This document shows, in pieces, positions 1 to 64,000 of a stretch of 64,000 nt of DNA. The stretch is from Sphingomonas jatrophae (GTDB taxonomy: Bacteria; Pseudomonadota; Alphaproteobacteria; Sphingomonadales; Sphingomonadaceae): positions 1 to 64,000 of the forward strand of contig NZ_FOZG01000003.1 of assembly GCF_900113315.1 (NCBI RefSeq). Direction: 5' to 3'. The notes below the pieces were generated by a model that saw only the letters and a program-made list of their open reading frames with translations, searched no databases and was not told the DNA's origin. The first letter of the stretch is position 1; the number at the start of each line of letters is the position of its first letter. A program made the translations under genes and the position numbers.

Positions 1-1
1 C

Positions 2-70
2 CGCATCGACACGACCGCGATGACCGCCGACGAAGCGGCCGACGCGATCATCGCAAGGCTGATCCCGTGA
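2..70 (+). CDS. C-terminal end of an adenylylsulfate kinase (CysC or CysNC), partial
   Basis: Only the last 22 codons and the TGA are in the window. The peptide (RIDTTAMTADEAADAIIARL, then I-P) resembles the C-terminus of APS kinase, where an 'I-D-T' strand is followed by an 'ADEAAD.I...L' helix. The stop overlaps the GTG of the next gene (GTGA), which indicates translational coupling. The neighbour cysQ handles PAP/PAPS, supporting sulfate assimilation. Whether this is free-standing CysC or the CysNC fusion common in sphingomonads cannot be told from the fragment. Confidence 0.5.
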   Translation, partial: RIDTTAMTADEAADAIIARLIP

Positions 71-834
71 GCGCGGCCGGCATCGACCTCGGCGACGATG
101 TCGCGCTGGCGCGGCACATTGCAGACACCGCCGGAGAGCTGCTGCTGACGCTGCAGCGCTCCGGCCTGTTCGAGGGCAAGGCGCTGGGCCGCGCGGGCGA
201 TCGCACCGCCAATGCCTTCATAATCGAGGCGCTGCGGCAGAATCGGCCCGACGACGCTATCCTTTCCGAAGAGGAAAAGGATAGCGACGCGCGTCTGTCC
301 GCCAGCCGCGTGTGGATCGTCGATCCGCTCGACGGTACGCGCGAATATGGCGAGGCGCGGGCCGACTGGGCGGTGCATATCGCGCTGGCGGTGGACGGGG
401 TCGCGACGATCGGCGCGGTGGCGCTGCCGGGCGTGCCGGTGACGCTCTGTTCCGGGCGGCCGCAGCCGGTGCCGCCCGCGCCTGAGAAGCTGCGCATGCT
501 GGTCAGCCGCACGCGCCCCGCCAAGGAAGCGGTGGCGGTGGCCGAGGCGCTGGGGGCCGAGCTGGTGCCGATGGGATCGGCCGGTGCCAAGGCGATGGCG
601 GTGCTGCGGGGCGAGGCGGACATCTACCTCCACACGGGCGGGCAATATGAGTGGGACAATTGCGCCCCCGCCGCCGTTGCGCTCGCCGCCGGGCTGCATG
701 CCAGCCGGGTGGACGGCACGCCGCTCGTTTACAACCAGGCGGACACCTACCTGCCCGACCTGCTGATCTGCCGGCGCGACATGGCGGACAAGGTGCTCGC
801 GCTAATCGCAGGACAGTCGAACAAAGCCGGTTGA
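67..834 (+). CDS. cysQ: 3'(2'),5'-bisphosphate nucleotidase CysQ, inositol-monophosphatase family
   Basis: The 255-aa protein has the Mg2+-dependent inositol-monophosphatase/CysQ fold. Visible motifs are the metal-binding 'SEEEKD' near residue 75, the signature 'WIVDPLDGTREY' near residue 92, and a C-terminal 'YEWDNCAPAA' motif with the third metal Asp. CysQ dephosphorylates 3'-phosphoadenosine 5'-phosphate, the by-product of PAPS reduction, in the cytoplasm. The GTG start overlaps the stop of the upstream APS-kinase end, which fits a cys operon. Another member of the superfamily is possible, but length, motif spacing and the neighbour favour CysQ. Confidence 0.85.
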   Translation: MSAAGIDLGDDVALARHIADTAGELLLTLQRSGLFEGKALGRAGDRTANAFIIEALRQNRPDDAILSEEEKDSDARLSASRVWIVDPLDGTREYGEARADWAVHIALAVDGVATIGAVALPGVPVTLCSGRPQPVPPAPEKLRMLVSRTRPAKEAVAVAEALGAELVPMGSAGAKAMAVLRGEADIYLHTGGQYEWDNCAPAAVALAAGLHASRVDGTPLVYNQADTYLPDLLICRRDMADKVLALIAGQSNKAG

Positions 835-851
835 ACAGCGACGGGTGCTGC

Positions 852-1619
852 TCAGCCGGTGGTCTGGCCGCCGTCTATAGTGAGCACCGTACCCGTCGCG
901 TAGCGCGCATCGTCGGACGCCAAATAAGCGATTGCAACGGCGATCTCCTCGGGCGTGCAGGCCTCGACACCGGCAAGCTTCGGCATATTGCGCGCGGACG
1001 CTTCTGCCAGCACGGCCATATCGAAATCTGCGGCGCTCATCGTCTTCTCGTGCATCGGAGTCGCGACCCCGCCGGGGCAAACTACGTTCGCGCGCACACC
1101 GTGCCGACCCATCTCCAAGGCTGTGCTCTTTGTAAGCGCGATCACCCCCGCTTTTGCAACGCCGTAGGCTACCGTTCCATAGACCGGATGGTGACCGCCG
1201 GCGGACGAAACGTTGACGATGCAGCCGCGGCTCTCGACCAAAATCGGTATGGCGGCTTGCGTGAGATAGAAGACCGCACTCAAGTCGATGTCGAGCGTGC
1301 GTTGCCAACTCGCAACGCTGGTGTCCTCGACCCGTCCCCAAGTCATGATCCCTGCAATGTTTAGCAGGACATCGATTCCGCCGAGGATCGTGCTGCACCG
1401 CTCGACAAGCGTCTTGCCCGCGGCTGGATCGCTTGCATCATAGAAGACGTGATGGCCGCCCAGCATTGCTGCGACTTTACTGGCTCCTGCCTCGTCGATA
1501 TCACCGATAACAACGCGCGCGCCCTCCGCGGCAAAACGCTTTGCTGTCGCACGGCCAATCCCCGATGCGCCGCCAGTAAGCAGGACACGCTTTCCTTCGA
1601 ACCGCTTGTTCATCACCAT
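852..1619 (-). CDS. short-chain dehydrogenase/reductase (SDR)
   Basis: The classical SDR of about 255 aa has the cofactor motif TGGASGIG near the N-terminus, an 'NIAGI' (NNAG-like) strand, a catalytic Ser in 'VNVSSAGG', and the YxxxK pair in 'VAYGVAKAG'. It ends in the usual 'TGTVLTIDGG' segment. The start is ATG at 1619 (M-V-M-N-K-R-F); a second ATG lies two codons later. The reading frame is open further upstream, but that part overlaps the preceding gene and is not SDR-like. Only 2 bp separate it from the upstream MFS stop, so it is probably the last gene of a three-gene operon with the transporter and the flavin oxidoreductase. It should oxidise or reduce a hydroxyl/ketone on the pathway substrate; the substrate is unknown. 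Confidence 0.85.
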   Translation of the reverse strand: MVMNKRFEGKRVLLTGGASGIGRATAKRFAAEGARVVIGDIDEAGASKVAAMLGGHHVFYDASDPAAGKTLVERCSTILGGIDVLLNIAGIMTWGRVEDTSVASWQRTLDIDLSAVFYLTQAAIPILVESRGCIVNVSSAGGHHPVYGTVAYGVAKAGVIALTKSTALEMGRHGVRANVVCPGGVATPMHEKTMSAADFDMAVLAEASARNMPKLAGVEACTPEEIAVAIAYLASDDARYATGTVLTIDGGQTTG

Positions 1620-1621
1620 TC

Positions 1622-2815
1622 CTAGCCTAACACCGAAGCACGCACAGCCGCCGCTGGTCGCAAAATGATCAGCAAACCGCCGATCACTAGGATGATAGCG
1701 CCCAGCGCAACGAACGAGGCGGAGACGCCGAACCATGCACGGAGCGGCGCCATCACGAGCGGGTTGACGAACTGACCGGCGTTCAACGCGCTGACGATCA
1801 GCCCCATCGCGACGGCGTGCACGTAAGCCGGCGTGCGATCAAAAACGATCGAGGCAATGGCCGGCTCGGACATGCCAGCCCCGATCCCGACGAGCGCACA
1901 CCCCAGCAATGTGCCGCCGGCACCGGGCAGTATCGCAACCGCCAATATGCCGCAGCCCATGCAGAGCGCATCGATGATGAGGAAGCTCTGCGTATCAATC
2001 CAGCGGCGCAATGGGCCATAAAGCCCGGCCGACACCATCGCGACCACTGACGTCACGGCGACGATCATTCCCTGGGTCTGCGCACTGGTGACACCCCGTT
2101 CTTCCAGCAGGAACGGCACCTGGATCGCGGGCGTGAACATCGCCACAGTGAGCAGCATCAGCAGCAGGTAATATGGTGCGACACCTGCAAGCGGTGACAG
2201 ATCTGGTCTCGATCGGCTGACTGGCACAGACGACGTCGATGATGTGCGCCCGATGGCACACCAGCCAACCCCGAACACTGGGAGCGCGAACATGTAGAGT
2301 GCGAACGGCGCACGCCAGCCGGCCGCATCGACCAAGCTGCCGCCAAAGACGAGTGCAAGGGCTGCAATCGCCGAGGAGAGCGACGTCGCCAAGCCAAGCA
2401 CCGTCTCGCGAGCCGCATCCTCGAAATATTCGCCAATCAGCGTCAGCGACGACGTTAGCAGCCCACCCCCAGCCACGCCGAGGAGCAGCCTCAGTGCGAT
2501 GAGGTGCTCCCGGCTGTCGACGAGCAACACCCCTGCACCGGCGACGACGAACAGCAGGAGAGACAGCAGCAGGGTTGCACGCCTGCCAATCCGCGCAGCA
2601 AGCAATCCAGCGAACGGCGAGCTCACGATCAACATGATGGCAGGTGCTGTCATCACCAGTTGAGCGAAGAGCTGCCCGTCACCCCCGGAAGCAAAGCGTG
2701 CGGCCATGCTGGGCATTGCGGGTGCCGCCGCCATCGGGATCAACGACACCAGCGCTGGTCCAGCGATGCAAACGCCCGCCACCACCTTGCTGGCGGGCTT
2801 CCGCTCCTGGGTCAT
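1622..2815 (-). CDS. major facilitator superfamily transporter
   Basis: The 397-aa protein has about twelve hydrophobic segments. The MFS loop 2-3 signature is visible as 'GLLAARIGRRATLLLS' near residue 75. The start is the ATG at 2815, whose ATGA overlaps the stop of the upstream flavin oxidoreductase; the in-frame extension beyond it is Arg-rich and lies inside that gene. The overlap and its place between two catabolic enzymes suggest import or export of the pathway compound. Substrate is unknown. Confidence 0.85.
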   Translation of the reverse strand: MTQERKPASKVVAGVCIAGPALVSLIPMAAAPAMPSMAARFASGGDGQLFAQLVMTAPAIMLIVSSPFAGLLAARIGRRATLLLSLLLFVVAGAGVLLVDSREHLIALRLLLGVAGGGLLTSSLTLIGEYFEDAARETVLGLATSLSSAIAALALVFGGSLVDAAGWRAPFALYMFALPVFGVGWCAIGRTSSTSSVPVSRSRPDLSPLAGVAPYYLLLMLLTVAMFTPAIQVPFLLEERGVTSAQTQGMIVAVTSVVAMVSAGLYGPLRRWIDTQSFLIIDALCMGCGILAVAILPGAGGTLLGCALVGIGAGMSEPAIASIVFDRTPAYVHAVAMGLIVSALNAGQFVNPLVMAPLRAWFGVSASFVALGAIILVIGGLLIILRPAAAVRASVLG

Positions 2816-4983
2816 ATTGTCTGAACGGCCAACGCGGCATCGCGCATCGCGCCCTCGATATAGCCGACACCCGTGCAATCGCCCACGGTCGCAACCGGAT
2901 ATCCGAGCCGCTCGATCGCTTCTGCAAGGGAAAGGTCGCCCGTCGCTCCCTTTGCGACAATCACCGTGTCCGCCGCGATCGTGCGCTGCTGCTGATCCTC
3001 GTTCGTATAGGTCACGAGATGATCGCCGATGCGGACGTCGGAAACCTGCGTCAGCATCGCGACACCTAGATGGCGACACTCATCGATCACCCTGAAACGC
3101 CGCACCAACTGCAGCCCCTTGCCTACCCGTGTTCCTTCCTCGAGGACGGTGACGGTCCGATCTCTTGCGGCCAGGAACTCCGCCAACTCAAGGCCAACCA
3201 GCTCGCCCCCGATGATCACCACCCTCTTGCCGATCGGCATCCAGACCTTGGAAGCACGGCGCAGGACCTCAAGCTTGCCTGTAGCACCGGTGATGGCCCC
3301 CATTTTCATCGCGGTGCGTGTGATACCGGACGTCTTTCCACGCAGGCTCTCAAGGTTCTGGCCCAACACCAGATTGCGCATGTCGTCACCCGAGAAGACG
3401 AAATCTCGATTTCCACCCGGAATCGCTGGCATTGTCCGCTTTGCACCAGTGGCGACGATCACCTGATCCGGTTTGAGTGACGCGATCAGCTCAGGCGTGA
3501 CCCGGGCATTGAGCCTCACATCGATGTCGGCCCTGGCGACCTCATTCTTGAGCCAGTCGACAATCCGCTGGTTCGGCTCGTAGGCAACAGACGCGAACTG
3601 AGCAGTTCCTCCAAGGCGGCTGGACGCCTCGCAGAGGATTACCTTGTGGCCCTTGTTGGCCAGCAGGCGCGCGGATTCTAAGCCTCCAGGCCCACCGCCG
3701 ACGACGACTATCGTCTTGCGGCGCTCCGCCGGGTACTGAGCGCGCTCCCTTTCGTATCCGGTAAGCGGATTTACCGCACAGATGACGTGCTTCGAGTTGA
3801 AGATGTTACTGATGCACGTATAGCAGTAGATGCACGGACGCACCTTGTCGGGCGTGCCCGCAGCCAGCTTGTTCGGAAGATGTGGGTCGGCCAGCAGCTT
3901 TCGGCCCATAGTCACAAAGTCGAGCTTGCCCTCCGCAATAAAGCGATCCGCGTCTTCCGGCTCGATCCGCCCCGGACAGATGACTGGAATGGATATCGCC
4001 GCTTTGATTGCAGCAGCATTGGCGACGAAGCCGTTGCGAATGTCTGTCGCATGGCCGGTGGAGTATGTAGCGCCACGATTGCCGTCACCGTGAGCGCTGA
4101 CGTGAATAGCGTCCAACCCAGCGCGCTCCGCCAGCAGGGCAACGGCCTTGGCATCCTCGACCGTGATGCCGTTGTCCATCAGGAACTCCTGACTGTCGAA
4201 CCGCATCCAGACCGGATAGTTCGGACCAACAGCCGCGCGGATCGCTTTGATGGTGTCGAGAAGAAAGCGCGCGCGGTTCTCGACGCTGCCGCCATATTCG
4301 TCCGTGCGCCGATTGTAAGCGGGAGACAGAAAGCTGGAGAAAATGTAGCCGTGTCCCGCATGAACTTCGACAGCATCGACACCCGCGCGCTTTGCGCGAT
4401 CGGCTGCGTCGGCGAACATCTGGACGATGCGCTCGATCTGCTGTGCGCTCAATGCATCATACTTCACCTCGCCCATCGTCGCATACGGCTCGAAGAAGCG
4501 GGCCTGCTCTTCCTCCAACATTACATCTACGAAGTCGCCACTGTCCTTCGAAGCTTGTGGAGGCGAGGGACATGCTAGCGGTCGCCCCTCGAGCATGTCG
4601 TGCATGGCAAGAAGACCGGCGTGATGCAGTTGCACCGCCAGCTTTGCACCATGCGCGTGCACGGCATCGGCAATGGCCCGGATGCCTGGTATGTAGCGGT
4701 CGTCCGAAATGGCTTCCTGCCGCCAATTGCTGGCGCCTTCGGGGTAACCGATCGACACCGACCCCATCGTTATCAGCGCTGCACCGCCGCGGGCGCGCTC
4801 CTCGTAATAGTCCTTCAACTTCTCGCCCGAGAAGCCGCCCTCTTCTGCGAGGTTCGACCCCATTGGCGTGAAGAAGATGCGATTACGCAAGGTCATGCCG
4901 TTGATCCGGCCAGGACTCAGCAGGTGACGAAAGGCGGGCATATGGCGTCCGTATGATAGAGCTGAGACAGGATCAGTCGGCAT
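2812..4983 (-). CDS. Old Yellow Enzyme/2,4-dienoyl-CoA reductase-type NADH:flavin oxidoreductase
   Basis: The 723-aa protein has the FadH/BaiCD-like three-part architecture. Residues about 15-375 form an FMN TIM barrel ('RNRIFFTPMGSN', 'VHAGHGYIFSSFLSP', 'GRKLLADPHLPNKL'). A 4Fe-4S cysteine cluster follows (C-x2-C-x2-C-x11-C in 'CIYCYTC...ICAVNP'), then FAD/NAD(P)-binding motifs 'VVGGGPGGLESARLLA' and 'IIGGELVGLELAEFLAAR'. Such enzymes reduce a C=C bond conjugated to a carbonyl or thioester. The ATG at 4983 gives the longest form; ATG 4941 (M-P-A-F-R-H) aligns better with typical N-termini and neither has a strong Shine-Dalgarno. It heads the operon with the MFS and SDR genes and is divergent from the Baeyer-Villiger monooxygenase. 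Confidence 0.85.
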   Translation of the reverse strand: MPTDPVSALSYGRHMPAFRHLLSPGRINGMTLRNRIFFTPMGSNLAEEGGFSGEKLKDYYEERARGGAALITMGSVSIGYPEGASNWRQEAISDDRYIPGIRAIADAVHAHGAKLAVQLHHAGLLAMHDMLEGRPLACPSPPQASKDSGDFVDVMLEEEQARFFEPYATMGEVKYDALSAQQIERIVQMFADAADRAKRAGVDAVEVHAGHGYIFSSFLSPAYNRRTDEYGGSVENRARFLLDTIKAIRAAVGPNYPVWMRFDSQEFLMDNGITVEDAKAVALLAERAGLDAIHVSAHGDGNRGATYSTGHATDIRNGFVANAAAIKAAISIPVICPGRIEPEDADRFIAEGKLDFVTMGRKLLADPHLPNKLAAGTPDKVRPCIYCYTCISNIFNSKHVICAVNPLTGYERERAQYPAERRKTIVVVGGGPGGLESARLLANKGHKVILCEASSRLGGTAQFASVAYEPNQRIVDWLKNEVARADIDVRLNARVTPELIASLKPDQVIVATGAKRTMPAIPGGNRDFVFSGDDMRNLVLGQNLESLRGKTSGITRTAMKMGAITGATGKLEVLRRASKVWMPIGKRVVIIGGELVGLELAEFLAARDRTVTVLEEGTRVGKGLQLVRRFRVIDECRHLGVAMLTQVSDVRIGDHLVTYTNEDQQQRTIAADTVIVAKGATGDLSLAEAIERLGYPVATVGDCTGVGYIEGAMRDAALAVQTI

Positions 4984-5388
4984 GCCGCGGGCTTACACAC
5001 CGCCGTAGCGACCACGTGATCGCGCGCGGAGCAAGCTCCTCTCGTTCAATCATCAGCCTCTCCTAGACAGCGCGCCGCCGCTTATGCGATTCGGCAAATC
5101 GTGTGATTGACGGTGGCTTTTGACGCTTTGCGTACGACAGCGCAACCAGGAACACGCATAACAGCCACCGTCGCCAGAGGGGCGCCCCTATGCGGTAGGG
5201 GGCAATTCCGCCCCTCATGCCACACTACCTACATCTCTGCCGAAACTTAGCGGCGACAGCTCGTATGCCGCTCCGCAGCGCCAGAGACCTACGCATTTCG
5301 ACACTATGAGTTGACACTTTCGGTGATTGCGTAGCACTATCTACCGCAATCGTGGAATTCGCCGAAGCCCATACGTCCATCTCGCCCC
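4984..5388. promoter_or_regulatory. divergent intergenic region between two catabolic operons
   Basis: The 405-bp gap lies between divergently oriented oxidoreductase and monooxygenase genes and should hold both promoters. On the plus strand TTGACA at 5311-5316 is followed, 18 bp later, by CACTAT (5335-5340), a weak -10-like hexamer. I saw no convincing operator palindrome, RNA gene or small ORF. Confidence 0.4.
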
Positions 5389-6912
5389 ATGACTCCCGTA
5401 CGTGCTGTTGCGCAGGATGAGGATCAAACGCCGATGACCGTTACACCACACACGGCGAGCAAGCGTGATCTGCGCTTCGTCATCATCGGTGCCGGCATGG
5501 CTGGCCTGCTGGCCGGGCTCAAGCTGCAGAGTTCAGGCACACAGAGTTTCACGATCTACGAAAAGGGTGCAACGGTAGGGGGCACCTGGCGCGAGAACCG
5601 GTACCCAGGTTTGACTTGCGACGTTCCGGCGCATGCCTACACCTACTCGTTCGAGCCAAATCCCGACTGGTCTCGCTTCTACGCACCGGGTCCTGAGATT
5701 CAGCGCTACTTCGAAACTGTCGTCGATCGGCACAAGCTCCGCAATAGGATCCGCTTCAATACGGAGGTGACAGGCTGTCATTGGGATGGCCTCCGATGGA
5801 GGCTAACGACGGCGGGCGGGGGCGAGGACGTCGCAGACGTCCTAATCGCGGCCACCGGTGTTCTGCACCACCCCAATATTCCAGCTATCCTCGGCCTAGA
5901 GTGTTTCGCTGGTGAGACGCTGCACAGTGCGCGATGGAACGACGATGTGGTGGTAGATGGCCGCAGATTGGGCGTGATCGGCAACGGCTCCACTGGCGTC
6001 CAGATCGTGGTTGCCTTGGCCGAGCGCGCGCGCGAACTGGTTCACTTCCAACGTTCACCGCAGTGGATCATGCCGGTGAATGACTTCGCTTACTCAGACG
6101 AGGAACGAGAGGCCTTTCGAGAGGATCAGGCGAGGATAGACGCCATACGCTTCGGTGAGGATTATTGGTCCGGGATCCGACGCTTCAATGAGGCAATCAT
6201 CGAGCCGGACTCCCCGGCCATGAAGGAAATCGAGCGGATCGTCCTTGAAAACCTTGAGCGGAATGTGGCAGATCCCGCACTTCGCGAGCAGCTCAGACCG
6301 GATTACAAGCCCGCTTGCAAGCGGCTTGTTTACTCCCCCAGTTATTATCAAGCCGTCCAGAAGCCCGGTGTCAGGGTCGAGCGGGACCGCATAGCGCAGG
6401 TCGAGAGAAGCGGCGTGCGCATGGAGCACGGCGGTATTCATCCCCTTGATGTGCTGGTTTTAGCCACCGGATTTCAGACCGATCGATTCGTTCGACCAAT
6501 CAAGATCGAGGGCCGGAACCACGCAACGCTTGACGAGGCGTGGCGAGTTCGGCCGACCGCCTATTACGCGATCTCCATACCGGATTTTCCGAACTTCTTT
6601 ATGCTCAATGGGCCGACCGCACCCGTCGGCAACTTCTCCTTGATCGATATCGCGGAAAAGCAGTGGGCCTATATCGAACAGCTCCTCGCACCACTACGCG
6701 ATGGGCGGGCGACAAGCGTGTCGGCTCGCCACGATGCGCTCGCGGAGTACGAGTCGCGGCGGATAGCAAAGGCGCGCACCACGGTGTTCGGCTCAGGTTG
6801 CACAAGCTGGTACCTAGATGCGGAGGGCGTCCCGCAGACATGGCCATGGACGTACGACCAGTTCGCCGATGCCATGCTCCAGCCAGACATGGCGGCATAC
6901 GACATCCGCTAG
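5389..6912 (+). CDS. flavin-dependent monooxygenase, Baeyer-Villiger type
   Basis: The protein is 507 aa. It has an N-terminal FAD Rossmann motif 'VIIGAGMAGLLAG', the 'GGTWRENRYPGLTCDVP' block typical of cyclohexanone/phenylacetone monooxygenase relatives, and a second NADPH motif 'VIGNGSTGVQIV'. The sequence F-A-G-E-T-L-H-S-A-R-W-N fits the FxGxxxHxxxW Baeyer-Villiger fingerprint. Such enzymes insert oxygen next to a ketone to give an ester or lactone. The start is ATG 5389; ATG 5434 (M-T-V-T-P-H-T) is an alternative with an upstream GAGGAT. It leads a co-directional set with a TonB receptor, MFS transporter, luciferase-like monooxygenase and alcohol dehydrogenase. An N-hydroxylating flavin monooxygenase is the main alternative. 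Confidence 0.85.
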   Translation: MTPVRAVAQDEDQTPMTVTPHTASKRDLRFVIIGAGMAGLLAGLKLQSSGTQSFTIYEKGATVGGTWRENRYPGLTCDVPAHAYTYSFEPNPDWSRFYAPGPEIQRYFETVVDRHKLRNRIRFNTEVTGCHWDGLRWRLTTAGGGEDVADVLIAATGVLHHPNIPAILGLECFAGETLHSARWNDDVVVDGRRLGVIGNGSTGVQIVVALAERARELVHFQRSPQWIMPVNDFAYSDEEREAFREDQARIDAIRFGEDYWSGIRRFNEAIIEPDSPAMKEIERIVLENLERNVADPALREQLRPDYKPACKRLVYSPSYYQAVQKPGVRVERDRIAQVERSGVRMEHGGIHPLDVLVLATGFQTDRFVRPIKIEGRNHATLDEAWRVRPTAYYAISIPDFPNFFMLNGPTAPVGNFSLIDIAEKQWAYIEQLLAPLRDGRATSVSARHDALAEYESRRIAKARTTVFGSGCTSWYLDAEGVPQTWPWTYDQFADAMLQPDMAAYDIR

Positions 6913-7098
6913 CGACCATGGACTGCCAACACCGCGCAATGGGCATTAAACCGACCGCGTTTTTGCATTATCATGACCTTCTACTGTGTACGCATAGGCG
7001 GTTTTATCCGCCTTGCTTTCCTGTTTTGCGTGATCCATACGCGGCTTCGAGCCGGGAGCGAACTCGGCCAAGCTGATCGCAAGTTCGGGGAGAGACGT

Positions 7099-9426
7099 AT
7101 GAGGTTTCGTTGCGCGCTGCTCGCTTGCTCGGCGACCGCTGCCATGTTACCGACCGTCGCCCTTGCACAAGCTGACACAGCGACTCCGGGCACCACAGTC
7201 ACGAGCAACACGTCAGCTCAACCGACCGGCGGGATTCAGGACATTGTGGTGACGGCTCGCCGTACCGAGGAGCGTTTGCAGAACGTTCCAGTCGCCGTCA
7301 CGGGCTTCAGCGCATTGCAGGTGCAGGCGCTCGGCATCACCAACTTCGGCGACATTGCTAAGGGCATCCCGAACTTGGAAGCGCAGCGCCAGTTCGGCTC
7401 CGCGAGCTCGCCACAGTTCTACCTTCGCGGCGTGGCCACCGGCACGCTGAAGTTCGAAGCGGATGCGGGCATCGGCCTCTATATCGACGGCGTGTATCTG
7501 GGCCGTCCAGCGGGCGCCGCCTTCGACCTCGCCGACATCCAGCGCGTTGAAGTCCTCCGCGGACCGCAGGCCACCTTGTTCGGTCGCAACTCAACTGGAG
7601 GCGCAATCAACTATATAACATCATCACCACGCGGAGAGCTGGGCGTCAGAGTCGATGGCACTCTCGCCAACTATGATCGCCGGAAGGGCAAGATCTCGAT
7701 AGACCTTCCCGCGCTCGGCCCGCTCTCTGCGCGGATCAGCTATCTACACGACGAGTTTGACGGCTTCGTTCGCAATCTAACGCCTAGCCGCAGCTTCCAG
7801 TTTACCGAGCCCTTTGGGACAATCCGGTCAGCGAAGTCATTCGGCGGCGAGAATACCGACGCTGTAACAGCTGCGCTCCGACTTGATCTCGCTGCGCTCG
7901 TGGTGGATTACAAGTTCGATTACACCAACAAGGTATCTACTCAGCTCGGTCAACAGTTGCTAGGCTTCAATCCCACGTTCGCGCCGACCGGCTCGCTCAT
8001 AGTCAACACGCCCGGCGCTGTGGTTGTGGGGCCGTCGACGCGACGCCAGAAGGCGCTCGCACTCGACTTTACGACGCCCTCGCACCTGAAGATTCAGGGA
8101 CACAGTGTGACGGCGAAGTACGAGATGACAGACGACGTCTCGGTCAAGAGTATCACAGGCTTCCGCAAGCTGGACGAAAACGTCGGTGGCAACGACATCG
8201 ACGGTGGTGCGTTGGTCGATCCATTCACGGGATCGGGCGCGCCGTTCACCTACATCTCCTCAGTCGAGGACCGTCATCAGAAGCAGTTCAGTCAGGAACT
8301 GCAGCTGCTTGGAAGGATCAGCAGTCTCGATTTTGTGCTTGGCGGGTTCTTTTTTCGGGAAACCGGCCGAGATAACAATCCCGTCTTCGTCGGCTCGCTG
8401 CTCCCGACAAGTGGCGTGATTACACCCAGTACTGGGCCGGGCACGGGAAGTACGATCAACCTGTTCGGCGTGCCGAGCGACTATCTGGCAGGCTCCAATG
8501 TTACAGTTCGCAACCGCTCAGTCGCGGGTTACGGGCACCTTGCCTATAAGGCCCAACGCTTCGAACTTGCCGGCGGCATCCGTTACAGCAAGGACAACCG
8601 GCGCGAGAACTTGCTCGCTGCCGGCTTGGTCCCATTCGTGACCCCGTCGCAGGTGTACAAGGTGACGAACGACCACTGGGACTTCGACGCCACCTCCACG
8701 TTCATTTTCAATCCTAATGTCCGCGCATATGCTCGCTTCGCGACCGGGTATATTTCCGGCGGCGTGCTCGGCGGCATCGCTTTCAAGTCGGAGACGATCA
8801 AGAGCTATGAAGTCGGCTTCAAGGGCGATTTCTTAGATCGCACAGTCCGCCTCAACCTCGCAGCCTTTCACTCGGATCGCCGCAACGTCCAGACACTTAG
8901 TTTCAGCGCGGCGTCCGGCACCTTCATCGTGTCGTCCCCTAAGGCCAGCGAGAACGGCCTTGAGGTAGAGGCTACTTTGGCGCCCACCGGAGGCCTCACA
9001 TTCACAGGCTCGTTCGGCTATCTTGACGCGAGCCTGGCCGACGATCCGGTCTCGGGTGCGCCCGTACGCTCGCTCGCACCCCGGTATACTGCCGGAGTCT
9101 CTGGTCAATACGAGTTCCCGAAGTTTGGCAACGAGAGCTTCGTAACCGCCCGAGTGGACGGCTTCTTCAAGGGCAAGCGCGCCAGTGACCCGCTCGTGAA
9201 CGCTTCGACACAAGCCCTGACCGAGTTGCCGTCGCGCTTCGACGTCAACGCGCGGATCTCGCTGGTCGACCTGCCTATCGGAGGCACGAAGGTCCGCGTG
9301 TCGGCGTGGGCCCAGAACCTGACCTACAACAAAAAGCTTGAGTTCGCGCGCGACCTCTCGACTGCTGTCATCGGCGTGTTCCAGGTTCCCCGCACCTACG
9401 GCATAGATCTGGGTTTCGCTTTCTGA
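7099..9426 (+). CDS. TonB-dependent outer-membrane receptor
   Basis: The 775-aa receptor has a signal peptide (M-R-F-R-C-A-L-L... ending at 'TVALAQA'), a plug domain starting at 'DIVVTARRTEERLQNVPVAV', the plug signature 'RVEVLRGPQATLFGRNSTGG', and a long beta-barrel ending in Phe ('YGIDLGFAF'). The ATG at 7099 is chosen because it opens the signal peptide and follows GGGGAGAGA; the in-frame ATG at 6973 has no such context. It belongs to the sphingomonad TonB-receptor family that imports organic molecules as well as siderophores. Position between monooxygenase and transporter genes suggests uptake of the growth substrate. Confidence 0.9.
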   Translation: MRFRCALLACSATAAMLPTVALAQADTATPGTTVTSNTSAQPTGGIQDIVVTARRTEERLQNVPVAVTGFSALQVQALGITNFGDIAKGIPNLEAQRQFGSASSPQFYLRGVATGTLKFEADAGIGLYIDGVYLGRPAGAAFDLADIQRVEVLRGPQATLFGRNSTGGAINYITSSPRGELGVRVDGTLANYDRRKGKISIDLPALGPLSARISYLHDEFDGFVRNLTPSRSFQFTEPFGTIRSAKSFGGENTDAVTAALRLDLAALVVDYKFDYTNKVSTQLGQQLLGFNPTFAPTGSLIVNTPGAVVVGPSTRRQKALALDFTTPSHLKIQGHSVTAKYEMTDDVSVKSITGFRKLDENVGGNDIDGGALVDPFTGSGAPFTYISSVEDRHQKQFSQELQLLGRISSLDFVLGGFFFRETGRDNNPVFVGSLLPTSGVITPSTGPGTGSTINLFGVPSDYLAGSNVTVRNRSVAGYGHLAYKAQRFELAGGIRYSKDNRRENLLAAGLVPFVTPSQVYKVTNDHWDFDATSTFIFNPNVRAYARFATGYISGGVLGGIAFKSETIKSYEVGFKGDFLDRTVRLNLAAFHSDRRNVQTLSFSAASGTFIVSSPKASENGLEVEATLAPTGGLTFTGSFGYLDASLADDPVSGAPVRSLAPRYTAGVSGQYEFPKFGNESFVTARVDGFFKGKRASDPLVNASTQALTELPSRFDVNARISLVDLPIGGTKVRVSAWAQNLTYNKKLEFARDLSTAVIGVFQVPRTYGIDLGFAF

Positions 9427-9439
9427 GTAGCGGCCGTCC

Positions 9440-10666
9440 ATGACCGAGGTCGGCAACCTTCGCGGAGCACGGCGCCAGGTCTGCCTGGCGGCGCTAGCCC
9501 AGAACGTCGCGACAGGCCTAACGTTCGGGACTTTCGGTACGCTGGTGTTGGCGATCGAACGCGATCTCGGTATGAGCCGCACCGCCTCGGCACTGACTAT
9601 GTCGGCCATGGTGCTGACGCTTTCCTTGGTCGCTGCGGCGCTCGGTCGCCTTCTTGAGCGCTACTCTCTTCGCGCGACGATGCTATCAGGCTCGCTAGCC
9701 GGCATCTGCGGCTTCTTCGTGCTGTCGCTCGTGAAAGAGCCAGCGCTCCTAGTGGTCATATACGCCCTGGTCCTTGGACCCGCTACCGCGATGCTGGGGG
9801 TACTGCCCTCCAACACGCTCGCCACCCGATGGGCACCGGCCGAGTGGCGGGGGCGAGCGCTTGGCCTTGTGAACACCCCCGTCCTTGTGATGGTCGCTCC
9901 GCTCGCGGCTGGTTGGATGCTTTCGAACTACGGGCTACGCGCGACATTCCTGACGCTTGCCCTTGCGCAGCTATGCATAACCCCGTTCTTTCTTGCCGTT
10001 CGGGACGGCGATGAGGGGCAATTGGCCAGTCCTGACCCGACGCAAAGCACCCTGAAACATCCGGCCATCCTCTCTCGGCCCGCCTTCTGGATCATGATTG
10101 TTGCGACGGGCCTGATCGTCGGGGCGGGCACGATGAAGATAGCTCATCTCGTCCCGCTTTTGACCGAGCAGAAGCGGACCTTCGCGGAAGCCAACCTGCT
10201 GCTCGCGTTGTCGGGTGGCGCCGGGCTGCTCGGATCGTTGACCTTTGGCACGCTTGCCGACCGATTTGGCGCGGCGCCCGCGCTAATAGCCAACGCTCTA
10301 CTCCAAGCCGGGATGTGGACAATTTTTCTTGCTCCGGTCGGCCTCGGGTGGCTGATCGCCGACGCTGTTGTGGTGGGAGCCTGTGGTGGCGGCGTACAAA
10401 GCGCCTTCGGCGTGCTGTTGAGTAACCTTTTCGGTCGCGAGGCTTTCGGCCGGGCTTTCGGATTGGCTTCACTGTTCACCTTGCCATTCCTCTTCGGCCT
10501 TTCCCCGCTCGCCGGGCTGCTGCGCGAACGAACGGGCGATTACCACCTTCCGATCGGCGTCATCGTTGGAGGCTTTATCGTGGCCGGGCTTTTGCTGGCC
10601 GCCCTTGTCCGCAGCGAGCGGCATGGCCGCTCGCTGATTATTCAGAGGAGGCATGAAGATGCTTGA
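9440..10666 (+). CDS. major facilitator superfamily transporter
   Basis: The 408-aa protein has twelve predicted membrane segments. Segments such as 'GFFVLSLVKEPALLVVIYALVLGPATAML' and 'ADRFGAAPALIANALLQAG' are typical of MFS carriers related to the monocarboxylate/oxalate type. It starts 13 bp after the TonB receptor stop and is co-directional, so the two probably carry the same compound across outer and inner membranes. Substrate unknown. Confidence 0.85.
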   Translation: MTEVGNLRGARRQVCLAALAQNVATGLTFGTFGTLVLAIERDLGMSRTASALTMSAMVLTLSLVAAALGRLLERYSLRATMLSGSLAGICGFFVLSLVKEPALLVVIYALVLGPATAMLGVLPSNTLATRWAPAEWRGRALGLVNTPVLVMVAPLAAGWMLSNYGLRATFLTLALAQLCITPFFLAVRDGDEGQLASPDPTQSTLKHPAILSRPAFWIMIVATGLIVGAGTMKIAHLVPLLTEQKRTFAEANLLLALSGGAGLLGSLTFGTLADRFGAAPALIANALLQAGMWTIFLAPVGLGWLIADAVVVGACGGGVQSAFGVLLSNLFGREAFGRAFGLASLFTLPFLFGLSPLAGLLRERTGDYHLPIGVIVGGFIVAGLLLAALVRSERHGRSLIIQRRHEDA

Positions 10667-10733
10667 GCAGAACTGTTTAGATGCTTCGGCGAAAGAGCCA
10701 CACACAAACCGAACGATCAGTGGTCGATGGTAA
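10653..10733 (+). CDS. possible 26-codon ORF between MFS and luciferase-like genes
   Basis: An ATG at 10653, 4 bp after GAGGAGG, opens a 26-codon frame (M-K-M-L-E-Q-N-C-L-D...) that ends 6 bp before the next gene's ATG. The strong Shine-Dalgarno lies inside the end of the MFS gene, while the next gene has only a weak one, so this could be a coupling ORF. No homology is recognised and it may be untranslated. Confidence 0.3.
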   Translation: MKMLEQNCLDASAKEPHTNRTISGRW

Positions 10734-10739
10734 GCCGCT

Positions 10740-11915
10740 ATGCGTAACGTGAAGCTGCGCGCTGGTGTTTTCCTCGCGCCATTCCACCCACTCGATGAAA
10801 GCCCTACGCTCGCGTTCGAACGCGATCTCGAACTGGCAGAATATGCCGACCAACTCGGCCTTGCGGAGTTCTGGTATGGCGAGCACCATACAGGCGGGTA
10901 CGAGAATAGCGCATCCCCAGAACTAATGATTGCCGCCGCTGCGCAGCGGACGAAGCGCATCAGATTAGGTACCGGCGTCGTATCGCTGCCCTACCATAAT
11001 CCGCTGATGACCGCGAATCGCGTCGCCCAGCTTGATCACCTCACCTTCGGTCGGCTGATATTCGGCGCAGGACCGGGCCTGCTGGTGAGCGATGCGCACA
11101 TGCTCGGGCTCGACGCCCGTTTATCTCGCGACAAGCTGGATAGCGGCCTATCCCTCATCACCCGTCTTCTGCGTGGTGAGTGGGTGACGGAGGCGCATCC
11201 GGGCTGGTACGACCTGCACGATGCCCACTGCCAGGTCCTGCCGTACCAGCAGGAGCTGGAAGTGTGCGTCGCGAGCACCTTCTCCCCAAACGGAGGCGTG
11301 CTGGCGGCAAAGTACCGGGCGGGCATGCTCTGCCTCGCGTCCACGATGATGGGCGGCTTCGACGCGCTCTCGACCAACTGGAAGATCGCGTGCGAAGAAG
11401 CGGCGTCAGAGGGCTGGCGGATGAACCCCTCAGGCATTCGTTGCGCCACCGACATCCACATCGCTGAAACACGAGACAAGGCGATGGATCAGGTCCGCCG
11501 CGGTTATGAGCGGTATCTTCTCTACATCAAGAACCAGTCGGAACAGCTCAAGGAATCGCCTGCGCACAAGACGTTGGAGGAGCTCATCGAGGCGAACGAG
11601 ATCGTAGTCGGCACACCGGACGATGCGATTGCACAGATAGGACGACTGGACCAGAAGGTACCTGATTTCGGCTGCTTACTGGTGCTCGACAAAAACTGGG
11701 CGGATACGCCGGACAAGAAGCGCTCGCTTGAGATGCTCGCCCGCTACGTTCTGCCCGAGGTCAACGGCGAAAACACGAACAGGATGAGGTCGTTCGACTG
11801 GGCGCGAGAGAATCGGGACGGCTTTATCGACGTGATTCGGACATCGACGCAACGCGCCTTCGACAAGCACGCCGCAAACAAGCCAACGTCAGCCACTGTC
11901 GGACAGGAGGGGTGA
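10740..11915 (+). CDS. luciferase-like (LLM class) flavin-dependent monooxygenase
   Basis: The 391-aa bacterial-luciferase-like TIM barrel shows 'YADQLGLAEFWYGEHHTGG' near residue 40 and 'RIRLGTGVVSLPYHNPLMTA' near residue 75, followed by 'LDHLTFGRLIFGAGPG'. These are family hallmarks that bind reduced FMN supplied by a separate reductase. Relatives include limonene 1,2-monooxygenase and type II Baeyer-Villiger enzymes. Its stop overlaps the next gene region (GTGA), placing it in an operon with the alcohol dehydrogenase. No flavin reductase gene is seen in the same operon. Confidence 0.85.
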   Translation: MRNVKLRAGVFLAPFHPLDESPTLAFERDLELAEYADQLGLAEFWYGEHHTGGYENSASPELMIAAAAQRTKRIRLGTGVVSLPYHNPLMTANRVAQLDHLTFGRLIFGAGPGLLVSDAHMLGLDARLSRDKLDSGLSLITRLLRGEWVTEAHPGWYDLHDAHCQVLPYQQELEVCVASTFSPNGGVLAAKYRAGMLCLASTMMGGFDALSTNWKIACEEAASEGWRMNPSGIRCATDIHIAETRDKAMDQVRRGYERYLLYIKNQSEQLKESPAHKTLEELIEANEIVVGTPDDAIAQIGRLDQKVPDFGCLLVLDKNWADTPDKKRSLEMLARYVLPEVNGENTNRMRSFDWARENRDGFIDVIRTSTQRAFDKHAANKPTSATVGQEG

Positions 11916-11917
11916 GC

Positions 11918-12958
11918 ATGCGTACTGCGAACTATATCCGGCCAGGGGCTATCGAGTTTCGTGAGGACGCGACGTGCCCGACGCCCGCGGCGGGCGAGGT
12001 CCTCGTGACGGTCGAAGCTTGCGGCATCTGTGGGTCGGATCTGCACATGTATCGCAACGACACTTATCGGGAGAGCCTCGTACGCTCGACACCCGAGGGT
12101 TACGAAGTTCCGGGACACGAGTTTGCGGGACGCATTGCCGCTCTTGGCGAAGGCGTCACGGAATGGACGATTGGCGAGCGGGTCGTCGGCGTAACGGGGC
12201 TCGGGGGCGGCATGGCCGAGCTCGTCGCTGTGCCAGTAAACCCGTTCCAGCTGGTCCGCATCCCGTCGGAGGTCAGCGCGCCGGAAGCGGCAACGACGGA
12301 ACCGCTAGCCGATGCTCTGCAGATGGTCCGCAAGGCAGAGATTAAATCTGGGGAGAACATCCTCGTCTTTGGTGCGGGCATCATCGGCCTTGGCGTCATC
12401 CAGGCGATCCGCGCAAAGGGAATAGAGGTCGGCAGAGTCGTCGCAGTCGATGTGCACGATCGTCGCTTGGAAAAAGCGCTGGAAGTCGGGGCGACGGACG
12501 TCCTCAATCCGAAAACGTGCGATGTATTCGAAGCTGCGGCGGCGATCTGCGGCCGAGAAGATGATTATCGCGGCGAATCGGCGAACGTCTCCGTCGTGTT
12601 CGACTGTGCCGGCTACATCAAGCACATACCCGGACCGCCACCGCTCGAAGTCGCGCTACATCTGATCGCCAACCGTGATGGGAGGATCATTTGCTTTGGC
12701 GGCTACGAGGATCGCATGCTGATTGATTTCGGATACATGATTCAGAAAGAGCCCGTCATCATAGGCTCTAACGGCTATGCCGCGGAGGAGCTCGTCGAGG
12801 CATTGGAATTGATGCGGACAGGCGCAGTCGACCGGCGCACGCTGATCTCCCACCGGTTTCCCCTGGATCAGGTGAGTGAAGCGTTCGAAGCGCAGGGCCG
12901 GCCTGATGCAGTGAAGGTGATGCTGACGGTCACTCCTGAGGCGGCGGTGGCGCGTTGA
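11918..12958 (+). CDS. zinc-type (MDR) alcohol dehydrogenase
   Basis: The protein of about 346 aa belongs to the medium-chain dehydrogenase family. Catalytic zinc ligands are visible in 'ACGICGSDLHMY' (Cys) and 'PGHEFAGR' (His-Glu), and the nucleotide motif is 'VFGAGIIGLGV'. The loop that normally carries the four structural-zinc cysteines is replaced by the short Gly-rich 'VTGLGGGMAEL', so the structural zinc is probably absent. The ATG at 11918 sits 7 nt after GGAGG; a GTG at 11912 is too close to it. It likely oxidises an alcohol made by the preceding monooxygenases. Confidence 0.85.
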   Translation: MRTANYIRPGAIEFREDATCPTPAAGEVLVTVEACGICGSDLHMYRNDTYRESLVRSTPEGYEVPGHEFAGRIAALGEGVTEWTIGERVVGVTGLGGGMAELVAVPVNPFQLVRIPSEVSAPEAATTEPLADALQMVRKAEIKSGENILVFGAGIIGLGVIQAIRAKGIEVGRVVAVDVHDRRLEKALEVGATDVLNPKTCDVFEAAAAICGREDDYRGESANVSVVFDCAGYIKHIPGPPPLEVALHLIANRDGRIICFGGYEDRMLIDFGYMIQKEPVIIGSNGYAAEELVEALELMRTGAVDRRTLISHRFPLDQVSEAFEAQGRPDAVKVMLTVTPEAAVAR

Positions 12959-12973
12959 CGCGCCGCCGCCGCC
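12940..12973. terminator. GC-rich hairpin between convergent genes
   Basis: GGCGGCGGTGGCGCG at 12940-12954 pairs with CGCGCCGCCGCCGCC at 12959-12973 (15 bp with one G-U pair) around a TTGA loop that contains the alcohol dehydrogenase stop codon. It lies between two convergent genes and could slow transcription from either side. There is no T-run, so intrinsic termination is uncertain. Confidence 0.5.
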
Positions 12974-12982
12974 CTGGCTGTC

Positions 12983-13768
12983 TCAGGGGGCCATCCACTC
13001 GCCGCCATTCACATCCAGCACCGCACCGCTGACCATCTTTGTATAATCCGACACGAACATCAGGACCGACTTGGCGCACTCCTCCTCCGGTGGAATCACG
13101 CCCAGCGCGATGCCTGCGGAAACGCCGGCTACCAGCTCGTCCATCGAGGTTCCGTTGGCTGCTGCGATCCCCTGAAGGGCGTTTCGCACCGGCTCGCCCC
13201 AAAGCCACCCCATGCGCGTGGCATTGACCCTGATGTTGTGCTGCCCGAGTTCCGCAGCGAGCTGCCGTGATGCTGTCACGAGCGCTCCCTTGGCGATGGC
13301 GTAGGAGAGCGAGCCGCCCGGCAGATGCTTCTGCGCCTGCATCGTGGCCACGTTCACGATTGCACCGCCGCCATTGGCCTTCATGTGTGGCAGTACCGCT
13401 TGCGCCATGCGAGCCGAACCGAGACACGCCACGTCGATGGTGTTCGCCCACCCTTCGACATCCGCATCCTCGAAGGCGCCGTTCTCACCCGGCGCGTACG
13501 CGCTGTTGACGAGTCCGTCGATCCGGCCAAACCGTTCCGCCGTCGCGTTCGCCAACGCGACGCACTGATCGGACTTGGTCACGTCGGTCGACAGCGCGAT
13601 GGCCTCTCCGCCGGCGTCCGTGATCTGACGAGCGACCCCGTCTATATAAGCCTGGTTGCGCGCGCCCAGTGCCACCTTTGCACCCTCTCTTGCAGCAATG
13701 ATCGCCATCGCCTGCCCCATGCCAGGCCCGACACCGACGACGATCACCACCTTGTCTTTAAGAAGCAC
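12983..13768 (-). CDS. short-chain dehydrogenase/reductase (SDR)
   Basis: The 261-aa classical SDR has the cofactor motif 'VVGVGPGMGQAMA', a 'GLVNSAY' strand in place of NNAG, and the catalytic YxxxK in 'LSYAIAKGAL'. The end 'VSGAVLDVNGGEWMAP' is typical. It lies downstream of the Rieske oxygenase on the same strand (70 bp gap) and converges on the alcohol dehydrogenase. It probably dehydrogenates a hydroxylated or diol intermediate; specificity is not readable. Confidence 0.85.
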   Translation of the reverse strand: MLLKDKVVIVVGVGPGMGQAMAIIAAREGAKVALGARNQAYIDGVARQITDAGGEAIALSTDVTKSDQCVALANATAERFGRIDGLVNSAYAPGENGAFEDADVEGWANTIDVACLGSARMAQAVLPHMKANGGGAIVNVATMQAQKHLPGGSLSYAIAKGALVTASRQLAAELGQHNIRVNATRMGWLWGEPVRNALQGIAAANGTSMDELVAGVSAGIALGVIPPEEECAKSVLMFVSDYTKMVSGAVLDVNGGEWMAP

Positions 13769-13838
13769 CAGCTATCCTCCCTCTGCTAAGCGTGTGCGCC
13801 GCCTGCCTCTACCCGCCCGGACCAAGACCTTGCGGGAC

Positions 13839-14918
13839 CTACTCGGCGGCGACTTGGGCACTCGGGTGCGGTGCCACGCCTACTGTGGCATGCACCCCGT
13901 CGGCGCGCGCCTGATAATCGCCCGCGCGCGCGCGTGGATTATAGAATTGGCGATACCAAGTGCGGCTTCTGTGGAACGGCCCGTCGGTCGGCAATCGCAG
14001 GATAGTGATGGCTGCCTCCTTGGTGCGCCAAATCTCAAAATCCTGCGAGAAGGCGGCAAGCCCCACGTCATGGTAGCCTTGCTGAACCGCAACGTCCTCC
14101 GCCGTCGGGGGGCTGTTGCGCGCCTTCGTCAACAATCCGTGCCAAATCTGGGTGACGCCGTCTTCCTTGGGCGTATGCAGGACGATCTGTACCGCGTCAG
14201 TCGTGCCGGCATAGCGCGCGACGAGGATACCAGGACCAGTGTAAAAGGCGTCGACGTCCATCACGCTGTCGCCGACCGCCATCGTCTCGTGACCTCCGCC
14301 GGATCGCTGCCGGCCGATCACACCATCGAACGTGGTATCGAAATAGACCAGCCTCTGCCCGTGGATCGGACCGAAGTGCTGCGTGTCGCCAAGATTGTCG
14401 ATGATCTCCTGCGGATGCACCGCGATCGCGCCGAGATCGTCATACTCGCCCCGCAGCCACTGCGGGTCGTCCCACTCGGGGAGGCTGGGCAAGTCATAGT
14501 CCGGTGCGCCCTCCTCCGTATCATGCCAGACGAAGATACAGCCGAACCTCTCTTCCACAGGGTAAGCGCGGACGCGGGCGGCATGCGGGATCGGTCCGTC
14601 GAAATACGGCACGTGATCGCACCGTCCATCGGGACCGAAACGCCAGGCATGATAGGGGCAGCGGATCGCGTCGCCCTCGATCCGCTTGGCGGCAGCCTCG
14701 TCGCTCTGCGGTGCAGCGAAATGCGCGCGCATGTGCGGGCAATAGGCATCCAGCAGCACCGCCCGCCCCGATTGTCCGCGATAGAGAACAAGATCGCGGC
14801 CCAGCATGCGGAGTGCCACAGGCACTTTGCCGATGTCGGTCGAGCGCGCCACCATGAACCAGCCGCGTGGGAAGGTGAACTCGCCCAAACCGTAGCTCGC
14901 CGTCGTCGCCACAGCCAA
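13839..14918 (-). CDS. Rieske non-heme iron oxygenase, alpha subunit
   Basis: The 359-aa protein has a Rieske 2Fe-2S domain with ligands C60-x-H62 ('CPHMRAH') and C87-x2-H90 ('CPYHAWRF'). It also has a catalytic iron site N175-x2-D178-x2-H181-x4-H186 ('NLGDTQHFGPIH'). This arrangement matches the family that includes 3-ketosteroid 9-alpha-hydroxylase and related monooxygenases. It needs electrons from a reductase and ferredoxin that are not encoded nearby. It is divergent from the HTH regulator and precedes an SDR, so it probably introduces a hydroxyl group in the same catabolic route. Confidence 0.88.
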   Translation of the reverse strand: MAVATTASYGLGEFTFPRGWFMVARSTDIGKVPVALRMLGRDLVLYRGQSGRAVLLDAYCPHMRAHFAAPQSDEAAAKRIEGDAIRCPYHAWRFGPDGRCDHVPYFDGPIPHAARVRAYPVEERFGCIFVWHDTEEGAPDYDLPSLPEWDDPQWLRGEYDDLGAIAVHPQEIIDNLGDTQHFGPIHGQRLVYFDTTFDGVIGRQRSGGGHETMAVGDSVMDVDAFYTGPGILVARYAGTTDAVQIVLHTPKEDGVTQIWHGLLTKARNSPPTAEDVAVQQGYHDVGLAAFSQDFEIWRTKEAAITILRLPTDGPFHRSRTWYRQFYNPRARAGDYQARADGVHATVGVAPHPSAQVAAE

Positions 14919-15033
14919 ACTCCTCCGATATGCTCTGCGGGCATGCCGGTGGGGACCGCACCCGGCAACCGGACTGTTAGAGAATCCTTCACCTCGTGAT
15001 AGAGATCAATCGTGTGATGATATGGGCTGAGGC

Positions 15034-15786
15034 ATGATCGAACCGCGGCATTCAAGCGTGCTCGCCATCGTGAGCAACCTGAAGCGCGAACTGAAAGCGC
15101 GCGGCGTCAGGGTACGGCAACTCGCCGAAGAGCTGGGCGTCGCCGAGCCGACGGTTTGGCGTTGGTTGCGCGGCGAAGGTCTAACCCTGGTGAATTTGGA
15201 TGCGATCTGCACAGTTGCAGGGCTGGACCTGCGCGACGTGGTCGCGCGGGGCAGCAGCGACTTGCAAGACAGCTTCACGCCTACGCAGGAGAGGGTTCTC
15301 GCTGCGGATCGCGGATTAGCGCTGGTCTTCTTCTCGATCGTCAACGGAGCGCAGCGCGAACAGATCACGCGGGAGTTCGGGCTTGCGGCCGATCGGGTGG
15401 GCTCACACCTCGATCGGCTCGTCCGCTTAGGCCTCATCGACGTAACAGCGAATGGCAGAATCCGGCCGCGCACCTCGCGCTTGGTTCGCTGGCGCCGCGG
15501 CGGGCCACTTGCGACGGCCTTCGAGAAGACTGTGAAGTCGCTGTTCTTGTCCATGGATTTCAGCAGCTCGGACGCGCGCTACGTGTCGGACATGGTCTCC
15601 TTGACCGAGACCGGCCTCGCCCGCGTACACGCGCTGTTCGAGGCGCTGCGGGAGGACGTTCACCTGATCGGCCGCGAGGAGGAGGCCGCAGGGCTGTCGG
15701 ATCGCGTCTGGAGCGGCGTTCTGATGATGGTGCACCCTTTGCAGATGAGCGAAGTGACGAATGGTCTGGTGCCCGGCGCTGAATAG
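15034..15786 (+). CDS. HTH-type transcriptional regulator (XRE-like N-terminus)
   Basis: The 250-aa protein has an N-terminal helix-turn-helix at about residues 20-62 ('VRQLAEELGVAEPTVWRWLR'), followed by a region resembling a second winged-helix ('QREQITREFGLAADRVGSHL') and a C-terminal sensing or oligomerisation part of unknown type. It is transcribed away from the Rieske gene with a 115-bp gap and precedes an SDR, so it is the obvious local regulator. The effector is unknown. Confidence 0.75.
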   Translation: MIEPRHSSVLAIVSNLKRELKARGVRVRQLAEELGVAEPTVWRWLRGEGLTLVNLDAICTVAGLDLRDVVARGSSDLQDSFTPTQERVLAADRGLALVFFSIVNGAQREQITREFGLAADRVGSHLDRLVRLGLIDVTANGRIRPRTSRLVRWRRGGPLATAFEKTVKSLFLSMDFSSSDARYVSDMVSLTETGLARVHALFEALREDVHLIGREEEAAGLSDRVWSGVLMMVHPLQMSEVTNGLVPGAE

Positions 15787-15946
15787 CAGGCTCGGCGTTA
15801 CTTTTCCGCTCCCTATCACCTGACGATAGATGGCCCATCGCGTGCCGATTGGGTCTACGACAGTCAGATTGACGCTTGCGGCTAGAGCGAGGCAGCGGCG
15901 GGCGGACGCGATTATGATCCTGCCGCGCCCGACAGATGGAGCTTGC

Positions 15947-16717
15947 ATGACCGATATTTTCCCCGAGGGCGCGGCGCTGATATTCGGTGGTAGCGGCGGC
16001 ATCGGCCAAGGCGTGACCATGGAGTTTGCGAAGGCCGGCACAGATGTGGCGATCTGCTATCGCTCCAAGCGGGACGCAGCCGAGAAGACGGCGGAAGCGG
16101 TACGGGCCGAAGGGGTCAATGCATCGATCCATCAGGTCGATGTGCGCGACCCCGCGCAGGTCAAGGCAGCTGTTGCTGCGGCAGTCGCGGGGCACGACCG
16201 GATCCACAGCATGATCTGGGGAGCCGGGCCGCTGGTTCCGCAGATCCACATTTCTGACTGGACGCCCGATCATTATCGCAACGCGATCGAAGTCGAGGTT
16301 CTCGGCTTCTTCAACGCGGTTCAGGCGCTACTCCCCCACTTCCGCACCTCAGGAGGCGGCTCATTCGTCCATCTCGGCTCGGCAGGACATGATTGGTGGC
16401 CGGCCATGGACGGCCTGTCGGTGGCGCCGAAGGCGGCGAACGAGGCCCTGATCAAGGGGATCGCGAAGGAAGAAGGCAAATACGAGATCCGCGCCAATTC
16501 GGTGCTGGTGGGCGTGATCGACGCGGGCATGTTCCACGAGCTTTCCAGGCAGGGCGTGTTCGACGAGGCTTGGGTGAACGAAACGCAGAAGCTCCTGGCC
16601 TTGAAGCGTTGGGGAGAGGCTGCCGATATCGGACAGGCAGCCGTATATTTCGCGTCAAGCCGAGCACGCTATGTGACCGGTCAGACAATCTCGGTTTCCG
16701 GCGGCTTTGGAGTTTGA
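15947..16717 (+). CDS. atypical SDR-family protein with a replaced catalytic Tyr
   Basis: The 256-aa SDR fold has the cofactor motif 'FGGSGGIGQG', the strand 'SMIWGAGPL' and the C-terminal 'YVTGQTISVSGGFG'. The active site is unusual: the YxxxK block reads 'DGLSVAPKAANE', so Ser occupies the Tyr position while Lys is kept. The start is ATG 15947; the frame is open upstream but lacks SDR sequence. Its stop lies 2 bp before the NTF2-like gene, suggesting co-translation. It could be catalytically altered, or use another residue; see findings. Confidence 0.8.
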   Translation: MTDIFPEGAALIFGGSGGIGQGVTMEFAKAGTDVAICYRSKRDAAEKTAEAVRAEGVNASIHQVDVRDPAQVKAAVAAAVAGHDRIHSMIWGAGPLVPQIHISDWTPDHYRNAIEVEVLGFFNAVQALLPHFRTSGGGSFVHLGSAGHDWWPAMDGLSVAPKAANEALIKGIAKEEGKYEIRANSVLVGVIDAGMFHELSRQGVFDEAWVNETQKLLALKRWGEAADIGQAAVYFASSRARYVTGQTISVSGGFGV

Positions 16718-16719
16718 CG

Positions 16720-17694
16720 ATGAGCAACAACAGCGCTCCCTCTCTCCGGGCCCACGCATGGACGCTGCAGGAGATGCTGGATAAATCAGCGCTCGAAGAG
16801 CTAGCAATGGCATATTGCCACGCGGTTGACCGACAGGATTACGTACTGCTGCGCAGTCTTTATCACGATGATGCGATCGACGACCACGGCCCCATGTTCT
16901 ACGGCAGCCCCGACGAGTACGTGGCGTGGCTTCCATCTATGCTTTCCAACTGGTCGGCAACCTCACATCAGCTGTCCAACATGCTGTTCTTGGTGGATGG
17001 CGATCGTGCTGAGGGCGAGTTGGCCGTCACCGCCTACCACCGAACCAAAGACGATCGGCGCGAGATGATCGCGCATGGCCGCTACATGGACAGCTACGAG
17101 AAGCGGGACGGCATTTGGAAGTTCTTCCGCCGCTCGCTGGCGCTCGACTGGATGGAGGATCGGGCCTTCGTCGAGAGTGAGGGACCGCGGTTCGACGATG
17201 GTGTCATGATGGGCGCCTTCGGTGCCGATGACCCGGTTTATGCGCGTTTGCCGATGTTCAAAGCACAGCGAAGCGCGCCCGCTTTGGTGCCCGAGGTGGC
17301 ACCTCTTTCTCCGGACCATATCCGAAGCGTCTTCGTCCGCTACGGCGAACTCATGACCGCTGGCGACGTGGAAGGGGTGACGGCGCTGTTTGCTCCTCTC
17401 GCGCGCCATCGTGATCCGGTAAACGGCCCCCTGCGGATCGGCCGGGACGCCATCCGCGCTTATTATCGCGACAGCATCGACAGCATGGGCGGCGGTATCG
17501 AGATGAAGCTGGAGGGATCGGTCCGCATCGCCGGTGCGCACGCCGCAGCCGCGTATATCGCACGCACCATCCATCACTCGCAGCTACTCCGAAGCGAGAC
17601 ATTGGACGTCATGACGTTTGACAATCAAGGTCTGATCGAGAGTTTCGATGCGTACTGGGGTGAAGCCAACTTCACGCCTGATCCGTCAAACTAG
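16720..17694 (+). CDS. NTF2/SnoaL-like protein with two tandem domains
   Basis: The 324-aa protein appears to hold two NTF2-like cone folds. The first is at residues about 15-160 ('LEELAMAYCHAVDRQDYVLL', 'DDAIDDHGPM') and resembles SnoaL_4 dehydratases or small oxygenase subunits. The second is at about 190-320 ('RYGELMTAGDVEGVTALFAP', 'HRDPVNGPLRIGRDAI') and resembles ketosteroid-isomerase/SnoaL proteins. Such folds catalyse dehydration, isomerisation or lactone hydrolysis. ATG 16720 begins the conserved region and directly follows the SDR stop. The function is inferred only from fold and context. Confidence 0.75.
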   Translation: MSNNSAPSLRAHAWTLQEMLDKSALEELAMAYCHAVDRQDYVLLRSLYHDDAIDDHGPMFYGSPDEYVAWLPSMLSNWSATSHQLSNMLFLVDGDRAEGELAVTAYHRTKDDRREMIAHGRYMDSYEKRDGIWKFFRRSLALDWMEDRAFVESEGPRFDDGVMMGAFGADDPVYARLPMFKAQRSAPALVPEVAPLSPDHIRSVFVRYGELMTAGDVEGVTALFAPLARHRDPVNGPLRIGRDAIRAYYRDSIDSMGGGIEMKLEGSVRIAGAHAAAAYIARTIHHSQLLRSETLDVMTFDNQGLIESFDAYWGEANFTPDPSN

Positions 17695-17775
17695 TTTGGT
17701 CTACAGGTCGGGTTTATGGGCCAGAGCGAAAGGAGGATCGGGCCGGACGCACTTCAAGAGTGCAAATGGAACGTC

Positions 17776-17791
17776 AGCCTCTATAGAGGCT
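17776..17791. repeat. 16-bp perfect palindrome in a convergent intergenic gap
   Basis: AGCCTCTATAGAGGCT is a perfect palindrome between the converging NTF2-like and MFS genes. Its place suggests a bidirectional termination or stability hairpin, although no T-run follows. Confidence 0.35.
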
Positions 17792-17866
17792 CGCCTTGAT
17801 TGCGGACGTCCACCTCCTGACGAAGGCGAACGTCAGCATCCCGCTCGTGACCAATGGTGGCATCGA

Positions 17867-19219
17867 TCAGGACTTGATCTGTGGATTCAACCTGTTCACC
17901 AAGCTACCGTAAGCGCGCAGGCCGGACAGGGCGCTTGCCATCGCGAGTACGCCTGCGAACAGAGCGGTTATGGAGAGCGCCGGACCGATCCTTCCCGTGT
18001 TCCCGAACAAGGTCTGGTCGAGCGTCGGGATGATCGCCGCGCCGATCGACAATCCGACTAAACTGTTCGCTAGCAGGAACAGGGCCGCATTTGTCGCGCG
18101 CACGCCAGGCGGCGTTGCCAACTGGATCGCGGCCACCGAACAACCGAAATACCCGTTGAACAGGAAGGTCGCCACGGCGAACAGCGCGAGGACCGCCAGC
18201 GGCAATGGCATGAGGGGTGCAGCCACTGCGGGCAATGTCACCGCTGCGGCAAGCATGGCGACGGTGCGGAGATTGGCGTCGGCATGCCCCCGAAGGGTTA
18301 GCCGCTCTGCAAACCGTCCGCCGAACAGCGTTCCCGCGCTGCCGCATACCAAGAGGACGACGCCGAGCGCGCGCCCGGCCTCGCCGGCACCCATGCCGTG
18401 CGTGCGGATCAGCAGCGACGGATACCAGGCGCTCATGCCGTAACCCATGATCCCGAGCGCGACCGAACTCGCGTAGATCGCGAAGAAGGACCGCCGCTCC
18501 TGCCACAACCAGGCAAGTGTCGCACCGAGGCTGCCGACACGGGTCGGACCTCCATTGACGACTGGGCGCCGTCGCGCGGGCTCCCGCACCGCGGCGACGA
18601 GCGCGAGCACCAGGAATCCAGGCGCGGCGACGATGAGGAAGGTGGCCTGCCAGCCCCTCAGCGCCCCGATCACTGCCAGGATCACGCTACCGCTCGCTGA
18701 CACGGCTTCGATCACCGAGCCGCCGATCATCAACGCCATGCCCCCGCCGATGGTGATGCCAAGCGTGTAGATCGACATCGCCCGTGCGAGGCGTGCGGGC
18801 GGGAAAGCATCACTGAGAAAGGAGTGCGCTGCCGGAGAAAGCGTCGCCTCACCCAGGCCGACAAACGCACGTGCCACAAAAAGGTGAGCGAACGTACCCG
18901 CCAGGGCACAGGCGCCGGTGGCCAGGCTCCATACGACAACGCCGGCTGCGATCAGCCATTTACGCCCTACCCTGTCTGCCAGCATACCGAGCGGAACGCC
19001 TGCGACCGCGTAGAGCAATGCGAAGGCGAAGCCTTGCAATAAGCCCATCTGCACATTGCTGATGCCCAGATCGCGACGGATCGGATCGACCATCAGGCTG
19101 AGGATCTGCCGATCCGCGAAGGACAGGATATAGGCCACCAGGAACACGGCCAGAGCAAAGCGCGGACCGCGCCAGCCGGGTGACGACGCGCGCTCCGCCC
19201 CGGCCGGTGCAGCGGCCAT
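17867..19219 (-). CDS. major facilitator superfamily transporter
   Basis: The 450-aa, twelve-segment MFS protein is of the type often annotated spinster-like or hexuronate-like. The first helix carries 'YILSFADRQILSLMVDPI', and the loop 2-3 motif is 'GMLADRVGRKWLIAAGV'. Its ATG overlaps the stop of the upstream TonB receptor (TGATG), so the receptor and inner-membrane carrier are co-translated and probably move the same solute. Confidence 0.88.
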   Translation of the reverse strand: MAAAPAGAERASSPGWRGPRFALAVFLVAYILSFADRQILSLMVDPIRRDLGISNVQMGLLQGFAFALLYAVAGVPLGMLADRVGRKWLIAAGVVVWSLATGACALAGTFAHLFVARAFVGLGEATLSPAAHSFLSDAFPPARLARAMSIYTLGITIGGGMALMIGGSVIEAVSASGSVILAVIGALRGWQATFLIVAAPGFLVLALVAAVREPARRRPVVNGGPTRVGSLGATLAWLWQERRSFFAIYASSVALGIMGYGMSAWYPSLLIRTHGMGAGEAGRALGVVLLVCGSAGTLFGGRFAERLTLRGHADANLRTVAMLAAAVTLPAVAAPLMPLPLAVLALFAVATFLFNGYFGCSVAAIQLATPPGVRATNAALFLLANSLVGLSIGAAIIPTLDQTLFGNTGRIGPALSITALFAGVLAMASALSGLRAYGSLVNRLNPQIKS

Positions 19220-22200
19220 CAGAAGGCCTGCTTCACGGCAACGGTGATCACGCGGCCACGAGGATCATGCACGATCGGGTCGAAGCCGAGGTTCAGCTGG
19301 GCGACGGGCGGATCACGATCGAAGATGTTGATCGCGCCGACATTGATCTCGGTAGCCTTCGATCCGACCAAATCGACGGTCAGCGTATATTGCAAGTCGA
19401 AGGTGTTCCACGCCTTGATGCGGCTCTCGGTCGTGCCCGTCCGGTCGTTGCGATAGGCGCTGACGTAGTGGCCGAGGACGTTGATGCGGTGCGCACCGGT
19501 GGCGAAGCTGGTACCATATTCCACGCGGTCCTGCGGCAGGGAGCGGCCGAGATTGTTGAAGTTGACGCTGCCGAGGCCGCTGATCGGCGCCGCGCCGGCC
19601 GCCAGCTGAATCGAGTATTTTGAGAAGTGCGTCCATGCGGCGGACGCCTCAACCGTGCCAATGTCTGTCTCAACGGTGTAGCGGCCTGACACGTCGAGGC
19701 CCTGCGTCTTCACCGAGGATGCGTTGATGAAGTTAAGCCGCACGCCTTGCAGCCCGCCGCTGATATCGCGCGTGACGCGCTGCTGCGCCGGCGTGCCGGT
19801 ACGCCCCGCAAGCGTATCGGCGATCGCCTGATCGATAATCGGCTGGGGGTTCTCCTTGACGATCAGATCCTTGTAATCGAACGAGAAGAAGTCGGCCGAC
19901 AGCTCCAGCCCACGCACGGGCCGCAGTGTGGCGCCCAGATTGTAGTTGGTCGACTTTTCCGGCCGGAGATCCGGATTGCCGAAGGTCTGCGTGTTGGCGA
20001 AGACGAAGGCGCCGCCATCGTTGACCGAGGGCTGCGCCGATTGGACGGCGACCAGCTGATAGACGGAGGGAGCGCGAAAGGCCTTGCCCCACGACGCGCG
20101 AACCGACAGCTCGTCGAAGGGCCGTGCCAGCACCGCCACCTTGGGGCTGAAATTGCCGAAACTGTCGAGATACTTTTCGTAGCGGCCCGATAGCTGCACC
20201 TCGACACGTTCTCCGGCCGGCACCTTGAGCTCGCCGAAGATCGACAGGTTCTCCTGCTTGCCCGAGAAATCGGGCGCCTGGCCGAGGTTGATGAGCTCGC
20301 CCGCATTCACCAGGTCGCCCCAGTCATGCCGGAACGTGCTGCGGCGATATTGCACGCCGAGTGCGGCAAGCACGGTGCCGCCGCCATATTGGAAGAGCTC
20401 GCCGCTGGTCAGACCGTCAAGCGTGACAAGCGACGTCTTGCCGTGAAGGTCGGTGTATCCGATGAGGCTGTTGATCAGCTCAGGGCTGTTCTGGGTGCCG
20501 GTGCCAAGCCGCGCGGAGCCGAACGGGTTGAAATAGCGGCAGGCACCCACGCCCGGCCGCCCGGTCGCCGGATCGCAGCCGGGCCCACCGAGGCCGCGCA
20601 GCGCATTCGTGAGAGGCGTCAGAAGTGCATCGGGCTTGTTGTAGCGGGCGAGCTGCTGGCTGTAGGTCGCGTTCGTGCTCCAGGTCCACGTACCCGCCAG
20701 GGGCCCGCTCAGCCCGCCTGCGACGCGGAACGTGTCATAGTTGAAGGTCGCGATCGAAGGCCCGTAATCCGATCCGAGCAGCCGCCCCCTGAAACGGACA
20801 TCCTCGCCGAACGGATTGTCAGGATGACCAGCGGGCACCACCGGCGAGATGGCGAGGATCGGGAAAGACGGCGACGCTGCCGTTTTCGAGTAGGTGTTGG
20901 CGTAACCAGCCTCCAGATTGAGGTCGATGTCGTCACCGAGCTCGGCATTGAAAGTCGCAAAGACCTGCGCACGACGCTCCTTCGGGATAAGGTCAAAAAA
21001 TTCAGAGAAGTCATAGCGACAGAAGGTGTCCGCGGGCGACGTCTTGAAACTATCGGGGAAGGCCGCGTTCAGGCAGTTCGGATCGGGCCGGAACGCGCGC
21101 AGGCTCGGCACGAAGTAGGAGCCCGGCTGGCCATAGCTGGACACCGAATGCCACGCCGGGCGGCCGAACGTGCTGGCGCGGGAGAAGCTGCGCTCGCCGG
21201 TCGCAAGCCGCGAACTGCCGTAATAGGAGGCAGCGAGGACCAGATCGCCGCCCAGCAGCTTCGTGCCCACAATCCCTTCCAGATCGATCTGGCGGGCACC
21301 GTCGAGGAAATTATAGCGTCCGGACACCTCCGCGCCGTCCACTCGTCGCCGCGTGATGAAGTTCACCACACCCGCGACCGCATCGGAGCCGTAGGTGGCG
21401 GCGGCGCCGTCCTTCACGACGTCGATCCGCTGCAACGCAATCAGCGGCATGATCGAGTTGATGTCGGTAAAGGTGCTGCCGTCGCCTGCCGCCACGGCGC
21501 TCAGCGTCTGCCGCCGTCCGTTGACCAGCACCAACGTTGAGCCGAGGCCCAGATTGCGGAGGTTGAACTGCGCGGTGCCCGAGGTGAGCGGCTGATTGAG
21601 CTGATCGACCTGCGCCTCCGAGCCAGCATTGCCGGGAAGCGCGCGCACCAGTTCGCTCGGATTCGAGATCGCCCGTGCGGCCAACGTTGCGAAGCCAATC
21701 ACATCGATGGGCGACGCAAGCGACGATTGCTTGATCAGCGACCCGGTGACGACGATCTCGCTCTCGGGGACAGCGGCAGCGGCTTCATCAGCCACGACAG
21801 CTGGCAGAGGCGCGGATTGGGAGGGCGCGACAGACGGCTGGTCCGGTTGCGCATAGTTCATGGCGATCACACGCGGCGCGCGGCGAATGACAGCCGAGTC
21901 CGGCCCGGTGGGCACCGCATGTAGCCCGCTCCGATCGAGCAGCTGACGGAGCGCGTTGGCACCCGTCATCTCGCCCTTGACCGCGTTGCCCCGCAAACCC
22001 GCAACATCGTCATGGGCGAAAAGCAGCTGCAGCCCCGTCTTGCGCGCGACATCCTTCAACGAGAGCTTCAAGGCCTGCGCCGGGATCGTGAAAGTCTGTG
22101 GAGCGCTCAAAGCCTGCGCAGGTGCGGCTCGGGGGCAAACTGCGACAGCGATTGGTAGAACGTGCGCGGCCACAAGCAGGCGCTTTTTCAAACCAGACAT
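19219..22200 (-). CDS. TonB-dependent receptor with N-terminal STN signalling domain
   Basis: The protein is about 993 aa. After a signal peptide ('LLVAAHVLPIAVAVCPRA') comes a secretin/TonB short N-terminal (STN) domain at residues about 40-110 ('FTIPAQALKLSLKDVARKTG'). A plug follows ('EIVVTGSLIK', 'QRIDVVKDGAAATYGSDAVAG'), then a large barrel ending in Phe. STN domains contact a FecR-type anti-sigma factor across the periplasm. The divergent neighbours are an ECF sigma factor and FecR, so this is a transducing receptor whose ligand probably induces its own gene. ATG 22200 (M-S-G-L-K-K-R) opens the signal peptide. Confidence 0.9.
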   Translation of the reverse strand: MSGLKKRLLVAAHVLPIAVAVCPRAAPAQALSAPQTFTIPAQALKLSLKDVARKTGLQLLFAHDDVAGLRGNAVKGEMTGANALRQLLDRSGLHAVPTGPDSAVIRRAPRVIAMNYAQPDQPSVAPSQSAPLPAVVADEAAAAVPESEIVVTGSLIKQSSLASPIDVIGFATLAARAISNPSELVRALPGNAGSEAQVDQLNQPLTSGTAQFNLRNLGLGSTLVLVNGRRQTLSAVAAGDGSTFTDINSIMPLIALQRIDVVKDGAAATYGSDAVAGVVNFITRRRVDGAEVSGRYNFLDGARQIDLEGIVGTKLLGGDLVLAASYYGSSRLATGERSFSRASTFGRPAWHSVSSYGQPGSYFVPSLRAFRPDPNCLNAAFPDSFKTSPADTFCRYDFSEFFDLIPKERRAQVFATFNAELGDDIDLNLEAGYANTYSKTAASPSFPILAISPVVPAGHPDNPFGEDVRFRGRLLGSDYGPSIATFNYDTFRVAGGLSGPLAGTWTWSTNATYSQQLARYNKPDALLTPLTNALRGLGGPGCDPATGRPGVGACRYFNPFGSARLGTGTQNSPELINSLIGYTDLHGKTSLVTLDGLTSGELFQYGGGTVLAALGVQYRRSTFRHDWGDLVNAGELINLGQAPDFSGKQENLSIFGELKVPAGERVEVQLSGRYEKYLDSFGNFSPKVAVLARPFDELSVRASWGKAFRAPSVYQLVAVQSAQPSVNDGGAFVFANTQTFGNPDLRPEKSTNYNLGATLRPVRGLELSADFFSFDYKDLIVKENPQPIIDQAIADTLAGRTGTPAQQRVTRDISGGLQGVRLNFINASSVKTQGLDVSGRYTVETDIGTVEASAAWTHFSKYSIQLAAGAAPISGLGSVNFNNLGRSLPQDRVEYGTSFATGAHRINVLGHYVSAYRNDRTGTTESRIKAWNTFDLQYTLTVDLVGSKATEINVGAINIFDRDPPVAQLNLGFDPIVHDPRGRVITVAVKQAF

Positions 22201-22374
22201 CGAAACCCTCCCCACCGGAGCACCGGTCACTTGCCGGAGCTCTCAATAGGGAAGACGTGCCAGCCACACCGATCCGCAATGCCAACGAACAAATTTCTTC
22301 TTGTCGCTCAATTGACAGCAGGTAGGGCACGCGCGGATCACTGCTTGTAGAACGGATCTGAGGGGGCCTGACGG

Positions 22375-22902
22375 GTGGGCAAGCCAGCTGCAGCGGCAGC
22401 GCCACCGGGTGTGGAGGGAGCACTTCACGCCTATGACAGCATCGTCCGCTTTGTGCGCGCACGCTTCCGCCGTACGGACGAAGCGCAAGACGTGGTACAG
22501 GACGCTTTTCTGCGCCTAACCATAGCGTCACGGCGCGACGATATACGCGATCCGGTAGCGTTTCTGCGCACGACGGCGGCCAACCTCATCCGGGATCGCG
22601 TGCGGGCTGATGGTGTGCGTGCGATCATCACCGAAGATGACCAAACAGGTCATATCGCGTGCCCGAATCCCTCTGCCGAGCGGCACATTATCGGCCACCA
22701 AGCTGTAGCGATCGTCGAGGCCGCCCTCGCGGAGCTCCCTATGAAGCGCCGTGCGGCCGTGGTCCTGTCGCGGATCGATGGCGTCGACCACCGCACCATC
22801 GCAGCGCAGCTGGGTATCAGTATGTCGATGGTGGAGAAGCATGTGCGGCTCGGCCTCGATCACATTAGGCGCCACCTAGCGGAAGCCGAGGAGCGGCCAT
22901 GA
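22375..22902 (+). CDS. ECF sigma factor, FecI type
   Basis: The 175-aa protein has sigma region 2 at residues about 15-80 ('FRRTDEAQDVVQDAFLRL') and region 4 at about 115-165 ('LPMKRRAAVVLSRIDGVDHR', 'AAQLGISMSMVEKHV'). It is followed by fecR with an ATGA overlap and is divergent from an STN-bearing TonB receptor, the standard surface-signalling trio. It probably activates the receptor promoter in the 174-bp divergent gap. Confidence 0.88.
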   Translation: MGKPAAAAAPPGVEGALHAYDSIVRFVRARFRRTDEAQDVVQDAFLRLTIASRRDDIRDPVAFLRTTAANLIRDRVRADGVRAIITEDDQTGHIACPNPSAERHIIGHQAVAIVEAALAELPMKRRAAVVLSRIDGVDHRTIAAQLGISMSMVEKHVRLGLDHIRRHLAEAEERP

Positions 22903-23762
22903 GCATCGCACCCGCATCTCCGACGCGAGAGGACGAGCTTGCGGCGAGCCTGGCCGCGCTGAGCGATAGCCCGATCGCTCAAGAAGCTCGTGCATATGCC
23001 GAGACGTTGGCGACCCGACGCGAGCAACGCAGACGGGCAGCTAAAGCGGCCGCTCCACTGGGTGCCGCCTTGACCCTGCTCCTGGTGGTGAGCGGTACAG
23101 TCGGCCTGCGCCATCAGACTTCCGCCGCCGCAGAGCCGACCATCTATGCGTCACGCACGGGCCAAATTCGCACTCTGCTGCTGGAGGATGGCTCGACGCT
23201 GACGCTCGATACCGCCAGCCGCGTTGCCGTACGCATGGAGGCCGGCGCCCGACGGCTCAGCCTGATAGAGGGGCGAGCGGCGTTCGACGTTGCTCATGAC
23301 GCGAACCGGCCGTTCAGCGTCACCGCAGGGAACATGACGGTCACCGCACTCGGAACCCGTTTCTCCGTAACGGCGCTCCCGAGCGATACCGCCGTTACGC
23401 TGGTGCGCGGCCGGGTCCGCGTCGCCGCCGTGCGAGCGGGGGAGGTCACGCTCACGCCCGGACAGAGCACGGAATTGCGCAAGGACAAGAGCTTGGCGCC
23501 TCCACATGCGACGGTGTCGGGAGACGCACTCGCTTGGCAAAAGGGAGAACTTGATTTTCGCAACGTGCCTGTTGCGGCAGCGCTGGAACAGGCCAACCGT
23601 TATTTCGGCGTGAAGATCGCCTTGTCCGATCCGCACATCGGTCAGCGGCGGATAGACGGCCTGTTCCGCGCCGGCGACTCCAGAGCACTGATCGCGACGC
23701 TCTGCTCATATTTCGACCTCAAGGTCATCTCCCGGCGTGAGAACCTTGTCACACTGGGCTAG
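22899..23762 (+). CDS. FecR-family anti-sigma/signal transducer
   Basis: The 287-aa protein has an N-terminal cytoplasmic region, one membrane segment at residues about 50-70 ('APLGAALTLLLVVSGTVGL'), a periplasmic FecR domain ('EDGSTLTLDTASRVAVRMEA', 'ALGTRFSVTAL') and the C-terminal FecR extension ('FRNVPVAAALEQANRYFGVK') that binds STN domains. The ATG overlaps the sigma-factor stop. Its last codons overlap by 4 bp the end of the convergent serine recombinase. The C-terminus looks complete, so the accessory element did not truncate it. Confidence 0.88.
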   Translation: MSIAPASPTREDELAASLAALSDSPIAQEARAYAETLATRREQRRRAAKAAAPLGAALTLLLVVSGTVGLRHQTSAAAEPTIYASRTGQIRTLLLEDGSTLTLDTASRVAVRMEAGARRLSLIEGRAAFDVAHDANRPFSVTAGNMTVTALGTRFSVTALPSDTAVTLVRGRVRVAAVRAGEVTLTPGQSTELRKDKSLAPPHATVSGDALAWQKGELDFRNVPVAAALEQANRYFGVKIALSDPHIGQRRIDGLFRAGDSRALIATLCSYFDLKVISRRENLVTLG

Positions 23763-25351
23763 GCAGTTGATGTCGCGAGGCGAACTGGGAAGCCGAGCTG
23801 AGCGGAGGCGAGTTCGCCACCTTCCACAACTATCGTAACGAGTTCCGGGCGCAGGAACGCGTGAGGGAGCGTTCGCTTCACCTGAACGGGCTTGATTCCT
23901 TCACGCGCGGCTAGTGCTGCAAGCGAGGGGACAGCACCCGATCGCAAATCTTCAAACCAGCTTCGCGCGCGAGCAACGAGCGCGATCATGGCCGCGTCAG
24001 GCTGCGCGTCTCGCTTGTCTCCGACGATGAGTGCGAGGCTGGCCTTGCGCCGGCCAATCGTGGCGGGCGCAAGGATGGTGAGCGTCTCATGGTTCAAGCC
24101 TTCGTCGATCGCAGTCAATCGCAGCTCGATCGTGACACTACCTTCTCCGATAGTGAGGCGGTTGATGAGGTTGGTCGCCAGCGCGCGCTTGCTGACCGGA
24201 TCACCTCGCCGCAGCTTCGCTACCAGCATCGCGGCGGATGCGAGCGCAGCCGGTAGATCCTCGCAGCCGATCAGGTCACCAGCGATTGCCTCTGCAGTGC
24301 CGAGCTTGTCGACGATGGTGCCGACAACCAGCTTTTCCAACTCAGCCGCTGGCACCCGCATGCGCTGCGGCTCGGGCGTGCCGACAGGCGTCGCATAGTA
24401 GCGGTAGGTCCGCTTGCCCTTCCGGGTGTGGGTTGAGGTGAACCGAACGCCGTCTGCGGTGTAGACCAGCCCGGCCAGCATGGCCGAAGGGCCAGCCTTG
24501 CTGCCGTCGATGGTCTTGCGCCGGTTGGCGGTGAGCACCGCCTGCACCTGGTCGTAGAGCTTGCGCTCGACGATGGCGGGGTGCTGCCCCGCATAGCGTT
24601 TGCGGCCGTGCGGGATCTCACCGACGTAGAGCGGACTTGAGAGGATGCGGTACATGGAGCCGCGGGTGATCTTGCCCTTTCCCCCGCCCGCCCGCTGCTT
24701 GCTGCGGAGGCCCGCGGCATAGGCATCTTCCACCAACGCGTCGACAGCCTTCAGCTTCAGGTAGCGCTGATAGAGCCAGCGCACCTGCTCGGCTTGCGCC
24801 TCGTTCACAGTGAGCGTACGACCCGCCGGCTCGTAGCCGAGCGGCACCTGCCCACCCATCCACAGTCCCTTGGCCTTGGATGCCGCGATCTTGTCGCGGA
24901 TGCGCTCGCCAGTCACCTCGCGCTCAAACTGCGCGAAGTACAGAAGCACGTTGAGCGTTAGCCGGCCCATGCTGCTGGTCGTGTTGAACGCCTGCGTCAC
25001 GCTGACGAACGACGTGCTTTTGGCATCGAACAGCTCGACCATCTTGGCAAAGTCGGCGAGGCTCCGGGTCAGCCGATCGACCTTGTAGACGACGATGATA
25101 TCAACCAGGCCGGCGCCAACGTCTGCTAGCAGCTGCTTCAGGCCCGGTCGCTCCATCGACCCGCCCGACCAGCCGCCATCGTCGTAGGCCGTCGGCACCA
25201 GCTGCCAGCCCTCATGCTTCTGGCTGAGAACGTAGGCCTCGCACGCTTCACGCTGCGCATGAAGCGAGTTGAAGCTCTGCTCCAACCCTTCCTCGCTCGA
25301 CTTGCGGGTATAGACGGCGCAACGCAGCAGCTTGCCGCCTCGATCATGCAT
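23759..25351 (-). CDS. serine recombinase (resolvase/invertase family, large)
   Basis: The protein of about 530 aa has an N-terminal resolvase catalytic domain with the active-site Ser in 'CAVYTRKSSEEGLEQSF', the conserved 'DDGGWSGGSMERPGL', and 'VVYKVDRLTRSLADFAKMV'. A recombinase domain follows ('IAASKAKGLWMGGQVPLGY', 'RGSMYRILSSPLYVG'). Such enzymes cut and join DNA through a 5'-phosphoserine and move prophages or islands. ATG 25351 (M-H-D-R-G-G-K) is preferred over 25393. It overlaps the DUF2924 gene by 8 bp and ends 4 bp inside fecR. Its att sites could not be identified. Confidence 0.88.
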   Translation of the reverse strand: MHDRGGKLLRCAVYTRKSSEEGLEQSFNSLHAQREACEAYVLSQKHEGWQLVPTAYDDGGWSGGSMERPGLKQLLADVGAGLVDIIVVYKVDRLTRSLADFAKMVELFDAKSTSFVSVTQAFNTTSSMGRLTLNVLLYFAQFEREVTGERIRDKIAASKAKGLWMGGQVPLGYEPAGRTLTVNEAQAEQVRWLYQRYLKLKAVDALVEDAYAAGLRSKQRAGGGKGKITRGSMYRILSSPLYVGEIPHGRKRYAGQHPAIVERKLYDQVQAVLTANRRKTIDGSKAGPSAMLAGLVYTADGVRFTSTHTRKGKRTYRYYATPVGTPEPQRMRVPAAELEKLVVGTIVDKLGTAEAIAGDLIGCEDLPAALASAAMLVAKLRRGDPVSKRALATNLINRLTIGEGSVTIELRLTAIDEGLNHETLTILAPATIGRRKASLALIVGDKRDAQPDAAMIALVARARSWFEDLRSGAVPSLAALAAREGIKPVQVKRTLPHAFLRPELVTIVVEGGELASAQLGFPVRLATSTA

Positions 25352-25868
25352 GGCGAACAGCCTTGGCGCGACTCGTTCGTGCGTCACGCACATTCGAGCT
25401 GGCGGCGGCTCGCTCGTGCCGCGGCTTCACGCGGCGGGTGCGGAGACCGAAGAAGAGCAGGCCGTTCCAATGGGTGCCGGTGATCGCCTTGGCCACCGCT
25501 GAGAGCGAGGCGTAGCTTTCGCCGTTCCAGCTGAAGCTGCCCTCCCCTACCTCCACGACGTAGGTCGTGCCCTGATAGACCTTCACCAGCTTGGCGCCGG
25601 GCACGAGGCGCGTGGAGGCAGGCAGGTCGGCGGCCGATGCGCTCGCAGCAGCGGAGTGGACGACGCCGCGCTTACGGTCGCGCTCGGTGCGCGCGATCAC
25701 CTGCAGATCGCGCGCCAAGGCAGGCGAGATGTCACCATGCTGGTCGACATGCTCCTTCCAGCCGATCGCAAGCTTCAGGAGGGCCACGGTCATGTCCGGC
25801 GGTGCCGGCACGCTGAACAGCTCGACCCAGCGTTCCCGCAACGCCACGAGCTCACGCGTCACGCGCAT
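25344..25868 (-). CDS. DUF2924 protein
   Basis: The 174-aa protein has 'ELVALRERWVELFSVPAPPD' at the N-terminus, 'LARDLQVIARTERDRKRG', then 'RLVPGAKLVKVYQGTTYVVE' and 'YASLSAVAKAITGTHWNGLL'. That is the pattern of DUF2924, a family commonly encoded directly before serine recombinases in alphaproteobacterial islands. It may bind DNA or act as a directionality or accessory factor, but no activity is established to my knowledge. ATG 25868 overlaps the upstream gene by 10 bp; the upstream open frame is inside that gene. Confidence 0.8.
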   Translation of the reverse strand: MRVTRELVALRERWVELFSVPAPPDMTVALLKLAIGWKEHVDQHGDISPALARDLQVIARTERDRKRGVVHSAAASASAADLPASTRLVPGAKLVKVYQGTTYVVEVGEGSFSWNGESYASLSAVAKAITGTHWNGLLFFGLRTRRVKPRHERAAASSNVRDARTSRAKAVRHA

Positions 25869-27322
25869 GCGAGCAGCGCCTCCGCCATGGTGGTGATGCG
25901 CGGCGCCCATGCGAGCTTGGCCAGCCAGTCTTGAGGGATGCCGCTCGGACCGTAAAGCGCACCGGCGAGCTGACCCGCGATCGCTGCCGTCGTATCCGCA
26001 TCGTCCCCTAAGTTGGCAGCGGTCAGCACGGCCGAGCGGAAGTCGCCGGTGCGACCGACACACCAGAACGCCGCTTCCAGCGAGTGCGCCACGTAGCCGG
26101 AAGACTTGATCTCATCGCGTGCCTTGCCACGCCAGCTGCCGCGGACGATGCCGGCGATCACCGGATCAAGCGTCACATCACGCCTGCGCATCACCTCGCT
26201 GCGCGGTTGGCCTTCGATCGCATCGGCAAGGATGTCGGCATAGGCGATGCAGGCATCCACCGCCTGAGGCGCCGCATGCGTTGTTCGGCTCTGCTCGGCA
26301 GCCACGCCCCGCAGCATCGCTCGGTCGCGGAAGTGGCGAACAGCAACCGGTGCCAGCCGCATCAGTGAGCCGTTGCCCGCGCTCATCGGATCGGTGGAAC
26401 CTGCAAGAGGATTGCCGCTGCGCTGGTAGCGCGCGAGCGCCTGCCGGGTGGTCACACCGATGTCGAAGCAGGTGCCGGTGCAGCTATAGGTGCCGAGCTC
26501 ATGCCAGCTGACGAACCGGTTCATCAGGTCGGTCGCATCAAACTCAGGATGCTCGATGAGGCTATCGGCGAGCGCCAGCGCCATGGCGGTATCGTCGGTC
26601 CACTCGCCCGCCTTGAGCTTGAACGGGCCGCCCCCGACCATGTCGGTGAGGAGCGGCTTGCTGTCGCGCCGGGCAAACTCAAGCGTTGTGCCCACCGCGT
26701 CACCAACCGCCAAGCCGACAAGCGCTCCAACGGCCCGATCCCGCACAGCAACGTCGCCTTGTTCCGGTGCCATCTCACGCACGGGCTTGAGCCTCTGCAC
26801 ATAGCCTTCCTGACCGTAGGTCTCGATCGCGCCTGGCCGTGCGTCCCGCACGAGTGAGATGGCGACATTAGGCGTGACGCCCAGTTCGATCAGCAACCGA
26901 GCCGCGATCGTTCCTGCCCGGCCGAGCCCTCCCTTGCAGTGAGCGACCACGTCGAACCCATCGCGGATGCGAGCGCGGAGTCCCTCCCCTACCCGCACCC
27001 ATGCGGCCTCGAAGTCAGGTCCTGGCACCGACACATCCTCGATCGGCAGGTGCAGCCAGTCCATGTGTCTGCCGACCACCTCCTGCCCAAGATTGTTCAC
27101 ACCCAGCGCCTCAAGCTCGTGTGCTTCGACAAGCGTGACGACCGCTGACGCACCCCAGGCCCGCACCGCATCGAGATCCACTCCAAGGTCACGGTCCCAT
27201 GCGCCGGTCATGGCACGCGGCTGCTTCTTGCCGGGGCAGAAGGTGATGCCGATGCGGCCCATGTTCTTGCCGGTGGAGACACTGGCGATTGCAAGCGGGT
27301 GCGTGTGACTGGTTCTGAGCAT
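25859..27322 (-). CDS. fusion of a dual-specificity-type phosphatase and an ADP-ribosylglycohydrolase
   Basis: The protein is about 487 aa. Residues 1-170 resemble CDKN3-like cysteine phosphatases: 'GRIGITFCPGKKQP', general-acid region 'HLPIEDVSVP', and the P-loop H128-C129-x5-R135 ('HCKGGLGRAGT'). Residues about 195-480 are an ADP-ribosylglycohydrolase with metal motifs 'GEWTDDTAMALAL' and 'LGDDADTTAAIAGQLAG' plus 'GLAVGDAVGTTLEF'. Key residues of both domains are present. ATG 27322 (M-L-R-T-S-H-T-H) is chosen from family N-termini. It is the first gene of an overlapping operon with DUF2924 and the recombinase. Roles in removing ADP-ribose or phosphate modifications are inferred. Confidence 0.82.
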   Translation of the reverse strand: MLRTSHTHPLAIASVSTGKNMGRIGITFCPGKKQPRAMTGAWDRDLGVDLDAVRAWGASAVVTLVEAHELEALGVNNLGQEVVGRHMDWLHLPIEDVSVPGPDFEAAWVRVGEGLRARIRDGFDVVAHCKGGLGRAGTIAARLLIELGVTPNVAISLVRDARPGAIETYGQEGYVQRLKPVREMAPEQGDVAVRDRAVGALVGLAVGDAVGTTLEFARRDSKPLLTDMVGGGPFKLKAGEWTDDTAMALALADSLIEHPEFDATDLMNRFVSWHELGTYSCTGTCFDIGVTTRQALARYQRSGNPLAGSTDPMSAGNGSLMRLAPVAVRHFRDRAMLRGVAAEQSRTTHAAPQAVDACIAYADILADAIEGQPRSEVMRRRDVTLDPVIAGIVRGSWRGKARDEIKSSGYVAHSLEAAFWCVGRTGDFRSAVLTAANLGDDADTTAAIAGQLAGALYGPSGIPQDWLAKLAWAPRITTMAEALLACA

Positions 27323-27615
27323 ATGATCCACGAATCGGAAGATGTTGGCGGAGAAGCGTGGACATAGCGCGTCCAAGTCGTTTGTACAGATGACGCTATC
27401 GTCAGCGCTCGGAAGTCCTCAAAGAGGAGGCATCCTCCACTGTGCATGATCCATCAAGGAGATTGCTGGGCGCGTGATAACAGACACCAAACCGTTTCCA
27501 TAACCTATAGACGCTTCCATGCCGGAGTGATCCAGGACACTCCGCTGAGATCAGCAACAGTTCGCACGATCACTTTTGCACTTGCAATCTGCCGCACGTC
27601 CGACGAACGTAGCTG

Positions 27616-27841
27616 CACTCCTGAGATACGCAGGAGTGGGGCGTGGAAACCTCAACGAATGAACTCGGTCGCGGACACAAGTCCGAGGCCGGGTGGCATG
27701 CGCGCATGTCCAGCCGGCTTGCCGGTAAAGGCGCATGCGCCTGTACATTCGTCAGGTTTCCAACATCCGGCTTCGGCCGTCGCCCCGAGAGGAACATAGG
27801 GGCGACTGGATCGAGCTGATCAGGTCCCCCGAACAGGGGGA
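27616..27841 (+). ncRNA. candidate structured RNA leader with a multibranch fold
   Basis: The 522-bp stretch 27323-27844 has no convincing gene but a run of strong inverted repeats. A hairpin lies at 27616-27638 (CACTCCTG/CAGGAGTG). A long outer stem pairs 27644-27661 with 27746-27762 (9 bp plus 7 bp around a small internal loop). Inside it are hairpins 27672-27685 (CGGAC/GTCCG), 27688-27718 (GCCGG..TGGCATG/CATGTCCA..CCGGC) and 27729-27742 (AGGCG/CGCCT). A C(UUCG)G tetraloop hairpin is at 27768-27779, then 27780-27805 (TCGCCCC/GGGGCGA), and the last hairpin holds the Shine-Dalgarno of the next ORF. Strand is assigned from that ORF. No known riboswitch class was recognised. Confidence 0.5.
27825..27841 (+). 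promoter_or_regulatory. hairpin sequestering the ribosome-binding site
   Basis: TCCCCC (27825-27830) pairs with GGGGGA (27836-27841) around GAACA. The 3' arm is the Shine-Dalgarno (AGGGGGA), 4 nt before the ATG at 27845. Translation should therefore depend on opening this stem. Confidence 0.55.
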
Positions 27842-27844
27842 AAC

Positions 27845-27964
27845 ATGACCTACAAGAATGAATTCAAGGAGGTACTCGCCCTGGTGGTTGAGCACGCCAG
27901 TCCGCTGATGTCCACGAAGGCAGGCACCTCTACCACGCCGGCGAAGAAGGCTGCGAAGCGATGA
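27845..27964 (+). CDS. 39-residue hypothetical protein, Lys/Ala-rich C-terminus
   Basis: ATG 27845 opens a 39-codon frame starting M-T-Y-K-N-E-F-K-E-V and ending 'TPAKKAAKR'. It has a strong Shine-Dalgarno (AGGGGG) placed in a hairpin, and its TGA overlaps the ATG of the next gene (ATGA), which supports real translation. An amphipathic helix is possible at residues 5-17; no membrane segment or homology is recognised. It may be a leader peptide controlling the downstream membrane protein or a small functional protein. Confidence 0.55.
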   Translation: MTYKNEFKEVLALVVEHASPLMSTKAGTSTTPAKKAAKR

Positions 27965-28317
27965 TCAGCGGCCCATTCATCCGGGAGAAGACGTGGGCCG
28001 TCTTCGAGAACCCCGCCAACGGCTACCGGGAGGCGATACCACGGCGTGCATGGCTTTGGATGCTGCTGTTCGGAGTCTTTTACCTGATGATCAGGCAGTC
28101 TTGGAAGCAAGCTGGCGCCATCCTGGCTATTGCCTTCGTTGCAACATTCATATGCGTGTATCTGGGCGTCTTCGGAGCGATCCTCTGGCCACTAATCATG
28201 ATCAGCATATGGATCTTCTACACCACCAATATCCGCACGCTGCTCGCACAAGATTATCTTCGGCGCGGGTGGAGCGAGGTCGACCTCGAGGAAGCCACCA
28301 TCGAACTCCCCTACTGA
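27961..28317 (+). CDS. small membrane protein of unknown function
   Basis: The 118-aa protein has about three hydrophobic segments: 'AWLWMLLFGVFYLMI' (residues 31-45), 'AGAILAIAFVATFICVYLGV' (51-70) and 'AILWPLIMISIWIFY' (73-87), followed by an acidic soluble tail. It is translationally coupled to the 39-aa ORF by ATGA. The family is not recognised; its N-terminus resembles small membrane proteins of conjugative or phage origin that keep 'RE..W..FENPANGYRE' motifs, but no role can be given. Confidence 0.65.
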   Translation: MISGPFIREKTWAVFENPANGYREAIPRRAWLWMLLFGVFYLMIRQSWKQAGAILAIAFVATFICVYLGVFGAILWPLIMISIWIFYTTNIRTLLAQDYLRRGWSEVDLEEATIELPY

Positions 28318-28545
28318 ATTGATCCGCACTCAAGCCGATGAGTCTCAGGCGATGGAAATACTCTGATGATGGCACATCTGCTTGTTTAGCTTCTCACGCA
28401 CACCTCGGATGGCCCATACCAAGGCGAACTTGCTGAGCACCCAGCTGAGCCGGCGCGTGCAGAATTCAGGAGCGCCGATAAGCCCTACGATCTTGAACTC
28501 TGCGCTACCGACACCTTGTCGGTGGTCCGTAGAGCAGCATGATTG

Positions 28546-29121
28546 CTAGCTGGGGAGCGGCCCCGCAACGCGGAAGCTGTCGATCAGGGCATCGAAGATG
28601 GCGATGTCGGACCTGCTGCGCGCCAGGATCTGGGCGCCAGCCACAGCCGCGTAGATCGCGCGGGCTCTGGCCTCGACGCTTTCAGGCGGGCCGATTCCCG
28701 CGGCGGCAAGCTGCGTGCCCAACCACGCCACGTTGACGTCGGCAAAGGCCTGCACCTCCTTCAGCACCGGCGCGGGCAGCTCGTCATGCTCCGCTGCCAT
28801 GAAGCTGCTGAGGCAGATCCGGTTGTCGCGCTCCAGCGACGCTCGGAAGATGCTGGGGTACCGCCGCAACGCGTCGGTCGGCGAGGCGGCGTTCGCCGAA
28901 ATCGCGTCGAGATCGCGCGCGATGTCCTCCCAGTAGCGGCGCGCGACCGCCTCCCCGAGCAGCGCCTTGTTGGCGAAATAATAGTTGATGCTCGCCGCCT
29001 TTATGCCGACCGTCGCCGCGAGGTCGCGAAAGTTGATGCCGCCATAGCCGCGCGCCATCGCCGCCTCTCGCGCGGCCAGCAGGATCGCCTCCCGCGCATT
29101 CTCCTTATTCGTGATTGCCAT
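28546..29121 (-). CDS. TetR-family transcriptional repressor
   Basis: The protein is about 191 aa. It has an N-terminal TetR helix-turn-helix at residues about 5-55 ('REAILLAAREAAMARGYGGI', 'FRDLAATVGIKAASINYYF') and a helical ligand domain. ATG 29121 is chosen because the extra upstream residues would cover the operator. It is divergent from a glutathione S-transferase gene with two copies of a 16-bp palindromic motif between them, so it very probably represses both genes. Confidence 0.88.
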   Translation of the reverse strand: MAITNKENAREAILLAAREAAMARGYGGINFRDLAATVGIKAASINYYFANKALLGEAVARRYWEDIARDLDAISANAASPTDALRRYPSIFRASLERDNRICLSSFMAAEHDELPAPVLKEVQAFADVNVAWLGTQLAAAGIGPPESVEARARAIYAAVAGAQILARSRSDIAIFDALIDSFRVAGPLPS

Positions 29122-29134
29122 CGCTCCACCTCCA

Positions 29135-29150
29135 CCTGCCATATGACAGG
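29135..29150. promoter_or_regulatory. TetR operator copy 1
   Basis: CCTGCCATATGACAGG lies 14 bp before the TetR start. It is the reverse complement of copy 2 at 29189-29204 except for one base. Centres are 54 bp apart, so the two copies can control both divergent promoters. Confidence 0.65.
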
Positions 29151-29188
29151 CAGGGATTGACAAGCAAGTTTACCGGCGCATTCGGCAG

Positions 29189-29204
29189 CCTGTCATCTGG
29201 CAGG
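29189..29204. promoter_or_regulatory. TetR operator copy 2
   Basis: CCTGTCATCTGGCAGG matches the reverse complement of copy 1 (CCTGTCATATGGCAGG) at 15 of 16 bases. It lies 34 bp before the GST start, where it would block the GST promoter or leader. Confidence 0.65.
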
Positions 29205-29237
29205 CAGGTGATGCGATCGATGAAAGCGAGATCTCCG

Positions 29238-29936
29238 ATGGCCGATAAGCTGACGCTCTTTACTTCCCCCTCCGCCTTCCCCAACCCGCAGCGGCTACGC
29301 ATCTTCATGCACGAGAAGGGCATCGCCGACCGGTTCGCCGAGACGGTGTACGATATGTCGCCCATCGGCGAGCAGCGCGGGTGGCGGCACCTGAAGATGA
29401 ACCCTTGGGGCGAAACGTCCACGCTGGCGCTGGCGGACGGGTCATTCCTTAGTGAGACTTCCGCCATCGCGCGCTACCTCGACGACAGCTTCCAAGGCCG
29501 CAAGATCATGGGCGAGACTGCGCACGAGCGTGGCCTCGACCAAATGTGGGACAACCGGGTGTGGGTGCACATCCTCTACCCGATCGTCACCGCGTTCCAT
29601 GTCCTGCACCAGGGTCTCGGACCCAAGCTGGAACTGACGCACAATCCTGCATGGGGGGAGCATTCACGTAAGGTGGCGCTGGCGCATGCAGCGCTGGTTG
29701 ATCGACATCTTTCAGACGGGCGCTCGTGGCTGCTCGGCGGTGATCAGCCGACCTTCTCGGACATTACGCTCGCCACCGCGATCGCGTTCTCGAAGTTCCC
29801 GGTCAACGCCACACCCCTCGACGAGCGCTTCGAGCACATCGACGCCTTCTGGCAACGCTGGCAGACGCGGCCGGCGTTCCTCACCGCCTATGCCGACGGG
29901 CAGAGCGGCGTGCCGGAACTCGACGATCGGGTCTGA
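29238..29936 (+). CDS. glutathione S-transferase family protein
   Basis: The 232-aa protein has an N-terminal thioredoxin-like GST domain ('LTLFTSPSAFPNPQRLRIFM', 'NPWGETSTLALADGSFLSET' with the E-T/S motif that binds glutathione) and an alpha-helical C-terminal domain ('WLLGGDQPTFSDITLATAIA'). It conjugates or reduces electrophiles in the cytosol. ATG 29238 begins the domain; ATG 29220 is an in-frame alternative. Controlled by the divergent TetR repressor through two operator copies. Confidence 0.85.
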   Translation: MADKLTLFTSPSAFPNPQRLRIFMHEKGIADRFAETVYDMSPIGEQRGWRHLKMNPWGETSTLALADGSFLSETSAIARYLDDSFQGRKIMGETAHERGLDQMWDNRVWVHILYPIVTAFHVLHQGLGPKLELTHNPAWGEHSRKVALAHAALVDRHLSDGRSWLLGGDQPTFSDITLATAIAFSKFPVNATPLDERFEHIDAFWQRWQTRPAFLTAYADGQSGVPELDDRV

Positions 29937-29972
29937 CCCGCCCCGTTGATGACCGACCCCTTCGATCTCAGG

Positions 29973-29995
29973 AGCGGCGGAGACATATCGCCGCT
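29973..29995 (+). terminator. possible terminator after GST
   Basis: AGCGGCG (29973-29979) pairs with CGCCGCT (29989-29995) around a 9-nt loop, followed by a pyrimidine-rich tract. It lies 37 bp after the GST stop, before the convergent gene. Confidence 0.4.
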
Positions 29996-30022
29996 GCTCT
30001 CTCTTCTGAAAAAGAATACAAC

Positions 30023-30068
30023 ATGACCCACTTGCGGACATTTTCAGGGGCTTCGGCTCTCCCTGAAA
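30023..30068. repeat. dispersed intergenic repeat copy with hairpin
   Basis: ATGACCCACTTGCGGACATT (30023-30042) recurs in degenerate form at 31361 and 35383. It runs into a hairpin: TTTCAGGG (30042-30049) pairs with CCCTGAAA (30061-30068). The hairpin may also terminate transcription between the convergent genes. Confidence 0.5.
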
Positions 30069-30152
30069 GGAGACGCTCATTCATCTCAGTTCTACTTGAG
30101 CTGAAGCTGTCGAACGGTCCGGAAGGTTGCCCACCAAAGGCCTGGATCACCG

Positions 30153-31205
30153 CTAAGCTGCCAGCATCGCCTCACGAGTAAGCAGCGCGACGAGATCCGC
30201 GGCCGGCATTGTGCGACTGAGCGGCGCGCCCTGTCCCGCCCACTGCGCCCCGAACCCGTTCTCGCCTGCGGCTTTGGCTGCAGCGTTCAGCGCTTTGCCG
30301 GCGTCATATGCGACGGGGTAGTCGGGCACCTCGGCCGGTGCGCTCGCTTCCCATTCGGTGAACCGGTTCGCCAGGCACCGCACCGGGCGGCCCGAGATCA
30401 CACGGGTCATGGCCGTGTGGCTCGCGCCTGGCCCCGCAAGAGCTTCACGGTATGCCGCGTCAGCGCTGCTTTCCGGACAGGCGATGAAAGCGGTGCCAAG
30501 CTGTGCCGCTACCGCGCCGAGCGCGAGCGCCGCCCGGATGCCCGCCCCGTCCATGATGCCCCCCGCCGCGATGACCGGCAACGCAGTTTGCTCAACGACG
30601 AGGCGAACCAAAGCCATTGTGCCGAGCTGATCATCGGGCGCGGCCGGATCGAACACGCCTCGATGGCCGCCCGCTTCCCAGCCCTGCGCAACCACCATGT
30701 CGATGCCTGCTTTCTCGGCCGCGCGTGCCTCGGCCAGGCTCGTCGCTGTGGCTAGCAGGACGCAGCCGGCCTGTTTCAAGGCCGCGATCCGATCGACAGC
30801 CAGCAAACCAAAGTGGAAACTGATCACGGGTGGGGCCGCCTGCACCAGCATGGCCAGCATCTCGTCGTCATCGGCGAAGCTTTTGTAGATCGTCCGGAGA
30901 ACTGTCGGGGGCTCGGCGTCGAAGCGCTCGAACAGAGGACGCATCGCATCAAGCCATGCCTGCTCCCGTGCAGGGCTTGCCTGGGCGGTCGCGTGCACAA
31001 ACAAGTTCACGTTGAACGGGCGATCCGTGCGTGCGCGCGTCGCCTCGACCATCGTGAGGGCGCCGGCTGCGTCCGTCGCGCCGACACCGATCGAGCCCAG
31101 TCCGCCCGCGTTCGACACGGCCGCCGCCATCTCCGGCGTCGAAACGCCCGCCATTGGCGCCTGCACGATCGGGATTGTCACTCCAAGCTGCTCGAGCGGC
31201 GTCAT
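30153..31205 (-). CDS. nitronate monooxygenase-like NAD(P)H/FMN enzyme
   Basis: The 350-aa TIM-barrel flavoprotein belongs to the 2-nitropropane dioxygenase family. Motifs include '[20 protein letters not shown]' and '[10 protein letters not shown]' at the N-terminus, '[15 protein letters not shown]' near residue 180 with the conserved His, and '[20 protein letters not shown]'. The family oxidises alkyl nitronates, and some members are NADH:quinone reductases. ATG 31205 opens the conserved strand; the longer frame is Arg-rich. It converges on the GST gene and is monocistronic. Confidence 0.85.
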
Positions 31206-31692
31206 AGCGCAGCCATGCTCCTGGTCACCTCCCGCCGCAATCGCCCGGTACCTACGTCGGGCTCGTGCACTCAATCATACGGCCGCAGGTCCGACGCCCG
31301 ACGCACAGCGATCGTTCCTTGCTTGCTCGTCTCCTCCCGCCCCGTACGGCTAGGCTAGCACGACCCACTTGCGGCCGTTCATGCCGCCTTTCCCGCTTCC
31401 CGAAACCGGTCAGTCGTTCATGTGAGCGTTTCGCCCGCTCGCAGGGCCACGGCTAGCCGCTCGGGACGGCGTGGACGGGGACATTCCTGCCGTTCGCGGG
31501 TCTGAAGACGAAAGTCTGCTTTCGGCGCAACCGGCCTTGCCTACGCAGTTAGCTGCTGCTTTTGCTCCAAATCTGCGACAAGGATCCTGCGCCACTCAGG
31601 AGCATCACCCGGTAATGGGGTGGTGCGGTGCTCGTCATGTCCGTTCATATCGGCGGGGATCGGCGCGAGCTCGCCAATCGGGGGAGAAGAGC
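31206..31692. other. gene-free region before the Gabija-like pair, with repeat fragments
   Basis: The 487-bp gap has no supportable gene. It contains a repeat copy beginning CGACCCACTTGCGGCCGTTC at 31361, and GGGGACATTCCTGCCGTTC at 31477-31495, nearly identical to 37371-37389. The gajA promoter should lie near its right end. The repeats look like an island-module border. Confidence 0.45.
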
Positions 31693-33456
31693 GTGCATCT
31701 GGCGCAGCTGACGATCAAGAATTTTAGACGCGTCGCCGAGGCGGTCTTGCTCTTCCGGCCAGGCCTCAACGTTATCGTCGGGCCCAACAATATCGGCAAA
31801 ACTGCGGTGGTAGACGGTCTGCGTGCGCTGCTCGCTGGCGCCGACGACCCCTATCCTCGCTTCACGCTGGACGACATTCATCTGCCTAAGGGTGGCACGG
31901 CATCCGGCGAGATACGCTTCGAATATGTCTTCCGCGGGCTCAGTCTGGATGACGAGGCGGAGTTCATCCACGCACTGCGCGAGCGTGACGACGGTACAAC
32001 CGAAGCCGTGATGGGTGTGACCTACGGCGATGCCGATAAGTCCGGTCGCCTCAAGCCGCGGCGCTGGTGCGGCGACTTCAACGAAATCGCAATGACCTCC
32101 GCGATGCTAGAAAACCTGCGGAGCGTCTATCTCCAGCCACTGCGCGATGCCGAGCTTGGCCTGAGGCCCAGCCGCAACAGCCAGTTGTCGCGGCTGCTGC
32201 ATCTGCTGTCCGACGATGCCGGCAAGGACGCGATCGCAACGGCACTCCGCCAGCTCGACGTCACGTTGCGTGGCCATAAGCCGATCATGGATACGCACGC
32301 AGCGATCACCAGCCGGCATGGCGCAATGTTGGGTCCAAAGCTCGCCCAGGCGGTCGAAGTCGGGCTTGCCGGGACCGATTTCAGCAAGCTCGCAGCGCGC
32401 CTGTCGCTCGTCGTCGACACGTTCGAGATTGAGCGCAACGGTCTCGGCTACAACAATCTGATCTACATGGCGGTGGTGCTGAGCGAACTCACCAAGAATG
32501 CCGACGCCGCCTTTCGCAGCTTAATTGTCGAGGAGCCCGAAGCGCACCTCCATCCCCAGCTTCAGGCCGTGCTGCTGCGCTATCTTGCCGAGATCGATTC
32601 GAGTTCGAAGGGCGAACATCCCGTCCAGGTGTTTGTCACCAGTCACTCGCCGAATTTCGCCAGCATCGCCGATCTCGACTCGGTCGTCTGCCTGGTCGAA
32701 GCGGGCGGCACCGCGACCGCCTTTCACCCCCGCACCGTGCCGTTCGGCAAGGGCAAGCGCGAAAAGCTCGCCCGCTATCTCGATGTCACCCGAGCAGAGC
32801 TTTTCTTCGCGCGACGCGCGCTGTTCGTCGAAGGCGCCGCCGAATTGCTGCTCGTCAGCGTGCTGGCGAACGTCCTCGGGCACGACCTACGCGACCACGG
32901 GGTCAGCCTGATCAGCGTGGAGGGGCTGAACTTCGACTGCTTCATGCCGCTGTTCGGCGACAAGGCCATCGCCATCCCTGTCGCGGTCCTCACCGATGCC
33001 GATCCGAGCATCAAGGTTCCTAAGCCTGGAACCAAGCCAGGTGAGAAAGTGAAGTACGACACGGTCGCGCTCTATCCCACGCTCACCGAAGTCATCGAAC
33101 CTTCGGTCACCGCGCAATCGATGCTGGCGTTGCAGGACAGTTTGGTGAAGGTGTTCCACGGTCAAAAAACCTTCGAGTATGATCTAGCGCTCATCGCCGG
33201 GAACCGCCCAACGATGTTGGCGGCGCTCAAAGACCTTCATCCTCAAATTGCCGAAGATCTCGCGGCCGAGGTCCATGCTACGGTCGGCGAGGCCGAAAAG
33301 GCGAAGGTCTTGTTCAAGGGCATGTTCGAGCGCGACAGCGGTAACGTGTCGAAGGGGCGCTTCGCGCAGGCGTTGGCATCGCAGATCCAGGACAACAAAC
33401 TCGCGATCACCGCGCCGGCCTATATCCGCGACGCGATCGAGCATGTCTGCCAATGA
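31693..33456 (+). CDS. gajA: OLD-family ATPase-TOPRIM nuclease, Gabija GajA-like
   Basis: The 587-aa protein starts at GTG 31693, 5 nt after GGGAGAAG, where the ATPase domain begins ('HLAQLTIKNFRRVAEAVLLF'). Walker A is G30-P-N-N-I-G-K-T37 and Walker B lies near residue 280 ('LIVEEPEAHLHPQLQ'). A C-terminal TOPRIM domain has the Glu in 'LFVEGAAELLL' (about 374) and the Asp pair in 'LTDADPS' (about 434). Length is close to known GajA (roughly 580 aa). It overlaps a UvrD-like helicase by ATGA, the defining two-gene arrangement of Gabija. GajA is known to nick DNA when phage depletes nucleotides. A different OLD-UvrD class is the alternative. Confidence 0.82.
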   Translation: MHLAQLTIKNFRRVAEAVLLFRPGLNVIVGPNNIGKTAVVDGLRALLAGADDPYPRFTLDDIHLPKGGTASGEIRFEYVFRGLSLDDEAEFIHALRERDDGTTEAVMGVTYGDADKSGRLKPRRWCGDFNEIAMTSAMLENLRSVYLQPLRDAELGLRPSRNSQLSRLLHLLSDDAGKDAIATALRQLDVTLRGHKPIMDTHAAITSRHGAMLGPKLAQAVEVGLAGTDFSKLAARLSLVVDTFEIERNGLGYNNLIYMAVVLSELTKNADAAFRSLIVEEPEAHLHPQLQAVLLRYLAEIDSSSKGEHPVQVFVTSHSPNFASIADLDSVVCLVEAGGTATAFHPRTVPFGKGKREKLARYLDVTRAELFFARRALFVEGAAELLLVSVLANVLGHDLRDHGVSLISVEGLNFDCFMPLFGDKAIAIPVAVLTDADPSIKVPKPGTKPGEKVKYDTVALYPTLTEVIEPSVTAQSMLALQDSLVKVFHGQKTFEYDLALIAGNRPTMLAALKDLHPQIAEDLAAEVHATVGEAEKAKVLFKGMFERDSGNVSKGRFAQALASQIQDNKLAITAPAYIRDAIEHVCQ

Positions 33457-35156
33457 CCGTGTTGCTGTCGGACGAGCAGGCCGGAATCGTCGCGCTGCCG
33501 CTTGGCCCGCTCGCGGTCTCGGCCTGTGCGGGCAGCGGCAAGACGCGCACCGCTGTCCACCGGCTCGCCGCGATGCGCCGGCTGTACGAGGGCAGAGGGA
33601 TCGTTGCCTTGCTGTCCTTCTCGAACGTCGCGGTCGACACCTTCAGCAAGGAGTATGGGACCCTTCTGCGCGACATGCCGGTGATCGGACGCTCTGCTAC
33701 CGTCGAGATCGACACGATGGACGGGTTCATCACCACCAACATCCTCCGTCCACACGGCCACCGCGTTATGAAATGCCCGCGCGCGCCTTTTTTGGTCGAT
33801 GGCACGGAACCGTTTCTGAACAGCTTCACCGTATGGGACGGCAGCCGACCAAGGCCGACCACCGAGATCGATTTCGCCTGCGACGGCGCAAATTTCAAAT
33901 TCTTGATCGGCAAGAACAAGGCAGAGCTCCCTGCCAACTGGGCCGCACCCGCGGTCGCCAGCCTTGGCAAAACCGGTGCCTATACCCACAATGCTGGACG
34001 TTATTGGGTCCTTCGCGTGCTACGCGAAAAGCCCTTCGTTCTGCGCGCGCTCGCGCGCCGCTATCCCCATATCCTTGTCGACGAGGCTCAGGATATTGGG
34101 CCTGAGCATCAAGCGGTCCTCGAACTGCTAATCGAGGCAGGCTCGCAGCTGTCGCTGATCGGGGATCCACATCAGGGCATCTTCGACTTCGCGCGCGCCA
34201 AGGGCGCATTCCTCAAGGCTTATAGCGACCGCGCAGACATCGCGGCGCGGAGCCTCACCGTGAACTACCGCTCGCTGCCGGGGATCGTCTCCGTCGCGAA
34301 CAGGCTGATCGGCGCGCGCGACACCGCGGCCAGGGTCACCACCACCGAGCGGCCTTCGGCCTTTTACATGCCGTACAAGGCTGCGTCGCGCGACGCGGCG
34401 CTGGACTCGTTCCGCAGTCTGCTCGTTGCTGCGGGCGTCGATCCCGCAAAGGGCGTGGTCTTGTGCCGCTCGAACGATCTGACGGCCGAGTGGCGCGGTG
34501 AGATGTACGCGCAGGGCGTCGGCGTCGTCCGCTGCCTGGCAGAGGCCGCAATCAGCCGCGAACGTCGCGACTTCCTGCGTGCGTACCAGCAGACCTGTCT
34601 TGGACTGATGGGCCTGCTCGCGCCGAAACACGGTTCGCTCGCGATCGACCTCGCGCGGCCTGCCGACGAGACGATGCGGCTCCTGCGCCAACGCATCTGG
34701 GCGTTCGTGCGCGATCCTGTGTCCGGGCTGCCCGCAGCGACCTTGGTTGCCGATACCGGCTGGCACTCTGCGCTGAAGGCGCGCGTTACCGGCTTGATCG
34801 CAGTGCTCGGTGCCGAGTTCGGGTTGCAGGCCGCTGAAAATCTCGGTCAACGCCTAGCCAAGAAACAACTTGCCAATGCACCGCTGCTCGCAGCCCCGAT
34901 CCTGACGGCGGCCGCCGAGCCTTCGTTCCGTACCTCGACCGTACACCGGGTAAAAGGCGAAAGCCTTGATGCCGTCCTCTACGTCGCCAAAAAGTCGCAC
35001 GTCCGCGCTCTGCTCGACGGCACCGACACCGAAGACGGGCGGATCGGCTACGTCGCGCTGACACGTGCCAAGGACCTGTTCGTTCTGGCGGTGCCGGACA
35101 CGGCCTTGCACGCATTCGAGCCGGAGCTGCAGGCTTCTGGCCTGGTGCGTGCGTAA
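33453..35156 (+). CDS. gajB: UvrD-like superfamily 1 helicase, Gabija GajB-like
   Basis: The 567-aa protein has helicase motif I A24-C-A-G-S-G-K-T31, motif II 'ILVDEAQDIGPEHQ' (about 206), motif III 'LSLIGDPHQGIFDF', motif IV region 'LTVNYRSLPGIVSVAN', motif V 'STVHRVKGESLDAVLY' and motif VI 'GYVALTRAKDLFVL'. In Gabija, GajB is activated by DNA ends produced by GajA and hydrolyses nucleotides, adding to abortive infection. The 4-bp overlap with the OLD gene supports co-translation. It is somewhat longer than the reference GajB (about 490 aa). Confidence 0.82.
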   Translation: MTVLLSDEQAGIVALPLGPLAVSACAGSGKTRTAVHRLAAMRRLYEGRGIVALLSFSNVAVDTFSKEYGTLLRDMPVIGRSATVEIDTMDGFITTNILRPHGHRVMKCPRAPFLVDGTEPFLNSFTVWDGSRPRPTTEIDFACDGANFKFLIGKNKAELPANWAAPAVASLGKTGAYTHNAGRYWVLRVLREKPFVLRALARRYPHILVDEAQDIGPEHQAVLELLIEAGSQLSLIGDPHQGIFDFARAKGAFLKAYSDRADIAARSLTVNYRSLPGIVSVANRLIGARDTAARVTTTERPSAFYMPYKAASRDAALDSFRSLLVAAGVDPAKGVVLCRSNDLTAEWRGEMYAQGVGVVRCLAEAAISRERRDFLRAYQQTCLGLMGLLAPKHGSLAIDLARPADETMRLLRQRIWAFVRDPVSGLPAATLVADTGWHSALKARVTGLIAVLGAEFGLQAAENLGQRLAKKQLANAPLLAAPILTAAAEPSFRTSTVHRVKGESLDAVLYVAKKSHVRALLDGTDTEDGRIGYVALTRAKDLFVLAVPDTALHAFEPELQASGLVRA

Positions 35157-35605
35157 CGACTGTCCGCCGACGCCGGATCGCTCGCCGCGACCAGTGATGC
35201 CTTGAGCGCGAGGAGGGCGCTGCGATGGACAGCGTTCAGGTCGTTCACCAAATCACTAAGGTGCAAGCCCGTCCGGCTGCTCGAATTCGTGCTACGGCCG
35301 GCTCCGGCCCGACCGGACGATTACCCGTACAGCGCGGTATGACTCGCACTGGTCGTTAGCCGTTGGGCAGCTTTCGGCGGTCATGACCCACATTCAGACA
35401 TCCACGGCATCACGGGCACTCCCAGCTTCTGCCGTTCATTCATGTTGTCAGCGACAGCACACTTGAGGGCCTCTGCGGTATTGGCGAATAGATGAATGCA
35501 GAAAAGCCATCAGACCTAGCGGGCTCGAGCACCTCGGACGGTGCGGCCCCGAGGAGCGGATGCTCTAGCAACGAGCAGACGTACGGTGCCGGCTTGCGGC
35601 TGCCC
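35157..35605. other. gene-free region after the Gabija-like pair
   Basis: The 449-bp gap between convergent genes has no credible ORF. It contains a repeat-like copy ATGACCCACATTCAGACATC at 35383, resembling 30023 and 31361. Nothing else could be recognised. Confidence 0.45.
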
Positions 35606-37105
35606 TCAATCGCTGAACGGCTCAATCTGCGCCCATTTCATGCGCCGCCAAGGGGTGCACCACTGGCCAGTTCGGTACGCGCGCACAAACACCCAGCGCG
35701 GGTGAGCAGCGCCGCCGTCATCGACGACATGGACGTCGCTTGAGCAGCTGTCGCGAAACCGCTGACATTGGCGCCGCTTGCGAGCAGGGATAAGGCGGCG
35801 GGCCAGTCGTTCGTCGAGGCTCTCGGACTCTCGCCAACCGCGCTTTCGTCGCCGCTCGCGAAGGGCCTCGCGTGCGGTCGCCGCCCGGTGCAGCGGCACG
35901 CGAACCGCAGCCGCCGGTCGCGGCAAGACGGTTATCGGCGGGACGTCGTTTACTCCAACATCCCGCCTATCGGCTTCCTCAATGATCCTCGCGCGCGTCT
36001 CTAGCGGAAGGTCATTCCAAAACTTGTTCTCCATGAACCAATGGTCCGTACCGTAGAGGAGAAAGCGCTCAATCAGCGCGATTAAGGCATCGGGGTCGGC
36101 CTCCTCGCCCGACCGCAACAGATCGCTTTGCTTCAGATAGGCGTCGAGCAGCGGCCCCTGCTCGGCGGGTGATGCGATCAATACCTGCGTGCGGCCGGCC
36201 TCCGGCACGACGACCAGTAGCACCACAACTCGGTGTGTATCCGGTCCCAGCATCATCTTGAGCACGCTCTGGCCGGACAGGGTGATCGGCAGGCGCTGAG
36301 GCAGGATGAAGCGGTGGAAATGCGCGCCCATCATGCCCTGGTCCATCGCCACCATCGCTTGGCTGAGATGGACGATCATCTCGCGGATCGTGTCGCGGTC
36401 CTGTCGAGCCTCGTCGCGCCACCGGTTGAAGCGGTCATCCTTATCACTCGGCGCGCTGATCTGGTACGCGGCAAGGATTGGATGCTGATCGACCAGAGCA
36501 GCCGCTTCAGCGTGAACGAGCACGCGCAGCTTCTCGTCATAGAGCTGCTCGAACTGCTCCCTAGACCGGGTGTGCTGCCGGACGTCGAACTCCAGCCGCA
36601 CCGCCTCGCGGCAGGCCGATCGGTAGAGCTGCAGCACCACGTCGCGCGTCGTCGTCAGCGTCGCCCGCGACTCAAAGACATCGAAGATCGCCTCGTGCTT
36701 CGAGCAGAAGCCCGGGAAGGTGCTGGCGAGATCGAGCCCCTTGCGGCCGGCGACAAGGCGCTCGGTCCGATGATCGATCTCGAGTGTCGTCACGTGCCCG
36801 TCTTGGCCGCGCAGCTCGGTCAGCGGACCGCCGCGCTGCAACGTGTGCGACCGCGCGATGCTGCGATTGCGGCAACCGGGGTATTGGCACTTGCCTGGTT
36901 TGTCCCAGTTCTTGAACACCGCGGCACGGCTGGCGAAAAACAGCCGGCGGTGCTCGTTTTCGGGAACGACGACGCACGTGCCGCTCGCAATCCGCGCGCT
37001 CACCCGCTCGGCGCCTTTAAGAAAGGCCGCCTCCACCGCTGGTGGCGCGGCAAGGACAACCATGTCAGGGCCGCCTTCGGGCCAGCGGAGTTCAACCGTC
37101 ATCAT
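35606..37105 (-). CDS. unassigned protein with zinc/HNH-like treble-clef motif
   Basis: The 499-aa protein has a Cys/His cluster C73-x4-C78 ('CQYPGCRN'), H87 in 'SIARSHTLQRGG', and C134-x2-H137 ('FCSKHE'), an arrangement like HNH-type or treble-clef zinc modules. The middle (residues about 145-400) is mostly helical with a catalytic-looking but unassigned block 'MMGAHFHRFILPQRLPITLS'. The C-terminus is Arg-rich and ends in a small 'HPRWVFVRAYRTGQW' motif. No family is recognised. It sits between the Gabija-like and Avs-like modules, so a defence role is likely by context only. Confidence 0.65.
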   Translation of the reverse strand: MMTVELRWPEGGPDMVVLAAPPAVEAAFLKGAERVSARIASGTCVVVPENEHRRLFFASRAAVFKNWDKPGKCQYPGCRNRSIARSHTLQRGGPLTELRGQDGHVTTLEIDHRTERLVAGRKGLDLASTFPGFCSKHEAIFDVFESRATLTTTRDVVLQLYRSACREAVRLEFDVRQHTRSREQFEQLYDEKLRVLVHAEAAALVDQHPILAAYQISAPSDKDDRFNRWRDEARQDRDTIREMIVHLSQAMVAMDQGMMGAHFHRFILPQRLPITLSGQSVLKMMLGPDTHRVVVLLVVVPEAGRTQVLIASPAEQGPLLDAYLKQSDLLRSGEEADPDALIALIERFLLYGTDHWFMENKFWNDLPLETRARIIEEADRRDVGVNDVPPITVLPRPAAAVRVPLHRAATAREALRERRRKRGWRESESLDERLARRLIPARKRRQCQRFRDSCSSDVHVVDDGGAAHPRWVFVRAYRTGQWCTPWRRMKWAQIEPFSD

Positions 37106-37562
37106 CTCGTACCCGCGACCCTCGTCGGGCCTTCATTGTTGTTTGGTGCTGGCGGACCGCGGCATCGGCCGCCGCGCCGAGCGGGCCGCCGGGCTGATCG
37201 CGCCGGCCCTTACACGTTCAGCAGCGTCAAAAAAAGTCTGCTCTCCTACGATCCTGTTCGGCAACGGGACCCAAAAGGCGACATTCAGCCGTCGTTGCCC
37301 GCTCCCCAACTTCAGACATCCGTTCATGTCCGTTCGATGCCTCGACGAGCAGCCGTGGAATGACAAAAAGGGGGACAATCCTGCCGTTCCACAACGATAG
37401 TTCGAACGGCAGCTCTCGCCAGGAACGGGCATGACGCGGTTGCGCGACCGGCATCGCAGGTCGACAGAAGATAGGCCGGCTGCGGATTGGCAGCTTCCAC
37501 ACGCCAAATTGCGAAAACGAACGTGCCCGGCACCTATCCGGTTGATCCTGGGTTCGCCGACG
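37106..37562. other. gene-free region between two minus-strand defence genes, with repeat
   Basis: The 457-bp gap has no supportable gene. GGGGACAATCCTGCCGTTC at 37371-37389 matches 31477-31495 at 18 of 19 bases. It should hold the promoter of the HNH-like gene. Confidence 0.45.
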
Positions 37563-40500
37563 TCAGCGCCGACGGGTCTCCTCAACGAGCCAGCCCTCTA
37601 GGTCGCCAAGTAGGTTGGTCGCCCAGCTGCCGAGTATCGGATGCGTGGCCCAAGCCGCCAGCGGCTCCAGGAAGCGCCGGAGATGGTCTTCGAGCGATCC
37701 GCTATACGAACTGGGCAGGATGCGGGCGCGCAGCGCCGCACGGAAGGGCTTGAGCGTCCCGTAGAGGTCAGCAAGCTTTTCGGTCGCGGGGTGCCAGTGC
37801 CAGCTTTCGCCGTTTTGGCCGAGCATCGGATAGAAGCTCATCGGATAAGCGACGCGGTTGGCGGGATCATCCGCAACCCAGTCGAGGATGGCGGGCTCGG
37901 GCACGTTGAACAGCGCGCCGGCCCCGGTGCGGTCGCTATTGTTGAACGCGAACATCTTGGTGGAGGCGGTGATCATGTTGAGGCGCTCGCGTTCAGCGCG
38001 CGTCGCCACGTCGTAGAAGCCGGTGAGCACGGCCCAGACCTCGAGCGGCGCTTGGTCGACAACAATCGGGAGACCGGCGCGCAGCGCCTCGGTCGGGCGG
38101 TTATGATAGCCGCCGACCGACCGGCAGGCGCGCTCGATCAGCTGGGCAAAGCCGGTGCCGAAGACGCCGTCGATGGCCCCGGAGGCGCCGAGCAGCTTGA
38201 TAAGCCGATCGAAGCCATGCTCGGCATGGGACGGATTAATCGTGCTGCCCTCGGCGATCGCCGGCGACAGTAAGGCGAGCGCGCATAGCGCCGCCAGATC
38301 TGGCCCGACGGTCTTCATCCCATAGGTGACCATGTTCAGGATCTCGATCGCCGCCCAGGCGCCACCGTCCTTGGTGCGGCCGACCAGTGCCGCGATCAGC
38401 TCGCCTAGGACCGGCACCGGGACGGCGGCGAGCCCGCGCCCGTAGGAGAGCGGCACGACCGAGCCGACATCGACCGTTCCGGCGCGGACCTGCGCTGCGA
38501 TGTCCGCAACCCGCGCGTCGGTCATGTCCAGCGCGCTGTAGATGTCCATTGGCCGTTCGGAGAGCGTCGCCGAGCCTTCGGCGAGCGCGACCAGTGCCTT
38601 TTGCCGGCCGGCATCGCCCGTTAGCCGGCGATCGAAGCTGCCGAGCAGCGCGCGGACGAACTGGACGCCGGCCCTCGTGCCGCTTGTGTCGAGCGCTTTG
38701 ATCGCGGCGGTGAAGACCGCCAGCGGGTCCTCGACCTCCTGCGCTAGCGTCTGCGCGAACGGCCAGGGCGCATTGAGCTCCTGGCTGGCGAAGGCCGCGA
38801 CCGCGCGATCCAGCTGGTCGGGGTCCTTCGCGATGGCCTTGGCGAGCGCCTGTGCCACCCGCCCCGAATATTCATGGTCGTCATCGTTTATGCCATCGGC
38901 GGCGTAGCGCTTGTCCGGATTGCGCAGGTCGGCGGCCCAAAAGCGGCTGTAGAGCAAGGCAAGGTCGACGGAGTCAGTGGGGAGCGTCGCATCGTAGAGC
39001 GTGCGCATTGCGCGTGAGCCGTCATCATCCGCGGCGGGCCGGTCGAAATAGAGCCAGTCGCCGATGCCCTTGGTCGCCTGTCCCCAATGACCGCGTGCGT
39101 TGACCACGTCGCGGACGAACGCCTCGACGACGTCGAGCAGGTCGAAGTCGAGCAATGTGCGCAGATCGCTGGCGACGATCGCTTCGATGCGATCCCGGAA
39201 ATCGGGATTGTCGCGCCAAAGCTCGCGCAGCCGCTCGAGCGCCCAGCGGAAATAGTCGACCGCGACCTCATGCGTTTCGGGTGACCATTCGGTGCGATAG
39301 TCTTCACCGGCGATCTGATCGAAGTCGCCCAACCGGGTCATATGGGTGGTGAGCATAGCGCCCAGCGCCTCGACCACAGCGCGGTGGATGCGCGGATCCT
39401 CCTCTTCGAGCGCCTTCAGCAGGCTGTCGCGGCGGTGCTTGTCGTCGGCTTCGGTGCCGGCGAGCGCAACCTGGTAGAGCTGACGCAGCAGCTGCACGAC
39501 CGGCGAGCCGTCGGAATAGTCCGTGACGGCGGTGAGGCGCAGCATCAGGCCAGCGGTCAGGCGGAACGTGCTGCTGCGCGCCGCGAGAAGGCGCAGCGCG
39601 TCGAGCAACTCCTGCGAGATGTCGAGCGCCGCCAGATCATCGAGCGAGGTACGGATTAGCGCAAAATGCAGCGCGCGCATCATCGTGTCGGGTTCAGCAT
39701 GGACGAACGCGGCGAGATAGGGCGCGGCGTCGGGCCCGAGTAGCGTCGTATCTTCGCGCAGCCAGCCACGATTGACGACGCGACGGACCACCTCGGCGAG
39801 CGTGTCCGAACGCTCACGAAACGCGCCCCAGCGCGCGAGCATCGCGTTGCGGCGATTGGGCTCGGCACCCGCGAGGAAGGCGGTGATCGTCGAAGGGCGC
39901 AGATAGGCGAAGCGCCTAAGGGCCAGATAATTGGCGATCGGCAGCGGCTGCGCGGTCATGCGTCCGTGGCTGCGCTCGACCAGATGCTGCTCGGCGGCGC
40001 GGACGAGATGCTCATAGGCCAGCTCGCCCTTCATATGGGCGAGCAGCTCGGCGAGTTGGTCGAAGCCTTGGGGCTCGGCGTCAGGCTCGAGATGGTCGAA
40101 TAGCGAGAGCAGTTCGAGCGCGCGCACCGTCTCCTCGCCGACGCCGGCCGCGTTCAGGATTTGCTCGGCGACCTCATTGGTCGATTTGCGGATGCTGGCG
40201 GCGCTGCCGAACGCCTTGGCGGCGAGCACGGCGATGCGCGGAAAGCCGTCGCACTGCGCCGCGACGAAGTCGATTTCGTCGGCACGCGCCTTGATCGCCT
40301 GTACGAGAATGCCGCGGATCGTGTCGCGATCAGCCTTGAGCGGCCGGATCATCAGGCAGTCCTCGACCTGATCCTGCCCGTCGGCGCCGAGTGTGATGAC
40401 GCGCAGCGCACTGTCCTCGGCGCGGGCCAGCTGGTTGAGGCGCTTGGCCTCCTCCCACGGACAGGAATCGACCACCAGCACGGCGGCAAGCCCGGCATTC

Positions 40501-41393
40501 TTGATCTGGTTGGCGACGTTCCAGATCTCGCCCGAGACTTCGGGATAATCGCAGAAGATGAAGTTCGCGGCGGTGAGCTCACGCAGTTCGCCGGTGCTGG
40601 TGCTGAGCGCTTGATGGAGCGCGCGCGTCTTGCCGATGCCCGACGCGCCCCAGAGCCGCGCGACTGCCCCCGGTTCGGAGAGATGGTCGACCACGCGCGC
40701 GGCGAGCCGATCGAAACCCAGTTCGTCGAACGTGTCGGCGCTGAGCGCGAAGCGCCGCGTCTCGCTCGCCACATAGGGCGGCGTACTGATCTCGGCGCGT
40801 TTCCCCCATTGGTCGAGCGTCGCGAAGCCGGAGAGCGCATAGCCGGCCTGGCGCTCCTTAACCCAGAGCGCGACCGCCGGATGGTTGGTCGCCCACATGG
40901 CGAGCTTGTTGCTGTCATAGAGCTGGACCGAGGCGAGTTTGGTGGGATCGCCGCCTGCCTCCCGGCTGCCCTTGCGGATCGCCTCGGCGCGTTCGTCGGG
41001 CTTGGTGCCGACCAGCGCGGTCGCGGTCACCCCGATATAGGCGCCGCCGGCGGCGAGCATCGCCGCGATCGCGGGGTTGAGCTCCCGCTTCTTTTTCTTG
41101 CCCTGCGACGCCTTGGTCCAGACCTCCTTGGTCCAGGCCGCATCGCCGCCGTCGCTGGCCTTGCACTGGAAGACGGTGTCGCGTCCGGGAAAATAGTCTG
41201 TCGAGGCCCTGCCGCCCTGCCAGTGGACGGTTGCGTCGCGCCCGCCGTCGGCGACGGTGATCTGGAGGGGCACGTCGACATTCCGCATCGGGATGTCGGA
41301 CTTGCGCGCCTCGGCATGGACGAGCATGCGCAGCAGCTCGACCAGCTGGAGGCCGTCGAGATTTTTGAGTTCGTCAGGATGGACGGTGAACAT
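37563..41393 (-). CDS. Avs-like STAND NTPase with N-terminal PD-(D/E)XK nuclease
   Basis: The 1276-aa protein starts at ATG 41393. Residues 1-180 resemble Mrr/Cap4-type nucleases: G50-G-R-D53 ('ADGGRD') and Q76-C-K78 ('VFQCKAS') form the GGxD...QxK site. A STAND NTPase follows with Walker A G249-A-S-G-I-G-K-T256 and a Walker B-like strand 'AAVLVVDSCPW' (about 303). From about residue 420 to the end is a long helical region without visible short repeats, matching the sensor part of Avs proteins. Avs proteins bind a conserved phage protein and then activate an effector nuclease. The exact Avs type is not assignable from motif reading. Confidence 0.75.
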   Translation of the reverse strand: MFTVHPDELKNLDGLQLVELLRMLVHAEARKSDIPMRNVDVPLQITVADGGRDATVHWQGGRASTDYFPGRDTVFQCKASDGGDAAWTKEVWTKASQGKKKKRELNPAIAAMLAAGGAYIGVTATALVGTKPDERAEAIRKGSREAGGDPTKLASVQLYDSNKLAMWATNHPAVALWVKERQAGYALSGFATLDQWGKRAEISTPPYVASETRRFALSADTFDELGFDRLAARVVDHLSEPGAVARLWGASGIGKTRALHQALSTSTGELRELTAANFIFCDYPEVSGEIWNVANQIKNAGLAAVLVVDSCPWEEAKRLNQLARAEDSALRVITLGADGQDQVEDCLMIRPLKADRDTIRGILVQAIKARADEIDFVAAQCDGFPRIAVLAAKAFGSAASIRKSTNEVAEQILNAAGVGEETVRALELLSLFDHLEPDAEPQGFDQLAELLAHMKGELAYEHLVRAAEQHLVERSHGRMTAQPLPIANYLALRRFAYLRPSTITAFLAGAEPNRRNAMLARWGAFRERSDTLAEVVRRVVNRGWLREDTTLLGPDAAPYLAAFVHAEPDTMMRALHFALIRTSLDDLAALDISQELLDALRLLAARSSTFRLTAGLMLRLTAVTDYSDGSPVVQLLRQLYQVALAGTEADDKHRRDSLLKALEEEDPRIHRAVVEALGAMLTTHMTRLGDFDQIAGEDYRTEWSPETHEVAVDYFRWALERLRELWRDNPDFRDRIEAIVASDLRTLLDFDLLDVVEAFVRDVVNARGHWGQATKGIGDWLYFDRPAADDDGSRAMRTLYDATLPTDSVDLALLYSRFWAADLRNPDKRYAADGINDDDHEYSGRVAQALAKAIAKDPDQLDRAVAAFASQELNAPWPFAQTLAQEVEDPLAVFTAAIKALDTSGTRAGVQFVRALLGSFDRRLTGDAGRQKALVALAEGSATLSERPMDIYSALDMTDARVADIAAQVRAGTVDVGSVVPLSYGRGLAAVPVPVLGELIAALVGRTKDGGAWAAIEILNMVTYGMKTVGPDLAALCALALLSPAIAEGSTINPSHAEHGFDRLIKLLGASGAIDGVFGTGFAQLIERACRSVGGYHNRPTEALRAGLPIVVDQAPLEVWAVLTGFYDVATRAERERLNMITASTKMFAFNNSDRTGAGALFNVPEPAILDWVADDPANRVAYPMSFYPMLGQNGESWHWHPATEKLADLYGTLKPFRAALRARILPSSYSGSLEDHLRRFLEPLAAWATHPILGSWATNLLGDLEGWLVEETRRR

Positions 41394-41509
41394 GCTCGCC
41401 TTCTGCCGTCGCCGCTCCGCGCAGGAAAGTGGGAACACACTCCCTTGGTTCTCTGTGGTGAACCAAAACAGCCTCGAAGACCGTCGCCGATTCTGCGAGA
41501 AGCAACGCC

Positions 41510-42679
41510 ATGACAAGCAAATTCCCTTTTGGCGTGACGGGCCCCCTCGATGACATGATGAAGCGCCAGCGCGAACAGTCGGATCTGATTAAGCAGGCCC
41601 TGGGCCCGAGCTTTGCTCTTCAAGAACTGACGCGTAAACTTCCGACAGGCCTTGCCGCGATCGAGGCAGCCGAACGTAGTGGCATCCTTAAGACCGCCGC
41701 TTTGATGCGGGGCACGCGCATCGGGGAGGTGATGGCGGCGAGCGAGGCTCTGCGACTGAGCAGAATCTCGGTGCTGAAACCATATGCGACGCTCAACTGG
41801 ATGATGGCGCTGCAAAAAACCGGCTTCGCCATCAATCGGGATCCTACCGGCATTCTGGCAAAGCAGCATGCTCTGGTCGGCTCGACAGTCGCCGACTTGG
41901 CAAAGCTGGGCGACTTGGTCGGCACAAATCGGTCGCTAATCGGTAAGCTGATGGCGGTCCCGAGCATCGGTGCGCAATTCAGGGCGATGAGCGAGGCACT
42001 CAGTCCTCAGCTCGGCATCCTGAAATTGGCGGCCGACCGCGCGCGCATGATCGACATGATGACCCTGCGCGCGACCGGCAGGGCGGTGGCAACTAGCAGC
42101 GCGGTCGCGATGGCCGAGCAGGTGATCGAGGCGCAGCGGATTGTTGAGGCGATCGGCCATACGGACGATCCGACGCAGGCGACCGATCTGATCGTAGCAT
42201 TCATCACTTTGATGAGCGCGATGTTCTCGATGTTCGGTGAGAACACCGTAAAGGAACTGCGCAATCTAGGCGCGCTCGCGCTCCTTGGGCTCCTCTTGAA
42301 TTTTCAGACAATTTACAAGGAGGTCACGCCGCAGGATCTGACCCCGGCGGAACAACACGCCCATGGCGAGGTGGTCGGTCGCATGAACACGATAGAAGAG
42401 AAGCTCGATGAGATACTTGCGGCCGACCACGCCGCGGATCAGGCTTATGTCGAGACACATCCGCGCGGCGAACTGAAGCGCATCGCGCCGATTCGTCGGG
42501 ACCCGCAAGGTAAGGCACAAATCCTGATGCGCGGAGACGCCGGGATGGAGATTGCGGTCAAGGAAAGCCGCGGCAAATGGCGACTGGTGATCTACCGTGA
42601 CCCATTGACTGAGCAGTTGTCAGAAGGCTGGATATTTGCACCGGCGATTGCCATGTATGTTGTTCCGGAGGGCGAATGA
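41510..42679 (+). CDS. membrane protein with helical N-terminus and SH3-like C-terminus
   Basis: The 389-aa protein has a helical N-terminal half, a hydrophobic pair of segments at residues about 227-270 ('LIVAFITLMSAMFSMFG' and 'NLGALALLGLLLNFQTIY'), a short coiled-coil-like stretch ('GRMNTIEEKLDEILAA') and a C-terminal beta-rich domain ('DAGMEIAVKESRGKWRLVIY') like a bacterial SH3 domain. It starts 117 bp from the divergent Avs-like gene. No family is recognised. A membrane-disrupting effector or phage-sensing partner is possible from context only. Confidence 0.65.
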   Translation: MTSKFPFGVTGPLDDMMKRQREQSDLIKQALGPSFALQELTRKLPTGLAAIEAAERSGILKTAALMRGTRIGEVMAASEALRLSRISVLKPYATLNWMMALQKTGFAINRDPTGILAKQHALVGSTVADLAKLGDLVGTNRSLIGKLMAVPSIGAQFRAMSEALSPQLGILKLAADRARMIDMMTLRATGRAVATSSAVAMAEQVIEAQRIVEAIGHTDDPTQATDLIVAFITLMSAMFSMFGENTVKELRNLGALALLGLLLNFQTIYKEVTPQDLTPAEQHAHGEVVGRMNTIEEKLDEILAADHAADQAYVETHPRGELKRIAPIRRDPQGKAQILMRGDAGMEIAVKESRGKWRLVIYRDPLTEQLSEGWIFAPAIAMYVVPEGE

Positions 42680-42813
42680 CCTTCACATTCAGCCGATCAC
42701 AACGCAATTCAATGGACTGGTAGAAGAACCATATACAAGCGCAACGAACCTGCGAACTGGCGATTAATTTCAGATCAAGGGCTCGATGACAAACCTCTAG
42801 GCAGGACGGGCCC

Positions 42814-43755
42814 GTGTCAAACTTGACCGCCAATCAGCATCACGTTTGGCAATATTATCTCAAGGCATGGGCCAACAAAAAGGATCAGGTCTGGTGCCTC
42901 CAGAAAGGTAAGCCTGCGCCTTTTATCAGTCATACACGCAACGTCGGCAGCGAACGCTTCTTCTACGAGTTTCAGGAGCTTTCTGAGCCTGACGAGCAGT
43001 ATCTCGAATATATCATCAACCAGTCTAAGAATGAGAGCCTCCGCAAGCTCAATCGCGGCTGGGTGGATTCCCTCCAAACGCCATTCACTCTTCGAAGAAT
43101 GCTGGCGAACTTTCCGCTTTCTGATGAGAACAAGGCCCAGGTCGAAAGGCTGCTGGATGAGACTGGAAAGACGCTTGGTGAGCAATATCACGGCACGATG
43201 GAGGAACAAGGCAAGCCAATGCTCGATAGTCTTCGTGCAGGCGATTCCAGCTTTTACAGGAACGATGATCAGCAGCAGATGACCTTCATCCAGTTCATCA
43301 GCTATCAGTATTTTAGAACAGCGAAAATCCGGAACGGCTACCGAGCCATTTCGCTCAAACTCCCGCATGATCGCGATAGGACTTGGCCGATTGAAGCCTT
43401 CATCTATGCGACCAATCTGGGAACAAGCCCCTACGCCCAACGCCATGAATACGAAATTGTGATGATCGACAATCGGAGTGACAAACCCTTCATCAATGGC
43501 GATCAGCCAGTCATAAATCTGCTCGGCTTGAGCGACCAAGAGGTTGAACTTTTCTATCCACTGACCCCTCGACGAGCCATGATCCTCTCAGCCAGCAAAG
43601 AGCGTTATCCTAGCAGCCAAAAGGACGCGGGTTTGATTGAGGTAGAGGGCTACAATTTCCAGATGTACCAGAAGTCAGACACCCAGCTTTACGGCAGCGA
43701 CAAGGACTACTTGGCCACCTTTGAGGGCCTGCCGAAAGGTGATTTGAGCGGCTAA
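42814..43755 (+). CDS. DUF4238 protein
   Basis: The 313-aa protein opens with 'NQHHVWQYYLKAWANKKDQV', the DUF4238 signature (HH-x-x-x-YLK-x-W/F), and contains 'ERFFYEFQELSEPDEQYLEY', 'FINGDQPVINL' and 'FYPLTPRRAMILSA', also typical. It starts at GTG 42814. Base composition is visibly lower in GC and codon use is less biased than in neighbours, a sign of recent transfer. The biochemical function of DUF4238 is not known to me; members often sit in accessory islands. Confidence 0.75.
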   Translation: MSNLTANQHHVWQYYLKAWANKKDQVWCLQKGKPAPFISHTRNVGSERFFYEFQELSEPDEQYLEYIINQSKNESLRKLNRGWVDSLQTPFTLRRMLANFPLSDENKAQVERLLDETGKTLGEQYHGTMEEQGKPMLDSLRAGDSSFYRNDDQQQMTFIQFISYQYFRTAKIRNGYRAISLKLPHDRDRTWPIEAFIYATNLGTSPYAQRHEYEIVMIDNRSDKPFINGDQPVINLLGLSDQEVELFYPLTPRRAMILSASKERYPSSQKDAGLIEVEGYNFQMYQKSDTQLYGSDKDYLATFEGLPKGDLSG

Positions 43756-44093
43756 GAACGAGAGGTGGCACTTGAGCATGATGGCAGGTTCCGGGAGAAG
43801 CAGCCATCCCCGCCCCTTTGGGTTAAACGGCGCGTTTGGTCGATATCTTCCGAAGGCAGAACCCACGAATGGCGGCTCAAGAGGTGTTTGCCGTTTCCCG
43901 GAAGCAGCCGCATAACATGGGCAGCGCATGGACACGCTGATGCAAATGAACCTTGACGAGGATCACCGCGACGACCTGCCGTATGTCTGGTGACGGCCTC
44001 CGTCTTCAGCACCTCTTGAACAAATCTAGAACGTCCAACATTATGGCTATCGGACCATCCTCCAAATGAGATGGCTATTGGAGCGAACGGGCG
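43756..44093. other. gene-free region before the OLD-type gene
   Basis: The 338-bp gap has no convincing gene. A 22-codon frame (ATG 43928, M-D-T-L-M-Q-M-N-L) lacks support. The sequence at about 43800-43925 resembles a sphingomonad intergenic repeat by memory only, so this is not claimed as a finding. Confidence 0.35.
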
Positions 44094-46190
44094 ATGCGGC
44101 TGCTGCGATATAGGGTGACGAACTTCCGGTCGGTTGAGGACAGCGGCTGGATAGACGCCGACGATGTGACGGCGCTGATCGGGGTCAACGAGTCCGGCAA
44201 GTCCAACCTCCTCCTCCCGCTGTGGAAGCTGAAGCCTGCCCGCGAAGGCGAAATCCGGCCGACGTCGGACTATCCGAAGACGATGTTCGCCGAGATCCGC
44301 GAGAACCCCGCCCGGTTCCGCTTCATCTCGGCCGAATTCGCCACCGGCCCGCTCGGCCCGCGCATTGCCACGCTGGCCGGCATCGGACCGGAAGAGGCGG
44401 AGGTCGTCCGTGTCGACCGCTACTTCGACGGCGGCTACGTCTTCAGCTTCCCCGATCACGAGCACGCAACGACCGCGTCACCGGAGGACGTCGCGGCCAT
44501 CCTCCAGGCGGCAACGTCCGAGATCGGCGGGATGCCCGCGCTCGCCAAGGAGGAGGCGCAGAAGGCCGAGCTCATCGCGGGGCTCCAGTCGGCCGCGCTC
44601 GAACTTCCCGACGCCCCGATGTCGGCGGACGCGCTGGCGGCGCTAGCCGAGGACCTCCGCGCCCTCGCCCCGACAGCGCCCGCGAAGACCAGCAGCATCT
44701 TCCCCCGCCTCGAGGCACTCGCGGCAAGCGTAGACGAGCTCCAGACGCGCGTGTCGGCCCCAGACCCGGGCGCGGTCGAGGCGGTCCGAACCGCCATCCT
44801 GAAGCGCGTGCCGCGCTTCGTCTACTATTCGAACTACGGCAACCTCGACTCCGAGATCTACCTGCCGCACGTCGTGGACAACCTCGAACGGGAGGATCTC
44901 GGCGAGAAGGAAGCGGCCAAGGCGCGCACGCTGCGTGTGCTGTTCAGCTTCGTGCGGCTCGAGCCAAGCGAGATCCTGGAACTCGGCAAGGACGAGACGC
45001 CCGTCAACTCGCGCCGACCGACCGAGGCCGAGATCGCAGAGGTGGCCGAACGCAAGCGCGAGCGCTCCATCCTGCTCCAGTCGGCGGGCACAACGCTTAC
45101 CTCCCGCTTCAAGGACTGGTGGAAGCAGGGAGACTACCGTTTCCGCTTCGAGGCGGACGGCAACCACTTCCGCATCTGGGTCGCCGACGACCGACGGCCA
45201 GCCGAGGTCGAACTCGAGGGCCGCAGCACCGGTCTCCAGTGGTTCCTGAGCTTCTATCTCGTCTTCCTCGTCGAGAGCGCCGGAGAGGGCGAGCACGAGA
45301 ACGCGATCCTGCTGCTCGACGAGCCCGGCCTATCGCTCCACCCGCTGGCGCAATACGACTTGTCGAAGTTCTTCGACAACCTGGCGGCGACGAACCAGCT
45401 CATCTTCACCACCCACTCCCCCTTCCTGGTTCATGCCGACCGGCTGGACCGCGCACGCAAGGTCTACGTCGACGAGAAGGGCACAACCAAGGCTACGTCT
45501 GACCTGCGCAAGGGCGCGGAACTGCAGCCCGGCGCCGCCTACGCCGTGCACTCGGCACTTGGACTAAGCGTCGCCGACAGCCTGATGCTAGGCTGCCAGC
45601 CCGTGATCGTCGAGGGAAGCTCGGACCAGCACTACCTTACCGCGGTCAAGACCCTGCTCGTCGCTTCCGGCCGCCTGAAGCCGGTGAGGGAGTTCGTATT
45701 CCCGCCAGCCGGCGGGACCAAGAACACCCGCATGGTAGCAAGCATCCTGACTGGCCGCGACGAAGCGCTGCCCTTCATGATCCTCGACGGGGACATGATG
45801 GGCAGGAAGCTCGCCAAGGAGCTTGGCACCAGCCTCTACCAGGATCATGCCGACCGCCTCATCGGCGTCGACGACCACACGGCAATTGAAGGCTCGGAGA
45901 TCGAGGACCTGATCCCGCCCGACGTGATGGCCGCCGTCATCGACCGCATGTACCGCAACGCCGACACCGAGTTCGCCGACGTGCTTGTGGCCGGAAAGCC
46001 GATCCTCGGCCAGATCGAGGCGTGGGCGGCGGCGCAGAAGGTCGACCTCGAGGCAGGCTGGAAGGTCGAGCTCTCGAAGAGGGTCAAGCAGCACCTCCTC
46101 ACCAAGGGAATGGCCGTGGTGAAACAGGAATACGGCGACCGCTGGCAGCGGCTGTTCGACATCCTCGGTTCGACAATCGCTCCAGCCTGA
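44094..46190 (+). CDS. OLD-type ATPase with TOPRIM nuclease domain
   Basis: The 698-aa protein has an ABC-like ATPase with Walker A G30-V-N-E-S-G-K-S37, a helical insertion (residues about 130-230), and Walker B 'AILLLDEPGLSLHPLAQY' (about 403) followed by 'FTTHSPFLVHADR'. A TOPRIM domain follows with Glu in 'PVIVEGSSDQHYL' (about 503) and Asp pair 'ILDGDMMG' (about 563). Both halves are in one chain, as in OLD-family nucleases, not split as in PARIS. No helicase partner is adjacent; the convergent gene is a KAP NTPase. A stand-alone defence nuclease is likely. Confidence 0.75.
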   Translation: MRLLRYRVTNFRSVEDSGWIDADDVTALIGVNESGKSNLLLPLWKLKPAREGEIRPTSDYPKTMFAEIRENPARFRFISAEFATGPLGPRIATLAGIGPEEAEVVRVDRYFDGGYVFSFPDHEHATTASPEDVAAILQAATSEIGGMPALAKEEAQKAELIAGLQSAALELPDAPMSADALAALAEDLRALAPTAPAKTSSIFPRLEALAASVDELQTRVSAPDPGAVEAVRTAILKRVPRFVYYSNYGNLDSEIYLPHVVDNLEREDLGEKEAAKARTLRVLFSFVRLEPSEILELGKDETPVNSRRPTEAEIAEVAERKRERSILLQSAGTTLTSRFKDWWKQGDYRFRFEADGNHFRIWVADDRRPAEVELEGRSTGLQWFLSFYLVFLVESAGEGEHENAILLLDEPGLSLHPLAQYDLSKFFDNLAATNQLIFTTHSPFLVHADRLDRARKVYVDEKGTTKATSDLRKGAELQPGAAYAVHSALGLSVADSLMLGCQPVIVEGSSDQHYLTAVKTLLVASGRLKPVREFVFPPAGGTKNTRMVASILTGRDEALPFMILDGDMMGRKLAKELGTSLYQDHADRLIGVDDHTAIEGSEIEDLIPPDVMAAVIDRMYRNADTEFADVLVAGKPILGQIEAWAAAQKVDLEAGWKVELSKRVKQHLLTKGMAVVKQEYGDRWQRLFDILGSTIAPA

Positions 46191-46290
46191 CCGCTCGCCC
46201 CATCGGCTCCACCCGATGGTTGTTGCCCGCAGCGGAGTCGGGCTGTGGATGAAGACATCCGTTCGAAGATCACTTCCCCCCTGCGTAACG

Positions 46291-48147
46291 CTACCCCGAA
46301 CCCCCATGCTCGTAGCCGGTGGCGCTAGCGCTCCCCGCCGCCGCGGCGTCAGCTCCGGCTGATGCCGGGTTTTGCGTTTCCACCCCTTCAGGTGGCTGAG
46401 CCTGCCCATCTTCCGGGGATTTGGGAAGCACGCCCCAGCCGCGGAGCCTATCCTCGCGCATCCGCGAGCGCGAAGCGATCCGCCCGAGAGCCTCGTCGAG
46501 GGACGCCCTCAGGTTCTCGGCACCCGGCTGCGCGGCAAGGCGGTCGGCCCACTCCATCATGCCCTTGACGTCGTCCGCTGCGTGGTCGTCGAACAGCCGG
46601 ACGATCTCGTCGGCGCTCAGACGGGAGAGCCGCGCGGCATCCTCCGCGGGATTGTATCCCCCCGACTTCGCCATCTGCTTAAGCATGTCGGCGGGGTCCC
46701 GCGCATCGACGATCTCGGCGCGCCCCGCCTCCATCGCGGCCAGCAGCTCGGCATCGACCGGATCGTTCGCGAAGAACCGGTTCCAGCGATCGAAGAACCC
46801 CTCCTTGCCGCGGTTCGCCTCGATCCACCTCGCAAGGATGTCCGAAGCCTGCGCGTCGCGGCCATAGCGCCGCAGGAAGCTCAGGGTGCCGTTCATGTTG
46901 GTCGGCGTGATCTCAGCCAGATTCTCTAGGGCGCCGGCCTGCATCGCATCCAAGATCACGTCATCGTCCGTCGTCAGGCTGTCGTGATAGAGCCGCCATG
47001 CCCGGGAGAAGCTGTCGTCGCGGCCTTCCCGCCTCCGACGCTCCTCGACGGAACGCGCCGCCTCACGCAGGACGTTGCCCCGGAAGTAACCCAGCGCCAC
47101 TCCATCGAGGATCGGCTCGTCCAGCTCGTCCGTCGAGCCATATCCGTATCGCCCCAGGAGCTCGCGCCAGCCCTTCTCGTCCGCCGGCTCCTCCTTACGT
47201 CCGAACAGACCACTCATCGGATTGAACCCCCTGACGAAGTCGAGGCTGGGCGCTAGATCGCGCTGGAGGAAGCACCAGCCTCCCAGCACCACCGTGGCCG
47301 TCGCCTGTGCAAGCGTCGCGGCGTCGAACCCCCGGAGCTCCGTCTCGACCAGCCTTGCCCACCGCTCGACCTTCTTCATCACCCGCATGTTGGTGACGTC
47401 CAGCGCGACCAGGCGATCGCGCAACGCCACCGCAACTGGATCGTCGCCCCCGATCGCGATCGCCGCAGCCTCCGCGCTCGTCGGCTCGAAGATCAGGAAG
47501 GTGTCCACCACCTTCTCGAGCTGGCGGTCGAGCTCCTCCGCCTGCTTCGCCTCCGCCTGCTCCTTGTTGAGCAGCAGCACGACCTTGCAGCCCCTCTGCT
47601 CCCGCAGCAACGATGCAAGCCCCAGCACGTCGCGCATCTCGAGCGACTTGCCGGCGCGTTCGAGGTCGTCGAAGCATACGAGCTGCCCTTGCACCGTCAG
47701 GAAGGCGGCGCGATACAATGCGTCGCCGGCATCCTTCATCCGGAAGAACCCGGCGGCCACCTCCAGCGCGGGCCGGCTCCTCCGTGCGAACCGCTCACCC
47801 TCGCGCAGCATGCCGTGGAGGCTCGACGCGTCGGGCAGTGACGACCTGCCCGCCACCACCGTGTTCTCCACTATGGCGCTGCGGAGCTCGCCGAGGCTGT
47901 TCAAGCCGAAAAGGGACACGTAGGCGTGGCGGTCCACGCCGAGCCGACCCGCGGTCTCCTCCTCGCGCAAGAAGGTCTGCCAGGAGTAGGTCTTACCCAC
48001 CCCCCACCGACCAGAGATGCAGAGCACCTCAGGAGACGGTGATCTCAGAAAACGCTCGATCTCGGCACGAACGATCGCATAGGACATGAGCGGGTTCTCG
48101 CACCGGGCTCGATCACTGTCGATCCCGTCGGCGGCCCTCTCAAGCAT
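46291..48147 (-). CDS. KAP-family P-loop NTPase
   Basis: The 618-aa protein has Walker A G46-R-W-G-V-G-K-T53 ('CISGRWGVGKTYSWQ') and the KAP-type Walker B 'QLVCFDDLERAGKS' (about 155), followed by 'RGCKVVLLLNKEQ'. The rest is helical and ends in an Ala/Gly/Ser-rich tail. ATG 48147 is preceded by GAGGA at 8 nt; ATG 48087 is an in-frame alternative. KAP NTPases include PifA, which blocks phage T7 growth. No transmembrane segment is obvious. It converges on the OLD-type gene; whether the two act together is unknown. Confidence 0.72.
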   Translation of the reverse strand: MLERAADGIDSDRARCENPLMSYAIVRAEIERFLRSPSPEVLCISGRWGVGKTYSWQTFLREEETAGRLGVDRHAYVSLFGLNSLGELRSAIVENTVVAGRSSLPDASSLHGMLREGERFARRSRPALEVAAGFFRMKDAGDALYRAAFLTVQGQLVCFDDLERAGKSLEMRDVLGLASLLREQRGCKVVLLLNKEQAEAKQAEELDRQLEKVVDTFLIFEPTSAEAAAIAIGGDDPVAVALRDRLVALDVTNMRVMKKVERWARLVETELRGFDAATLAQATATVVLGGWCFLQRDLAPSLDFVRGFNPMSGLFGRKEEPADEKGWRELLGRYGYGSTDELDEPILDGVALGYFRGNVLREAARSVEERRRREGRDDSFSRAWRLYHDSLTTDDDVILDAMQAGALENLAEITPTNMNGTLSFLRRYGRDAQASDILARWIEANRGKEGFFDRWNRFFANDPVDAELLAAMEAGRAEIVDARDPADMLKQMAKSGGYNPAEDAARLSRLSADEIVRLFDDHAADDVKGMMEWADRLAAQPGAENLRASLDEALGRIASRSRMREDRLRGWGVLPKSPEDGQAQPPEGVETQNPASAGADAAAAGSASATGYEHGGSG

Positions 48148-48603
48148 CCGTGGAGTCCTCGCCAGCGCACCTTGACCGTTGTCAAACCCGGGTAGCGGGC
48201 GCTTTCGTCGACATCATCGGGCATGCTCCGGCTCTTGGAGGCGTCGACATCGAGCTGGGCGACGTTAATGGTGGTAGTCTGTGTGAACGAACGTACGCTT
48301 ACCGGGCGTGGTCGGCGGAAAGCGGCCTTTCCGCTCTCCCCCCAAAATCAGTCTAAACTTCTGCGGCGGACAGGTGCGACCGATATCTCAGTGCTCACTC
48401 GTCCTCGCCGGGACGAACTTGATGAGGCTCAAACGCGATGCGCCTTGGATCACCACAGGGGCAAGCGCTGAAGCTGTGGCGCTGCTCGCCCAGGCTTGCA
48501 ACGATGATGTGCGCTTCAGCGCTGAGACCGAGTTGGGCCAGCGGGAATCGAGCAAGGTGCGCGTCCTGTCGAAGTCAGCACAGGGAAGCCTGCTCTGATT
48601 GGC
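48148..48603. other. gene-free region at the right side of the defence island
   Basis: The 456-bp region has only weak overlapping frames on both strands and no recognised domain. It probably contains the promoter of the KAP gene and decayed sequence. Confidence 0.4.
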
Positions 48604-48693
48604 TCACGTAGCGGTTCCTTCACCCGCTGCCGAGAGGGCGACAATCACCTCGCCCTGCGTACAGCCTTCGTAGCCGATCGTATAGACGCGCAT
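48604..48693 (-). pseudogene. truncated DUF488 N-terminus
   Basis: The minus strand encodes M-R-V-Y-T-I-G-Y-E-G-C-T-Q-G-E-V-I, the start of DUF488 proteins ('TIGYEG'), then 12 residues and a stop, 29 aa in all. DUF488 proteins are normally about 120-180 aa, so this is a broken copy. A good Shine-Dalgarno-like AGAGG precedes the ATG. No continuation was found in other frames. Confidence 0.45.
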
Positions 48694-48773
48694 GAACTGC
48701 CTCTCAGTCGAGCGCTCTGCGCCAAGTACCACGATGGGCCGCGGCGCCGATCTCAGCACCGCGGCCGCTTGAG

Positions 48774-48953
48774 CTAGGCCGCCACGGCGACGTCTCGGTT
48801 CAACTCAGCGAGTTGATCCTTCAACGCCAGCTTTAGCTTCTTCAGCCGCGCAATCTCCCGATTGTCAGGGAAGCGAGCCGCGTGATGGCGGGCGATATCC
48901 GCCTCAAGGCGTGCGTGCTCGCGCTTGAGATAATCGAGGTACCGGTTGGACAT
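48774..48953 (-). CDS. DUF465 (YdcH-like) small protein
   Basis: The 59-aa protein reads 'MSNRYLDYLKREHARLEADI' at its start and 'NREIARLKKLKLALKDQLAE' near its end. That is the DUF465 pattern: a single antiparallel coiled-coil hairpin found in many alphaproteobacteria. It lies between the DUF488 remnant and the MucR-like gene. Function is unknown; DUF465 proteins are usually free-standing cytosolic proteins. Confidence 0.75.
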   Translation of the reverse strand: MSNRYLDYLKREHARLEADIARHHAARFPDNREIARLKKLKLALKDQLAELNRDVAVAA

Positions 48954-49261
48954 CGTACACTCCTCTGCAAAAGTGGACCATGTTCACGCGCCGGTGACCG
49001 GCGCCTCGCCTACGTAGGCGCAACGGCATCGCTGCTGAACTGGCAGCACGACGAGCTGACGCCCGGCGGCGGCGAGCCGTTCTACAGCGATGCAATCGGT
49101 CTTCAGACGGGCGCCCCTTGAGCCACAGCCTAACAGCGTGCGCCTTAGCCGCTTCTCGTCCTCGGCATGAAATGGATACCGAATAATACCCACCAACCGT
49201 ATCATACCTGCGCTACTAGTACGACCTTACACTCTAGATTAACACGATCATCGCACCACTT
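48954..49261. promoter_or_regulatory. MucR-like gene upstream region with two hairpins and an AT-rich tract
   Basis: The 308-bp gap contains adjacent inverted repeats at 48988-49004 (GCGCCGGTGACCGGCGC) and 49007-49020 (CGCCTACGTAGGCG). An AT-rich tract covers about 49166-49261 just before the MucR-like start; AT-rich sites are typical MucR binding regions and autorepression is common. Weak frames on both strands (48984-49205) are not supported. Confidence 0.4.
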
Positions 49262-49765
49262 ATGGAGTTCATTGTGGAAGCCGACCTCAAGACACTCACA
49301 GCTGATATCGTTACCGCTCACCTCGCCAACAACGAAGTCGCCGCTGCCGACATCGCTAGCCTGATCACCTCTGTGCATGACGCACTGGCCGGACTTGGTC
49401 AGGAGGCGACGGGGCCGGAAGTGCCGTTCCCGATCAAGGTCGAGGGGAAGGTCTCGGTCCGCAAGTCGCTCGCCGACCCGGACAAGATCATCTCGATGAT
49501 CGATGGCAAGGGTTATTCGAGCCTGAAGCGCCACCTCACCAGCAACGGATATACACCCGAAACGTATCGCGCGGCATTCGGCCTCAAAGCGGATTATCCG
49601 ATGGTGGCACCGGGATATAGCGAACGCCGCCGCGAAGTCGCCAAGACACTCGGCTTGGGGAAGCGGAAGGCCGCGCCAGAGGCGGCAGAGCAGCCCAGCA
49701 AGGGTCGCCGGACGCTCAAGGCCGCTTTCGGCAAGGCCAGGGAGCACCTCGGCACAGCCGAGTGA
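49262..49765 (+). CDS. MucR/Ros-family transcriptional regulator lacking zinc ligands
   Basis: The 167-aa protein has the MucR N-terminal oligomerisation part ('LTADIVTAHLANNEVAAADI'), the DNA-binding part 'VRKSLADPDKIISMIDGKGY' then 'SSLKRHLTSNGYTPETYRAA', and the signature 'YPMVAPGYSERRREVAKTLG'. In Ros/MucR the first ligand is Cys where this has Ser ('ISMIDGK' for 'ICLEDGK'), and the second His is also missing. Some rhizobial relatives bind DNA without zinc, so it may still work. MucR proteins act as H-NS-like repressors of AT-rich, often acquired, DNA. Confidence 0.8.
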   Translation: MEFIVEADLKTLTADIVTAHLANNEVAAADIASLITSVHDALAGLGQEATGPEVPFPIKVEGKVSVRKSLADPDKIISMIDGKGYSSLKRHLTSNGYTPETYRAAFGLKADYPMVAPGYSERRREVAKTLGLGKRKAAPEAAEQPSKGRRTLKAAFGKAREHLGTAE

Positions 49766-49833
49766 CGGGACTTGCGAGCCGCTTTGGAGCGGCTCGCATC
49801 CAAATTGCCGGGCAAGCACATCTGCTATCAGGC

Positions 49834-50376
49834 TCATCCGACCGACCATCGGCGATCAAATAGCGCTTCTGCCACTTCCCCTGCCCTCATCTTGAGGCGC
49901 CCGCGGTAGTTGGCGAGCAAGGGGTGCTGGGCCGCCAGGTGCTTACGGATCGCTGCCTCCTCCGATCTGAAGAGAGCGGAGATGAGGTCCTGATCGTCAT
50001 CAATCACGTCCACGGTCAGCACCAGCTCGCTCGCTTCAACCGTCGCTACAACCGGCCGCAGGTTGGCGCCGTCAACGGCAGCGTCCCACAGCTCCATCGA
50101 TCCAGCCCATGAAGCACGGTACGTGGCGCACGTGGTCCCCAGCTCCTCGTCGCGGCGGAGCTCTGCCAGTGACCACGGCCGGATCGACACCTCCCCCGTC
50201 CTCGCCAGGCGGATTGGCTGGATGTCAGCCTCTTGCTGGATGCGTTGCCTGACCGCCGCCTTGGTCATGATCCGCATGTTGGGCTGTGACCATGTTGCCG
50301 CGGCGCTTGCGAAGCGCCGCTCGAGGAACGGCTCCAACCAGCCTGCCGAGAACAACCGCCCACCGAGCATCCGCAT
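49834..50376 (-). CDS. unassigned protein (180 aa)
   Basis: The protein has a basic N-terminal part (residues 1-60, 'WLEPFLERRFASAAATWSQP') and a C-terminal helical part ending 'LKMRAGEVAEALFDRRW'. No domain is recognised. Its ATG overlaps the stop of the upstream zinc-ribbon gene (TGATG), so the two form a small operon. It borders the core genome near tRNA-Gln. Confidence 0.55.
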   Translation of the reverse strand: MRMLGGRLFSAGWLEPFLERRFASAAATWSQPNMRIMTKAAVRQRIQQEADIQPIRLARTGEVSIRPWSLAELRRDEELGTTCATYRASWAGSMELWDAAVDGANLRPVVATVEASELVLTVDVIDDDQDLISALFRSEEAAIRKHLAAQHPLLANYRGRLKMRAGEVAEALFDRRWSVG

Positions 50377-51107
50377 CAGCGGTCAGCCCCGAGCTGTAGG
50401 CCAGCATAAGGCGCCAAGCGCCCGGCATGCCATTCCTCCTTGATGATGTCAGCATATCCGGCGTGAGCCAAGACCGGGTTGGGTCCTTCCGACATCCGCA
50501 GCTCGACAAGCTCGGTTCGGAGAAGATCATAGCGACGCTGCTGCATGTGCCGCGGCCGCCCACGCCCGATCAGCTTTTCAAGCTCAGTCAGGCGCTCGCC
50601 GCGGCGCGCGGCTGTTCCGATCAGCATCGAGCGGTTCACGAGGAAGTTACACTTTGCGCAAGCCCAACTAGCGATATGGTAGACCAGAGCCCCGACACGA
50701 TCCCCACAGGCTGGACACAAGAAGAACGCACGCTGCCTGCTCGTGTTCGGTGCGATATATTCCATGTTGAGCTTGACAATATCATGTGAGGACTTGTAAT
50801 AGCTGCCAGCATATATGAGGTACTCGGCACCATATAGCAGCGTAGATGTAGAGTGGATGTTTGCACGTCCGACAATTGCACCCTGGTTGCGCCAGATCAG
50901 GATGGGTCGCCCTCGCTGCCAGTTGCTCACCACGCCTTGCGCAAACAGCCGCGGATACGCCTCAACATACCGCGGCCCTGGCGATGCAAGCGCTTCTTCC
51001 GGATCTCGCTCCACCTTGCATCTCCGCTCACTGCCTCGCGCACGCGCTTTTTCTAAGGCGCTTCCAGAGCATTGTAGCAGCTTCTCCAAATCATGGGAGA
51101 AGTTCAC
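50376..51107 (-). CDS. unassigned zinc-ribbon protein (243 aa)
   Basis: Two CxxC knuckles, 'FLCPACGDRVG' near residue 131 and 'WACAKCNFLVNRS' near residue 149, suggest a zinc ribbon. The surrounding sequence 'NTSRQRAFFLCPACGDRV' resembles transposon or phage zinc-ribbon proteins, and the C-terminal part is basic and helical. It is the first gene of a two-gene operon with the 180-aa protein. Lower GC than the neighbouring core genes suggests it is accessory. Confidence 0.55.
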   Translation of the reverse strand: MNFSHDLEKLLQCSGSALEKARARGSERRCKVERDPEEALASPGPRYVEAYPRLFAQGVVSNWQRGRPILIWRNQGAIVGRANIHSTSTLLYGAEYLIYAGSYYKSSHDIVKLNMEYIAPNTSRQRAFFLCPACGDRVGALVYHIASWACAKCNFLVNRSMLIGTAARRGERLTELEKLIGRGRPRHMQQRRYDLLRTELVELRMSEGPNPVLAHAGYADIIKEEWHAGRLAPYAGLQLGADR

Positions 51108-51271
51108 GAATTTGCAAGCGATTCAGCTGCGATAGACGCACCGGCCCGTAGACCGGCCGAAAGTCGCTTCCGGCACGCGTCTAGAGACGCGCCGGGCGGC
51201 AGCTAAGCTACTGAGAGATTATCGATAACGCGCCAGCTCGACCGGCACTTTCAGGTTCGAACCCGACGCGT

Positions 51272-51346
51272 TGGCTGGGGCGGGAGGATTCGAACCTCCG
51301 AATGCCGGTACCAAAAACCGGTGCCTTACCGCTTGGCGACGCCCCA
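51272..51346 (-). tRNA. tRNA-Gln (UUG anticodon)
   Basis: A full cloverleaf is present on the minus strand: acceptor stem TGGGGCG/CGCCCCA, anticodon stem CCGGT/ACCGG with loop TTTTGGT (anticodon TTG), T-stem GGAGG/CCTCC with loop TTCGAAT, and encoded CCA. Its 3' end faces the accessory region, a common integration end. Confidence 0.92.
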
Positions 51347-51503
51347 GCAGCGGGCTGCCGCCCGCGGGCGCGCGCTTTAGCGCGGGTGGGGGCGGCGGGA
51401 AAGCCCTGCTTTTGACGGTCCAAAGCCTGGCTGGTCCACCATCCGCTTAACCCTGCCCTGCCGCTGCCGTTAACACAGACGGACCGCGGGGGATTTCGGC
51501 GCC

Positions 51504-53129
51504 ATGACCACCATTGCCAATGCGCTGGGCATCGGATCCGGCATCGATACCACCGCGCTCGTCAGCTCGCTGACGGCGGCGGCACGCGATCCGAAGAATG
51601 CGGCGCTGACTGCTCGCGAAACGGCGAACAGCGCCAAGGTTTCCGCGCTGGCGCAGGCGACCAGTGCGATCGACAGCTTCGCAACTTCGCTCGGCGCTTT
51701 GATCTCCGGGGGCACCCTCTTCACCCAGCCGACGGTCTCTGATGAAAAGGTGCTGACGGCGACGGCGCTGCCGGGTGCACGGATCGACGGATTGAGCGCG
51801 TCCATCACCGTCAGCCGCCTGGCGCAAGGGCAGACCAACGCTTCCGCAACGCTCGCTAGCGCCACCGCCAAGGTCGGCGAAGGGAGGCTCAATCTGAATG
51901 TCGGCGGCAAGACGCTGGCGATCGACATCACTTCGGCCAATGACAGCCTGAACGGCCTGGCAACGGCGATAAACGCCCAGAAGGCAGGTGTCACGGCGAG
52001 CGTCGTGACGGACACGACGGGTGCCCGCTTGGTGCTGAGGGGTGCGACCGGTGCCGCCAATGCCTTCACGCTGACGCTGCCGGACGGCACTGGCGATGGC
52101 ACCTACACCGATGGCCTCGCCCGCTTCGCTGTCAATGCCGATGGCACCGGGGGACTGTCGCAGACGCAGGCTGCGCTTGATGCCAAGATCAACATCGACG
52201 GCGTGGAGACAACGCGCGGAACGAACAGCGTGGCGGACCTGATCCCCGGCGTCCAACTGACGCTGGTCAAGACGAGCGACCAGCCGGTGACCCTGGGGAC
52301 GCAGCGCCCGACCGCCAGCATTCGCTCCGCCGTTCAGGATTTCGTCTCCGCCTACAACACGCTGGACGAACTGCTCGACGGCATGACCGCGACTGCCGGC
52401 ACGGACGGCAGCGCCGCCGGCGCACTGGCGGGTGAGGCAAGCATACGCGCGATGCGGCGCGCAATGACGGGGCTGACCTCGACCGCACTCAGCTCTGGCA
52501 GCGGGCCGAAAACCTTGTCCGAGATCGGCGTGCGCACCCAGCGCGATGGCACGCTGACCCTCGACACGGCGACACTCGACGCCAAGCTGGCGCAGGATCC
52601 GGCAGGCGTGGAGGCGCTGTTCAATCCGGGGCAGACGAGCAGCACCCCCCTCGTTTCCGTCGTCAGCGCCTATGGCAAGACGAAGCCCGGCACCTATAAG
52701 CTCACCGATCTGGTGCCCGCCGCCGGCACCAACGGCGCGCAGGGAAAGATTGCGGGCATGGCGGGAAGCGGCAGTGGGGATCTGCTGACGGCGTTCATCA
52801 CCTCCGACGCAGCCGGGCTGGTCGTTCGGGTGAGCGGACCGGTGGACGAAGCGACAGTGACGATCGATGCCGGGCTCGGCGGCGCGCTGCAGGCGATCCG
52901 CGACTCGCTGCGTGGCACGAGTGGTGCGCTGACCACCGCATCCACCCGCTTTGCGGCGGAGGCCAAGGCGATCGCGGCCGACCGGACCAAGATGGAATCG
53001 CGCATCGCCACCTACAAGGCGCAGCTCGAAACCTCCTTCACTGCGATGGAATCGCGCATGTCGCTGCTCAACGCGACCAAGACGCAACTGACCAACCAGA
53101 TCGCCCAGTGGAACAAGAGCGACAGCTGA
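51504..53129 (+). CDS. fliD: flagellar filament cap protein FliD
   Basis: The 541-aa protein has the FliD N-terminal pattern 'ALGIGSGIDTTALVSSLTAA' and C-terminal 'RIATYKAQLETSFTAMESRM', with a Ser/Thr/Gly-rich middle. FliD caps the growing flagellar filament and promotes flagellin folding outside the cell. fliS follows 10 bp later. The start is ATG 51504. Confidence 0.9.
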   Translation: MTTIANALGIGSGIDTTALVSSLTAAARDPKNAALTARETANSAKVSALAQATSAIDSFATSLGALISGGTLFTQPTVSDEKVLTATALPGARIDGLSASITVSRLAQGQTNASATLASATAKVGEGRLNLNVGGKTLAIDITSANDSLNGLATAINAQKAGVTASVVTDTTGARLVLRGATGAANAFTLTLPDGTGDGTYTDGLARFAVNADGTGGLSQTQAALDAKINIDGVETTRGTNSVADLIPGVQLTLVKTSDQPVTLGTQRPTASIRSAVQDFVSAYNTLDELLDGMTATAGTDGSAAGALAGEASIRAMRRAMTGLTSTALSSGSGPKTLSEIGVRTQRDGTLTLDTATLDAKLAQDPAGVEALFNPGQTSSTPLVSVVSAYGKTKPGTYKLTDLVPAAGTNGAQGKIAGMAGSGSGDLLTAFITSDAAGLVVRVSGPVDEATVTIDAGLGGALQAIRDSLRGTSGALTTASTRFAAEAKAIAADRTKMESRIATYKAQLETSFTAMESRMSLLNATKTQLTNQIAQWNKSDS

Positions 53130-53139
53130 GGCCGCCACC

Positions 53140-53529
53140 ATGTACCAGACCCGTCTCGCCCCCGCCGCCGAAGCCTATCGCTCGGTCGATCTCACCAGCC
53201 GGATCGAGAGCGCCTCGCCGCACGGCCTCGTCACCATCCTCTACGAGGAGCTGCTCGGCGCGCTGGGCGTGGTCCGCGCCGCCGTTCGTGCGGGCACGAG
53301 CGCGAGCCGGGCGGACGGGCTGCCGCGGGCGCTGACCATCCTCCAGGCGCTGGAGAATGGCCTCGACCATGACAAGGGCGGCGCAGTGGCGGGGACGCTG
53401 GCGCAGGTCTATCGCGGTATCCGCGCGCAGGTGAGCAAGGCCGCCGGCGCGGGCGACCTGCCCGCACTCGACGAGGCGCGGCGGATGGTGGCGGATCTGG
53501 CGCTCGCGTGGGGGCAGATTGGCAAGTAG
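53140..53529 (+). CDS. fliS: flagellin export chaperone FliS
   Basis: The 129-aa helical protein carries 'SPHGLVTILYEELLGALGVV' and 'ALTILQALENGLDHDKGG', which match FliS helices. FliS binds the flagellin C-terminus and prevents early polymerisation. It lies directly after fliD in the usual order. Its stop is 7 bp from the convergent hydrolase. Confidence 0.88.
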   Translation: MYQTRLAPAAEAYRSVDLTSRIESASPHGLVTILYEELLGALGVVRAAVRAGTSASRADGLPRALTILQALENGLDHDKGGAVAGTLAQVYRGIRAQVSKAAGAGDLPALDEARRMVADLALAWGQIGK

Positions 53530-53536
53530 CCCCGCG

Positions 53537-54382
53537 TCAGGCGACGCCGTGAGCGCGGAAGAAGGCGAGCAGCCGCTTCCACCCGTCCGTCGCCGCGGCA
53601 GGCGTGTAGCTGTCCCGATAGTCGGCATGGAAGCCGTGCGGGGCACCGGGATAGACGACGATCTCGCCGGGGCGCTTGGCCGCCTTCACTGCGGCGCGCA
53701 TCGCCTCGACGTCGGTCAGCGGGATGCCCTTGTCCTCACCGCCATAGAGACCGAGGACGGGGGCTCGCAGCTCGGCGGCGCGCGGAATCACGGGCGCCAG
53801 CCGGCCATACCAGGCGACGCCGGCGCGGATGTCGCCATTGGTCATCGCGGCGCGCCAGACGACGGTGCCGCCCCAGCAATAGCCGGTGATGCCGATCGCG
53901 GCGGGCTTCACGAAGCGCTGGCTCTTCAGCCAGGCCGTGGTCGCGCGGACATCGCCGTCGACCTGAGGCTCGGAGGCCTGACCGACCACCGCCATGATCT
54001 TGGCCCGGTCGGGCTCGTTCGGCAGGTCGACGCCGGAGCGGTAGAAGAAGTCGGGCGCGACGGCGACGTAGCCGGCCTTGGCGAGGCGGCGGCACACGTC
54101 CTTGATGTACTCGTGCAGGCCGAAGATCTCGTTGATGACGACGATCGCGCCGTGGCGGGCGGTGCCGGCAGGGCGGGCGACATAAGCGGGCAGACCCTCG
54201 GCGGTGCCGTTGGGCAGGCGCGGCTCGTCGATGACGAGGCCCTCGGCGGGCGTCTGCACAGGCTTGGCCTCGGCGGACAGGGCCGCGACGGCATAGCCGC
54301 CGACGAGCAGCGAGGCGGCGGCGCGGCGGGTGAGGTGGAGATCCTCGGCCAGCGTGCCCTCGGGGCGGGTGAGGTGATCCAT
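53537..54382 (-). CDS. dienelactone hydrolase family protein
   Basis: The 281-aa alpha/beta hydrolase has a nucleophile Cys in 'GITGYCWGGTVVW', an Asp in 'LGLYGGEDKGIP' and a His in 'GAPHGFHADY', the Cys-Asp-His triad of dienelactone hydrolases. A twin-arginine-like N-terminus ('HLTRRAAASLLVGGYAVAAL') suggests Tat export to the periplasm. The substrate is uncertain. It is transcribed toward fliS. Confidence 0.85.
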   Translation of the reverse strand: MDHLTRPEGTLAEDLHLTRRAAASLLVGGYAVAALSAEAKPVQTPAEGLVIDEPRLPNGTAEGLPAYVARPAGTARHGAIVVINEIFGLHEYIKDVCRRLAKAGYVAVAPDFFYRSGVDLPNEPDRAKIMAVVGQASEPQVDGDVRATTAWLKSQRFVKPAAIGITGYCWGGTVVWRAAMTNGDIRAGVAWYGRLAPVIPRAAELRAPVLGLYGGEDKGIPLTDVEAMRAAVKAAKRPGEIVVYPGAPHGFHADYRDSYTPAAATDGWKRLLAFFRAHGVA

Positions 54383-54502
54383 CCGGAGGCTCCTGTGCTG
54401 CTGTCCCGAGCGAGGCTAGGCGGCGGCGCGGCGCCGGGCAAGCGGGCTTAGGTTGACGAAGTTGACACTCAGAGGCCCTATTCCTATAGGTCCGGATCGG
54501 TC

Positions 54503-55921
54503 CTATTCAGCCGCCGCCGTGCTTAGCCGGGTAAGCGGGCGCACCGCCGTCTCGACCGGCGCGAGCGGATCGAGCGTCCTGCCGCCAGTATCGACCTTCA
54601 GCGCTTCGAACCGGCGGGCCTGCGTCAGCACTTGCGATTCAAGCGAGCCGATCATCTGGTTGTAGGCGCCCGCCGCCTGCTCGAGATTGCGGCCGAGCTT
54701 CGTCACATGGCCGCCCATCGTGGCCAACCGGCGGTAAAGCTCCTTCCCCGCCTCCGCCACCTCCTGAGCCTGTGCGGCGAGCGCTTCCTGCCGCCACATG
54801 CCGGCCATGACCTTGGCCAGCGCCAGCATGTTGATGGTGGAGGCAAGGATGACGCCCTGGCGGAACCCCGCCTCGATCAGATCGGGCGCGCGCTCGGCCG
54901 CGGCGGCGAGGAAATGTTCGCCCGGCACGAACATGATGACGAAATCGGGCGCGCGGTCGAACTGCTTCCAATACGCCTTGCGCCCGAGATCATTGGCATA
55001 GGCCTTCAGCGCATTGGCGTGCTGGAGCAGCAAGCCCGCGCGGACGCCCTCATCCTCCTCGTCATAGGCCGCCTCGAAATGGACGAGCGGGCATTTGACA
55101 TCGACCACGATGGAGCGGCCGCCCGGCAGGTGGATGACGCAATCGGGCCTGAGCTGGCGATCCCCGTCCGCCACCGTCGTCTGAAGCGAGAAATCGACAT
55201 TCTCGGCCAGCCCCGCCTGTTCGAGGATGTTGCGTAGCTGCTCCTCACCCCAGCGGCCGCGCGCCTTGGGGCTGGAGCGCAGCACGTTGGTGAGCCGCGC
55301 CGTCTCCCGCCGGACGACCTCATTGCCCTGCGCCAGCTGCGTCACCGCCTCGCGCAGGCCCTCGTAGGAGCCGACGCGCGCGCGCTCGATCTCACCGAGT
55401 TTCTCGTCATAGCGCTTGAGCGTATCCTGCACGGGCGTGAGCAGCGCTTTCAGCTGGCCTTCGCTCCGCTCCGCCTGCTGGCCGAGCCGTTCGTCCGCGC
55501 GGGCGAGGAAGCGGGTCTGCGCCGTCTCCAGCGCCTGCCCGGCGAGCAGGCCGAACCGCTCCTGCAGCCGTGCCTCCATATCCTGCAATCCGGCGACCTG
55601 CGCGGCGTGCAGCCGATCCCGCTCGTCCAGCTGCGCGGCGAAGGCGCGCTCGCGCTCCTCCAGCCCGCTCTCCAGCGCGGCGAGGCGGCGCTCGGCGGCA
55701 TGACGCGCCTCCTCCGCCGCGATCACGCGCGCCTCCAGCGTATCCGCCTGCGCGCCGCGGATGCTGGCGCCGGCCAGCTCGGCCAGCGCGCGCGTCGCTT
55801 TCTCCTGCCAGCCGTCCCGCTCGGCCCGCAGCGTGGCGGCGCCTCGTGCAGCCGCCATCCAGCCGAGCACGAGGCCGCCTGCCAGCGCGACGAGAATCAG
55901 CAGCAGCGCCCACGCATCCAT
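54503..55921 (-). CDS. rmuC: DNA recombination protein RmuC
   Basis: The 472-aa protein has an N-terminal membrane helix ('ALLLILVALAGGLVLGWMAA'), a long coiled coil (residues about 30-190), and a PD-(D/E)XK-like RmuC domain with 'RGRWGEEQLRNILEQAGL' and 'IVVDVKCPLVHFEAAYDE'. RmuC limits DNA inversions between short inverted repeats. Divergent from sufE. Confidence 0.9.
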   Translation of the reverse strand: MDAWALLLILVALAGGLVLGWMAAARGAATLRAERDGWQEKATRALAELAGASIRGAQADTLEARVIAAEEARHAAERRLAALESGLEERERAFAAQLDERDRLHAAQVAGLQDMEARLQERFGLLAGQALETAQTRFLARADERLGQQAERSEGQLKALLTPVQDTLKRYDEKLGEIERARVGSYEGLREAVTQLAQGNEVVRRETARLTNVLRSSPKARGRWGEEQLRNILEQAGLAENVDFSLQTTVADGDRQLRPDCVIHLPGGRSIVVDVKCPLVHFEAAYDEEDEGVRAGLLLQHANALKAYANDLGRKAYWKQFDRAPDFVIMFVPGEHFLAAAAERAPDLIEAGFRQGVILASTINMLALAKVMAGMWRQEALAAQAQEVAEAGKELYRRLATMGGHVTKLGRNLEQAAGAYNQMIGSLESQVLTQARRFEALKVDTGGRTLDPLAPVETAVRPLTRLSTAAAE

Positions 55922-56007
55922 CGGTTCGCCTCACCGGAACATTCCGCGAACCAGTGGCGCGGCAGAAGTGGTTTGGCAAGGCCGCCCGGCTGGGTTAGGC
56001 CGCCGCC

Positions 56008-56415
56008 ATGGCCGACACGCTGGACGACATCCTCGCCGAATATGAGTTCCTCGACGCGGACGATCGCTATCGCCTGCTGATCGATCTCGGCCGCGCGCTG
56101 GAGCCGATGCCGGACGCGCTGAAGACGGACGCGACGCTGGTGCGCGGCTGTTCCGCATCGGTGTGGGTCTATCCGGTGCGGCAGGAGGATGGGCGGCTGC
56201 ACTTCCTCGCCGACTCCAATGCGGCGATCACGAAGGGGATCATCGCGCTCGTCCTCCAGACGGTGCAGGACCGGACGCCCGGCGAGATCGTCGCCGGCGA
56301 CATTGCGGGTGCGCTGGCGCCGTTCGGGCTGGAAAAGCAGTTGAGCTCCAACCGCACGCAGGGCATCCCCAACATGATCGCGCTGATCCGCGCGACGGCG
56401 GAGCGCATGGCATGA
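56008..56415 (+). CDS. sufE: SufE-family cysteine desulfurase activator
   Basis: The 135-aa protein has the SufE active-site loop with C48 in 'LVRGCSASVWVYP' and 'FLADSNAAITKGIIALVL'. SufE accepts persulfide sulfur from SufS for Fe-S assembly. Its stop overlaps the next ATG (ATGA). No suf genes are adjacent, as is common for the stand-alone copy in this group. Confidence 0.88.
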   Translation: MADTLDDILAEYEFLDADDRYRLLIDLGRALEPMPDALKTDATLVRGCSASVWVYPVRQEDGRLHFLADSNAAITKGIIALVLQTVQDRTPGEIVAGDIAGALAPFGLEKQLSSNRTQGIPNMIALIRATAERMA

Positions 56416-56807
56416 CGAAGCGGCTTTCCTTCCTGTTCGCCCCTGCCCTGCTGCTGGCGGCAAGCCCGGCGGCCGCGGAGCTGACGGTGGGCGCGATCAC
56501 CTTCACGCATGGCGACGTGCTCGACGCGCGCGCGCTGCCCGAGCCTGATGCGCCTCCCGTCATCATGGTGACGCTGGCGGATGCGGGCATGGCCAAGCTG
56601 GTCCGCGCGACGACAATCGAGGGCGGCGGCACCACGCCGATCCCGGTCAAGGTGGATGCGACGGCGCTGAACGAACTGCTCGTCACCGCCCCGCTCGACA
56701 ATCCGGTGCTGACGCTGACGGGTGCGAAGGATCTGAAGAGCGCTGAAGCGCTGGCGAAGTCGATCGCGGGGAAGGACCCGCTGCCGGACGAGATCGGGGA
56801 GGAGTGA
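56412..56807 (+). CDS. secreted protein of unknown function
   Basis: The 131-aa protein starts with a clear signal peptide ('LSFLFAPALLLAASPAAA') and is otherwise a compact beta-rich periplasmic domain with 'DARALPEPDAPPVIMVTLAD' and 'LLVTAPLDNPVLTLTG'. It resembles the SecD P1-head-like fold loosely; no firm family is assigned. The ATGA overlap with sufE indicates co-translation. Confidence 0.6.
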   Translation: MTKRLSFLFAPALLLAASPAAAELTVGAITFTHGDVLDARALPEPDAPPVIMVTLADAGMAKLVRATTIEGGGTTPIPVKVDATALNELLVTAPLDNPVLTLTGAKDLKSAEALAKSIAGKDPLPDEIGEE

Positions 56808-56850
56808 GGGCGCGGGTGGCGCGCGATGAAGGCATCTTGCCCTCCGCCCC

Positions 56851-56876
56851 GTTGGGCCTGAGCCTGTCGAAGGCCT
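56851..56876. repeat. inverted repeat copy left of the GIY-YIG gene
   Basis: GTTGGGCCTGAGCCTGTCGA continuing to 56876 matches, in reverse, the copy at 57178-57205, with one or two differences. Together they flank the GIY-YIG gene as a REP-like inverted pair. Confidence 0.75.
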
Positions 56877-56898
56877 GCCCTTCCATCTTGCCGCACCG

Positions 56899-57216
56899 GT
56901 GAGCTTCTGGACCTACATGCTCCATTGCTCCGGCGGCGTCTTCTACGTCGGGCACACCGACCATCTCGAACGACGCATTGCGGAGCATGAGAGCGGTGCG
57001 GTTCAGGGGTTCACGCGGGATCGTCTGCCCGTTCGCCTCGTCTGGTCGCAGACGTTTGCCAGCCGGATCGAAGCCTTGGAGGCGGAACGCCGCATCAAAG
57101 GCTGGAGCAGGGCGAAGAAGCTGGCGCTGATCCGCGGCGACTGGGCGGAAATTCAGCGTCTCGCCCGAAGCAAGACCGGGCCTTCGACAGGCTCAGGCCG
57201 AACGGAAGAGGGCTGA
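56899..57216 (+). CDS. GIY-YIG nuclease-fold protein
   Basis: The 105-aa domain has 'FWTYMLHCSGGVFYVGHTDH' (GIY-YIG strand pair) and 'RRIAEHESG' with the conserved Arg and His-Glu, as in YhbQ-like nucleases. The GTG start at 56899 is chosen because no ATG fits the motif. The last codons (about 57178 on, 'GPSTGSGRTEEG') lie inside the right repeat copy, so the repeat supplies the C-terminus. Confidence 0.78.
   Translation: MSFWTYMLHCSGGVFYVGHTDHLERRIAEHESGAVQGFTRDRLPVRLVWSQTFASRIEALEAERRIKGWSRAKKLALIRGDWAEIQRLARSKTGPSTGSGRTEEG
57178..57205. repeat. inverted repeat copy right of the GIY-YIG gene
   Basis: GGGCCTTCGACAGGCTCAGG continuing to 57205 is the reverse complement of the left copy. It overlaps the end of the GIY-YIG frame, so the last residues are encoded by repeat. 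Confidence 0.75.
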
Positions 57217-57249
57217 GAGTCCAGCCAGTGAGGTTTGACGGCCCCGCCC

Positions 57250-59022
57250 TCATTTCCGCCCGAACAGCTTCTCAATGTCGCCATGCGCCAGCTTCACCCA
57301 GGTCGGGCGGCCGTGATTGCATTGGCCGGAGTGGGGCGTCACCTCCATCTCGCGGAGCAGCGCGTTCATCTCGGGGACCGACAGCATGCGCCCGGCGCGG
57401 ACCGAGCCGTGGCAGGCCATGGTCGCGACGACATGGTCGAGCCGCTCGCGGAGGGTAAGGCCCGTGCCGTAGGCGGCAATCTCGTCCGCCAGGTCGCGGA
57501 CGAGGCCGGTGGCATCGGCGCGGCCGAGCGGCGCGGGGGTGGCGCGGACGAGCATGGCGGCGGGGCCGAAGCGTTCGAGATCGAGGCCGAGCGATGACAG
57601 CTCGGCCAGGTGCGGCTCCAGCCGGTCGCAGGCGGGCTCGTCCAGCTCGACCACCTCGGGCAGGAGCAACGTCTGTGCGGGCACGCCGCCGCCTGCCGCA
57701 CCCGCTTTCAGCCGCTCCATCACCAGCCGCTCATGCGCGGCATGCTGGTCGACGAGAACGAGGCCGTCCGCCGCCTCCGCAACGATATAGGTGGCGGCGA
57801 CCTGGCCGCGGGCGACGCCTAGGGGAAAGTCGACAGGCGGCGGCGGTGCCTCCGCCGGCTCGGCACGGCCGAGCGGCGCGGGGCCGCCGGCAGGTGCGGC
57901 AGGCGCGGGCACGAAATCGACCGGGCGATCCCACACGCTGCCCTGCCCGCCGCCGGATGGCAGCGGCGCCCAGGCGGGCACCAGCGGCTCGACCTGCCAG
58001 CTACCGAGCGACACGCCGGCCGGGCGATTGGCCGAGCGGTGGCCGGCGGCGTCGAGCGCGGCGCGTAAGCCCCCCACGATCAGCCCTCGAACGAGGCCCG
58101 CATCGCGGAAGCGCACCTCCGTCTTGGCGGGGTGGACGTTCACGTCGACCTCCTCGCCCGGCAGGTCGATGAACAGGGCCAGCACGGGGTGGCGATCGCG
58201 CGCGAGCAGATCCTGATAGGCGCCGCGCACCGCGCCGACGAGCAGCCGGTCCCGCACCGGGCGGCCGTTGACGAAGAGGAACTGGTGATCGGCGACGCCG
58301 CGGCTGAAGGTGGGCAGGCCGGCGACGCCGCCGAGGCGCACCTCGCCCCGGACATGATCCACCGCCACGCTGTTGGCGGCGAGCTCCCGGTCGGTCAGCG
58401 CGGCGACGCGCGCGGGGCGGCTGTCCTGCGGGGTGACGTGGAGCGTGCGCCGGCCGTCATGTTCCAGCGTGAAGCCGATGTCCGGCCGCGCCATGGCGAG
58501 GCGCTTCACCACATCGACGCAGGCGCCATATTCCGCCCGTGGGCTGCGGAGGAACTTGCGGCGGGCGGGCACCCGCTCGAACAATGCCTCCACGCGGACG
58601 CGCGTGCCGGGGGGCAGCGCCGCCGGCCCTTCGGCGACGAGCACGCCATTGTCGATGCAGCGCGACCAGCCGTCCGCGCCCCGCACGCGGCTGTCGATGG
58701 TCAGCCGCGCGACGGAGGCGATGGAGGGCAGCGCCTCGCCGCGGAAGCCGAGCGTGGTGACGGATTCGATCGCCTCGTCGGGGAGCTTGGAGGTGGCGTG
58801 GCGTTCGCAGGCGAGCGCGATCTCGTCGGGCGCCATGCCGCAGCCGTCGTCCACCACTTCGATCGAGCGCGTTCCGCCCTCGCCCAGTCGCACGGCGATG
58901 CGGGTGGCGCCGGCGTCGATCGCGTTCTCAACCAGCTCTTTCACCGCGGCGGCGGGCCGTTCCACCACCTCTCCCGCAGCGATACGGTTGACCAGATGCT
59001 CGGGAAGCCGTCGTATTGACAT
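57250..59022 (-). CDS. mutL: DNA mismatch repair protein MutL
   Basis: The protein of about 590 aa has GHKL ATPase motifs 'NRIAAGEVVERPAAAVKELV', 'DDGCGMAPDEI' and 'GFRGEALPSIASVA' in the N-terminal half, a Pro-rich linker (about 345-410) and a C-terminal dimerisation domain. The endonuclease motif D-Q-H-A-x2-E-x4-E is visible in 'DQHAAHERLVMER'. MutL links MutS mismatch recognition to nicking. ATG 59022 (M-S-I-R-R-L-P-E-H) is the family start; the upstream extension is rejected. Divergent from mreB. Confidence 0.93.
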   Translation of the reverse strand: MSIRRLPEHLVNRIAAGEVVERPAAAVKELVENAIDAGATRIAVRLGEGGTRSIEVVDDGCGMAPDEIALACERHATSKLPDEAIESVTTLGFRGEALPSIASVARLTIDSRVRGADGWSRCIDNGVLVAEGPAALPPGTRVRVEALFERVPARRKFLRSPRAEYGACVDVVKRLAMARPDIGFTLEHDGRRTLHVTPQDSRPARVAALTDRELAANSVAVDHVRGEVRLGGVAGLPTFSRGVADHQFLFVNGRPVRDRLLVGAVRGAYQDLLARDRHPVLALFIDLPGEEVDVNVHPAKTEVRFRDAGLVRGLIVGGLRAALDAAGHRSANRPAGVSLGSWQVEPLVPAWAPLPSGGGQGSVWDRPVDFVPAPAAPAGGPAPLGRAEPAEAPPPPVDFPLGVARGQVAATYIVAEAADGLVLVDQHAAHERLVMERLKAGAAGGGVPAQTLLLPEVVELDEPACDRLEPHLAELSSLGLDLERFGPAAMLVRATPAPLGRADATGLVRDLADEIAAYGTGLTLRERLDHVVATMACHGSVRAGRMLSVPEMNALLREMEVTPHSGQCNHGRPTWVKLAHGDIEKLFGRK

Positions 59023-59134
59023 GGGGGCCCCTCTAGCCCAAGCGCCGGCCTTCCGCGACCCGCCGAGACTCATCCAACTCCGTCCGGCGGGAGGGGGCCG
59101 CGGCAACGAACAGGTTTCTCCGGGCGGGACTTAA

Positions 59135-60181
<1,047 letters not shown>

Positions 60182-60209
60182 TCTCCGGGGCAGCGAGGGA
60201 GGAGCGGCG

Positions 60210-61103
60210 ATGCGTCCGCCGCGCCGCACATCGCCGGGCTTTTCGCGGCGGGCGCAATTCGGCCTGTTCGCCGCTTATGTGGCGGCGGTGGCGGGCGTGG
60301 TCATCGGCCTTGCGCTGGTGGTCGCCGCGCGCGTCGACCCACGCGGCTTCGCGCTGATCCGCGGCGCCGCGATCGACGCCATCGCTCCGCTCTCCGCCGC
60401 CGGCCGCTCCCTGGTGGAGCGCGTCTCCGGCATCGACGACGCGCTGTACGCTTATGTCGCGGCGGGCACGCAGAACCGGGCGCTCCGCGCCGAGAACATG
60501 CTGGCGCGCCGCCGCCTGATCGCGGCGCGCGGACTGGAGCGCGAGAATCGCCGCCTGCGCGCGCTGCTGCGGCTGGCCGAGCATACGCCCGACCGGGTGG
60601 CGACGGCGCGCATCGTCGGCTCGACCGCGAGCGGCAGCCACCGTCTCGCCACCCTGACCGCGGGCAGCCTCAACGGCGTGCGGCCGGGCCATCCGGTGCG
60701 CGCGCCGGAAGGGCTGGTCGGCCGCGTGCTGGAGACGGGCGCGACCGCCGCGCGCGTGCTGCTGCTGGCGGATACGGACAGCAGCGTGCCCGTGCTGATC
60801 GTCCGCAACGGCCAGCCGGCGCTCGCCAGCGGCCGCGGCGACGGGCGGCTGACGATCCGCCCGCTGGTGCCCGGCCCCGCCCCCTTCCGCCGCGGCGACG
60901 TGGCGCTGACCTCGGGCACTGGCGGCCTTTATCCGCCCGGCATTCCGGTGGCGGTGGTGGACAAGGTGGACCGCGACGGGGCGCTCGCCTGGCCGCTGGC
61001 GGACCCGGCACGGCTGGATTTCGTGATGGTCGAGCCGGCCTTCGCGCCGCCGCTGCCGCCCCCTGCCCCGCCGCTTGCGCCGCCAGCGGCTGCACCGCGC
61101 TGA
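60210..61103 (+). CDS. mreC: rod-shape-determining protein MreC
   Basis: The 297-aa protein has one N-terminal membrane helix (residues about 15-40), a coiled coil (about 85-120, 'RLIAARGLERENRRLRALLR') and the beta-barrel MreC domain ('ATARIVGSTASGSHRLATLT', 'GHPVRAPEGLVGRVLETG'), then a Pro/Ala-rich tail. MreC bridges MreB-MreD to PBP2. TGATG overlap with mreD. Confidence 0.93.
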   Translation: MRPPRRTSPGFSRRAQFGLFAAYVAAVAGVVIGLALVVAARVDPRGFALIRGAAIDAIAPLSAAGRSLVERVSGIDDALYAYVAAGTQNRALRAENMLARRRLIAARGLERENRRLRALLRLAEHTPDRVATARIVGSTASGSHRLATLTAGSLNGVRPGHPVRAPEGLVGRVLETGATAARVLLLADTDSSVPVLIVRNGQPALASGRGDGRLTIRPLVPGPAPFRRGDVALTSGTGGLYPPGIPVAVVDKVDRDGALAWPLADPARLDFVMVEPAFAPPLPPPAPPLAPPAAAPR

Positions 61104-61600
61104 TGCCGCCCTCCGCCGATCTGCCGCGCGTGCCGCTGCGCACGCGGATGACGCCCGCCGCCAGCGTGCTCGCCGCATCCTTGCTGGCGGCGCTGCCGGT
61201 GATCGCGACCGCCGCGGTGCTGCCGCCGTTCGGCCTGCTGGCGCTGCTCGCTTGGCGGCTGCTGCGGCCGGAGCTGTGGCCCGTCTGGGCGGCGCTGCCC
61301 TTCGGCCTGTTCGACGATCTCGTCTCCGGCCAGCCGCTGGGCAGCGGCATGGCGAGCTGGACGTGCGTGTTCCTCGCCATCGACCGGCTGGATCGCCGCT
61401 TTCCGCAGCGCGGCTGGCGGTTCGACTGGTGGATTGCGGCCGCCGCCTCTATCTTCGTGCTGGTGGCGGGGATGCTCGCCGCTGCCCTGCCGCTGACCAT
61501 GGTGCCCACCATCCTGCCCCAGATCGCGATCACCATCCTCGCTTTCCCCGCCGTGTCGCGCACGGTGGCGGCGCTGGACCGCTGGCGGCTGAAGCGGTGA
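61103..61600 (+). CDS. mreD: rod-shape-determining protein MreD
   Basis: The 165-aa membrane protein has about five hydrophobic segments, including 'VLAASLLAALPVIATAAVLP', and the family motif 'LWPVWAALPFGLFDDLVSG'. It stabilises the elongasome membrane complex. Its stop overlaps the PBP2 GTG (GTGA). Confidence 0.9.
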   Translation: MPPSADLPRVPLRTRMTPAASVLAASLLAALPVIATAAVLPPFGLLALLAWRLLRPELWPVWAALPFGLFDDLVSGQPLGSGMASWTCVFLAIDRLDRRFPQRGWRFDWWIAAAASIFVLVAGMLAAALPLTMVPTILPQIAITILAFPAVSRTVAALDRWRLKR

Positions 61601-63546
61601 TCGGCCGGCGGCGGGCGCCGCGGCTGGTGACGGAGCAGGCGCAGGCCTTCACCTTCACCAGGCGGGCGATGGTGCTGGGCGGGACGCAGATCGCCTTTGG
61701 CGGGCTGCTGGCGGCGCGGATGGGCTGGCTCTCCATTGCGGAGAATGAGCGCTACAAGCTGCTGGCGGAGAGCAACCGCGTGCAGCTGATGCTGATCCCG
61801 CCGCGGCGCGGCTGGATCGTCGACCGGCACGGCAAGCCGATGGCGCTCAACCGGCCGGATTTCCGCGTCGACCTGATCCCCGACCAGCTGCACGACAAGG
61901 AGCGCGTGCTGGCCGCGCTGCAACGTCTGCTGGCACTGCCCGACGACGAGATGGACCGCGTGCGCGAGGATCTGGAGCGCGCCGCCGGATACCAGCCGGT
62001 GCCCGTCGCCGAGAACCTGCCTTATGAGCGCTATGCCGCGGTCAGCCTGCGCCAGCCGGAGCTGCCGGGCGTGGCACCGGCGCAGGGCTATTCCCGCTTC
62101 TATCCGGATGGTGCGGCGGTGGCGCACCTGACCGGCTATGTCGGTGCCGCCTCGGCCAAGGATTATGAGCGCGAGCGCAACCCGCTGCTGATCACCCCCG
62201 GCTTCAAGGTGGGCAAGGACGGGCTGGAGAAGGTGCTGGAACGGCCCTTGCGCGGCGCTCCAGGCGCACGGCGGGCGGAGGTGACCGCCCGCGGCAAGCT
62301 GGTGCGCGAGCTGGACACGCGGCCCGACACGTCGGGCAAGACGGTGCGGCTGACGGTAGATGCGGGGCTGCAATCCTATCTCGCGCGGCGGATGGGCACG
62401 GCCAGCGGATCGGGCACGGTGATCGACTGCGCCACCGGCGACATCCTCGCCATGGTGTCGATGCCCGCCTACGACCCCAACAGCTTCTCCGATGGCATCA
62501 GCCATGCCGAGTGGGACATGCTGTCGGCCAGCGACCACCTGCCACTGATGAACAAGACGCTGCAGGGCTTGTATCCGCCGGGCTCGACCGTCAAGCCGAT
62601 GAACGCGCTGGCGCTGCTGGATGCGGGCGTGCGCGCGGACGAGCGCGTACTGTGCACCGGCCGCTACCGTCTCGGCCGCGGTTATTTCCATTGCCACAAG
62701 CGGGGCGGACACGGCGCGCTCGATATGGCGGGCGCGATCATGCAATCGTGCGACATCTATTTCTACACCATGGTGCGTCGCATCGGCATCGACCGGCTGG
62801 CGGCGATGATGCGGCGGCTGGGCCTCGGCGCCGAATTCGCGCTGCCCGTCGCCTCGCAGCGTTACGGCACGGTGCCCGACAGCGCGTGGAAGCGGCGCAA
62901 ATATGATGCCGAGTGGACCATCGCCGACACGGTCAACGCCAGCATCGGCCAAGGCTATATCCTCGCCAATCCGCTGCAGCTGGCGGTGATGGCGGCGCGG
63001 CTTGCCTCAGGGCGCGCGCTGGCGCCGCGGCTGCTGGCGCACCGCCCCGTCGAGACGCCGTCGCTAGGCATCGATCCCGAGCATTTCGCCATCGTCCGCG
63101 CGGCGATGAGCGGCGTCGTCAATGGCGGCGGCACCGGCGCCTCGGCGCGGATGCAGGTGCCGGGCGTGCTGCTGGCGGGCAAGACGGGCACCGCGCAGGT
63201 GCGCCGCATCACGATGGCCGAGCGGCGTCGCGGCGTGCTGAGCGACTATGCGACGCCGTTTCGCCTGCGCGACCATTCGCTGTTCGTCGGCTTCGCGCCG
63301 GCACACGCACCGCGCTACGCCTGCTCGGTGGTGCTGGAGCATTCGGGCCACATCGTCACCGCCGCGCCGATCGCGCGCGACGCGCTGACATGGCTGTTCG
63401 ACGCCAAGCGCGCGGAGACGACCTTGGCCGTGCTGGAAAAGGGCTGGGGCGGCGACATCCCGACCCGCATGCAGGCGGAGGCCGATGCCTGGCGCGCCGC
63501 GCGGGACGGCGCCGCCGCAGCGCCGGTGGCCGAGCGGCCGCGGTGA
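61597..63546 (+). CDS. mrdA: penicillin-binding protein 2, elongation transpeptidase
   Basis: The 649-aa protein starts at GTG 61597, overlapping mreD. It has an N-terminal membrane segment ('LGGTQIAFGGLLAARMGWLS'), the pedestal domain 'RGWIVDRHGKPMALNRPDFR', and transpeptidase motifs S-T-V-K ('YPPGSTVKPMNA'), S-C-D ('MQSCDIYFY') and K-T-G ('AGKTGTAQV'). PBP2 works with RodA in side-wall synthesis. The longer open frame from 61075 lies over mreC and mreD and is rejected. Confidence 0.93.
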   Translation: MIGRRRAPRLVTEQAQAFTFTRRAMVLGGTQIAFGGLLAARMGWLSIAENERYKLLAESNRVQLMLIPPRRGWIVDRHGKPMALNRPDFRVDLIPDQLHDKERVLAALQRLLALPDDEMDRVREDLERAAGYQPVPVAENLPYERYAAVSLRQPELPGVAPAQGYSRFYPDGAAVAHLTGYVGAASAKDYERERNPLLITPGFKVGKDGLEKVLERPLRGAPGARRAEVTARGKLVRELDTRPDTSGKTVRLTVDAGLQSYLARRMGTASGSGTVIDCATGDILAMVSMPAYDPNSFSDGISHAEWDMLSASDHLPLMNKTLQGLYPPGSTVKPMNALALLDAGVRADERVLCTGRYRLGRGYFHCHKRGGHGALDMAGAIMQSCDIYFYTMVRRIGIDRLAAMMRRLGLGAEFALPVASQRYGTVPDSAWKRRKYDAEWTIADTVNASIGQGYILANPLQLAVMAARLASGRALAPRLLAHRPVETPSLGIDPEHFAIVRAAMSGVVNGGGTGASARMQVPGVLLAGKTGTAQVRRITMAERRRGVLSDYATPFRLRDHSLFVGFAPAHAPRYACSVVLEHSGHIVTAAPIARDALTWLFDAKRAETTLAVLEKGWGGDIPTRMQAEADAWRAARDGAAAAPVAERPR

Positions 63547-64000
63547 TGCGCGACAGCCTCGTCCCCGCGCCGCTGGCGCAGCTGCCCTGGCGGGTGATCC
63601 TGCTGGTGCTGGCGATCGGCGGCTTCGGCCTGGTCGTGCTTTATTCGGCGGCGGGCGGGAGTGTCAGGCCGTGGGCGCTCAATCAGGGCATCCGCTTCGG
63701 CGTGTTCCTCGGCGGTGCCGTGGTGCTGGCGCGGGTGCCCGTCGCCTGGCTGAAAACGGCGGCCTTTCCCGTCTATCTCGGGCTGGTCGCGCTGCTGTTC
63801 GTTGTCGAGCTGTTCGGCTTCGTCGGCGGAGGCAGTCAGCGCTGGCTCGATCTCGGCTTCATCCGGCTGCAGCCGTCGGAGTTGATGAAGCCCGGCATCG
63901 TGCTGGTGCTCGCCCGCTTCTACGATCGCCTGCCGGCAGGCGAGATACGCGGCGTCAATGCGCTGTGGCCGGCGGCGGTGCTGATCGGCCTGCCCGCCGC
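63546..64000 (+). CDS. rodA: rod-shape SEDS glycosyltransferase RodA, partial
   Basis: The N-terminal 151 residues are present and the gene runs off the window. ATG 63546 overlaps the PBP2 stop (TGATG). Membrane helices 'LPWRVILLVLAIGGFGLVVL' and 'VYLGLVALLFVVELFG' and the SEDS signature 'GGGSQRWLDLGFIRLQPSEL' identify RodA, which polymerises lipid II with PBP2. Confidence 0.92.
   Translation, partial: MRDSLVPAPLAQLPWRVILLVLAIGGFGLVVLYSAAGGSVRPWALNQGIRFGVFLGGAVVLARVPVAWLKTAAFPVYLGLVALLFVVELFGFVGGGSQRWLDLGFIRLQPSELMKPGIVLVLARFYDRLPAGEIRGVNALWPAAVLIGLPA

Follow-up and report, generated by a model that had tools for sequence, protein, structure and literature searches.

What is the dense cluster of inverted repeats that lies directly in front of a small two-gene unit in Sphingomonas jatrophae: a regulatory leader of those genes, a small RNA acting elsewhere, or the DNA of a mobile element? 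The cluster occupies positions 27616-27844 of the window, by which we mean the whole stretch of 64,000 nucleotides that was analysed. An initial annotation, made from the letters alone, had read it as a cis-acting riboregulator that hides the ribosome-binding site of the genes behind it, with mobile-element DNA as the alternative.

A structured leader in front of two small frames

Inverted repeats are indeed present over about 225 nt, and the plus strand at 27600-27860 has a predicted folding energy of -130.9 kcal/mol (z -7.55), with none of 200 shuffled versions equally stable; the minus strand of the region gives z -5.11. The leader elements and the two frames behind them all lie on the plus strand. 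The long interrupted stem noticed at the outset corresponds to two helices supported by covariation, P1 (27645-27652 with 27754-27761) and the variable P2 (27655-27661 with 27746-27752), whose 3' strands together occupy 27746-27761. It had been said to enclose three hairpins, but it encloses only two: P3 (27667-27690; 27667-27670 with 27687-27690 by covariation, and an inner stem, 27672-27676 with 27681-27685, in the predicted fold only) and the covarying P4/P5 arm (27696-27738; P4, 27696-27703 with 27731-27738; P5, 27714-27717 with 27722-27725), within which lies a conserved internal loop, GCAUGUCCA/UAAAG. Overlooked at that stage was a pseudoknot between GGGUG (27691-27695) and CAUCC (27764-27768), both strands of which are supported by covariation. 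The C(UUCG)G hairpin, here P6, exists as described (27769-27778, covariation). It is followed by two hairpins derived from the fold: P7 (27779-27806; 27779-27786 with 27799-27806), whose 5' arm CGCCCC is an anti-Shine-Dalgarno (anti-SD) strand, and P8 (27825-27841), in which TCCCCC (27825-27830) pairs with GGGGGA (27836-27841) over the Shine-Dalgarno, as had been claimed; the distance to the ATG at 27845 is three bases. In the predicted ensemble of the window copy the Shine-Dalgarno bases in P8 have pairing probabilities of 0.92-1.0. Equally unseen before was the 5' arm UGGGGCG (27637-27643), which by covariation is an alternative partner of the anti-SD strand and competes for 27781-27787. At the 5' end the predicted fold has a further hairpin, P0 (27616-27638; 27616-27623 with 27631-27638). 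A hairpin at this position is present in other copies by eye, uncounted, and TGAAAG occurs there in 38 copies (of a total not given), from which the window copy deviates. About 55 nt upstream of the RNA core, a -35 promoter-like element, CTTGCA, can be read from the sequence (27581-27586).

The two-frame layout proposed for the downstream genes is also present. A 39-aa frame (27845-27964) begins right after the leader, and Pfam offers nothing for its product even at E up to 1; the overlapping second frame (27961-28317) encodes a 118-aa protein with a likeness to DUF2628 under Pfam's cut-off, and none of 148 other genomes of the family has a match to it at E up to 1e-4. On the strength of computation, 27616-27844 is thus confirmed as a predicted structured 5' leader of an mRNA.

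Upstream of the leader and divergent from it, a minus-strand gene (25859-27376) encodes an ADP-ribosylglycohydrolase fused to a DSP-type phosphatase domain; further along the same strand come a DUF2924 gene (25344-26063) and a large serine recombinase (23759-25393). The recombinase operon had been placed beside the leader: it is nearby, but not adjacent. A FecR protein is encoded at 22899-23762, preceded by a frame (22375-22902) whose position would suit a sigma factor, and a TonB receptor is encoded at 19219-22230 on the minus strand. No leader copy is found at this FecR region (22375-23762), although a sigma factor with FecR is the commonest cargo of the leader elsewhere.

A pseudoknotted core supported by covariation

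Across a model-fitted alignment of 97 sequences covering P1-P6 and the pseudoknot, 95.5% of the pair cells are standard pairs and 750 cells are altered on both sides, with a covariation of 0.552 against 0.158 in shuffled and 0.045-0.078 in slid versions. A largely separate set of 73 sequences gives 95.0% paired cells and a covariation of 0.468, and a 14-sequence MAFFT alignment, which was not fitted to the model and carries a hand-drawn structure, still gives 90.7% and 0.337 (0.143 shuffled). Two of the alignments, A4 and A5, have a few loci in common under different names. Absence of covariation in homologues had been named as an observation that would refute the idea of a structured RNA; covariation is strong, and the window leader is a real, conserved RNA.

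In the 97 sequences the individual helices are paired in 94.1% (P1), 91.9% (P2), 88.7% (P3), 98.7-100% (P4/P5 arm) and 91.0% (P6) of cells, with changes on both sides in six of the seven counted pairs of P1, all six of P2 and, in some sequences, all three of P6. The pseudoknot, GGGUG before P4 with CAYCC after P1, reaches 99.6%; its fourth pair is found as UA, CG, AU and GC, and it is fully paired in 118 of 119 parsed copies, where shuffled versions reach at most 110. The strict parser behind this count missed 49 of 168 copies, whereas the model-fitted alignments count all aligned rows. An outer helix included in our first model (core bases 1-6 with ACAYCC) was dropped, being fully paired in only 9 of the 119 copies against a shuffled mean of 9.8, and its place was taken by the pseudoknot and the pairing of the 5' arm with the anti-SD strand. 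The internal loop of the P4/P5 arm reads AUGUCCA..AAAG in 168 of 170 copies; this is partly by construction, since the search pattern that retrieved loci L083-L200 itself held CATGTCCA and AAAG.

Phyletic distribution

The genome of the window carries three copies of the leader, of which only the present one had been noticed. A BLAST search with its 229 nt picks up 5 of 59 genomes, the source genome among them. R1, a covariance model built from 14 core sequences, has hits in 106 of 298 family genomes (at most five copies in any one of them), 38 of 196 from the order and 26 of 289 from the class (the source genome being counted in each). A pattern scan of a genome collection recovered at least 118 stretches (L083-L200), mostly from Sphingomonadales with some from Caulobacteraceae and others, and R1 matches both the first 80 (80/80 of L083-L162) and the remaining 38 (38/38 of L163-L200). 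A second model, R2, matches 33 of the 289 class-sample genomes, with up to seven copies in one. In a sample of the phylum R1 finds 20 of 299 genomes, weakly outside the class; when the 11 outside-class genomes were rescored with R2, their best matches lay between 45 and 67 bits, and two of the outside-class loci, with cut flanks (L241 and L244), remain unchecked by eye. Both models were built from some of the loci later counted with them and their E-values are rough.

Among 72,556 plasmid records nine carry the leader, all of Sphingomonadales genera, and two of these copies lie upstream of or overlap a recombinase gene. None of 50,697 phage records carries the window RNA, and viral contigs contain no exact match to its pattern. 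The comparisons drew on 184 locus coordinates; duplicated loci and five matches that run off a contig (L091, L109, L149, L154, L195) were left out, and 170 distinct cores were kept, 168 of them in the first switch, pseudoknot-parse, promoter and Shine-Dalgarno-pairing tests. Three of the cut matches (L091, L109, L154) belong to contigs of a single Sphingopyxis MAG that break off inside the RNA, which suggests that near-identical repeated copies break the assembly.

A core with a promoter-like element and diverse downstream genes

The promoter-like element seen in the window recurs: NTTGC is found 46-66 nt upstream of the core in 117 of 168 copies, against 5 of 168 in a control window, and from this fixed spacing each copy seems to start its own transcript. 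On the downstream side, 138 of 155 copies have a frame of 80 aa or more whose start is no further than 180 nt away, as opposed to 89 of 155 on the divergent side. The 166 downstream frames, selected by an automatic rule that takes the longest one nearby and so includes some spurious ones, fall into 97 clusters, of which the largest has 38 members and no other has more than six. We call the proteins of this largest cluster FecI-like sigma factors because two of them are so annotated and by inspection by eye; on four annotated plasmids the leader is followed by a sigma factor and FecR, and on two of them also by a TonB receptor. After removal of 25 frames judged spurious by eye, the 38 sigma factors and frames shorter than 50 aa, 104 other proteins remain, for which Pfam, PADLOC and PHROGs reveal no common function: Pfam assigns 47 families, the largest being SHOCT with six members; PADLOC assigns 60, with at most two members each; and PHROGs assigns 98, the largest of which has seven members and is unnamed.

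Of 631 core pairs that are at least 85% identical, and that are not mutually independent, 477 have unrelated downstream sequences and 114 homologous ones, while 40 fall between the score limits; in most of seven aligned core pairs similarity drops at the edges of the core. Since cores this similar precede unrelated sequence, it seems that the core travels, or undergoes conversion, separately from the gene.

Several individual loci deserve mention. In L019 and L085 near-identical leaders lie upstream of a gene for a membrane protein; Pfam detects GGDEF in two of the downstream proteins, which are probably the products of these two loci. The third copy in the genome of the window (L018:7228-7558) is followed by a frame that ends after 22 codons, within a part resembling a signal peptide; beyond the stop the frame stays open over a longer distance. 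At L163:2490-2983 two leaders point apart with 211 nt between them, each with its own outward gene. In L145, L152 and L166 the 3' part of the leader is replaced by similar coding sequence, which we take to be TrbI-like, and the core therefore seems truncated there.

Two competing partners of the anti-SD strand

The C-rich strand 3' of P6 (CGCCCC, CGCCUC), the anti-SD strand, can pair with the Shine-Dalgarno region, as it does in P7. In 170 leaders and against 300 shuffles, its covariation with the downstream Shine-Dalgarno region has a z-score of 14.7 and that with the 5' arm (UGGGGCG, CGAGGCG) one of 7.5, whereas the control combination of 5' arm and Shine-Dalgarno region is at -1.3; these permutation tests pick the best stem in each search interval, in observed and shuffled data alike. 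Both stems reach at least 5 bp in 151 of the 170 leaders, but only 79 of these share at least 4 nt of the anti-SD strand. Two covarying partners that exclude each other on one strand seem, as far as sequence comparison can tell, to embody the logic of a translational switch.

Leaders were typed by their P7 loop into type A (GAG-GG-ACATA; n=55), to which the window copy belongs, and type B (n=115). In the window copy the RNAfold minimum-energy state has P7 and P8 closed; with the 5'-arm helix forced, RNAfold pairs the 3' arm of P7 with the 5' arm of P8, so that P8 dissolves and the Shine-Dalgarno is freed. A relay of this kind between P7 and P8 is unsupported as a general rule of type A (z -1.4). 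The open state of the window copy, at -114.1 against -132.0 for the minimum, lies 17.9 kcal/mol higher (the pseudoknot not being modelled), which makes a simple equilibrium switch implausible without kinetic control. The same forcing was applied to 93 leaders with a usable start. Among the 40 type B leaders with a start within 45 nt, mean Shine-Dalgarno pairing drops from 0.78 to 0.54 under this constraint, with a decrease of more than 0.3 in 13 and an increase of that size in none; in type A (n=29) the mean is 0.49 before and 0.48 after, with such a decrease in four and such an increase in three. Shine-Dalgarno pairing as such exceeds that of control genes only modestly (0.65 vs 0.58, p 0.006; at least five of six bases paired in 42 of 98 leaders vs 263 of 817 control genes, p 0.04). 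The switch is thus only partly supported in the leader type of the window.

Relationship to sRNA-Xcc1 and to RNAs ahead of phage antirepressor genes

sRNA-Xcc1 (Rfam RF02221) is reportedly a trans-acting RNA, going by the title of the 2011 paper of Chen et al., a reading unlike the cis leader reading put forward here. In published accounts it is an 88-nt RNA by RACE and a small RNA by Northern analysis in Xanthomonas (PMC2996969); it precedes symE in the Xanthomonas integron cassette of widest distribution, for which a divergent regulatory mechanism is proposed (PMC12444791); it is present in seven copies in a Xylella genome (PMC12189769) and 15 in one strain of Aeromonas salmonicida (PMC8780938); and RF02221 is among the families whose structure Rfam has revised (PMC11701678). 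The literature searched yielded no paper on the window RNA and none on a role of sRNA-Xcc1 as a cis-acting pseudoknotted leader.

No Rfam 15 family, riboswitch classes included, overlaps the window RNA, either at the gathering score or with E relaxed to 5, and none overlaps the RNA at gathering in 40 further loci. RF02221 in particular has no match in the window RNA, nor any at E up to 0.001 in its genome; elsewhere it occurs in 43 of 200 genomes of a phylum sample, 30 above the cut-off, and in none of 14 control genomes. Intermediates nonetheless link the two RNAs, since they match both R2 and RF02221: L222 scores 69.8 bits with R2 and 37.2 with RF02221 (gathering 53), L276 scores 30.3 and 55.8, respectively, and L259 also matches both models. 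The overlap is limited, R2 finding 8 of 30 RF02221 loci at E up to 1 (best 0.00037; most unmatched) and RF02221 finding one of 20 R2 loci, L222, at E up to 0.1. The earlier statement that no known class is recognised consequently holds for the window copy against Rfam 15, but not for its wider kinship, as the intermediates tie it to sRNA-Xcc1. Judged from these model comparisons, the window RNA is related to RF02221 without being a formal member.

The 87-nt Rfam model starts in mid-structure and spans only the 3' half of the architecture. The missing 5' half lies upstream of it: the upstream 120 nt tested against the P2/P1 3' strand give z 8.4 (n=30). By eye sRNA-Xcc1 resembles the window RNA in the order of elements, with a 5' strand of the GGGGC-NN-GAAAACC type, a variable P2 and P3, a GGGNG x CNCCC helix, a P4/P5 arm and then a reading frame. 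The helix closing the P4/P5 arm is of the GGNNGGGNG x CNCCCNNCC type, the window having GGGUG x CAUCC as its counterpart; a crude parser finds all five pairs in 25 of 30 RF02221 loci, and with the 5' half included this helix becomes a pseudoknot. The two differ in the internal loop, which is AUACAA-like in 28 of 30 sRNA-Xcc1 loci (by a loose expression) and AUGUCCA in none, against AUGUCCA/AAAG in the window. They differ also in the expression platform, which involves the P2-P1 3' strand and the Shine-Dalgarno in sRNA-Xcc1 but the 5' arm, anti-SD strand and Shine-Dalgarno in the branch of the window. In sRNA-Xcc1 loci covariation links the P2/P1 3' strand to the Shine-Dalgarno segment (z 6.2, n=30), whereas in the alphaproteobacterial set (n=170) the same strand and the downstream segment show no more than chance pairing (z -0.4). 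Of 30 RF02221 loci, 24 have a frame of 60 aa or more beginning no further than 90 nt downstream, compared with 15 on the divergent side.

RNAs of the sRNA-Xcc1 type also occur in phages, one matching 22 phage records and another three, of which four were examined. In Vibrio phage VHML such an RNA (45.7 bits, below cut-off) precedes an antirepressor, and in Acinetobacter phage 4316 one precedes a KilA-N protein. Escherichia phage PhiR5_2 has two in a row (L284:216-922), each before an annotated antirepressor; here CAAAUAAGGAG, which immediately precedes the antirepressor start and looks like the P2 5' strand, is the complement of CUUCUUAUUUG within the RNA. For Stenotrophomonas phage Smp131 the match falls within the frame annotated as an anti-repressor, and this case is therefore unfit for a simple leader unless the start is annotated too far upstream. 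Among loci L251-L280, some frames behind sRNA-Xcc1-type RNAs resemble phage Rha, KilA-N or antirepressor proteins by eye.

Mechanistic interpretation and alternatives

The suggestion of a cis-acting riboregulator is borne out by the covariation, the promoter-like element at fixed spacing, the frame close downstream and the anti-SD strand with its two covarying partners, and a cis-acting translational leader has a high probability. Its most likely identity is an uncharacterised riboswitch-like leader; regulation itself is only inferred, because there is no transcription or regulation experiment and no transcript, probing or reporter data. Translational riboswitches in general combine a covarying pseudoknotted core in the 5'-UTR with a strand common to a core helix and the Shine-Dalgarno hairpin. 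The window leader shares these features, together with its own promoter-like element, and its family meets the riboswitch criterion of a conserved, covarying, structured 5'-UTR core. It differs from them in that no ligand or binding data exist and in that its genes are mostly unrelated, partly orphan and define no pathway; the gene set names no ligand. A ligand-binding riboswitch, though unproved, is the single most likely type of trigger.

The explanation that we favour, with some confidence, is that the RNA forms the beginning of its own mRNA and works as a translational switch in cis, with a pseudoknotted core and a small ligand as the likeliest signal. P1-P6 and GGGUG x CAYCC would fold as a domain around the conserved internal loop of the P4/P5 arm. 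Once this core is stabilised, the 5' arm UGGGGCG could capture the anti-SD strand CGCCCC, and in the window copy the freed 3' arm of P7 would then pair with the 5' arm of P8, releasing the Shine-Dalgarno; with an unstabilised core, P7 and P8 would form and hide it. A small ligand near the P4/P5 loop and the pseudoknot is in our view the likeliest stabilising signal, which would make the RNA a riboswitch, and the decision would probably be taken during RNA synthesis. The structure, the covariation, the two partners of the anti-SD strand, the spacing of the promoter element and the association with downstream frames are computed, while switching, its direction, kinetic control during transcription and the existence of a ligand are inferred.

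The same anatomy would serve if a protein, encoded by the host or a mobile element, bound the leader and stabilised one of its two states. Only the trigger would differ, and the likelihoods of the two readings overlap. A single trans-acting factor could serve many genes, in keeping with the 166 mostly unrelated frames in 97 clusters and with the strong conservation of the internal loop (again partly by construction), but no candidate protein is at hand, and the diversity of the products makes control by the gene's own product unlikely; we regard a protein trigger as somewhat improbable. A further precedent is the c4 RNA of phage P1, which acts by an antisense mechanism after its leader is cut. 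The sRNA-Xcc1 branch is similar to c4 in having leader strands that are the complement of a Shine-Dalgarno segment in front of an antirepressor, and dissimilar in Rfam family, the c4 antisense RNA of phages P1/P7 being RF01695 (PMC12189769). By analogy, the leader might be cut and its 3' fragment pair with the Shine-Dalgarno segment of the adjacent gene and silence it. Such a fragment corresponds in length and position to the published sRNA-Xcc1, whose RACE ends delimit 88 nt (PMC2996969) and whose Rfam model begins in mid-structure; the covariation of the P2/P1 3' strand in the 30 sRNA-Xcc1 loci and the CUUCUUAUUUG/CAAAUAAGGAG complementarity in PhiR5_2 fit as well. This complementarity also fits a cis switch, however, and in the branch of the window the candidate was rejected, the complementarity being at chance and the anti-SD strand having a covarying 5'-arm partner instead, so that we consider antisense action unlikely.

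That the RNA acts in trans, with the downstream gene incidental, is the published reading of sRNA-Xcc1, for which the title of Chen et al. reportedly speaks. It can also draw on the Northern detection of a small RNA in Xanthomonas (PMC2996969). Yet the anti-SD strand covaries with the adjacent Shine-Dalgarno, as the P2/P1 3' strand does in sRNA-Xcc1 loci, and 138 of 155 alphaproteobacterial copies have a frame close behind them, which leaves trans action highly unlikely. Least credible of all is a mobile DNA element or recombination site whose structure acts as DNA. Mobile-element DNA is unnecessary to account for the structure; yet similar cores with sharp edges do precede unrelated genes, as in the 477 of 631 pairs of similar cores and most of the seven aligned ones, and there are plasmid copies, including the two at recombinase genes. 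One-sided changes to G-U pairs, the fixed promoter element and the link to the Shine-Dalgarno point instead to RNA.

Biological implications

Beyond the single leader, and with doubt slightly outweighing confidence, we tentatively propose that the window RNA belongs with sRNA-Xcc1 to a single uncharacterised riboswitch superfamily with two branches, spread through Pseudomonadota and their phages, with one pseudoknotted scaffold, two loop subtypes that may have different ligands and two independent expression platforms. One branch would control phage antirepressors, and the other single accessory genes, FecI-like sigma factors among them. The two internal-loop subtypes are sharply separated, which makes the search for a ligand tractable. 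A common RNA that Rfam lists merely as a short sRNA, first seen in Xanthomonas, thus looks like the 3' portion of a much larger pseudoknotted leader with translational control over the adjacent gene. If so, well over a hundred mostly unexplained accessory genes (166 frames) and several phage antirepressors answer to one unknown kind of input, and finding the signal would tell when such genes, and perhaps prophages, switch on.
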